Below, piece by piece: positions 1 through 34,172 of a stretch of DNA of 34,172 bases (its first letter is position 1; each line of letters begins with the position of its first letter). This DNA is from Burkholderiaceae bacterium. Its GTDB lineage: Bacteria; Pseudomonadota; Gammaproteobacteria; Burkholderiales; Burkholderiaceae. The notes beneath the pieces are model-generated. The model did no database searches and was not told the origin of the DNA. It worked only from the letters and a program-made list of their open reading frames with translations. A program made the position numbers and the translations under genes. The stretch spans positions 1 through 34,172 of the forward strand of contig CANBPJ010000003.1 in NCBI GenBank assembly GCA_947371415.1. Direction: 5' to 3'.

Positions 1-47
1 GGAGCAGTAATCTCCCGGTTTATGCGCTGCGATTTATCAGTAGCGAT
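1..47 (-). CDS. infC: Translation initiation factor IF-3, N-terminal fragment, AUC start
   Basis: The minus strand from 47 downward reads I-A-T-D-K-S-Q-R-I-N-R-E-I-T-A-P, the expected N-terminus of a betaproteobacterial IF-3, which keeps the initiator tRNA correctly selected on the 30S subunit. The gene runs off the left edge, so only 15 full codons are visible. No ATG, GTG or TTG lies in frame between the thrS stop and this point. The candidates are ATC at 47-45, with AAAGGA nine bases upstream, and ATT at 56-54, which directly abuts that ribosome binding site. ATC is therefore the best start. A rare AUU/AUC start is known for infC and is the basis of IF-3 autoregulation. It lies 42 bases after thrS, the usual thrS-infC order. 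Confidence 0.85.
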   Translation of the reverse strand, partial: MATDKSQRINREITA

Positions 48-89
48 CTTCTTAATTCCTTTAAAAAAACAATAAAAACCATTCCACCC

Positions 90-2012
90 CTAGCTAGGCT
101 CGGGTCCGACTTTCTGGGAAATATCCTGCTGGAGTCGGGCAACGAAGGCTTCAAGAGGCATTACACCTAAATCCACTCCGCCACGGGCACGAACGGCCAC
201 CGTATTACTTTCTGCTTCTTTATCCCCGACAACTAACAAAAATGGGAGCTTCTGTAATGCGTGCTCGCGTATTTTATACGTAATTTTCTCATTTCGCAAA
301 TCTGATTCGACTCTAAACCCTTGTTTTTTCAGAGATTGCTGGACCTGTTGTGCGTATGCAGCAGAATTATCAGATATATTGAGGACTACAGCCTGGGTAG
401 GAGCAAGCCAAACCGGCATGTTTCCAGCGTGATTTTCGATCAAAATACCAATAAAACGCTCTAAAGAACCCACAATTGCCCTATGAAGCATCACTGGGGC
501 CTTGCGAGTGTTCTCTTCTGTCACATATTCAGCACCTAAACGGGCTGGCATTGAGAAATCCACCTGAATCGTGCCGCATTGCCAAGTACGGCCAATAGAG
601 TCCCTGAGGTGATATTCGATCTTCGGACCATAAAAAGCACCCTCACCCGGCAATTCTTCCCATTCTTGGCCTGAAGCAGTCAAGGCACCGCGTAAGGCAG
701 CCTCGGCTTTATCCCAAATTGCGTCATCACCAACTCGCTTAGCCGGACGGAGGGCTAACTTCACAGCTACCTCAGTAAAGCCAAAATCTTGATAAACCTC
801 GCGAACCGCCTTATCAAATGCAGCTACTTCTGACTGAATCTGATCCTCTGTACAGAAAATATGACCATCGTCTTGGGTAAAGCCACGAACGCGCATCAAG
901 CCATGCAATGCCCCCGACGGTTCGTTACGGTGACACTGACCAAACTCACCGTAACGCAATGGCAATTCACGGTAGCTATGCAAACCAGAGTTAAAAATCT
1001 GTACATGTCCTGGGCAGTTCATCGGCTTTAACGCATATGCACGATTCTCCGACTCCGTAGTAAACATGTTTTCTTTGTAGTTATCCCAGTGGCCAGATTT
1101 CTCCCACAGACCGCGATCCAGAATTTGCGGAGCCTTTACCTCTTGGTAGCCTTCGCGCTGATATACACGACGCATGTATTGCTCTACCTCTTGCCAAATA
1201 GACCAGCCTTTAGGGTGCCAAAAAATGAGGCCAGGGGCTTCAGGCTGGAAGTGGAATAAGTCTAAGAACTTACCAAGGCGACGGTGGTCTCGTTTCTCAG
1301 CCTCTTCGAGCATATGCAAATGCGCATCCTGATCTTCTTTTTTCAACCACGCTGTGCCGTAAATCCGTTGCAACATTTCATTCTTGCTATCGCCACGCCA
1401 GTAAGCACCAGCAACGCTCAGAAGCTTAAATACCTTAAGCTTGCCGGTAGATGGCACGTGGGGTCCACGACACAAGTCGGTGAACTTACCTTCGGCGTAC
1501 AAAGACACATCTTCGCCCTGTGGGATGCTGGAAATAATTTCGGCTTTGTAGTTCTCGCCCTGCTCCTTAAAGAACTTCACTGCTTCATCACGAGGCATGA
1601 CTGTGCGAATCACAGGCTCATCTTTTTTAGCCAGCTCAGTCATTTTCTTTTCGAGTGAGGCTAAATCTTCAGGGGTAAATGGGCGATGAAATGAGAAGTC
1701 GTAGTAAAAACCATTTTCAATTACAGGGCCGATCGTGACTTGCGCCTCTGGAAATAATTCTTTGACTGCGTAAGCGAGTAAGTGGGCCGTAGAGTGCCGA
1801 ACAATCTCAAGAGCCTCGGGGCTTTTGTCCGTAATGATCGCTAACTGACTATCTTTATCGATGACAAAGCTGGCATCTACCATCTTGCCGTCAACAATGC
1901 CGCCAAGGGCAGCCTTAGCAAGGCCGCTACCAATGCTTTGCGCAACATCAAGAACGCGAACGGGAGCGTCGAACTCTCGTTTAGATCCATCTGGCAGAGT
2001 AACTACAAGCAT
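90..2012 (-). CDS. thrS: Threonyl-tRNA synthetase
   Basis: Cytoplasmic class II synthetase that charges tRNA-Thr. The 640-residue length is normal for the full bacterial form. It has an N-terminal TGS domain (about 1-60) and a second editing domain with the H73-x3-H77 pair and the C181/H185 cluster (CRGPH) that hydrolyses Ser-tRNA-Thr. The catalytic core carries MNCPGH at 331-336, whose Cys belongs to the zinc site, and a C-terminal anticodon-binding domain follows. The ATG at 2012 has GGAG about six bases upstream. infC follows after 42 bases and is probably cotranscribed. A strong intrinsic terminator (2035-2073) ends only about 20 bases before the ATG, so transcription must read through it or start in an unusual place. 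Confidence 0.98.
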
Positions 2013-2034
2013 GACAACTCCATCCTATTTACTT

Positions 2035-2073
2035 ACAAAAAAGAAAGCGCGGAAGCATTTCGGCAACCGCGCT
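2035..2073 (-). terminator. Intrinsic terminator after tRNA-Val, just ahead of thrS
   Basis: Read on the minus strand, AGCGCGG (2073-2067) pairs with CCGCGCT (2052-2046) around a 14-base loop. The stem is followed by TTTCTTTTTT. This is a textbook rho-independent terminator for the tRNA-Val transcript. Its T-tract ends about 22 bases before the thrS ATG. Confidence 0.85.
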
Positions 2074-2092
2074 CTTTTGGGTCTTCATTCGT

Positions 2093-2169
2093 TGGTAGGC
2101 TCGATTGGACTCGAACCAACGACCCCCACCATGTCAAGGTGGTGCTCTAACCAGCTGAGCTACGAGCCT
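2093..2169 (-). tRNA. tRNA-Val (anticodon GAC)
   Basis: A complete 77-base cloverleaf with the CCA end encoded. The acceptor stem AGGCTCG/CGAGCCT pairs perfectly. The anticodon stem is CCACC/GGTGG with loop TTGACAT, giving anticodon GAC for GUC codons. The T-loop is TTCGAGT. It begins 18 bases after the relA stop codon on the same strand and is followed by a terminator. Confidence 0.97.
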
Positions 2170-2183
2170 ATACAGCCATAGAG

Positions 2184-2211
2184 TTTATCACCGGCGACGT
2201 ACTTGGGTCAC
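2184..2211 (-). promoter_or_regulatory. Candidate tRNA-Val promoter inside the end of relA
   Basis: On the minus strand GTGACC (2211-2206), a 16-base spacer and GATAAA (2189-2184) form a 4/6 plus 4/6 match to the sigma70 hexamers. The start point would fall about seven bases before the tRNA. It is weak; the alternative is that the tRNA is processed from the relA transcript. Confidence 0.3.
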
Positions 2212-4227
2212 GCCTTTGACCTCTTCAAGGCCATTTTGGATAACCCGAAGGGCCTCCGAGTCTTTAATTTCAACCGTGAGCAGTATTTGAGCCAGGCCCC
2301 GCTTAGCCGATTTACGCAAATCAATGACATGAACCCCTTGCCTAGTCAGAATTTCAAACAGCTCTCGCATCAGTTCTGGGCGGTCAAGGCCAGTAACAGC
2401 CAAATCAGCAGGAAATACCTGTTTTACATCAGTGGCAGCCAAACCTTCTGCAGCGGATTCATTCCAAGCCGTCTGAATAACGCGCTCTGGCGCCCTCTCC
2501 AAAAGACCCCTAAAGGTTTTACATGATCTGCGATGAATTGAAACCCCACGACCTTGTGTCACAAAGCCGGCAATGGCGTCTGGCGGGACAGGCCTGCAGC
2601 AACGAGCTAGCTGGGTCAATAAAGAGTCCACCCCAACCACCAAAACATCGCCTACCTGACCTTGCTTGCGAGTACTTTGTTTGAGAACGATTTCTGGGGT
2701 CGGTGCGCCGACTTTTGCCTCAGGCTTTTGCTCTGCCTTAACGTCACCATGCTTTGCTCCAGCCTCATCATCATCAATAGCATTAAACCAAGCGCGCACC
2801 CTAGTACGAGCGCGCTGTGAGCGCAGGTAATTACGATTGGGGCTAATCCAATCACGTGATGGGCCACCATGCTTGACGGCGATGATTTCAACTGTCTGAC
2901 CATTTTGCAATGGTGTGTCCAAGGGAACCATGGCACCATCAACCCGAGCCCCACGACAGCGATGTCCGAGATCGGTATGTACCGCATAAGCAAAGTCGAT
3001 GGGTGATGAGCCCTTCTCCAATGAAATCACCTTACCTAACGGTGTGAGAACATAAATATGATCATCAATCTCATGGTGCTTAAGCTGCTCCCAAGCATCC
3101 TCTTTCCAGGAGATCAGCTGTCTTGCCCAAGCAATTTGGCGCTCATAGGCTACTGCTGCGCTATGCGTACCAGTTTGTTGGCTTGGGTTTTGTGGGGCGG
3201 CTGCAGAGGAGTTGCTAAATTTACTTTTTGGCGGAGTCGCAGCACCAATGTAGGCACCCTCTTTGTAACGCCAGTGCGCAGCCAAACCAAACTCAGCCTG
3301 CTGATGCATTTCATTGGTACGCACTTGAATCTCAAATGCCGTGCCATGCTCATCCATCACCACTGTGTGCAAAGACTGATAGCCGTTAGGTTTAGGTCTG
3401 GCGATGTAATCATCGAACTCACGAGGCACCGGTTGCCAGACGTTATGCACGATTCCTAAAATGGCGTAACAAGATTTAACGTCCTCCACTAAAACCCTGA
3501 AGGCTCTGACGTCATAAAGATTGGCAAAGTCCAATGACTTGCCTTGCATCTTTTTCCAAATACTGTAGATATGTTTGGGGCGACCCTGAACCTCACCGTC
3601 GATATGAGATGCATTTAACTCTTGTTTGAGTCTGTTCACAATCTGATCAATAAACGATTCGCGTTCAACGCGCTTGCCATCAAGCATCTTGGCAATGTCA
3701 CGGTATACAACCGGAGAAAGAACTCGGAAGGCTAAATCCTCCATCTCCCACTTCATCTGCCAGATGCCCAAGCGATTTGCCAGGCTTGCATCAATATTGA
3801 GAATCTCTTGCGCCCATGCTTTAGGCATCTCAATCTTTTCATGCGTGATCCAGCGCAATGTTTGCAAGCGGGAGGCAAGATAGATGAGTACTACACGCAA
3901 GTCATCACCAAAGGCGAGTAGCATCTTTCTAAGCATTTCTTCTTGCCCAGAAATACTCAGACCGCCATCGTTTCGCACTAGCTTTGCTTGGGCTTGTCTA
4001 AGCCCCCTGTATCCAATCAAGAGTTTGGCTGACTCATCACCAATCAGCTTGGTCAGCGCCTCCCTGCCATGAGTACGTGCAATATTGCTTGCAGCAGTTA
4101 AGGTGGCCTCGTCAAGATGAAGAAGCTTGAGAATGCTTAGTACGCCAGCAGCATGATCTTGAGAGGGCTCGCCGAACCAGCCATCAACAATTTTGATGCT
4201 CTCAGATGGGTTGCCGTCATGTGACAT
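2188..4227 (-). CDS. relA: GTP pyrophosphokinase RelA (synthetase-only type)
   Basis: Makes (p)ppGpp in response to amino-acid starvation on the ribosome. The N-terminal region occupies the hydrolase position but lacks an HD pair, reading DEATL where bifunctional enzymes have HDTVE-like sequence. The synthetase domain (about 205-330, numbered from the upstream TTG) contains EFDD at 274-277, the ExDD form typical of RelA, where SpoT/Rel enzymes carry RxKD. A TGS domain (about 392-456), a Cys-Cys motif (ARCCRP, about 545-550) and a C-terminal ACT domain (about 610-683) follow. The frame is open to a TTG at 4239, but AAGGA directly touches that codon. The ATG at 4227, 12 bases from it, is a better start, giving 679 residues. 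The previous gene stops 15 bases upstream of this ATG, so the two are probably cotranscribed. Confidence 0.93.
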   Translation of the reverse strand: MSHDGNPSESIKIVDGWFGEPSQDHAAGVLSILKLLHLDEATLTAASNIARTHGREALTKLIGDESAKLLIGYRGLRQAQAKLVRNDGGLSISGQEEMLRKMLLAFGDDLRVVLIYLASRLQTLRWITHEKIEMPKAWAQEILNIDASLANRLGIWQMKWEMEDLAFRVLSPVVYRDIAKMLDGKRVERESFIDQIVNRLKQELNASHIDGEVQGRPKHIYSIWKKMQGKSLDFANLYDVRAFRVLVEDVKSCYAILGIVHNVWQPVPREFDDYIARPKPNGYQSLHTVVMDEHGTAFEIQVRTNEMHQQAEFGLAAHWRYKEGAYIGAATPPKSKFSNSSAAAPQNPSQQTGTHSAAVAYERQIAWARQLISWKEDAWEQLKHHEIDDHIYVLTPLGKVISLEKGSSPIDFAYAVHTDLGHRCRGARVDGAMVPLDTPLQNGQTVEIIAVKHGGPSRDWISPNRNYLRSQRARTRVRAWFNAIDDDEAGAKHGDVKAEQKPEAKVGAPTPEIVLKQSTRKQGQVGDVLVVGVDSLLTQLARCCRPVPPDAIAGFVTQGRGVSIHRRSCKTFRGLLERAPERVIQTAWNESAAEGLAATDVKQVFPADLAVTGLDRPELMRELFEILTRQGVHVIDLRKSAKRGLAQILLTVEIKDSEALRVIQNGLEEVKGVTQVRRR

Positions 4228-4242
4228 GGAGAAATGCAATCC

Positions 4243-6048
4243 TTAACTGAAAAATTCTTTTGCTAAAGCAATCTGCTCAGACTTCATAAAAGCAGGCGCA
4301 TGCCCCACTCCCGGAATCTCAATACTGCGAATATAAGGATTGAGTCTGCACATCTCCGCCACTGTTTTTGCGGACAATAAGTCAGAGGCTCCACCCCGCA
4401 CAATGAGCATCGGAATACGAATTTGTTTAAATGCATGCCACATTGCCATCTCACCTGCTTTTGCCATGATCGGATTAACAGATGCAAATGGTACGGAAAT
4501 ATCTGGGTCATAGTGCATTACCCAAAGTCCATCTTTTTGCACTAGCATTGGGCCGTTATAGATCTCCCACTCCTCGGGCGTATGCGAACCAAAGGAGGCA
4601 CAGATCCCATTTAGGCGCGTCAAAGCATCTGCGCGATCAGTAAAGCTAAAAGGCTGGCCAACGTAAGAGCCTAAACGCTGAATTGCCTCAGGCTCAATAC
4701 GTGGACCAACGTCATTGATCAACATGCGACGAATTGGACTCTTTGGCATAGAGGCGTAGACCATGCCAATCAATCCGCCCATCGATGTGCCAAACCAATC
4801 CACTTGAGTAACATCAAGTTGCTTGATCAAGCTCACCATGTCTGCTACATACTGAGGCACTGCATAGAGCATGGGGTTCTGAAGATGATCGGAGTCACCA
4901 CGCCCCACTATGTCAGGGCAAACAACGTAATAGTCTTTACTCATCGCCTCCGCAAGGGTTTTGAAATCACTACCTCTACGAGTCAAGCCATGAACACAAA
5001 CCAACACTTTTGGATTGGCAGGATTTCCCCAGGCGTGATAAGCCATGCGATGAGAGCCATCACTATCAGCACAAGTCACGTAAAAGGTATCACCCTGATG
5101 AATGGGGGTGGGTGTTTTGATGTCATCTTGCAGTTGCTCATCAGCTATACCCACAACCTCAGGCTGTAGGGTTACATGATCAATGCCATGCTGATTCAAT
5201 AACATCACATTAATCCGCCCCATGATGTCTGGCCACTCAGACATTTGGGCTACTTCAATATGACCAATGAGCGCAGGAAAACTCGGGGTCATTTCCCAAA
5301 CATGGAGATCGTGAACGGCTAATACCCCTGGGACACCTCTTAAATCAGAGCCAACTTGCAAATAATCAATATGAAGAGGGACCCCCTCCATCAAGAAATG
5401 ATATGACTCACGAAGAATGGAGATGGTCGACTTTAGAATTAAAAGGGAAACCAGGATGGATAAGATGGCATCAATCGGCATCCATCCAGTCAGCTGAATA
5501 ACGATACCTGCTATCAAGGCAGCTACAGAACCCAATAGGTCGCCCATGACATGAACTAATGCAGCTCGTGTATTGACGCTCTTCTTATCACGCGATAATA
5601 CCCATGCCACCACAATATTCATCAACAAGCCAATGGCAGCAACAACCGTAACAGTGAGTCCATCAACTTTATGTGGGTCATAAAAACGGCTGATCGCCTC
5701 AACCACAATCCACACAACGAGGGCTAGCATCGCAATGCTATTAACAAAGGCCGCCAAGGCCTCAGCCCTTCCAAACCCAAAGGAATGTTTTGGTGATGGC
5801 GGACGACGAGAAATGATTTGCGCCAACAATGCCAAACCTAGGGCTGCTGCATCAGTCACCATATGACCGGCATCAGAAACCAATGCCAAGGAATTGGCAA
5901 AATAAGCGGCGGCCCCCTCAACTCCAGAAAAACTCAGAGTCAGTACAAGCGCAATCAGTAAAAGATTTTGGTTTGATACCTCTTTGCTATGGGAATGCTT
6001 GGCATCGCCCTGCTTATGGGCATGAAGCGAATGATCTACAGCACTCAT
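4243..6048 (-). CDS. Fusion: cation diffusion facilitator plus alpha/beta hydrolase
   Basis: One uninterrupted 601-residue frame. Residues 1-300 are a CDF metal exporter of the ZitB/CzcD type. It has a His-rich N-terminus, about six membrane segments, the paired sites H62-x3-D66 (SDAGHMVTD) and H166-x3-D170 (VHVMGD), and a cytoplasmic C-terminal domain ending near 299. A linker (300-319) leads to a complete alpha/beta hydrolase with an oxyanion HG at 353-354, nucleophile elbow GTSMGG (Ser422), acid Asp556 and His583 (GVGHAP). Zn(II) export is known for close CDF relatives; the hydrolase substrate is unknown. The ATG at 6048 has AGGGA upstream. relA follows closely. A GTG at residue 299 could in principle start a separate hydrolase, but I see no ribosome binding site for it. 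A missed frameshift cannot be ruled out but is not needed. Confidence 0.85.
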   Translation of the reverse strand: MSAVDHSLHAHKQGDAKHSHSKEVSNQNLLLIALVLTLSFSGVEGAAAYFANSLALVSDAGHMVTDAAALGLALLAQIISRRPPSPKHSFGFGRAEALAAFVNSIAMLALVVWIVVEAISRFYDPHKVDGLTVTVVAAIGLLMNIVVAWVLSRDKKSVNTRAALVHVMGDLLGSVAALIAGIVIQLTGWMPIDAILSILVSLLILKSTISILRESYHFLMEGVPLHIDYLQVGSDLRGVPGVLAVHDLHVWEMTPSFPALIGHIEVAQMSEWPDIMGRINVMLLNQHGIDHVTLQPEVVGIADEQLQDDIKTPTPIHQGDTFYVTCADSDGSHRMAYHAWGNPANPKVLVCVHGLTRRGSDFKTLAEAMSKDYYVVCPDIVGRGDSDHLQNPMLYAVPQYVADMVSLIKQLDVTQVDWFGTSMGGLIGMVYASMPKSPIRRMLINDVGPRIEPEAIQRLGSYVGQPFSFTDRADALTRLNGICASFGSHTPEEWEIYNGPMLVQKDGLWVMHYDPDISVPFASVNPIMAKAGEMAMWHAFKQIRIPMLIVRGGASDLLSAKTVAEMCRLNPYIRSIEIPGVGHAPAFMKSEQIALAKEFFS

Positions 6049-6059
6049 AAGAATTCCCT

Positions 6060-6090
6060 GAAAAAAGAAATGGGGTCATTGAGACCCCAT
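6060..6090 (-). terminator. Intrinsic terminator after scoB
   Basis: Minus strand: an eight-base perfect stem (ATGGGGTC 6090-6083, GACCCCAT 6077-6070) with a five-base loop, followed by TTCTTTTTT. It closes the scoAB transcript and sits only about a dozen bases upstream of the start codon of the next gene. Confidence 0.85.
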
Positions 6091-6114
6091 TATTTCACTA
6101 ACTAATGACCGTTA

Positions 6115-6765
6115 TTAGAATCCCGTTGTATCTATGGGGGCACCCGTTTTGGATATCACCTCGTCCCTGGTCACACCTGGAGCTAACTCTACCAATTTCA
6201 AGCCTTTTGGTGTGATGTCGAGTACGCAAAGATCGGTAATGATGCGGCTAATAACACCCACACCAGTTAGCGGTAGTGTGCATTTAGGCAAGATCTTAAT
6301 TTCTTCGGTGCCATCTTTTTTCTTAGCAACGTGCTCCATCAAGACAACCACATGTTTGACGCCAGCAACTAAGTCCATGGCGCCGCCCATACCCTTCACC
6401 ATCTTACCTGGGATCATCCAGTTTGCTAGGTCACCATACTCGCTTACCTGCATTGCGCCCAAAATAGCAATATTGATTTTTCCACCACGAATCATCCCGA
6501 ACGAATCTGCAGAAGAAAAAATGGAGGAGCCAGGTAAGGTAGTGATTGTTTGCTTGCCTGCGTTAATCAAATCCGCATCAATAGTTACTTCAGTTGGAAA
6601 TGGGCCAATACCCAATAAACCGTTCTCAGACTGGAGCCACACTTCCATTCCTTCCGGAACGTGATTGGCTACCAAGGTTGGCATACCAATACCTAAATTA
6701 ACGTAGTAACCATCCTTTAGCTCCTTAGCAGCACGCGCCGCCATTTCATCTCTATTCCAAGGCAT
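6115..6765 (-). CDS. scoB: 3-oxoacid CoA-transferase, subunit B
   Basis: Beta subunit of succinyl-CoA:3-ketoacid CoA-transferase, which moves CoA between succinyl-CoA and acetoacetate or a similar 3-oxoacid in the cytoplasm. At 216 residues it has the usual length. The family glutamate that forms the thioester lies in the SENGLLGIG motif (E47), preceded by the glycine-rich [14 protein letters not shown] precedes the ATG. It follows scoA after 50 bases on the same strand and ends before a strong terminator. AtoA/AtoD-type transferases are close relatives, so the exact acyl substrate is not fixed by sequence alone. Confidence 0.93.
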
Positions 6766-6815
6766 GTCGATCTTCCTAAATATTCTGTACTGTTTTTATA
6801 TAACGTCTATGGGTA

Positions 6816-7514
6816 TCAAGCGGCAGACAAAGTGCGCTGCTCAATACGCTTCTCAGGGGTGGCATTGAGAACTAAGCGGTGAACGTAAATACCTGGCGTA
6901 TGAATCTGATCCGGGTCTAATTCGCCATTCTCCACAATCTCTTCCACTTCAGCAACGGTGATCTTGCCAGCCATTGCCACCACTGGATTAAAGTTACGTG
7001 CCGTGTAGCGATAAACCAAATTGCCTGACTTATCAGCCTTCCATGCTTTTACTAAAGAAATATCGGAAACGATCGCACGTTCCATGATGTATTGCTCGCC
7101 ATCAAATTCTTTTTCTTCTTTGCCTTCAGCAACCAAAGTGCCTACACCGGTTTTGGTGTAGAAGGCGGGAATACCACAACCACCAGCGCGCAACTTCTCT
7201 GCCAAGGTGCCTTGTGGAGTAAATTCCAGCTCCAGCTCACCAGCCAAAAATTGACGCTCAAATTCTTTGTTTTCGCCCACATAGGAGGCGACCATCTTCT
7301 TCACTTGTCTTGAGTTCAATAGCAAACCCAAACCAAAACCATCAACCCCAGCATTATTGGCAATAGCAGTGAGGTTTTGTGCGCCCAAATCCTTTACCGC
7401 CTGAATCAATGCCTCTGGAATGCCACATAGACCGAAACCGCCAACGGCGAGCTTCTGGCCATCTCTCAAGATATCCCGCAAGGCATCCACAGCCGATGGG
7501 TAAGTTTTATTCAT
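6816..7514 (-). CDS. scoA: 3-oxoacid CoA-transferase, subunit A
   Basis: Alpha subunit that pairs with ScoB to form the CoA-transferase used in ketone-body and short-chain 3-oxoacid breakdown. It is 232 residues with the CoA-binding glycine-rich motif [10 protein letters not shown] near residues 21-30 and the family's C-terminal [20 protein letters not shown] stretch, whose pieces are all present. The ATG at 7514 has AGGAC six bases upstream. It is the first gene of the scoAB operon. A promoter candidate overlapping a palindrome lies about 40-80 bases upstream, and the divergent gene is an ETF dehydrogenase, so both neighbours serve acyl-CoA catabolism. Confidence 0.93.
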
Positions 7515-7554
7515 AAATTCGTCCTAATATTGCCAAGAAGGGGTAAAAAAAGTA

Positions 7555-7595
7555 ATCATAACGCCTTAGCCACAAATGCCCATTCCCCATGGGCA
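7555..7595 (-). promoter_or_regulatory. Candidate scoA promoter with overlapping palindrome
   Basis: TGCCCAT (7577-7583) and ATGGGCA (7589-7595) form a perfect seven-base inverted repeat with a five-base centre and no T-tract, so it is operator-like rather than a terminator. On the minus strand its left arm supplies TGGGCA (7582-7577), a 4/6 match to a -35 element. It lies 16 bases from TATGAT (7560-7555), a 5/6 match to a -10. A regulator bound to the palindrome would cover the -35. The rest of the 199-base gap between scoA and the divergent gene shows nothing I can name. Confidence 0.4.
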
Positions 7596-7713
7596 CCAAC
7601 CTGGTTTTTCTGGCTTAGAACTAAACTATGGGTGTGGTTTAAGGCTTGATAAATGGCAAAAATGCTCGAAATCCCTTTAGCACCCTTTTTACAAGTAATG
7701 TCGGAGAAATGAA

Positions 7714-9384
7714 ATGACCACCCAGCAATTGCTCGAACAGTTTGGCCCCAGAGAATCGATGGACTATGACCTAGTCATCGTGGGAGGTGGCCCGGCTGGA
7801 TTATCTGCAGCTATCAAAGCAAAACAGCTGGCGAATGAATCGGGCAAAGAGATTAGCGTCTGCATCCTGGAAAAGGGCTCAGAAATTGGCGCCCATATTC
7901 TCTCTGGTGCCGTCATGGACCCCAAGGCACTGACCGAACTATTTCCCAATTGGAAAGAGCTTGGTGCACCACTCGATACCGAAGTCACTCAAGATCAGTT
8001 TTTATTTCTGACCAAAGATAGTTCGTTCCAAGTTCCCAACTGGATGCTGCCTCATTGCTTTAAGAATGAAGGTAACTATATTGTTAGCTTAGCTAATGTC
8101 ACTCGCTGGCTTGGTCAACAAGCCGAGAGTCTGGGTGTAGAAATTTTCCCAGGCTTTCCTGCAGCAGAAATTCTCTATAACGAGCAAGGAGCCGTTTGTG
8201 GGGTGATCACCGGTTCAATGGGTTTAGACAAAGAAGGCCAGCCTACAGATCAATTCCAGCTTGGCATGGAATTACGCGCCAAGTACACCCTATTTGCCGA
8301 AGGTTCACGTGGGCATCTGGGTAAGGAACTCATTGCCAAATTTGTGCTGGATAAGGATGCTGACCCGCAAAGCTACGGCATTGGCATTAAAGAGTTATGG
8401 GAAGTTGAGCCCTCCAAGAGTAAGCCCGGCCTAGTGGTCCATACCGCAGGATGGCCATTAGAGAGCGACACCTATGGCGGTTCATTCCTGTATCACTTGG
8501 GCGATAACAAAGTCGCGGTTGGCTTGGTAGTTGGCCTGTCCTATAAGAATCCTTACCTCTCGCCTTTTGAAGAATTCCAACGCTACAAGTTACACCCGAA
8601 GATCCGTGAAACTTTTGAAGGCGGTAAACGCCTTGCCTATGGTGCTAGAGCCCTTACTGCCGGAGGCTTAAATAGCTTACCTAAGACAGTATTCCCAGGT
8701 GGCGCATTAATTGGCTGTGATGCCGGCTTCTTAAATGCTTCGCGCATTAAAGGAAGTCATGCAGCTATCAAGACCGGCATGCTTGCTGCTGAAGCAGCAG
8801 TTGCTGCACTTGCTGAAAATCGGTCGGCCGATGTATTGGCTGCATATCCAAGCGCCTTCAAACATAGCTGGCTACATACCGAACTCAGTCAAGCACGCAA
8901 CTTCAAGCCATGGATGTCTAAAGGACTTTATCTCGGAACCATCATGGTTGGCCTTGAGCAAAAACTCTTAGGCGGCAATATGCCTTGGACTGTGCATCTA
9001 AAGCATGCGGATCATGAGTGCCTCGAACCGGCAGCACAACATCAGCCGATTGACTACCCTAAACCAGACGGCAAAATTACTTTTGACCGTCTCTCATCTG
9101 TATTTATCTCCAACACTAATCATGCTGAGAACCAACCAATCCACCTCACTTTAAAAGATGCTTCGGTACCAGTTAGCTTGAATCTCAAAACCTATGCAGG
9201 TCCAGAGCAACGCTACTGCCCTGCTGGCGTTTATGAATTTGTTGAAAAGGATGGGCAGCCACAGTTGCAAATTAACTCGCAAAATTGTGTGCATTGCAAA
9301 ACATGCGATATCAAGGATCCAAGCCAGAATATTATTTGGGTGACTCCAGAAGGTGGTGGTGGACCAAACTACGCATCAATGTAA
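7714..9384 (+). CDS. Electron transfer flavoprotein-ubiquinone oxidoreductase
   Basis: Membrane-associated flavoprotein that takes electrons from ETF (fed by acyl-CoA dehydrogenases) and reduces ubiquinone. At 556 residues it matches the single-chain bacterial and mitochondrial enzyme. The FAD-binding motif is VGGGPAG (23-29). The C-terminal ferredoxin-like part holds the four 4Fe-4S cysteines C502, C525, C528 and C531 (CVHCKTC) followed by DIKDPSQNI. The ATG at 7714 has GGAG eight bases upstream. It is transcribed away from scoAB, and the shared region suggests linked control of fatty-acid or 3-oxoacid use. Its end is 25 bases from the convergent MFS gene with no clear terminator. Confidence 0.96.
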   Translation: MTTQQLLEQFGPRESMDYDLVIVGGGPAGLSAAIKAKQLANESGKEISVCILEKGSEIGAHILSGAVMDPKALTELFPNWKELGAPLDTEVTQDQFLFLTKDSSFQVPNWMLPHCFKNEGNYIVSLANVTRWLGQQAESLGVEIFPGFPAAEILYNEQGAVCGVITGSMGLDKEGQPTDQFQLGMELRAKYTLFAEGSRGHLGKELIAKFVLDKDADPQSYGIGIKELWEVEPSKSKPGLVVHTAGWPLESDTYGGSFLYHLGDNKVAVGLVVGLSYKNPYLSPFEEFQRYKLHPKIRETFEGGKRLAYGARALTAGGLNSLPKTVFPGGALIGCDAGFLNASRIKGSHAAIKTGMLAAEAAVAALAENRSADVLAAYPSAFKHSWLHTELSQARNFKPWMSKGLYLGTIMVGLEQKLLGGNMPWTVHLKHADHECLEPAAQHQPIDYPKPDGKITFDRLSSVFISNTNHAENQPIHLTLKDASVPVSLNLKTYAGPEQRYCPAGVYEFVEKDGQPQLQINSQNCVHCKTCDIKDPSQNIIWVTPEGGGGPNYASM

Positions 9385-9409
9385 GTCACCTTGCGTATGA
9401 CTTCTGACT

Positions 9410-10567
9410 TTATCTAGCCGGGTAGTGGCGAGGACGCAGTTTCCCAATCGCCATACCCGCTAGGCCACAGGCCAAAGCCGCCATCACAAACACATTGCGC
9501 GGCTGAGTAGCATCCCATAACCAGCCGGCAACTAAGCCGCCCAGCGTTCCGCCTAGCCCATATGACACCGTAGCCATCAGAGCTTGTCCACGGGCTTGGA
9601 GCGGCCCAGTAAACCAGCGTTGAAGTAATTTTGTTGCGGCACTATGATGAGCGCCAAATGTGGCCGCATGCATCAGCTGGGCAATGATTAGAACCCAAGT
9701 CACTGGGAAGAATGCAATCAAGATAAAGCGAAACACACCAATACCAAAAGCGATCTGCAGCACCACTTCAGCATCGAGACGACTGAGCACCTTACTCTGA
9801 AAATAAAAGAAGACAACTTCAGCAGTAACACCGAGCGCCCAAAACAAACCAATTTGAAATTTGTTGTAGCCCAAATCCGCCAAGTACAGGGAATAAAACA
9901 CATACAAAGCAGCATGGGCAAAGATCATGAAGAATCCTGACAGCAAAAACCAACGCACATCAGGGTTAAACAAAACAACCAAGAGCTCGCCCTTGACCAT
10001 TTTTCGACGCTCCGTCTTGGGCTCGTGCAAACGAAAGGTGACAAATGCTAAGCAGGCCAAAATGACCGCGCCCACCATGGGGTAAAGCTCGATACCTTTG
10101 CGTTGGAATAACTCACCAGCAAATAAGACCATGGCAATAAAGCCAATGGAGCCCCATAAACGCAAACGCCCATAACGTTTATCAAAAGAATTGTCTTTAA
10201 ATAAGGCGTGAACAGTAGCCGATTCACCTAAGGGCATCAGGCTACTTAAGATGGTGTGGAGTGCAAACATCCAGACAAAGAATGCGGCATAGCTTTGCAG
10301 AAAAAAGATAAATAGAAAAACTACCGCAGCCAAGCAAGCGCAGAAACGAATAATGCTGATGCGGTTGGAAAGATAGTCAGATAGCCAGCCCCAAGAAAAT
10401 GGGCCAACAATTCGGGTGATTTGTAGCATGGACATCAAGATCGCGATCTCGATGACGCTAAAGCCACGATCGAGAAAAAAGAGGCTAGCGTAGGGAGAAA
10501 CTAAACCAACATAGGCAAAATATAAAAAGAAAAAGGACCCGAAGGCCCAACGCACGGAAGGTGTCAT
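9410..10567 (-). CDS. MFS permease, HcaT/phenylpropionate-type
   Basis: A 385-residue, twelve-helix membrane transporter. The start (SVRWAFGSFFFLYFAYVGLVSPY) and the loop after helix 2 (GWLSDYLSNR) resemble the HcaT-like 'PPP' branch of the major facilitator superfamily, members of which are annotated as 3-phenylpropionic acid or nucleoside transporters. No substrate can be read from sequence. The start codon lies 33 bases after the aroC stop on the same strand, so it probably belongs to the CBS-aroC transcription unit. The bases before the ATG are purine-rich (repeated AAAAAG) without a classical ribosome binding site. Whether the link to chorismate synthesis is functional is unknown. Confidence 0.8.
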   Translation of the reverse strand: MTPSVRWAFGSFFFLYFAYVGLVSPYASLFFLDRGFSVIEIAILMSMLQITRIVGPFSWGWLSDYLSNRISIIRFCACLAAVVFLFIFFLQSYAAFFVWMFALHTILSSLMPLGESATVHALFKDNSFDKRYGRLRLWGSIGFIAMVLFAGELFQRKGIELYPMVGAVILACLAFVTFRLHEPKTERRKMVKGELLVVLFNPDVRWFLLSGFFMIFAHAALYVFYSLYLADLGYNKFQIGLFWALGVTAEVVFFYFQSKVLSRLDAEVVLQIAFGIGVFRFILIAFFPVTWVLIIAQLMHAATFGAHHSAATKLLQRWFTGPLQARGQALMATVSYGLGGTLGGLVAGWLWDATQPRNVFVMAALACGLAGMAIGKLRPRHYPAR

Positions 10568-10600
10568 TTTCTTTTTCTTTTTCTTAGATGAATTTTTTAA

Positions 10601-11716
10601 CTAGTCAGCTGCAGAACCGGGGCGAGCTGCTGGAATTGGCGCGACCGCATGTTTCACATCACCGCATTGAGCACGATGACGAAGGGAATGATCCATCAAG
10701 ACCAAGGCGAGCATGGCTTCGGCAATCGGCGTTGCCCGTATCCCTACGCAAGGGTCATGACGACCTTTGGTTTGAACGGTGATAGGTTTACCATCCAAAT
10801 CAATGGATTGCTTCGGACTCAAGATGCTGGATGTCGGCTTAATTGCAATCGATACACGCAAATCCTGTCCGCTACTAATGCCACCTAAGGTACCGCCTGC
10901 ATTGTTACTGGCAAAACCATCTGGATAAAGCTCATCACCATGCTCACTACCGCGTTGAGCTACAGACTTAAAGCCAGAACCGATCTCAACACCTTTAACT
11001 GCATTGATCCCCATCATGGCATGCGCGATATCGGCATCCAACTTATCAAATAAAGGCTCGCCCAAACCAATAGGCACATTGCGTGCCCGCACCTCGATCT
11101 TTGCACCGCAAGAATCCCCTGCTTTCCGAAGAGCATCCATATAGGCTTCAAGCTGAGGAACAATATCCGCGTTCGCAGCAAAAAAAGGATTGCTCTCAAT
11201 TAGCGCTGAATCTTTAAACGGAATCTCGATCTCGCCAAGTTGGCTCATGTAGCCATAGAATTCGGTGCCGTATTGTTCTTTAAGCCACTTCTTAGCAATC
11301 GCTGCTGCCGCTACAACAGGAGCAGTCAATCGTGCTGATGAACGGCCACCACCACGAGGATCGCGCAATCCATACTTGTAGTGATAAGCATAATCAGCAT
11401 GACCAGGTCTAAATGTTTGCAGGATGTTGCCGTAATCTTGGCTGCGCTGATCAGTATTGCGAATGAGCAAACCAATTGGCGCTCCAGTCGTTTTACCCTC
11501 ATAGACACCAGACAGAATTTCGACTTTATCGGCCTCTTGGCGCTGAGTTACATGTCGAGATGTACCGGGCTTGCGACGATCTAAATCAATCTGCAAATCG
11601 GCTTCACATAAAGACATTCCTGGAGGACAGCCGTCAACAACGGCGCCAATAGCGGGACCATGGGATTCACCAAACGTGGTGACTGTAAAAAGAAGGCCTA
11701 AAGTATTTCCTGACAT
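10601..11716 (-). CDS. aroC: Chorismate synthase
   Basis: Last step of the shikimate pathway: 5-enolpyruvylshikimate-3-phosphate to chorismate, using reduced FMN. It is 371 residues, the normal length. All three family signatures are present: [18 protein letters not shown] near the N-terminus, [14 protein letters not shown] followed by [12 protein letters not shown] in the middle, and [17 protein letters not shown] near the C-terminus. It starts 43 bases after the CBS-domain gene and is followed by an MFS permease. It most likely has no promoter of its own and is transcribed from upstream of the CBS gene. Confidence 0.97.
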
Positions 11717-11759
11717 AACGACATTATGTCATCTGTCAGAGGCTTGGGCTAGGACCGGC

Positions 11760-12215
11760 TTAGGGGGAGGCTTTTTCAGTCTCTTCCGGCCAATCGCGGA
11801 TGTAGGCCTTGAGCATCGTGTTCTCAAAATCCTGCGCTTCAACCACCGATTTAGCGACATCATAAAAAGAAATCACACCCATCAGCATTTTTTGATCAAT
11901 GACGGGTAAATAGCGCGCGTGCTCAACGAGCATCATGCGGCGAACTTCGTCGATCTCGGTTTCCATATTGCATGTGAGCGGCTTGGCGTTCATTACGCTC
12001 TGAACCTTCAGATCATCTAGCTTGCCATGATGTTTTGCTAGGGCTGCAATGACTTCGCGGAATGTCAGAATACCAACCAGCTTATCGTATTCCATCACCA
12101 CCAAAGAGCCGATGTCATGCTCGCTCATGACCAAGACTGCAGTTTGCAAAGCCGTCTCTGGGGCCACCGTAAACAGCGTGCTGCCTTTTACGCGCAATAT
12201 GTCACAAACTTTCAT
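11760..12215 (-). CDS. CBS-pair domain protein
   Basis: A 151-residue soluble protein made of two CBS motifs (about 8-60 and 75-130) with nothing attached. Free CBS pairs usually bind adenine nucleotides and regulate a partner protein. The N-terminus (MKVCDILRVKG), followed by GSLVVMEYDKLVGILTFREV and YLPVIDQKMLMGVISFYDV, matches the stand-alone family common in betaproteobacteria. GGAG lies six bases before the ATG, and a good sigma70-type promoter lies 32-60 bases upstream. It is the first gene of a probable CBS-aroC-MFS operon. The partner is unknown; no direct role in chorismate synthesis can be inferred. Confidence 0.88.
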   Translation of the reverse strand: MKVCDILRVKGSTLFTVAPETALQTAVLVMSEHDIGSLVVMEYDKLVGILTFREVIAALAKHHGKLDDLKVQSVMNAKPLTCNMETEIDEVRRMMLVEHARYLPVIDQKMLMGVISFYDVAKSVVEAQDFENTMLKAYIRDWPEETEKASP

Positions 12216-12246
12216 TTAGTCTCCAGCAATGTGTTCTTATTCATAC

Positions 12247-12275
12247 AATATATTCTCAAGGCCCCATAGAATCAA
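12247..12275 (-). promoter_or_regulatory. Candidate sigma70 promoter for the CBS-aroC-MFS unit
   Basis: Minus strand: TTGATT (12275-12270), a 17-base spacer and TATATT (12252-12247), with 4/6 and 5/6 matches to consensus. The predicted start point lies about 25-30 bases before the CBS-gene ATG, leaving room for its GGAG ribosome binding site. Confidence 0.5.
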
Positions 12276-12292
12276 GGGTCAAATGTGGTATT

Positions 12293-13153
12293 TCAGTAAC
12301 GAATAACCCTAACTACTCCACTCCGAATACTGGGGAGATTGGCAACCAGGACTGCGCCAGCCAAGGTAATCCACCAGGTAAGGTAAATCCAAATAAGCGC
12401 CAAAGGGAATATGGCAAACGCGCCATAGACAGTCTTATAAAAGGCGATATTTGTCAGGAATAGACCGAAGCCGAATTTCATTAGCTCAAAAGTAAGGGCA
12501 GCAAAGAAAGCCCCACTAAAAGCATCTCGCCACTGAATTTGTGCATAGGGAAGTACTTTATAGGCCACCGAGAATACAGACATAGCCAAGAGCACGGGCA
12601 CAACCGTTGCCACCAGACTCAGTCCAAAGCTAAGCGTCTCGGTCCACCCCTCTGCAGCACTAAATAAGAGACCGCTCAGGTAGGTGCCAACACCCAGCAA
12701 GATGGGGCCCAATATCGTTGCAGCGGAATAAATTGCAACCTTCTTTAAGATGGGGCGATTTTTAGTCACTCGAAAGATCTGATTGAAGGCGCTCTCGATA
12801 ACCGCCATCGTCATAATCGTAGTGATGACCAGACCACCCAAACCAATCAAAGTTAAGCCTTTGGCCTGCGATGAAAATTGGTCCAGGTAATTAAAGACCT
12901 GCTGATTTAGGCCACCAGGCATATAGGTATCGAGCAACCAAGCCTGAAAAGCGTACTTAATCCGCACTACGCTAGGTAAGTAACCAATCAAAATAGAGGC
13001 CACCGTTAGCATCGGAACCAAGGCCAAGGTAGTTGTAAAGGCAAGACTGGCTGCCACCTGCTTCAAATTTTGACCGCGATTGCGCTCCCAGATCTCTTTT
13101 CCAAGAGAGAGCCATAATTGAGGATTCCGAATGAGGCGCATCGCCCATATCAT
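12293..13153 (-). CDS. YihY/BrkB family membrane protein
   Basis: A polytopic inner-membrane protein of the YihY (formerly 'ribonuclease BN') family. The conserved block after the first loop, with SLAFTTTLALVPMLT, is present, and about six helices follow. The molecular function of the family is unsettled; the old tRNA-nuclease label is wrong for it. The frame is open back to 13213, but that would overlap the divergent wrbA-like gene by 49 bases. The ATG at 13153 (286 residues) or at 13141 is more likely, although neither has a strong ribosome binding site. It lies 77 bases upstream of the CBS gene, which has its own promoter candidate. Confidence 0.85.
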   Translation of the reverse strand: MIWAMRLIRNPQLWLSLGKEIWERNRGQNLKQVAASLAFTTTLALVPMLTVASILIGYLPSVVRIKYAFQAWLLDTYMPGGLNQQVFNYLDQFSSQAKGLTLIGLGGLVITTIMTMAVIESAFNQIFRVTKNRPILKKVAIYSAATILGPILLGVGTYLSGLLFSAAEGWTETLSFGLSLVATVVPVLLAMSVFSVAYKVLPYAQIQWRDAFSGAFFAALTFELMKFGFGLFLTNIAFYKTVYGAFAIFPLALIWIYLTWWITLAGAVLVANLPSIRSGVVRVIRY

Positions 13154-13155
13154 AA

Positions 13156-13761
<606 letters not shown>

Positions 13762-13771
13762 AAGGCAATCC

Positions 13772-14170
13772 ATGCTTAAAGACTGGCGCATTAAAAACCC
13801 ATATCAGCTAATTGCAACAGCAGCCTTCGTAGACTTATTCATCTTATGTGTTTCGTGGGAATGGTTTATTTCCCCATTAAGACCGGGGGGCTCCTGGCTC
13901 ATCCTCAAAGGCATCCCCCTGCTATTTGCTATTCCAGGGCTTTGGAAAGGCAAGGTTTACACAATGCAATGGGCATCGATGCTGATCTTGCTCTATATCA
14001 CCGAGGGATTGGTTCGCATTCTCGAAACCGGGACCAATTTCTGGATGGCCACCCTAGAAACCACCCTTGGTACTGTTGCCTTTGTTTGCCTACTCATCTT
14101 CCTGAAGCCCATCAAAGCGCGTGCTAAAGCCGCTAAAAAAGAGCGTACGGCCGTTGAAATCCAAAACTAA
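13772..14170 (+). CDS. DUF2069 membrane protein
   Basis: A 132-residue protein with four predicted membrane helices and a basic C-terminal tail (KARAKAAKKER). The pattern LKGIPLLFAIPGLWKGKVYTMQWASML fits the DUF2069 family, whose function is unknown. The frame extends upstream inside wrbA, but the ATG at 13772 with AAAGG seven bases before it is clearly the start. It lies ten bases after the wrbA-like stop. WrbA-DUF2069 adjacency appears in other proteobacteria as far as I recall. Confidence 0.85.
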   Translation: MLKDWRIKNPYQLIATAAFVDLFILCVSWEWFISPLRPGGSWLILKGIPLLFAIPGLWKGKVYTMQWASMLILLYITEGLVRILETGTNFWMATLETTLGTVAFVCLLIFLKPIKARAKAAKKERTAVEIQN

Positions 14171-14283
14171 AAGTCAAAAATCGATGAATTCAGCTAGATT
14201 TGGTGAAATTATTCAAAAATATTACTCATTCCTGTCATCTCCGTCACTTTTCCATGCGTTGTATGCTCATGGAGGTGACAAAT

Positions 14284-14472
14284 ATGTCAACAAGACTCAA
14301 ACGTTGGGCCCGTGCAATTCAACAGATCGACCTGTCCAAGAGGACGGATCCTGAAGTAGCTATTGGCTACCTAGACAGCAAATACCGCGATATCGCTTGG
14401 CGTTACATCCGAATTCTGGGCTTTGAGCGCACCATCAGCTTCATGGCCAGCAACAACTTCCATCCAGAATAA
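14284..14472 (+). CDS. Unknown 62-residue basic protein
   Basis: Not recognised. The frame encodes a short, Arg/Lys- and Trp-containing protein, likely mostly helical, with no signal peptide or membrane segment (MSTRLKRWARAIQQ... ending in SNNFHPE). Two features show that it is real. GGAGGTGA, a nearly perfect complement to the 16S rRNA tail, lies six bases before the ATG at 14284. An intrinsic terminator begins 15 bases after the stop. An upstream in-frame ATG at 14269 overlaps that ribosome binding site and is rejected. It follows DUF2069 by 113 bases in the same direction. The strong initiation region suggests high expression. Confidence 0.75.
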   Translation: MSTRLKRWARAIQQIDLSKRTDPEVAIGYLDSKYRDIAWRYIRILGFERTISFMASNNFHPE

Positions 14473-14486
14473 GCCGCCTCGTTTGA

Positions 14487-14521
14487 AAAAACCCCAGAAA
14501 AATGACATTTCTGGGGTTTTT
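14487..14521. terminator. Bidirectional intrinsic terminator
   Basis: A 14-base perfect inverted repeat (AAAAACCCCAGAAA and its complement) with a seven-base loop. It has an A-tract on one side and a T-tract on the other, so it works in both directions. It serves the 62-residue gene from the left and the rhodanese gene from the right. Confidence 0.9.
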
Positions 14522-14548
14522 ATTTGGGGATCAAAAAATGAGCTTTGC

Positions 14549-15550
14549 TCAGTTATTTTTGGCTTTTAAGGCCTCCTCCAACTGATTAATCTTGCCTTGC
14601 ATTGCAGCCATCTTCGCATTCAAAGCGCCGACATTTAAAAAGGTTTCATCGGCAACTTGCGCTTTGAGGTTATTTCCCCAGCCCAGCCAGGATGAGTCAT
14701 AGACCCTGACCTTCTTAAATCCTAGATTTTTTAAAACTGTAGCCGTTTCTGAGGCACGCACCCCACTCTGGCAATAGACCACTGTATCCTGATTTGGATC
14801 CAGGTTTGAGTATAGTTTTTTCAAGTCTGCCTGGCTTTTTAGGGCCATGCCTGAGTTGTCGGAAGCCTGCTTCTTGCTAAGCTTAATCGCGGCGGCGGGA
14901 TCCTGCCAATTACTCTCAAAAGGAATATTGATTGCATTAGGAATGTGACCCCCACGGATTGCGCGCACATCCTTGCCTGAAAACTCGTCAGGCGTTCGGG
15001 CATCAATAATTTGGACAGATTTCGATTGGGCAATTCTGAGCATTTCCTCGTTACTAACAACCAACTGAGGTTGAGGAACTAGCGCTACCGAAACTGCCGG
15101 CAAATTGGAGCGCTCCTTTTGAATAGGCAATCCAGCAGATTTCCAAGCGTCAATTCCATCATGATAGATTTGGGCCTGCTTACCGCCAAAATAATTGATC
15201 GTATACAGACCGAAATAAACGTATGGATTTCCTCGCGAGCCATAGACCACAACATCGCGATTTACGTCGAGGCCGGCTGCATTGAAAATTGCCTGAATCT
15301 TCTCGGTGGCAATGTAATCCTCTTTATTTGGATCTCTGAGCACGTTACCCGCATCACCAATATTAATTGCGCCAGGAATATGCCCCTCTAGATAACTTTT
15401 TTCATCACGCACATCCCAAATGATTGCGCCACGAGCCAACGCTTGCTGCATTTGCTCCGTCTGAATAATAGCGTCATTTTTTTGCGCCGCAGCACAGGAG
15501 CCTATGAGGGATAGGCTTATCGCAAGGAGGCATTTCATGTAATGCTGCAT
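14549..15550 (-). CDS. Exported tandem-rhodanese sulfurtransferase
   Basis: A 333-residue thiosulfate or 3-mercaptopyruvate sulfurtransferase-like protein with two rhodanese domains (about 30-150 and 165-290). The second carries the persulfide cysteine in VYCQSGVRA. The first has VYGSRGNP at the matching place and so is inactive, the usual arrangement. The N-terminus is a signal peptide ending LIGSC, which may be a lipobox, so the protein is periplasmic or lipid-anchored. A short Lys/Gln-rich helix (about 305-330) ends the chain. It starts 32 bases after an MFS gene on the same strand and is probably cotranscribed. A second ATG at 15538 is possible and would leave the signal peptide intact. 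Confidence 0.88.
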   Translation of the reverse strand: MQHYMKCLLAISLSLIGSCAAAQKNDAIIQTEQMQQALARGAIIWDVRDEKSYLEGHIPGAINIGDAGNVLRDPNKEDYIATEKIQAIFNAAGLDVNRDVVVYGSRGNPYVYFGLYTINYFGGKQAQIYHDGIDAWKSAGLPIQKERSNLPAVSVALVPQPQLVVSNEEMLRIAQSKSVQIIDARTPDEFSGKDVRAIRGGHIPNAINIPFESNWQDPAAAIKLSKKQASDNSGMALKSQADLKKLYSNLDPNQDTVVYCQSGVRASETATVLKNLGFKKVRVYDSSWLGWGNNLKAQVADETFLNVGALNAKMAAMQGKINQLEEALKAKNN

Positions 15551-15582
15551 ATGGGTACTCTCTGATCAAAATTAGATTAATG

Positions 15583-16770
15583 TTAAATATTAACTCGATG
15601 CTCTTGTCTGTTACCAAATACCCAAAATGCTAGCAATAAAAATGCCAGCGCAGCACATGAGCCTGAGAACAAGAAGGCATATTGGGGGCTAAAGGATTCA
15701 TAGAGCCAGCCGAATATCAGTGATGCTGGCAATAACATCAAACCCGATATGAGATTGAACCACCCAAAAGCAGTGCCAGCCATTCCACTCGGGGCCAAAT
15801 CAGCTACCAATGCCTTTTCTACACCCTCAGTGGCCGCTTTAAACAAACCGTAAATTCCAAATAATGCACAAAGCGTCCAAATCGTGATTCCAGAGAAACT
15901 CATTGCAATATAGAAAAAGGCAAACGCACACCACGCGATCAAAATAAAATTCTTGCGGCTAAATCGATCTGAGAGTGCCGATAGCGGCGTTCCAAACAAG
16001 GTAGTAATTAGCGAGATGGCGGCCCATAGCAATGGAATCTGCTCTTGCGGCACGCCAAGCTCCCTTGCCCTTAATAATAAAAACATGTCCGATGAATTAG
16101 CTAAAGCAAAGATTCCGGCAACCAAAATGTAACGCCTAAATTGCGGTGGCAAACCTTCGAGTGACCAGGAGAATGGCTTGACAACTTGCTGCTCTCTAGG
16201 CGGCTCCTTAAGGCACAAGGCCAATCCAACAGTAATAATCCCCGGAATAACCGCCCACAGAAAAATATCGCGCAAGGGAATATTCATGGAGAGCAAAAAG
16301 GCTGCTATCAGGGGACCAAAAACAGCGCCGGCATTATCCATGGATCGATGCAATCCAAATGTCAGCCCACGTTGATTTGGGAGCACACTCTCCGCCAATA
16401 AAGCATCCCGCGGCGAACTTCTTAAGCCCTTACCCAGTCTGTCTGTAAAGCGAATACACAATACCCACGTCCAGGAATTGGCGATTGCAATGAGCGGCCT
16501 ACCAATACCGGCCAAGAAATAACCGATCACAATCCAGGGCTTGGTCTTTTTAGTACGATCCACAATGACACCAGAAACCAACTTAAAGATGCTTGAGCTT
16601 GCCTCTGCAATCCCCTCAATCAAACCAAGCGCCTTAGGTCCAGCCATAAGAACAGTTGCCAGATACAAAGGCATTAATGGATACAGCATTTCACTAGCCG
16701 CATCATTAACAAAGCTAATTAGTCCAATAAGCCATACTGTTCGAGGAAGAGAAAATAAAGTCTTAAACAT
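15583..16770 (-). CDS. MFS transporter
   Basis: A 395-residue, twelve-helix major facilitator with the loop-2-3 motif GVIVDRTKKTKP and the RFTDRLGKGLRSSPRDALLA segment after helix 4, which places it in a widespread branch of uncharacterised MFS permeases. The substrate is unknown. It lies 32 bases upstream of the tandem rhodanese, so a sulfur-compound substrate is possible but is only inference from position. The ATG at 16770 lacks a clear ribosome binding site. It is divergent from the histone-like gene across a 145-base gap. Confidence 0.85.
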   Translation of the reverse strand: MFKTLFSLPRTVWLIGLISFVNDAASEMLYPLMPLYLATVLMAGPKALGLIEGIAEASSSIFKLVSGVIVDRTKKTKPWIVIGYFLAGIGRPLIAIANSWTWVLCIRFTDRLGKGLRSSPRDALLAESVLPNQRGLTFGLHRSMDNAGAVFGPLIAAFLLSMNIPLRDIFLWAVIPGIITVGLALCLKEPPREQQVVKPFSWSLEGLPPQFRRYILVAGIFALANSSDMFLLLRARELGVPQEQIPLLWAAISLITTLFGTPLSALSDRFSRKNFILIAWCAFAFFYIAMSFSGITIWTLCALFGIYGLFKAATEGVEKALVADLAPSGMAGTAFGWFNLISGLMLLPASLIFGWLYESFSPQYAFLFSGSCAALAFLLLAFWVFGNRQEHRVNI

Positions 16771-16821
16771 ATTAAATCAATGTAGCATCAAATTAAAAGT
16801 AGTCCTAACTGTAATAATCAC

Positions 16822-16850
16822 TTGAAAGTCGCCCCAATAAAACGTAGGAT
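16822..16850 (+). promoter_or_regulatory. Candidate sigma70 promoter for the histone-like/PPK2 pair
   Basis: TTGAAA (16822-16827, 5/6), a spacer of exactly 17 bases and TAGGAT (16845-16850, 4/6). The predicted start is near 16857, giving a leader of about 60 bases. Nothing else in the 145-base gap is recognisable. Confidence 0.5.
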
Positions 16851-16915
16851 CGGGGGGTAGGCGTCAGCCTTTTGCATAGTTTCAATCAATAGCACTCTCT
16901 TTAAAGGAATACATC

Positions 16916-17221
16916 ATGAGTCAGAAAAAATTAGTAAAGCAATTATTAAAAAAATTAGACAAGTTGGAAGCCGAAAGAGAAAAGTTGATTGATAAGCTTG
17001 CCAAAACTTTGGACAAAATGGAGAAAAAAACTCCAGTGAAAAAAGTAGTAGCCAAGAAAGCTCCTGCGAAGAAAGTAGCTGCTAAAAAAGTTCCAGCCAG
17101 GAAAGCGGTTGCTAAAAAAGTGATAGCTCAGAAAGCGCCAGCAAAAAAAGTGGTCGCTAAAAAAGCTCCTGCGAAGAAGGCTGTTGCTAAAAAAGTAGTT
17201 GCCCCAGTAACACCTGCTTAA
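16916..17221 (+). CDS. Histone H1-like, Lys/Ala-rich repeat protein
   Basis: 101 residues in two parts. Residues 1-37 form a charged heptad-patterned helix (LVKQLLKKLDKLEAEREKL) likely to be a coiled coil. Residues 41-95 are eleven tandem pentapeptides of the form x-K-K-x-x (VKKVV, AKKAP, AKKVA and so on). Such tails bind DNA and other polyanions, as in eukaryotic H1 and bacterial AlgP/HctB-like proteins. AGGA sits seven bases before the ATG. The next gene, 30 bases on, is a polyphosphate kinase. I recall that AlgP of Pseudomonas aeruginosa associates with polyphosphate granules, which makes a polyphosphate role attractive here, but this is inference. Confidence 0.85.
   Translation: MSQKKLVKQLLKKLDKLEAEREKLIDKLAKTLDKMEKKTPVKKVVAKKAPAKKVAAKKVPARKAVAKKVIAQKAPAKKVVAKKAPAKKAVAKKVVAPVTPA
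17036..17200 (+). repeat. Eleven 15-base repeat units coding x-K-K-x-x
   Basis: In-frame, imperfect 15-base tandem units, each holding two adjacent Lys codons plus Ala, Val or Pro codons. Copy number in such tracts varies readily by slippage, so length differences between strains are expected. Confidence 0.85.
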
Positions 17222-17251
17222 TCAATATTGAGCACTCCATAAGGACTGCCC

Positions 17252-18025
17252 GTGAGTAAATCTGTTGTCCCTGAACATACTTACGAGGCAGACTTAAGAC
17301 TTCTTCAAATTGAATTGGTCAAACTCCAGCGTCACACGATTCAAAAGGGTAAACGGCTGCTAGTTATCTTGGAAGGCAGGGATACCGCCGGTAAAGACGG
17401 TTGCATTAAAAGCATTACTGAGAATTTAAGCCCACGTGATAGCAGAATCGTTGCACTCAACAAACCCTCCCCGCGCGAGGAAGGCGAATGGTACTTCCAA
17501 AGATACATTGCCGAACTACCCGCAGCCGGTGAATTCGTTTTATTCAACCGGAGTTGGTACAACCGTGCCGGCGTCGAAAAGGTCATGGGATTTTGCACCG
17601 ATGAGCAATATAAGCAGTTTATGGCGACTGTCAATGAGTTTGAATCCTTGCTGGTTGCATCTGACATTCAGCTGATCAAGTACTACCTCGATATCACCAA
17701 AGAAGAGCAAGCAATTCGATTAAAAGACCGAGCCAAGGATCCATTAAAGCAATGGAAAATTAGCCCCATTGATCAAAAAGCTCAGAAGATGTGGAATGAA
17801 TACTCGGTTGCTCGGGACAAAATGCTCAAGCACACCAGCTCCACACCGGCACCCTGGAAGGTGATTAGCGCAAATGATAAAAAAATGGCGCATCTTAACC
17901 TGATTGCTGATTTGCTATCACGAGTTAACTACCCGGACAAAGACAAGAAGATCTTAAAGATAGATCCGAAGATTGTGCTGACTTGGCCAGCAAACTCTAA
18001 AAAGCTGCCAAAGCTTTCTAAATAA
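17252..18025 (+). CDS. ppk2: PPK2-family polyphosphate kinase, short form
   Basis: Transfers phosphate between polyphosphate and nucleotides; a 257-residue single-domain enzyme. The Walker A motif is GRDTAGKDG (42-50). The Walker B region reads LFNRSWYNRAGVE, with Asn99 where most family members, including the second copy in this window, have Asp. The lid segment (KDRAKDPLKQWKISP) is intact, so the enzyme is probably active. Asn at this site may shift preference between nucleoside mono- and diphosphates; I recall this from structural work but cannot confirm it here. The start is GTG at 17252 with AAGGA six bases upstream. It is coupled to the histone-like gene and ends one base before the convergent EF-hand gene. 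Confidence 0.93.
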   Translation: MSKSVVPEHTYEADLRLLQIELVKLQRHTIQKGKRLLVILEGRDTAGKDGCIKSITENLSPRDSRIVALNKPSPREEGEWYFQRYIAELPAAGEFVLFNRSWYNRAGVEKVMGFCTDEQYKQFMATVNEFESLLVASDIQLIKYYLDITKEEQAIRLKDRAKDPLKQWKISPIDQKAQKMWNEYSVARDKMLKHTSSTPAPWKVISANDKKMAHLNLIADLLSRVNYPDKDKKILKIDPKIVLTWPANSKKLPKLSK

Positions 18026-18026
18026 T

Positions 18027-18290
18027 TTATCGATCCGCCATTGCCTGAATTTCAGCAACGGTGACATAACCCCTGCCCTGTGAATCAATCCAGCTGAAAT
18101 GATCATAGACCCGAGGCATGCAAGCCCTAGCTTCATTCAGGGTTAGCTTGCCATCGTGGTTGGTATCGCATTTAGTAAATCGTTCTTGGATTTCTTTATT
18201 GCGAGAAGAGTCGCCAGCAATTGCTGGGCTTGAGACCAACAATGATGTCATTACAACAGCGAGGCCTAAACCCTTCAGAAATTCGCTCAT
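18027..18290 (-). CDS. Small exported EF-hand protein
   Basis: 87 residues with a signal peptide cleaved after SSPAIA. One canonical calcium loop follows (D42 to E53, DTNHDGKLTLNE). A second 12-residue loop (D69 to E80) has Gln and Arg at coordinating positions and is probably weak. It is predicted periplasmic. Two cysteines (41 and 57) could form a disulfide. It starts nine bases after the lipoprotein gene upstream and is probably cotranscribed with it. The role is unknown; small periplasmic EF-hand proteins are usually calcium sensors or buffers. Confidence 0.82.
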   Translation of the reverse strand: MSEFLKGLGLAVVMTSLLVSSPAIAGDSSRNKEIQERFTKCDTNHDGKLTLNEARACMPRVYDHFSWIDSQGRGYVTVAEIQAMADR

Positions 18291-18299
18291 TTGAAATCC

Positions 18300-18986
18300 T
18301 TACTTGGCGGAAGTTGCCCTTGGGTCGGCTGAGGTTTCCATGGCAACTCGCACAACCTTCTTAGCCATCGCAACGAATGATTCCACTGAGCCTCCACCAG
18401 TTCTAAAGGATTCCCCTTGAATGGTCACCAGGCCTTCCCCAATGACTTCTTTAGATTGACTATCCGTAATCTTGCTCTCAACCAACATTGCAGGTGTTTT
18501 GGAGTTCACGCCACCAGCATAGGCGGCTGCATTCAACGCCAAGCCAATTGGAGTGAAATTCCATGGTTGCAAGCTATCACTAGAGTTTTCTGCGCCAGTA
18601 ATACCAACGGAGATACGAGCGACACCTGGACCAGGTTGATTCACAATTTTGATATTGCCGCGACTATTGACAGCGCTCACCATGGAGTCTTGTAATGCCA
18701 CCTGGGCTTGATTAATTGCTTCTGGAGAAATCTCTTTAGTAGCATTCTGATTTAAATAAATCGGATCCAAAATCACAGCAGTGTATGAACCCGGATTGAT
18801 ACCAGCCTTACGGTATCTCCAAATGCGAGTATCCGGCTCAGAAGTGGCCATGGGAACTAGAACTGCGTAATTTGGCAAGAACCCAGATTTAGGCATTGCC
18901 TCGCTTGCCAATTTAGGGGTGTTGCTGCATGCGGACAATACGGCTGCGACAGAGATTGCTGCAACTAAGGTGCCTAATTTTTTCAT
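18300..18986 (-). CDS. DUF3313-type lipoprotein
   Basis: 228 residues with an N-terminal lipoprotein signal (lipobox LSAC, Cys at about residue 20), so probably anchored in the outer membrane. The body resembles DUF3313 lipoproteins: a PTYAVLVP-like start, an NPGSYTAVILDPIYL segment and a Gly/Ala-rich NAAAYAGGV region. Function unknown. The frame is open to 19046, but the ATG at 18986, directly followed by the signal peptide and with GGA seven bases upstream, is the start. It lies 93 bases downstream of another lipoprotein gene and nine bases upstream of the EF-hand gene. Confidence 0.8.
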   Translation of the reverse strand: MKKLGTLVAAISVAAVLSACSNTPKLASEAMPKSGFLPNYAVLVPMATSEPDTRIWRYRKAGINPGSYTAVILDPIYLNQNATKEISPEAINQAQVALQDSMVSAVNSRGNIKIVNQPGPGVARISVGITGAENSSDSLQPWNFTPIGLALNAAAYAGGVNSKTPAMLVESKITDSQSKEVIGEGLVTIQGESFRTGGGSVESFVAMAKKVVRVAMETSADPRATSAK

Positions 18987-19079
18987 TTGAATTCCATTGA
19001 GTTTGAGTGCTTGAGAATTGGCCCAAGAGAGGTTTACAAAGATCATACCTCTTCTAGATGAAGGTTTTGCTTTTAAGGC

Positions 19080-19427
19080 TTAGGGCGCAGGGCAAGGCAT
19101 CAGACTGCCTGACTTTTGGTGCAACTGAGGCTTACACTCGACTGGTGCGCTGATAGTTTTGCTACCGCTAGCCTGAGCAGTGGGGCTAGTCGCGAGTGAA
19201 GTCTCTTGAGCTGGTTTTGAAGCAGTAGCATTTAAAGTAGGAATGGCTTTGTAAAACTCCCTGTCATTACCCGGGCAAGGCATTAAAGCGCCGGTTTTGG
19301 GGTTCAAGACCGCCTTACATTGAGGGTCGGCCTGAAGTCTTGCCTCAAGCTTATCCACCGAACAAGCTGACAGCATGCACAAGGAAATCAATAAAGGAGC
19401 GATACCGAGAGATTTACAGATGGTCAT
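19080..19427 (-). CDS. Small lipoprotein with duplicated Cys motif
   Basis: Not a family I recognise. 115 residues: a signal peptide with lipobox LSAC (19-22), then two copies of an 18-residue motif at 36-53 and 97-114. These follow [QE]-C-K-x2-L-x2-K-[TS]-G-[AS]-L-M-P-C-P and are separated by a Ser/Thr/Ala-rich linker. Each copy holds two cysteines 14 apart, which could form a disulfide or bind a metal or haem-like ligand. The protein is probably lipid-anchored and faces the periplasm. It is the first of three consecutive minus-strand genes for exported proteins. Confidence 0.75.
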   Translation of the reverse strand: MTICKSLGIAPLLISLCMLSACSVDKLEARLQADPQCKAVLNPKTGALMPCPGNDREFYKAIPTLNATASKPAQETSLATSPTAQASGSKTISAPVECKPQLHQKSGSLMPCPAP

Positions 19428-19513
19428 GGAAGCATTCTAGGCTAAACATCTCGACTTTAATAGTGGCAATATATTGCCATCAACAGTCAATCACATCAAT
19501 CTAGGAGATGGCA

Positions 19514-19891
19514 ATGAATAAAGAAGCATTTGAAAAAGGTTTAAAAACACGTCGTGAAGTATTGGGCGCCGAGTATGTGGATAACTCCCTAAAGAATGCT
19601 GATGCATTCAACATGCCAATGCAGGAATTGGTCACTGAGTATTGCTGGAACGAGATTTGGAATCGCCCTGGCCTAGACCGCAGAACTAGAAGCATCATCA
19701 ACCTATCCATGATTACCGCTTTAAATCGCCCGCATGAACTCAAACTACACGTTAGAGGTGCCATTAACAACGGCCTGAGCAAAGAAGATATTCAGGAGGT
19801 ATTTTTGCAGGCCGCCATTTACTGCGGAGTGCCCGCTGCAATTGATAGCTTTAGATGCGCAAAGGAAGTTTTTGCTGAAATGGGAATTTGA
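19514..19891 (+). CDS. Carboxymuconolactone decarboxylase-family protein
   Basis: A 125-residue all-helical protein close to 4-carboxymuconolactone decarboxylase (PcaC), which acts in the protocatechuate branch of the beta-ketoadipate pathway. Typical segments are RREVLGAEYVDNSL near the start, RPGLDRRTRSIINLSMI in the middle and FLQAAIYCGVPAAIDSFR near the end. No other pca gene is nearby, so the true reaction is uncertain. The frame has ATG at 19508 and 19514. AGGAG abuts the first and sits six bases before the second, so 19514 is chosen. It is convergent with gltL, the stops being one base apart. Confidence 0.85.
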   Translation: MNKEAFEKGLKTRREVLGAEYVDNSLKNADAFNMPMQELVTEYCWNEIWNRPGLDRRTRSIINLSMITALNRPHELKLHVRGAINNGLSKEDIQEVFLQAAIYCGVPAAIDSFRCAKEVFAEMGI

Positions 19892-19892
19892 A

Positions 19893-20627
19893 TCAGTGAT
19901 CCAAAATTTTGGATAAGAATTCTTTGGCTCTCGGGGATCGGGCCTCGGGATTGTCAAAGAACTCATCCTTGCTGCAGTCTTCAATGATTCTGCCTTGATC
20001 CATGAAGATCACTCGGTGACTTACCTTGCGAGCAAATCCCATTTCGTGAGTAACGCAGCACATTGTCATACCTTCATTAGCCAGCTTCACCATGACGTCC
20101 AACACCTCGCCAACCATCTCGGGATCCAGCGCAGAAGTAGGTTCATCAAATAACATCACGATCGGATCCATGCTTAAGGCACGGGCAATCGCAACGCGCT
20201 GCTGCTGCCCACCCGATAACTGGCCAGGAAATTTATCTTTTTGCGCAATCAGACCAACGCGCTCTAGATACTTTAGGCCATGGGCATTTGCCTCATCAGC
20301 AGATCTACCCAAGACCTTCATTTGAGCTAGCGTAAGATTTTCAGTAACACTCAAGTGAGGGAAAAGCTCAAAGTGCTGAAACACCATTCCAACACGTGAT
20401 CTCAACTTTGGTAAATTAGTTTTTGGGTCATGTAGCGCGATTCCATCAACGGTAATCTCACCCTTCTGAAATGGCTCAAGGGCATTGATTGTTTTAATCA
20501 GAGTCGACTTACCAGATCCGGATGGTCCACAAATGACAACAACCTCACCTTTTTTAATCGATGTGGAGCAATCAGTTAAGACCTGAAATGATCCGTACCA
20601 TTTTGAGATATTTTGAAGTTCAATCAT
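19893..20627 (-). CDS. gltL: Glutamate/aspartate ABC importer, ATPase
   Basis: The 244-residue ATP-binding subunit of a polar amino-acid ABC importer. Walker A is GPSGSGKS (34-41), the Q-loop is [12 protein letters not shown], the signature is LSGGQQQ (137-143), Walker B with D-loop is [10 protein letters not shown] (159-168) and the switch His lies in VTHEMG. These are the hallmarks of the GlnQ/GltL group. It is the last gene of gltIJKL, 30 bases after gltK. The ATG lacks a strong ribosome binding site. It energises uptake from the cytoplasmic face. Confidence 0.95.
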
Positions 20628-20657
20628 GATGGTCTAAGTGATATGTTCTGTTATGAA

Positions 20658-21326
20658 TTAACGGATGATGGCGACACGAGTTTGAATTTTTCGCACCACT
20701 TTAGAAAGAGAGAAGCAAATAACAAAGTAAGTGGCGGCAGCCAAGATATAAGTTTCAATTGGACGGCCATAGTTTTTGCCAGCAATTTCAAACCCTTTTA
20801 ACAAGTCATATGCACCAATGGCATAGACCAACGAAGTATCTTGAAATAAAACGATTGTCTGCGTCATAAAAACGGGGATCATATTTCTAAAGGCCTGAGG
20901 CAACACTACGAGTCGCATGTTCTGACTATAGGTCATCCCCAGAGCCTCCCCCGCATAAGTCTGACCTTTCGGCACAGATTGGATGCCAGCACGCACAATC
21001 TCTGAAAAGAAAGCCGCTTCAAATGCAATAAAGGTAATCGTAGCCGACAGATCTGCTCCGATAGGTTGACCAATCAGCATTGGAATGAGCAAAAAGAACC
21101 AAAGAATGACCATGACCAATGGAATAGACCGCATGGTGTTAACGTAAAAAGTAGCTGGATACACCAAGGCAGGCCTGCCAGACAATCTCATGAGCGCCAG
21201 AAGAGTTCCAAACAGGATTCCACCCACAGTAGCTAATATGGTCAACTGGGCGCTAAATAACAAGCCCTTCAGAATGTAGTTGGTAAATAGTGTCCAGTTA
21301 TAAAAACTAAGGTCTAGGCTCAACAT
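20658..21326 (-). CDS. gltK: Glutamate/aspartate ABC importer, permease 2
   Basis: A 222-residue inner-membrane permease of the HisMQ type with about five helices. The cytoplasmic EAA loop that docks the ATPase reads EALGMTYSQNMRLVVLPQA. The N-terminus resembles GltK (FYNWTLFTNYILKGLLFSAQLT). It lies 11 bases after gltJ in the same operon. Together with GltJ it forms the heterodimeric channel. Confidence 0.93.
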   Translation of the reverse strand: MLSLDLSFYNWTLFTNYILKGLLFSAQLTILATVGGILFGTLLALMRLSGRPALVYPATFYVNTMRSIPLVMVILWFFLLIPMLIGQPIGADLSATITFIAFEAAFFSEIVRAGIQSVPKGQTYAGEALGMTYSQNMRLVVLPQAFRNMIPVFMTQTIVLFQDTSLVYAIGAYDLLKGFEIAGKNYGRPIETYILAAATYFVICFSLSKVVRKIQTRVAIIR

Positions 21327-21337
21327 ATCATCGACCT

Positions 21338-22126
21338 TTAATGAGCTAAGCTAGCATCATTTGATGCAATAAAACCTGGAACACGGGTACGCTTTTCAAT
21401 CTGTGCCATAACGCGATTTACAGCAAATGCCGAGAGCGCGTACAAAAAGGTGACTGCCAAATAGATTTCTACGCCCTTGGATGTTTCCTCCTGCGCCTGC
21501 ATCGCAAACAAGGTCAACTCTGGGACAGAAACGGCAAATGCTACCGATGAATTCTTAATGAGATTCATACTCTCCGAAGTCAGGGGTGGAATCACAATCC
21601 GCAAAGCCATTGGTAGGATTACATAACGATAACTTTGAGTGGTAGTCAATCCCAAGGCAGTAGCAGCTGCAGCCTGCCCACTCGGTAGCGCCTGAATACC
21701 CGCTCTTACCTGCTCTGCTATGCGAGCAGAGGTAAAAAACCCCAAAGCGATACTTACCAACCAATAGGATGGCAATGACTTTAAAGGTAGAACAAATGCA
21801 GGAATGACGTGATACCAAAGAAATACCTGAACCAAGATGGGAATATTTCTAAATAACTCCACCCATGAGGTCGAAATCCTAATAAAGAATCTATTGCGAG
21901 AGCTAGTACTTGGCAGGGTGCGCAAAGTACCCATTACTACACCCAAAATCAAGGCAATAGTGAGCCCGAGACCAGCTACAGCCAGGGTCCAACCCCAAGC
22001 CTTCATCAACCAGTCCAGATAACTTGGATCGCTGTTTTGGGCCAGACCAAACAAAGCGGAGAAGCAGTGCTCGACCACTTCCCCGTCTAAGGTATTTTTA
22101 CAAAAAACACCTAAATCTAAAGACAT
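21338..22126 (-). CDS. gltJ: Glutamate/aspartate ABC importer, permease 1
   Basis: A 262-residue HisMQ-type permease. The longer N-terminal part before the first core helix (about 1-40) is typical of GltJ. The transmembrane core contains FRNIPILVQVFLWY, and the EAA loop reads TALGLTTTQSYRYVILPMA. It starts 33 bases after gltI and ends 11 bases before gltK. The C-terminus, after the last helix, is cytoplasmic. Confidence 0.93.
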   Translation of the reverse strand: MSLDLGVFCKNTLDGEVVEHCFSALFGLAQNSDPSYLDWLMKAWGWTLAVAGLGLTIALILGVVMGTLRTLPSTSSRNRFFIRISTSWVELFRNIPILVQVFLWYHVIPAFVLPLKSLPSYWLVSIALGFFTSARIAEQVRAGIQALPSGQAAAATALGLTTTQSYRYVILPMALRIVIPPLTSESMNLIKNSSVAFAVSVPELTLFAMQAQEETSKGVEIYLAVTFLYALSAFAVNRVMAQIEKRTRVPGFIASNDASLAH

Positions 22127-22159
22127 ATTATTCGCTCAGTTTGATTGAATTCTTTAGAC

Positions 22160-23074
22160 TTACTTCTTCGCGTAATCTTCAGCAGGCTTGTCGTTCAGAT
22201 TAGCCCAGGCATTTTTAGTTGCTGGAGATAACTCAAGACCCACAACGATATTTTTTGGAGGGATAGGTTTTAAGAACCACTTATCCCATAACTTGGGCAT
22301 ATTGCCGTTAGCAACAATTTTTGCAATTGCTGCATTTACGGTCGCCTTAAATTCGGGATCATTTTTTGGAACCATAATCGCAATCGGTTCAGTTGCTAGA
22401 ACTTCACCAACAATTTTGTAATCCTTGGGATTCTTAGAGTTAGCGATATTGCCAGCCAAAATTGAGCCATCCATCACAAAAGCATCTGCACGGCCAGATT
22501 CCAGCAATAAGAAACTATCAGCGTGATCCTTGCCAAATACTTCATCAAAATTTACACCATTGGCTTTTTCATGCTTGCGTAACAGCTGCACTGAGGTTGT
22601 ACCAGTCGTTGTGGCAACCTTCTTACCGGCCAATTGAGAAATAGAGGTGATGCCTGAGTTGGCTTTTACCGCAATACGCACTTCCTCAACATAAAGGGTG
22701 TTAGCAAAACCAACATCTTTAGCACGCGCACTATTATTCGTTGTTGTTCCGCACTCGATATCTACTGTGCCGTTTTGAACTAAAGGGACACGGTTTTGCG
22801 AAGTAACAGGTTGGTAGTTAATACGCAGGGTGCTTAACCCAAGCTTATCTTTTATATCCGTCAAGATCATGCGGCAAACCTCGACATGGTATCCATCAAA
22901 ACGGCTATCGCCAGTGGTGTAGGACATGGGAATAGATGATTCGCGAACGCCCATAGTGACAGCGCCAGTAGACTTTATTTTATCTAGCGTCTGGCTAGCA
23001 GCGTGGGCATTTGCAATGCCCAGAAATAAGGCTGCTACAACGAAACAATTAGTGCTGAGTTTTTTACTATTCAC
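22160..23074 (-). CDS. gltI: Glutamate/aspartate-binding periplasmic protein
   Basis: A 304-residue solute-binding protein that delivers Glu/Asp to GltJK. A signal peptide (cleavage near ANAHA) precedes a mature domain strongly like E. coli GltI: VTMGVRESSIP, PVTSQNRVPLVQNGT, DIECGTTTNNS, KDHADSFLLLESGRADAFVMD and KPIPPKN can all be aligned from memory. The start codon is GTG at 23074, with AGGGGA about six bases upstream. It is the first gene of the operon. Upstream (23075-23214) there is only a weak -10-like TATACT (23122-23117, minus strand) without a good -35. Confidence 0.94.
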   Translation of the reverse strand: MNSKKLSTNCFVVAALFLGIANAHAASQTLDKIKSTGAVTMGVRESSIPMSYTTGDSRFDGYHVEVCRMILTDIKDKLGLSTLRINYQPVTSQNRVPLVQNGTVDIECGTTTNNSARAKDVGFANTLYVEEVRIAVKANSGITSISQLAGKKVATTTGTTSVQLLRKHEKANGVNFDEVFGKDHADSFLLLESGRADAFVMDGSILAGNIANSKNPKDYKIVGEVLATEPIAIMVPKNDPEFKATVNAAIAKIVANGNMPKLWDKWFLKPIPPKNIVVGLELSPATKNAWANLNDKPAEDYAKK

Positions 23075-23214
23075 GAATATCCCCTATCGTCAAAATACGT
23101 CGAAATTACCAGATCTAGTATATCGAGAGATAAAGTCTTCAATAGTGTGAATATCCCTAATACGGGGATAAATCAGGTATTAAAAGAGGGGGAAACAGCT
23201 TTTGAATGGAAAAG

Positions 23215-23291
<77 letters not shown>

Positions 23292-23330
23292 TTAGTACTG
23301 GGACTGAAATGCGTAAAACTAAATATATGG

Positions 23331-23407
23331 TGGTCGGAGTACAAGGATTCGAACCTTGGACCCCCTGCTCCCAAAGCAGGTGCGCTACCAGGCTGCGCTA
23401 CACTCCG
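23331..23407 (-). tRNA. tRNA-Pro (anticodon TGG)
   Basis: A 77-base cloverleaf with CCA encoded. The acceptor stem is CGGAGTG/TACTCCG. The anticodon stem is CCTGC/GCAGG with loop TTTGGGA, giving UGG. The T-loop is TTCGAAT. It is the first gene of a Pro-Arg tRNA pair. Confidence 0.97.
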
Positions 23408-23418
23408 ACGGAATCGAT

Positions 23419-23448
23419 ATTCTACACCGAGATGGCCCATTGGAGCAA
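23419..23448 (-). promoter_or_regulatory. Candidate promoter of the tRNA-Pro/tRNA-Arg pair
   Basis: Minus strand: TTGCTC (23448-23443, 3/6), an 18-base spacer and TAGAAT (23424-23419, 5/6). The start would fall about five bases before tRNA-Pro. The -35 lies inside the left arm of the dyad at 23441-23468. Confidence 0.4.
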
Positions 23449-23468
23449 ATCCTGTAAGATTTGCTCCA
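23441..23468. repeat. Perfect 11-base inverted repeat at a start codon
   Basis: TGGAGCAAATC (23441-23451) and its exact complement GATTTGCTCCA (23458-23468) flank a six-base centre. The right arm ends on the A of the ATG of the histidine-rich gene. There is no T-tract, so it is not a terminator. It may be a protein-binding operator, or in mRNA a hairpin covering the start codon. It also overlaps the -35 proposed for tRNA-Pro. Confidence 0.8.
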
Positions 23469-23833
23469 TGGTCGCCTTATTTTTAAGCAAATTCAGAAAG
23501 CAATTTACAGGGGCTATTGCCCTGAGCTTTTTGGTGCTCAGTTTGCTGGGAACCCACTGGCTTGGCTTTGCCCACGGTATAGCCCACTCTGGAATCCATC
23601 ATCAAAATATCGAGTTGAGTTGTGTCGACCAAGCGCCAACCCTTGGGCACGGCTCAGTTAGCTGTCACTTGTTCGATGCACTCACATTGGCTGGATTTAT
23701 TTCTTCCGCCCCAGATTCATTTGAAACGCAGATCCCGCTCAATGCCCTCAAGCCCGTTGCTAGCGAGTCAGTTACAACTCTCATTCAAGTATGGGCGTAT
23801 CAATCGAGAGCGCCACCTAGCTTCATTCTGTAA
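23468..23833 (+). CDS. Histidine-rich small exported or membrane protein
   Basis: 121 residues. A basic N-terminus and one hydrophobic helix (about 13-30) act as signal or anchor. A His cluster follows (H30, H36, H40, H44, H45, H61, H67, from HWLGFAHGIAHSGIHH onward), with Cys52 and Cys66, and the chain ends QSRAPPSFIL. Short proteins with such a His patch and an RAPP-type tail often precede metal-related TonB receptors, which is why I infer a metal-handling role. The receptor gene follows 90 bases later. The ATG at 23468 has no ribosome binding site and lies in a dyad. An in-frame ATG at 23432 is an alternative start but also lacks one. Confidence 0.65.
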   Translation: MVALFLSKFRKQFTGAIALSFLVLSLLGTHWLGFAHGIAHSGIHHQNIELSCVDQAPTLGHGSVSCHLFDALTLAGFISSAPDSFETQIPLNALKPVASESVTTLIQVWAYQSRAPPSFIL

Positions 23834-23923
23834 ATCACATCTTTGCCAAGCTGATGCCTGGCTTACCGATTTATTGAATGTCCCAGCGCAACTGGGTAGA
23901 TTCTTCAGAATGAAAGCTTCACC

Positions 23924-26023
23924 ATGCTGCACCAACCCGCCGCTTTAAGTAAACAGAAATTGATTGTCGTTTTTATCTCAGGACTTCTGAGTTCAATTGC
24001 CTTTGCCCAATCGACAACTCCGGCCCTCGAAATTACTGCAACAGGCTCACAGGAAGCAACTCAAAGTATTTTGACGCCTACGAAAGTCCTTCAAGGAGAT
24101 GAGCTACTTAATAAACTTGGCAGCACCCTTGGCGCCACCTTAGCTAATGAGTTGGGTGTATCTGCCACTGGATATGGTGCAGGCTCATCCAGACCAGTCA
24201 TACGCGGCCTTGAAGGATCGCGAGTTCAGATTTTGCAAAATGGCTTGTCTGTTGGTGATGTATCTAATATCTCGCAAGACCATGCCGTTGGCAACAATAT
24301 GCAAAATGCCCATCAAGTAGAAATACTTCGGGGTGCAGCCGCCCTACTTTATGGCTCGGGCTCGAGTGGCGGCCTAGTCAATGTGGTGAACGACCGCATC
24401 TTAACTAATCTGCCAGACAGACCAACTGGTGCAATCAACACCAGTTATGAAACCGTCAACAATGGTCGTGCCGGAGCCTTAGAGCTGGATGGCGCTATTG
24501 GTTCAGTTGCAGTGCATGTAGATACCGCGATTAATAATGCGAATAATTACCGCATCCCCGGCAACTCGACACAATCACAAGGTGAGCCCGCGGGAGGCTG
24601 GACAGTTCCCCCGGGTGGCGGAACTAATTACAGCGGCAAGCTACCGAACACTTACAGTGCTCAAAATAATTTAGGCGTTGGGGTCTCTCACATTGGAGAG
24701 TCTGGCTATACCGGTGTCTCTATAGAACGTTTAAATAACAACTACGGAATACCAACTCCCGAGGGCGGCTCCATCAATCAGTCGCAGAATCGCTATGACT
24801 TACAGCATCAAACACGCGATCCATTTTCTGGTTTCTCTTCTATCAAGGTTAGCGCAGCCAATTCCAATTACAACCATACCGAATTTAATAATGTCGGTGT
24901 AGCGGCATCACAATGGAAAAACATCGCTAATGAGGCTCGCCTTGAGTTGACCCACATTCCCGTTGCTGGCTGGAAAGGTAGCTTCGGCGCTCAAGTCACT
25001 GCAGCATCACTTAATGCAACTGAAGTAGGCACCGGGAGCTACGCCATTGTTCCGCCAACCAAAACCAGTTCCAATGCCTTATTTTGGATTGAGGAGGGCA
25101 AATGGAATTCCCTGCAAGGTAGCCTAGGCCTTCGTTACAACAGCCTTGCGCAGAATCCCAATTTAGGAACAACTTTAGAACCTCAACCCACAGTGGATCC
25201 CATCGGAACTACCCCTAGCATTACCTTACAGAATCGCAAATTTAATCTGATGTCTTATTCAGCCGGAGGCTTATGGGCCTTCATGCAGGGCTATGGTGCT
25301 GGAGTTGCCTACACGGTTTCACAACGCGCACCGAGCGCACAGGAGCTTTACTCCTATGGTGCACATGAATCTACTGCTACCTTTGATATTGGCAATCCCA
25401 ACCTCTCTAAAGAGACTTCACATAATTTAGAGCTCAATATTCAGAAGACCGTTGGCTTAATCAGGAGCAAGGCAAGCGTCTATGCCAATCGCTTTAACAA
25501 CTATATCTATAGCTACTACACTGGAAGTGTTATCAGCAATGGCGGACAAGAAGGCAATGGTTTTAACGTAGTTACCGCTCAGCAAGCTGCAGCCACCATC
25601 AAAGGCATTGAGGGCGAGCTAACCTATAACTGGAATCAAGCTGGCTTGGGTGGTCGAGTCTTTGGCGATGCCTCACAAGGTGCTTTTGATGCGGGAGGCA
25701 ACCTTCCGTTGCAGCCAGCACCCCGATTGGGCGCAGAGTTAGCGCATCAAAAAAATGGCTGGCTTACCAATGCGACTTACATTTATAGCTATCAACAGAA
25801 TCGATTGGCCAGTTGGGAGCAAGGCCCCGCACCAAGTTACAACCTGTTAAATGCTGGCATCTCCTACACAGAGCGAGTTAGAGACGTGAACTGGACTGTC
25901 TATGCAAACCTAAAGAACTTGCTCAATGAACAAATTCGGTATGCGACTACACCGATGGCGGTCAGGCTCTATGCACCGCAACCTGGAAGAAGTGTCATGG
26001 TGGGATTAAGAGGCGCTTTTTAA
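23924..26023 (+). CDS. TonB-dependent outer-membrane receptor, ZnuD-like
   Basis: 699 residues: a signal peptide (cleavage after IAFA, residue 28), a plug domain (about 45-160) and a 22-strand barrel ending in Phe, as outer-membrane proteins do. The plug contains RVQILQNGLSVGDVSNISQDHAV, characteristic of the ZnuD zinc-receptor branch, then the usual VEILRGAAALLYGSGSSGGLVNVV. It imports a metal or metal complex using TonB energy. Zinc is the best guess from this motif and from the His-rich neighbour upstream. No obvious TonB box is seen at the mature N-terminus. It converges on the chromate-transporter genes with an 11-base gap. Confidence 0.88.
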   Translation: MLHQPAALSKQKLIVVFISGLLSSIAFAQSTTPALEITATGSQEATQSILTPTKVLQGDELLNKLGSTLGATLANELGVSATGYGAGSSRPVIRGLEGSRVQILQNGLSVGDVSNISQDHAVGNNMQNAHQVEILRGAAALLYGSGSSGGLVNVVNDRILTNLPDRPTGAINTSYETVNNGRAGALELDGAIGSVAVHVDTAINNANNYRIPGNSTQSQGEPAGGWTVPPGGGTNYSGKLPNTYSAQNNLGVGVSHIGESGYTGVSIERLNNNYGIPTPEGGSINQSQNRYDLQHQTRDPFSGFSSIKVSAANSNYNHTEFNNVGVAASQWKNIANEARLELTHIPVAGWKGSFGAQVTAASLNATEVGTGSYAIVPPTKTSSNALFWIEEGKWNSLQGSLGLRYNSLAQNPNLGTTLEPQPTVDPIGTTPSITLQNRKFNLMSYSAGGLWAFMQGYGAGVAYTVSQRAPSAQELYSYGAHESTATFDIGNPNLSKETSHNLELNIQKTVGLIRSKASVYANRFNNYIYSYYTGSVISNGGQEGNGFNVVTAQQAAATIKGIEGELTYNWNQAGLGGRVFGDASQGAFDAGGNLPLQPAPRLGAELAHQKNGWLTNATYIYSYQQNRLASWEQGPAPSYNLLNAGISYTERVRDVNWTVYANLKNLLNEQIRYATTPMAVRLYAPQPGRSVMVGLRGAF

Positions 26024-26034
26024 GTTAACGCCAG

Positions 26035-26559
26035 CTACCAATAATGCATTGCCAATGCACCGATACAGCCCGAACTCAAAATCAGGTAAACGGGGTTTAG
26101 TTTTGTTTTTAAGATGAGATAAAACGTGATCAATGCGAGTGTCAAAGTAATAGGACTCACAATGGACGCTTTACCTACTGCATAGACGCCTGAGGCCATC
26201 AACCCAAGAGAAATGGGTTCCAAGGCATTCTGAACAGCTCTTCGCCAGGGACTTTCACCAAATCGATTCCACAGTCTGCCAACGTAAAAGCACAGAACAC
26301 TAGACGGCAAAAAGAATGACAGTAAAACAATCCCGGCGCCCATCAGACCAGCCAATTGGTAGCCAATCACCAATACCATCAGCATATTGGGCCCAGGAGC
26401 CAATTGACCAAAACTATAGATGTGGACAAATTGGGTATGGTCGATACCAAACTGATGAGCCAGTAGGGATTGCATCTCTGGTAGCACTGCAGTGCCGCCC
26501 CCTACTGCCAAAATAGAGAGCAATGCAAAACTGAGGGCAAGGTGGATTAAAAGACTCAT
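26035..26559 (-). CDS. chrA: CHR-family transporter, half-size subunit 2
   Basis: 174 residues with about six membrane helices. It is one half of a chromate-ion-transporter (CHR) protein: LAVGGGTAVLPEM at the start, then FGQLAPGPNMLM, the family's GGG and PGP motifs. It starts at the ATG at 26559, which overlaps the stop of the previous gene as ATGA; an upstream extension of the frame to 26694 would lie inside that gene and is rejected. Paired short CHR proteins act as a heterodimer. The substrate is inferred as an oxyanion; chromate resistance itself is not shown by the sequence. Confidence 0.87.
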   Translation of the reverse strand: MSLLIHLALSFALLSILAVGGGTAVLPEMQSLLAHQFGIDHTQFVHIYSFGQLAPGPNMLMVLVIGYQLAGLMGAGIVLLSFFLPSSVLCFYVGRLWNRFGESPWRRAVQNALEPISLGLMASGVYAVGKASIVSPITLTLALITFYLILKTKLNPVYLILSSGCIGALAMHYW

Positions 26560-27128
26560 GCGCTCTGACGTGGACGGTAAAGATAAATAGCTATCGGAGC
26601 CATGATTAGCAGAACTATAGGTAAAGATAGTTTTGCAATACTCATTAACAAGAAGGTGACCACAATAATCAACAGCGACTTTAGATGGCGCCAATTATCT
26701 TCACCGATTCGGTAGGTTATTGCTGCCAGTAGACCACTAGCCGCCGCTGCAATACCAATCAAAATCAGATTTACCAGAGGATGATTCGAGGCGCTGGCAT
26801 AAAGGATCCCCATACCCAATACAAATAGACTGCCCGGCAAAATTAAACCAATGCTTGCAATAAAGGCTCCCGGGGCACCGCGCAGATGATCTCCAGATAG
26901 GACGGCCATATTGACTGAATTGAGGCCAGGCATTGTTTGGCTAATCGCCAGATAGGCCATGAATTCATCCGGTGACAGCCACTTGCGTTTTTCTACCAAG
27001 AGGATGCGTTCATAGGCAATAATCCCGCCGCCAAAGCTGATGGCGCCAATCAGTAAAAACTGAATAAATAGATCGCCCAGTTTGGGGGGGTCAGCCTTGG
27101 AAATGGAAATATCAGCAGCTAGAGTCAC
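26556..27128 (-). CDS. chrA: CHR-family transporter, half-size subunit 1
   Basis: 190 residues, the N-terminal-type half: FLLIGAISFGGGIIAYERILLVEKRKW followed by AISQTMPGLNSVNMA. The PG motif and the glycine triplet are conserved. The start is GTG at 27128, overlapping the stop of the CYTH-like gene by four bases (GTGA), and the stop overlaps the second half by four bases (ATGA). The three genes are therefore translationally coupled. Membership in a polyphosphate/lipid operon raises the chance that this pair moves something other than chromate. Confidence 0.87.
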   Translation of the reverse strand: MTLAADISISKADPPKLGDLFIQFLLIGAISFGGGIIAYERILLVEKRKWLSPDEFMAYLAISQTMPGLNSVNMAVLSGDHLRGAPGAFIASIGLILPGSLFVLGMGILYASASNHPLVNLILIGIAAAASGLLAAITYRIGEDNWRHLKSLLIIVVTFLLMSIAKLSLPIVLLIMAPIAIYLYRPRQSA

Positions 27129-27952
27129 TCTGGCTTTCCATAAATTAAAGCTGTTTTAGTGCTACCGATCTCCAGCCAGTCAGCCAGCTCAATTTGAAGC
27201 TTTTTAAAGAATTTATCGGCTCGCTTATGTGCTTTTGCTTGTGCGCGATTTTGATCATTCACTCGATAGGAAAATGCCAGCTCGCCCACAATTGGATCAC
27301 CAACACTTTTCATCCAAATTGCAATATCGCAATGCGCTTGCACTCCATCCCCAAACACCAAATTACCAATTGGTAGGCATGCCTCGAGAATTTTGTTGGT
27401 ACTCCCACCCACAATGCGCAGCGGCAGTTTTTTATCAATGGGTAGATGGACTAGGCCAGGGAAAAACTTGCCGACACTATTGAGGCTTCGATCAAATAGA
27501 TTATCCAAAGGCACGGCATCTAGAATGGCATTGTTTGAATAGATTGATCGCTTGGTTCCGAGGGTGTCGCCACGCAATATCTCCTCTTTTAAGCGCAACC
27601 TTGATTTAATCTTTTTATTGGGGCTTGGGTCAAATTGAGAAGACTCCGAAAGATCACTCGCACGGCATTTTAGGGTGACCTCACACCAATCATCTACCCA
27701 AACATTCTGGCGAGATTCACGAACGCGCAAGATGATGTTGTTACGACGAAAATCCTCTCCAGGCGTATCGTAAAAATAAATATTACGAAGGCCGGTAGTT
27801 GCATTATCTAAATGGAAAAAATCCACCTTACTCTTTTTGCAGAACTTGAGAATCTGATCGCTTAAAGCAGTAATTCTGCTGCGACGATCCAAGCCTTTTG
27901 GCTTGATGAGGAGCTTGAACTCTCGATTGGTAATAGACTCATGTAGCTTCAT
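27125..27952 (-). CDS. Putative CYTH/triphosphate-tunnel-like protein
   Basis: 275 residues, no signal or membrane segment. The N-terminal half has the outline of a CYTH domain: an N-x-E-x-K strand at 9-13 (family form E-x-E-x-K), YFYDTP at 59-64, NNIILRVRES at 71-80 and EVTLK at 91-95. GELAFSYR (223-230) could be a late tunnel strand. CYTH proteins bind triphosphate, polyphosphate or similar ligands with metal, as in adenylate cyclase CyaB, thiamine triphosphatase and VTC4. Position between a PPK2 gene (49 bases upstream) and CHR genes (overlapping) supports a polyphosphate link. The first Glu of the signature is Asn, and the C-terminal half is unfamiliar, so catalysis is uncertain. Confidence 0.6.
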   Translation of the reverse strand: MKLHESITNREFKLLIKPKGLDRRSRITALSDQILKFCKKSKVDFFHLDNATTGLRNIYFYDTPGEDFRRNNIILRVRESRQNVWVDDWCEVTLKCRASDLSESSQFDPSPNKKIKSRLRLKEEILRGDTLGTKRSIYSNNAILDAVPLDNLFDRSLNSVGKFFPGLVHLPIDKKLPLRIVGGSTNKILEACLPIGNLVFGDGVQAHCDIAIWMKSVGDPIVGELAFSYRVNDQNRAQAKAHKRADKFFKKLQIELADWLEIGSTKTALIYGKPE

Positions 27953-28001
27953 GGTGTTAACCCCTTAATATGGTTAAGAGATTAACACTTTCTGCAAATT
28001 C

Positions 28002-28907
28002 TTAGTACACCTCAGGTACGTACATTTCAGGAGGCACTGGGCCTCGCAAGTAATCTGGATTATGTACGCGGGCAGGCAAGGTAATTTCTGGATGATCAAT
28101 TTCTTTATAGGGAATTTGATCTAGCAAATGAGAGATGCAATTGAGGCGCGCCTTTTTCTTATCATTGGCTGCCACTACCCACCATGGCGCCTCAGGAATG
28201 TTGGTGCGATCCAACATAGTCTCTTTTGCCTTGGTATAAGCCTCCCAGTGGCGACGAGCATCCAGATCCATTGGGCTTAATTTCCACTGCTTCAGCGGAT
28301 CATGGATTCGCATCATGAAGCGGTTGTATTGCTCGTCATCTGAAATCGAGAACCAATACTTAATCAAGATGATGCCAGATCGAATAATCATGCGCTCAAA
28401 TTCTGGGACCGTCCGCAAAAACTCTTCATACTCGGCATCAGTACAGAAACCCATGACTTTTTCTACGCCAGCACGGTTATACCAACTGCGGTCAAACAGC
28501 ACAATTTCACCACCAGCAGGTAAATTGGATATGTAGCGCTGAAAATACCACTGAGTCTTTTCCCGCTCACTTGGGGCTGTCAATGCTACGACTTTACAAA
28601 CACGGGGGTTAAGTCGCTGCGTAATCCGCTTGATTGCACCACCCTTACCCGCAGAATCGCGACCTTCGAATAAAACAGCAACTTTGAGCTTATTCTCTAC
28701 AACCCAGTCCTGAAGCTTAACTAACTCGCCCTGTAAGCGAAAAAGCTCCTTGAAATAGACTTGGCGCGGGATAACAGAACCGCTACCACCATCCGGGGAA
28801 AGGCGGTCATCATCAAGCTCCATTTCGAGCTCTTCGTCCATGCTATCTAAGATTTCTTCTTGAGCACGCTGATACCACTCAGCCATCTCTTTGTGTTTTG
28901 ACGTCAT
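28002..28907 (-). CDS. ppk2: PPK2-family polyphosphate kinase, long form
   Basis: 301 residues: an acidic N-terminal extension (about 1-50, with EELEMELDDD), then the PPK2 core. Walker A is GRDSAGKGG (82-90), Walker B is LFDRSWYNRAGVE with Asp139, and the lid is MRIHDPLKQWKLSP. It converts polyphosphate plus nucleoside diphosphate to triphosphate, or the reverse. The start at 28907 overlaps the acyltransferase stop as ATGA and has GGGGAAG upstream; the frame runs on to 28943 but that start is less likely. It differs from the copy at 17252 in the Walker B residue and in length, so the two probably divide nucleotide substrates or direction. Confidence 0.93.
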   Translation of the reverse strand: MTSKHKEMAEWYQRAQEEILDSMDEELEMELDDDRLSPDGGSGSVIPRQVYFKELFRLQGELVKLQDWVVENKLKVAVLFEGRDSAGKGGAIKRITQRLNPRVCKVVALTAPSEREKTQWYFQRYISNLPAGGEIVLFDRSWYNRAGVEKVMGFCTDAEYEEFLRTVPEFERMIIRSGIILIKYWFSISDDEQYNRFMMRIHDPLKQWKLSPMDLDARRHWEAYTKAKETMLDRTNIPEAPWWVVAANDKKKARLNCISHLLDQIPYKEIDHPEITLPARVHNPDYLRGPVPPEMYVPEVY

Positions 28908-29749
28908 TTCTTCCCCTGAGGCGTTACTAGCTTTGTATCCCAAGGATATGACACTTTTGTTACGGATGCCTTTTCAAGGCTTTTTGAGATCGATTCCTGG
29001 CTGTAATTTGCCAATTGCTTGCGATCCGCATTTGGCAAGAGGTCATCTGAATAAGCTGGAAAGAGCCTAATATGCGCCACCAAAGATCGATTTTTGATGA
29101 CCCTGGACATCGACTCCAATAAGCCCATATCTCCAATAAATGCTGGGGATTCGCTCCTCAAACCAGTGACTTTTGAGAGATATTGAAGGGCGAGCGGAAA
29201 AACTGGCACATTTGCGGCAATCGCGGATTCAAACAGATTGGGCTTAAACGGCAAGACAGAATCACCAATTGTTGAGGTTCCCTCGGGGAAAATACAGATA
29301 GATTCTGTTTTTAGCACTTCCGCCATCCGACCAACCACTTGCCTTGCCTGTCGGGCACTGTCCCTACGGATAAATACGGTGCCTAGTTGTTTGGCCATCC
29401 ACCCAAATATCGGCCAACCCTCTACTTCAGACTTCGCTACAAAACGAATTGGCTTAAATGCATTAATAACATGAATATCCAGCCACGATATATGGTTGGA
29501 GGCGATCAAATGCGGGGTATTACCCAGTAAAACAGCATCTTGAACGACAAGCTCAATATTGAATATTTTTAGAAGGCGTTTTGACCAAGCCTGAATTTTT
29601 CGATCTTTATTCCTGCGATTCAGAAATGGAAAAACAAAAGCTAGCGTACAAACACCGCAAATAACATGAACCCAGATTTGGCACCATACCCAGATACGCA
29701 GGAGCCTTGGCGTCTCTACTACATCGAGGTCGGAAGAAAGTATTTTCAT
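28904..29749 (-). CDS. PlsC-family acyltransferase (1-acylglycerol-3-phosphate or OlsA-type)
   Basis: 281 residues. An N-terminal membrane helix (about 17-42) is followed by the acyltransferase domain with N85-H86-x4-D91 (NHISWLD), a VFIRRD segment at about 125-130 and FPEGT (154-158). It acylates a lysolipid from acyl-ACP or acyl-CoA. Two roles fit: phosphatidic acid synthesis (PlsC) or the second step of ornithine-lipid synthesis (OlsA). An OlsB-like gene only 2.4 kb away favours considering OlsA. The ATG at 29749 is chosen over a TTG at 29755. It heads the five-gene minus-strand operon, and its promoter must lie in or beside the Pho-box region. Confidence 0.88.
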   Translation of the reverse strand: MKILSSDLDVVETPRLLRIWVWCQIWVHVICGVCTLAFVFPFLNRRNKDRKIQAWSKRLLKIFNIELVVQDAVLLGNTPHLIASNHISWLDIHVINAFKPIRFVAKSEVEGWPIFGWMAKQLGTVFIRRDSARQARQVVGRMAEVLKTESICIFPEGTSTIGDSVLPFKPNLFESAIAANVPVFPLALQYLSKVTGLRSESPAFIGDMGLLESMSRVIKNRSLVAHIRLFPAYSDDLLPNADRKQLANYSQESISKSLEKASVTKVSYPWDTKLVTPQGKK

Positions 29750-29770
29750 AAACAAGCATCAATATAAATC

Positions 29771-29799
29771 ATGTCATCAAAATGTCGTAAAACTGTCAT
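29771..29799 (+). promoter_or_regulatory. Pho box (PhoB-binding repeats)
   Basis: Three direct seven-base repeats at an exact 11-base period: ATGTCAT (29771-29777), ATGTCGT (29782-29788) and CTGTCAT (29793-29799), with A-rich four-base spacers CAAA and AAAA. This is the known Pho-box layout (CTGTCAT repeats, A/T-rich spacers) bound by phosphorylated PhoB in low phosphate. A fourth, poor unit (ATTACAT, 29804-29810) keeps the phase. The plus-strand orientation points to the plcP-like gene at 29835. A minus-strand TATATT (29766-29761), four bases away, could be a -10 for the divergent acyltransferase operon, leaving almost no leader. Confidence 0.75.
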
Positions 29800-29834
29800 G
29801 AGGATTACATGATGGGCGGGCTTAATGCTTACTC

Positions 29835-30644
29835 ATGATGCATTACAGAGCTATTTGGATTTCAGATATACACCTAGGAACATCAGGGTGTCAGGCTAAC
29901 TACCTCCTCGATTTCTTAAAACACAATGAGGCGGATCAGTTTTATTTGGTTGGCGATATTATCGACGGCTGGCGCCTAAAACAATCTTTTTATTGGCCTC
30001 AAGCTCACAATGACGTAGTTCAAAAATTATTGCGTAAGGCACGAAAAGGTACCGAGGTTATTTATATCCCCGGCAATCATGACGAGGCAGCGCGGCAGTA
30101 TTTTGGCATGTCATTTGGCGACATTAAAGTTCAAGAAGAGGTGATCCACACAACCTTGGATGGCCGCAAGCTTTGGGTCACCCATGGCGATCTATTTGAC
30201 GGTGTCATGCAATACGCAAAATGGCTAGCTTACGTTGGTGATACGCTGTACTCCTTCATTCTTTACATCAACCGCTATTTCAATATGTTGCGGATCAAGA
30301 TGGGCCTGCAGTACTGGTCTCTCTCTCAATATCTCAAGCACCAAGTAAAAAATGCAGTGAGTTATATCGCAGACTTTGAGCACATCATGGCTAGAGAAGC
30401 GCGCTTGCGTAATTGTGATGGCGTGGTCTGCGGCCATATTCACAAAGCTGAAATCCGCGAGATTGATGGTCTGCTCTACTGCAATGATGGTGATTGGGTA
30501 GAAAGTCTTTCTGCACTAGTCGAGACAACCGAAGGCGAACTCAAAATTATTTACTGGACACATATCAAAGGTGATCCAGTTCAAGCTCCTGAAATTACTC
30601 TCCAACCCGCTGTTGAAGCACTTTTTAAAGAGGCTGCCTTATGA
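29835..30644 (+). CDS. plcP: PlcP-like metallophosphoesterase (phospholipase C type)
   Basis: 269 residues, a calcineurin-like phosphoesterase of the LpxH/PlcP group. Metal ligands: D11 and H13 (SDIHLG), GDIIDGW (40-46), GNHDE (80-84), THGD (116-119) and GHIHK (200-204). By family alone it would be called UDP-2,3-diacylglucosamine hydrolase. However, it overlaps a glycosyltransferase by four bases and sits behind a Pho box, the arrangement of the phosphate-starvation phospholipase PlcP with Agt, which cuts membrane phospholipids to diacylglycerol. I therefore prefer PlcP. Start codons at 29835 and 29838 are both possible; neither has a strong ribosome binding site. Confidence 0.8.
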   Translation: MMHYRAIWISDIHLGTSGCQANYLLDFLKHNEADQFYLVGDIIDGWRLKQSFYWPQAHNDVVQKLLRKARKGTEVIYIPGNHDEAARQYFGMSFGDIKVQEEVIHTTLDGRKLWVTHGDLFDGVMQYAKWLAYVGDTLYSFILYINRYFNMLRIKMGLQYWSLSQYLKHQVKNAVSYIADFEHIMAREARLRNCDGVVCGHIHKAEIREIDGLLYCNDGDWVESLSALVETTEGELKIIYWTHIKGDPVQAPEITLQPAVEALFKEAAL

Positions 30645-31669
30645 AAATTATGATCATCACTGATGCATGGGATCCGCAAGTTAATGGCGTGGTGAGAACA
30701 CTAAAGCAAACGCGCGCCGAACTCATTGCCATGGGTCATGAGGTTGAAATGATTACGCCAAATGGCTTTAAATCTATTCCATGCCCGACTTATCCCGATA
30801 TTGCTCTCTCTTTATTTCCCGGAAAAGAAGTTGCCCGCAAAATCAAAGCATTCGCACCGGATGCGATGCATATCGCCACAGAGGGCCCTTTAGGCTTATC
30901 GGCGCGCGCTTATGCTGTAAAAAACAATCTACCCTTCTCTACCGCCTACCACACGCGCTTTCCTGAGTATGTCAAAGCACGTACCGGCATTCCACTTGCC
31001 ATTACTTATGCTTTCATCCGCTGGTTTCATGGGCAGTCTATGGCAGTCATGGCACCCACCATTGTCGTTAAGGATGATCTAGAAAAATATGGGCTTAATA
31101 ATGTGGTCTTGTGGTCTAGAGGTGTTGATCTCGATATCTTCAAAATACAAGAATCCAAAGCACTCAATACTGCACACCCAATCTTTTTGTATGTCGGTCG
31201 CGTTGCCGTGGAAAAGAATATCAATGCCTTTTTAGAAATTGATCTGCCAGGCTCAAAATGGGTGGTTGGCGATGGTCCAGCAATGGCTGGTATTAAAGAA
31301 AAATACCCTGACATTAACTATCTGGGTGTGCTGCAACAACATGAGCTGGCTAAGGTATATGCCGCAGCCGATGTGTTTGTATTTCCCAGCAAAACAGATA
31401 CGTTTGGACTGGTATTGCTGGAGGCTATGGCCTGCGGTACGCCAGTAGCAGCCTATCCAGTAACTGGCCCAATTGATGTTCTAGGCAACTCCCCAGCGGG
31501 AGCTATGAATGAGGATTTGCGGGAGGCTTGCCTGCAGGCTCTCAAGATTCCGCGTGAAGTTGCTAGAGCTCATGCCGAGAAATTCTCTTGGAGAGCTGCT
31601 TCCGAGCAATTTGCAAATCACCTTAAGCCAGTGCCATCAACAGAAGTTCATGTTAGCGCTCTCGCATAA
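30641..31669 (+). CDS. GT4 glycosyltransferase, Agt/SqdX-like
   Basis: 342 residues, GT-B fold. The N-terminal acceptor domain begins MIITDAWDPQVNGVVRTL. The donor domain starts near FLYVGRV (182-188) with EK at 191-192. The donor-phosphate motif is D253-x7-E261 (KTDTFGLVLLEAMACG), as in SqdX-, MgtA- and Agt-type lipid glycosyltransferases. The predicted reaction is sugar transfer from a nucleotide sugar to diacylglycerol, making a phosphorus-free glycolipid at the inner membrane. Its start overlaps the plcP-like stop (ATGA), so enzyme pair and product hand-over are coupled. The sugar (hexose or uronic acid) cannot be read from sequence. Confidence 0.85.
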   Translation: MKIMIITDAWDPQVNGVVRTLKQTRAELIAMGHEVEMITPNGFKSIPCPTYPDIALSLFPGKEVARKIKAFAPDAMHIATEGPLGLSARAYAVKNNLPFSTAYHTRFPEYVKARTGIPLAITYAFIRWFHGQSMAVMAPTIVVKDDLEKYGLNNVVLWSRGVDLDIFKIQESKALNTAHPIFLYVGRVAVEKNINAFLEIDLPGSKWVVGDGPAMAGIKEKYPDINYLGVLQQHELAKVYAAADVFVFPSKTDTFGLVLLEAMACGTPVAAYPVTGPIDVLGNSPAGAMNEDLREACLQALKIPREVARAHAEKFSWRAASEQFANHLKPVPSTEVHVSALA

Positions 31670-31678
31670 GGCAGCATT

Positions 31679-32083
31679 TTGACCACCCCCTACAACATCA
31701 ATCAGAATCCCCACAAAGGCAATCGTGGTCTCACCAGAGCTTGGCATGCCGCCAAGAACTCTTGGTGTGGCATTGTTTACGCATTCAAAGAAGAAAGTGC
31801 TTTTAGGCAAGAGCTCACACTACTGATATTACTCACCCCTCTTGCACTTTTTCTGCCGATCAGCCCACTCGAAAAGTGCGCTCTGATTGCCTCATTAATC
31901 ATGGTGTTAGTTGTGGAGTTACTTAACTCAAGTGTTGAGGCAGCCATCGACCGAATCTCATTTGATCATCACGATCTATCAAAGAGGGCAAAAGACTTCG
32001 GATCGGCTGCAGTAATGTTAGCCCTGATGATTGCCGCATTGCTTTGGATCGCGATTTGCGCTCCCCTTGTCATGTCTTCGTAA
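31679..32083 (+). CDS. dgkA: Diacylglycerol kinase
   Basis: 134 residues, the small integral-membrane DgkA family: an amphipathic N-terminus, FKEESAFRQEL, three helices, VELLNSSVEAAIDRI and KRAKDFGSAAVML. It phosphorylates diacylglycerol to phosphatidic acid with ATP. The start is TTG at 31679, seven bases after AAGG, which overlaps the previous stop; no usable ATG follows. Directly behind PlcP and Agt it would return surplus diacylglycerol to the phospholipid pool, balancing the remodelling reactions. Confidence 0.93.
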   Translation: MTTPYNINQNPHKGNRGLTRAWHAAKNSWCGIVYAFKEESAFRQELTLLILLTPLALFLPISPLEKCALIASLIMVLVVELLNSSVEAAIDRISFDHHDLSKRAKDFGSAAVMLALMIAALLWIAICAPLVMSS

Positions 32084-32126
32084 CAAAATACTTATACGAT
32101 TTAAAGGTATATAAATAAGGATAACT

Positions 32127-33065
32127 ATGTCGGATATTCCAAACCCACTAGGCGCTTTTGATATCTTCAACTCACGATTTGAAGCCAAGCCAAAAAAGGC
32201 AAAAAAGAGTAAAGCTGAAACTATTAAGAAACTTTTTTCTAAGAAAATAGCCAAGAAATTATTTGGGAAAAAGTTTGCCACTCAAGCGCGTACAGAGCTG
32301 GAGATCCAGGAACTAGTAGTGCCTGAAAAGGCAATTGCCAAGCCAAAACGCCCTGCGTTTCAAATTACTTGGGCCAGCAATGCCAGCGAGATTAAAGAAG
32401 CTCAGCGCCTACGTTACAAAGTTTTTGCAGAAGAGATGGGTGCAAACCTTCCTGCTAATCCTGAAAACCTCGATATTGATGAGTTTGATGCCTATTGCGA
32501 TCACCTGTTGATTCGCGACCAAGAATCCCTCAAGGTAGTCGGCACCTATCGCGTACTACCCCCACATAAAGCCTTAGAAATTGGCCGCCTGTATTCTGAT
32601 TCTGAGTTTGACTTGTCACGCTTAAATCATTTGCGCCCAAAGATGGTGGAGCTCGGTAGATCTTGCGTACATGCAGACTACCGCTCTGGCGCCGTCATCA
32701 TGGCACTATGGAGCGGTCTTGCCCAATACATGCAAAAACACGATTATGAAATCATGCTGGGTTGTGCAAGCATCCCAATGGCAGATGGCGGTCACTATGC
32801 GGCCAGCCTCTTTAACTCCCTCAGAAATGAACAAATGGCGCCGGTAGAGAACCATGCATTTCCTCGTCTGCCACTCCCACTGGATCGTCTTAACGGTGGT
32901 TTAGAGGTCGACCCACCGCCGCTGATTAAGGGTTACTTGAAGTTAGGCGCCAAGATTTGTAGTGCCCCAGCATGGGATCCCGATTTCAACACTGCTGACG
33001 TTTTAACAATGCTGCGTCTCTCAGAAATAAATCCGCGTTATGCCAAGCATTTTTTAGGTCTGTAG
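32127..33065 (+). CDS. OlsB-like N-acyltransferase (ornithine lipid synthesis)
   Basis: 312 residues. Residues 80-312 are the acyl-ACP-dependent GNAT-type domain of OlsB and related N-acyl amino-acid synthases: AQRLRYKVFAEEMGA, DEFDAYCDHLLIRD, VVGTYRVL and KMVELGRSCVHADYR. It would attach a 3-hydroxy fatty acid to ornithine, giving lyso-ornithine lipid. The first 80 residues are an unusual Lys/Ala-rich stretch (KPKKAKKSK, KKIAKKLFGKKF) likely to bind the membrane surface or other anions. AAGGA is six bases before the ATG, with TATATAAAT just upstream as a possible -10. It follows dgkA by 43 bases. Confidence 0.82.
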   Translation: MSDIPNPLGAFDIFNSRFEAKPKKAKKSKAETIKKLFSKKIAKKLFGKKFATQARTELEIQELVVPEKAIAKPKRPAFQITWASNASEIKEAQRLRYKVFAEEMGANLPANPENLDIDEFDAYCDHLLIRDQESLKVVGTYRVLPPHKALEIGRLYSDSEFDLSRLNHLRPKMVELGRSCVHADYRSGAVIMALWSGLAQYMQKHDYEIMLGCASIPMADGGHYAASLFNSLRNEQMAPVENHAFPRLPLPLDRLNGGLEVDPPPLIKGYLKLGAKICSAPAWDPDFNTADVLTMLRLSEINPRYAKHFLGL

Positions 33066-33073
33066 CAGATAGA

Positions 33074-33090
33074 CAGCTCGATCTGAGCTG
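33074..33090. terminator. Weak hairpin between convergent genes
   Basis: CAGCTC and GAGCTG form a six-base stem with a five-base loop in the 33-base gap between the OlsB-like gene and ppx. There is no T-tract in either direction, so intrinsic termination is doubtful. Confidence 0.25.
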
Positions 33091-33098
33091 CCATGGAT

Positions 33099-34172
33099 TT
33101 ACTTCAAACTCACTTTATAAGGCCGGCCGATACGTTCCCATTCGGCCGCTTCTTTTTGCAAGCTAAACTCTGTCAAAGGATGCTCTCTTGCCCAGTCTTT
33201 TGAAAGGCTGACTAGATAAGACCCATCATGCTCCGATACTTTAACCTTTGGTAGGTTGGCATCACTTCTACCGCGGCATAGGGCCTGAGCCAAACGCAAG
33301 CAAAACAACATACGCCAATCCTTAAAGCTCGGATTATTGGCTAGCTTGCCAAGTTTTCCAGTATGGCCAATTAATAATGCGGCTAGTCTTGCTTGATCAT
33401 TTTTTGAGAATCCAGGCATATCTGCATTGCCGGCAATATAAGCAGAGTGCTTGTGATAACCATTATGAGAAATCGACAAGCCAATCTCATGCAAATTGGC
33501 TGCCCACTGAAGCAATGCAATGTTGTCTGATCTACTTTCTACATCAGGCTTAGGCAGTTGCGCTAAAAATTCAGCAGCATGCTGGCCCACCCGCTTTGCT
33601 TGCTCTCGATCCACTGCATAACGTTGCATGAATTGCTCAACGGTCACAAAGCGCATATCGTCATGCTGAGAACGCCCCAAAAGGTCATATAGAACACCGA
33701 CACGCAATGCAGCATCAGTCACCTCCATACTCTCGATACCCAACTCATCAAAGACGGCAATCATGATGGCAAGGCCACCTGGCCAAACAGATCTACGGTC
33801 GTCTTTTAGGCCAAGCAACTCCACCTGGCTGACATTCTCGTATTTCAAAAGATGTTTTTTCATGGCCTTTAAGCCATCGCGCGTAATCAACCCACTAGAA
33901 CTATTGACGCGACCCATAGTCAGACCTTCATTCAGCTGACCGTTGAAGTTATTCTCCGAAATGAGGTCTGCTAAGGCACGTGCCGTGCCAGAAGATCCGA
34001 CCACCTGCCTCCAACCGCTCTTTAAATAAGCGCCTGAAATAACTTGGATCTCGCGACGTGCTGCTAACTCAGCCTCTTTAAAAGCATGGGCATCAATATT
34101 GCCCTTGGGGAAAAAACGAAGGCTATGAGAAACACAACCAATATAGAGGCTTTCCATCAGCTTGGGCTCATA
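33099..34172 (-). CDS. ppx: Exopolyphosphatase (Ppx/GppA family), N-terminus cut by window edge
   Basis: 357 residues are visible; the frame stays open through the right edge (reading YEPKL before the first internal Met), so roughly the first 150 residues lie outside. The visible part begins near the end of the first actin-like lobe (ESLYIGCVSHSLRFF). It continues through GSSGTARALADLI, SGLITRDGL and RRSVWPGGLAIM, then a helical HD-type C-terminal domain (LHEIGLSISHNGYHKHSAYIAGNADMPG is spread over about 220-248). The enzyme releases phosphate from polyphosphate ends, or pppGpp if GppA-like. It is convergent with the OlsB-like gene. Its position fits the phosphate theme of this end of the window. 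Confidence 0.92.
   Translation of the reverse strand, partial: YEPKLMESLYIGCVSHSLRFFPKGNIDAHAFKEAELAARREIQVISGAYLKSGWRQVVGSSGTARALADLISENNFNGQLNEGLTMGRVNSSSGLITRDGLKAMKKHLLKYENVSQVELLGLKDDRRSVWPGGLAIMIAVFDELGIESMEVTDAALRVGVLYDLLGRSQHDDMRFVTVEQFMQRYAVDREQAKRVGQHAAEFLAQLPKPDVESRSDNIALLQWAANLHEIGLSISHNGYHKHSAYIAGNADMPGFSKNDQARLAALLIGHTGKLGKLANNPSFKDWRMLFCLRLAQALCRGRSDANLPKVKVSEHDGSYLVSLSKDWAREHPLTEFSLQKEAAEWERIGRPYKVSLK

Follow-up and report, generated by a model that had tools for sequence, protein, structure and literature searches.

A Predicted PhoB Promoter Upstream of plcP and Two Further Putative Pho Boxes in a Lipid-Remodeling Gene Cluster of Freshwater Betaproteobacteria

Organization of the Gene Cluster

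The window analyzed here, a stretch of 34,172 nucleotides from a Burkholderiaceae genome, contains two divergently oriented gene units. The plus-strand unit begins with plcP (29835–30644), encoding a calcineurin-like phosphoesterase (LpxH/PlcP-like), followed by an agt-like gene for a GT4 glycosyltransferase (30641–31669), the diacylglycerol kinase gene dgkA (31679–32083) and, as the last gene, an olsB-like gene for an L-ornithine N-acyltransferase (32127–33065). The start of plcP is supported by relatives reading ATGGAG or ATGACG at the beginning of the gene. A ppx-like gene (33099–34157) closes the window on the olsB side. On the minus strand, an olsA-like gene encoding a lyso-ornithine lipid O-acyltransferase of the PlsC family (28904–29749) diverges from plcP, and its TGA stop codon overlaps the ATG of ppk2 (28002–28907, minus strand), which encodes polyphosphate kinase 2 with an NCBIfam match above the cut-off. 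The start of ppk2 was re-assigned to the ATG at 28907 (MTSKHKE...), which is conserved in relatives.

A metallophosphoesterase gene followed by a GT4 glycosyltransferase gene was present in all loci, and the names PlcP and Agt are given by family likeness. The best NCBIfam matches of the two acyltransferases were OlsB (179.6 bits, cut-off 350) and OlsA (125.3 bits, cut-off 300), and the genes are called olsB-like and olsA-like (olsB and olsA for short) because these scores fall below the equivalog cut-offs. Based on these best matches, the cluster appears to pair PlcP/Agt-type glycolipid remodeling with the ornithine-lipid pathway, amounting to a program for phosphorus-free lipids, together with polyphosphate metabolism. 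An earlier note on this DNA had extended the minus-strand unit under shared control to a CYTH gene and to chr (chromate-transporter) genes. The gene at 27125–27952 (minus strand) is a tentative CYTH candidate that matches the Pfam family weakly (E = 0.0025, below the gathering score), and its product had no match in the PDB; the chr genes showed no sign of membership.

A Four-Unit Array Upstream of plcP

A four-unit array of the PhoB type (29771–29810, plus strand) is located upstream of plcP. Its first three units, ATGTCAT at 29771, ATGTCGT at 29782 and CTGTCAT at 29793, follow an exact 11-nt period, as had been claimed. The four-base spacers had been described as A-rich, which applies to CAAA and AAAA but not to the third spacer, GAGG. 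A fourth unit (ATTACAT, 29804–29810), which became evident from the relatives, extends the array beyond the three units originally recognized. The -10-like hexamer of the predicted plcP promoter, CTTAAT (29821–29826, plus strand), is located 10 nt after unit 4; it lacks a strong consensus and is found at the equivalent position in 46 of 70 loci. Since the 10-nt spacing matches that of Escherichia coli phoA and Polynucleobacter pstS, the array reads as a putative PhoB promoter for plcP-agt-dgkA-olsB. Only 8 nt separate the end of CTTAAT from the plcP ATG, here and in most of the genus, so that a leader of ~0–4 nt, and thus a near-leaderless plcP mRNA, is predicted.

The triple pattern of units occurs once in the window at zero mismatches, and at up to three mismatches it is expected 0.09 times per window based on dinucleotide shuffles. 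Two-unit matches at up to two mismatches are uninformative alone (6 observed, 6.2 in shuffles). An independent matrix of 18 positions was built from 23 distinct boxes at pstS genes of the genus, and the plcP array was not part of the training set. The pstS promoter of the present genome itself consists of TTGTCAC and GGGTCAC separated by AAAA, with TATCGT 10 nt downstream. Scanning with a PhoB matrix had been suggested in the earlier note, and the pstS matrix ranked the positions 29782 (19.8 bits) and 29771 (14.0 bits), both within the plcP array, first and second in the window among ~68,000 positions. In 30 shuffled windows, single scores reached 18.3 bits at most, and the sum over three steps was no higher than 10.6 bits, compared with 39.9 bits at the plcP array. 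The E. coli phoA box scores 20.5 bits with the same matrix.

The regulatory genes of the system were identified within the genome: PhoB (319 bits), PhoR (412 bits) and PstS (371 bits) pass their family cut-offs and are all encoded on one contig (C66). Across the 1.6-Mb assembly, a degenerate form of the box at no more than one mismatch has only six matches, among them pstS (the sole exact match), ppk2 and two places in the plcP array; as a count this is no enrichment (6 matches versus 5 for the reversed control). The matches on contigs C28 (near peptidase-like and ThiF-like frames) and C76 (near a umuC-like frame) have seemingly non-phosphate surroundings, with the translations judged by eye, and were rejected as probable chance matches for that reason.

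Conservation of the Array among Relatives

Comparison of the gap across Polynucleobacter genomes, as the earlier note had proposed, revealed strong conservation of the plcP array. In an unbiased scan of 48 loci of relatives (3.7 kb, both strands), only three conserved clusters of matches were found, at plcP, olsB and ppk2, and none of the other 30-bp bins contained matches in more than two loci. A second set comprised 80 loci from species genomes, of which many carry the name Polynucleobacter; the two sets share some genomes and their counts are therefore not independent. Matches of at least 10 bits were identified in this second set upstream of plcP in 91%, ppk2 in 90% (of 68 relatives), olsB in 51% (of 77) and olsA in 4% (of 77), with 0–8% for a reversed-matrix control. 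No such boxes (0%) were found before agt, dgkA, ppx, the CYTH-like gene, the chr genes and tonB.

The alignment of 47 distinct sequences anchored at the plcP ATG resulted in the consensus GTCAt.AAAcTG.CttaaAA.TGTCAtga.g.tT.CAta.t...t.GGCTTAAT.c....TCATG (capitals, at least 90%), and its information recurs at a lag of 11 nt (permutation p = 0.013). The gap is AT-rich and two-unit matches are no commoner than in shuffled sequence, which is what a chance repeat would predict. However, chance would produce the exact triple only very rarely, and many columns are invariant among the 47 sequences; conservation thus already rules out this extremely improbable explanation.

Beyond the genus, tandem units followed by 10 nt and NNNAAT were found upstream of plcP in each of the 20 loci that represent other genera of the family, where the array is located ~200–350 nt upstream of the aligned plcP start, unlike the near-leaderless layout of the genus. 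In many relatives (e.g., G075:C1, G005:C4 and G062:C1), pstS is encoded on the strand opposite to plcP at a distance of ~10–19 kb, and the plcP cluster can for this reason be viewed as part of a phosphate neighborhood.

The tandem half-sites of OmpR-family regulators look alike, and the PhoB model has six further, weaker matches elsewhere in the genome, so the array might serve a different member of the family that recognizes TGTCA-type half-sites. This is very unlikely given that the matrix was derived from pstS promoters and also matches E. coli phoA, that the genes downstream of the array are phosphate-starvation genes, and that the geometry of the array is kept in other genera of the family. 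The designation of the array as a PhoB operator in the earlier note is retained as a Pho-box reading, which is strongly supported by the pstS matrix, the conservation within genus and family, the 10-nt spacing and the presence of PhoB, PhoR and PstS genes; binding of PhoB itself is predicted.

Two Further Boxes Upstream of ppk2 and olsB

Elsewhere in the window only isolated half-sites had been seen previously. This proved wrong: weaker but conserved two-unit boxes are present at 28948–28965 (minus strand) and 32067–32084 (plus strand). The first, CCGTAACAAAAGTGTCAT, is located upstream of ppk2 and has a -10-like TACAAA (28932–28937, minus strand) 10 nt downstream. In relatives, the box mostly reads (A/T)TGTAATAAAAGTGTCAT, and the hexamers TACAAA, TAAAAA or TATAAA follow exactly 10 nt downstream. 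The box of the present genome has a modest score of 11.9 bits, approximately the mean of the shuffled maxima, and appears worn (CCGTAAC... compared with (A/T)TGTAAT in relatives). The olsA-like frame of the present genome extends ~23 codons beyond the stop of most close relatives and crosses the ppk2 box; in most relatives its stop falls immediately upstream of the box or at its edge.

The second box, TTGTCATGTCTTCGTAAC, overlaps the 3' end of dgkA and is followed after 10 nt by a -10-like TACGAT (32095–32100, plus strand), of which variants are found in relatives. Together they form a predicted olsB promoter that would be internal to the plcP operon. In the present genome this box is degenerate (7.3 bits, below the chance maxima). 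The prediction of both boxes in this genome thus rests on their conservation in relatives, and the 10-nt spacing to the -10 element is common to plcP, ppk2, olsB, the pstS genes of the genus and E. coli phoA.

Direction of the plcP Array

The array occupies the gap between plcP and olsA, and it had been proposed that one operator controls nine genes in both directions. PhoB bound to the array would then also activate or repress the divergent olsA. Such shared control would be sensible since OlsA and OlsB belong to a single pathway, and in the present genome only 4 nt separate the array from the candidate -10 element of olsA (TATATT, 29761–29766, minus strand, AATATAAA element). In addition, unit 2 reads TGAC rather than TGTC in 47 of 70 relatives (TGTC in the present genome), which makes units 1 and 2 partly palindromic; many relatives (L004–L048) carry the inverted repeat AAGTCA-TCAAAC-TGACTT (AAGTCA-N6-TGACTT) across these two units. 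This partial palindrome could accommodate a second orientation.

The geometry of the gap argues against this proposal. Relative to plcP, the array stays at -64 to -25 in almost every relative whose promoter could be aligned, whereas the distance between the starts of plcP and olsA varies, mostly within 75–104 nt among relatives. The TATATT element keeps a roughly constant distance to the olsA start (10–11 nt in most loci), while species differ by up to 20 nt in how far it lies from the Pho array; relative to plcP it is located at 73 nt in 30 of the 41 scored loci and at 82–93 nt in the other 11. On the minus strand, the best box inside the gap scores 4.5 bits in the present genome and has no consistent place in relatives, and the fraction of relatives with a match upstream of olsA is low. 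A conserved box combined with a -10 element in the geometry required for the divergent gene was thus not found, and ppk2, farther along the olsA strand, has its own Pho box, as does olsB on the opposite strand. Because no conserved olsA box is present and the olsA -10 candidate moves independently of the array, a single operator shared by plcP and olsA is unlikely, and the bidirectional reading was rejected on geometry and matrix evidence. The array is most probably a one-directional PhoB promoter of plcP-agt-dgkA(-olsB), with parallel boxes for olsB and ppk2 and with olsA standing apart.

Proposed Mechanism and Relation to Known Systems

Upon exhaustion of phosphate, phosphorylated PhoB would occupy the tandem 11-bp units at plcP and recruit RNA polymerase to the -10 element 10 nt downstream without the need for a -35 element, and transcription would begin almost at the plcP start codon. 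In parallel, PhoB may act at the internal box before olsB and at the opposite-strand box before ppk2. The predicted metabolic outcome of this phosphate response is that PlcP would cut phospholipids to diacylglycerol, that Agt would supply glycolipids, and OlsB followed by OlsA ornithine lipids, as replacements, and that PPK2 would shift the exchange of phosphate between polyphosphate and nucleotides. The olsA gene, encoding the second step of ornithine-lipid synthesis, most likely relies on a sigma-70-type promoter of its own, with no direct activation by PhoB.

The plcP array resembles the E. coli phoA and pstS promoters in its tandem CTGTCAT-like units, the 11-bp period, the 10 nt to the -10 element (checked for phoA) and the dispensability of a recognizable -35 element. 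It differs from them in its four units of mixed quality, with unit 2 often being TGAC, and in the predicted transcription start within ~4 nt of the start codon. A plcP-agt pair behind a predicted Pho box was described in marine Roseobacter and SAR11 (PMC4796936) and in Pseudomonas aeruginosa (PA3219-PA3218; PMC8528852). In contrast to these pairs, dgkA and olsB are joined to plcP-agt here, an olsA-like gene and ppk2 adjoin divergently, and the hosts are freshwater Betaproteobacteria. Predicted Pho boxes before olsB, in connection with low-phosphate ornithine-lipid synthesis, are known from Burkholderia sensu lato (PMC7814305) and from Agrobacterium (PMC3972451), whereas the box described here is internal to the plcP operon and overlaps the end of dgkA. 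Other bacteria are already known to place plcP-agt and olsB under PhoB, and the predicted ppk2 box and the near-leaderless plcP are the newer and less expected details. Among the papers searched, none mentions a Pho box together with Polynucleobacter, and a search limited to titles found none dealing with ppk2 as a direct PhoB target next to lipid genes.

Polynucleobacter is a genus of abundant freshwater bacterioplankton, and the arrangement predicts that, under phosphate scarcity, its members swap phospholipids for glycolipids and ornithine lipids, with ppk2 added as a predicted direct target of PhoB beside the lipid genes. There is about an even chance that the cluster constitutes a compact phosphate island, with three boxes within 3.2 kb through which PhoB would separately switch on phospholipid recycling, ornithine-lipid synthesis and PPK2-dependent polyphosphate exchange. 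If so, lipid remodeling and the use of polyphosphate would be part of one program in these streamlined freshwater bacteria. A second, putative PPK2-like protein is encoded at 17252–18025 (plus strand) of the window and shares, as judged by eye, motifs including LEGRDTAGK and RSWYNRAGVEKVMGFCTD with the product of the gene at 28002–28907.
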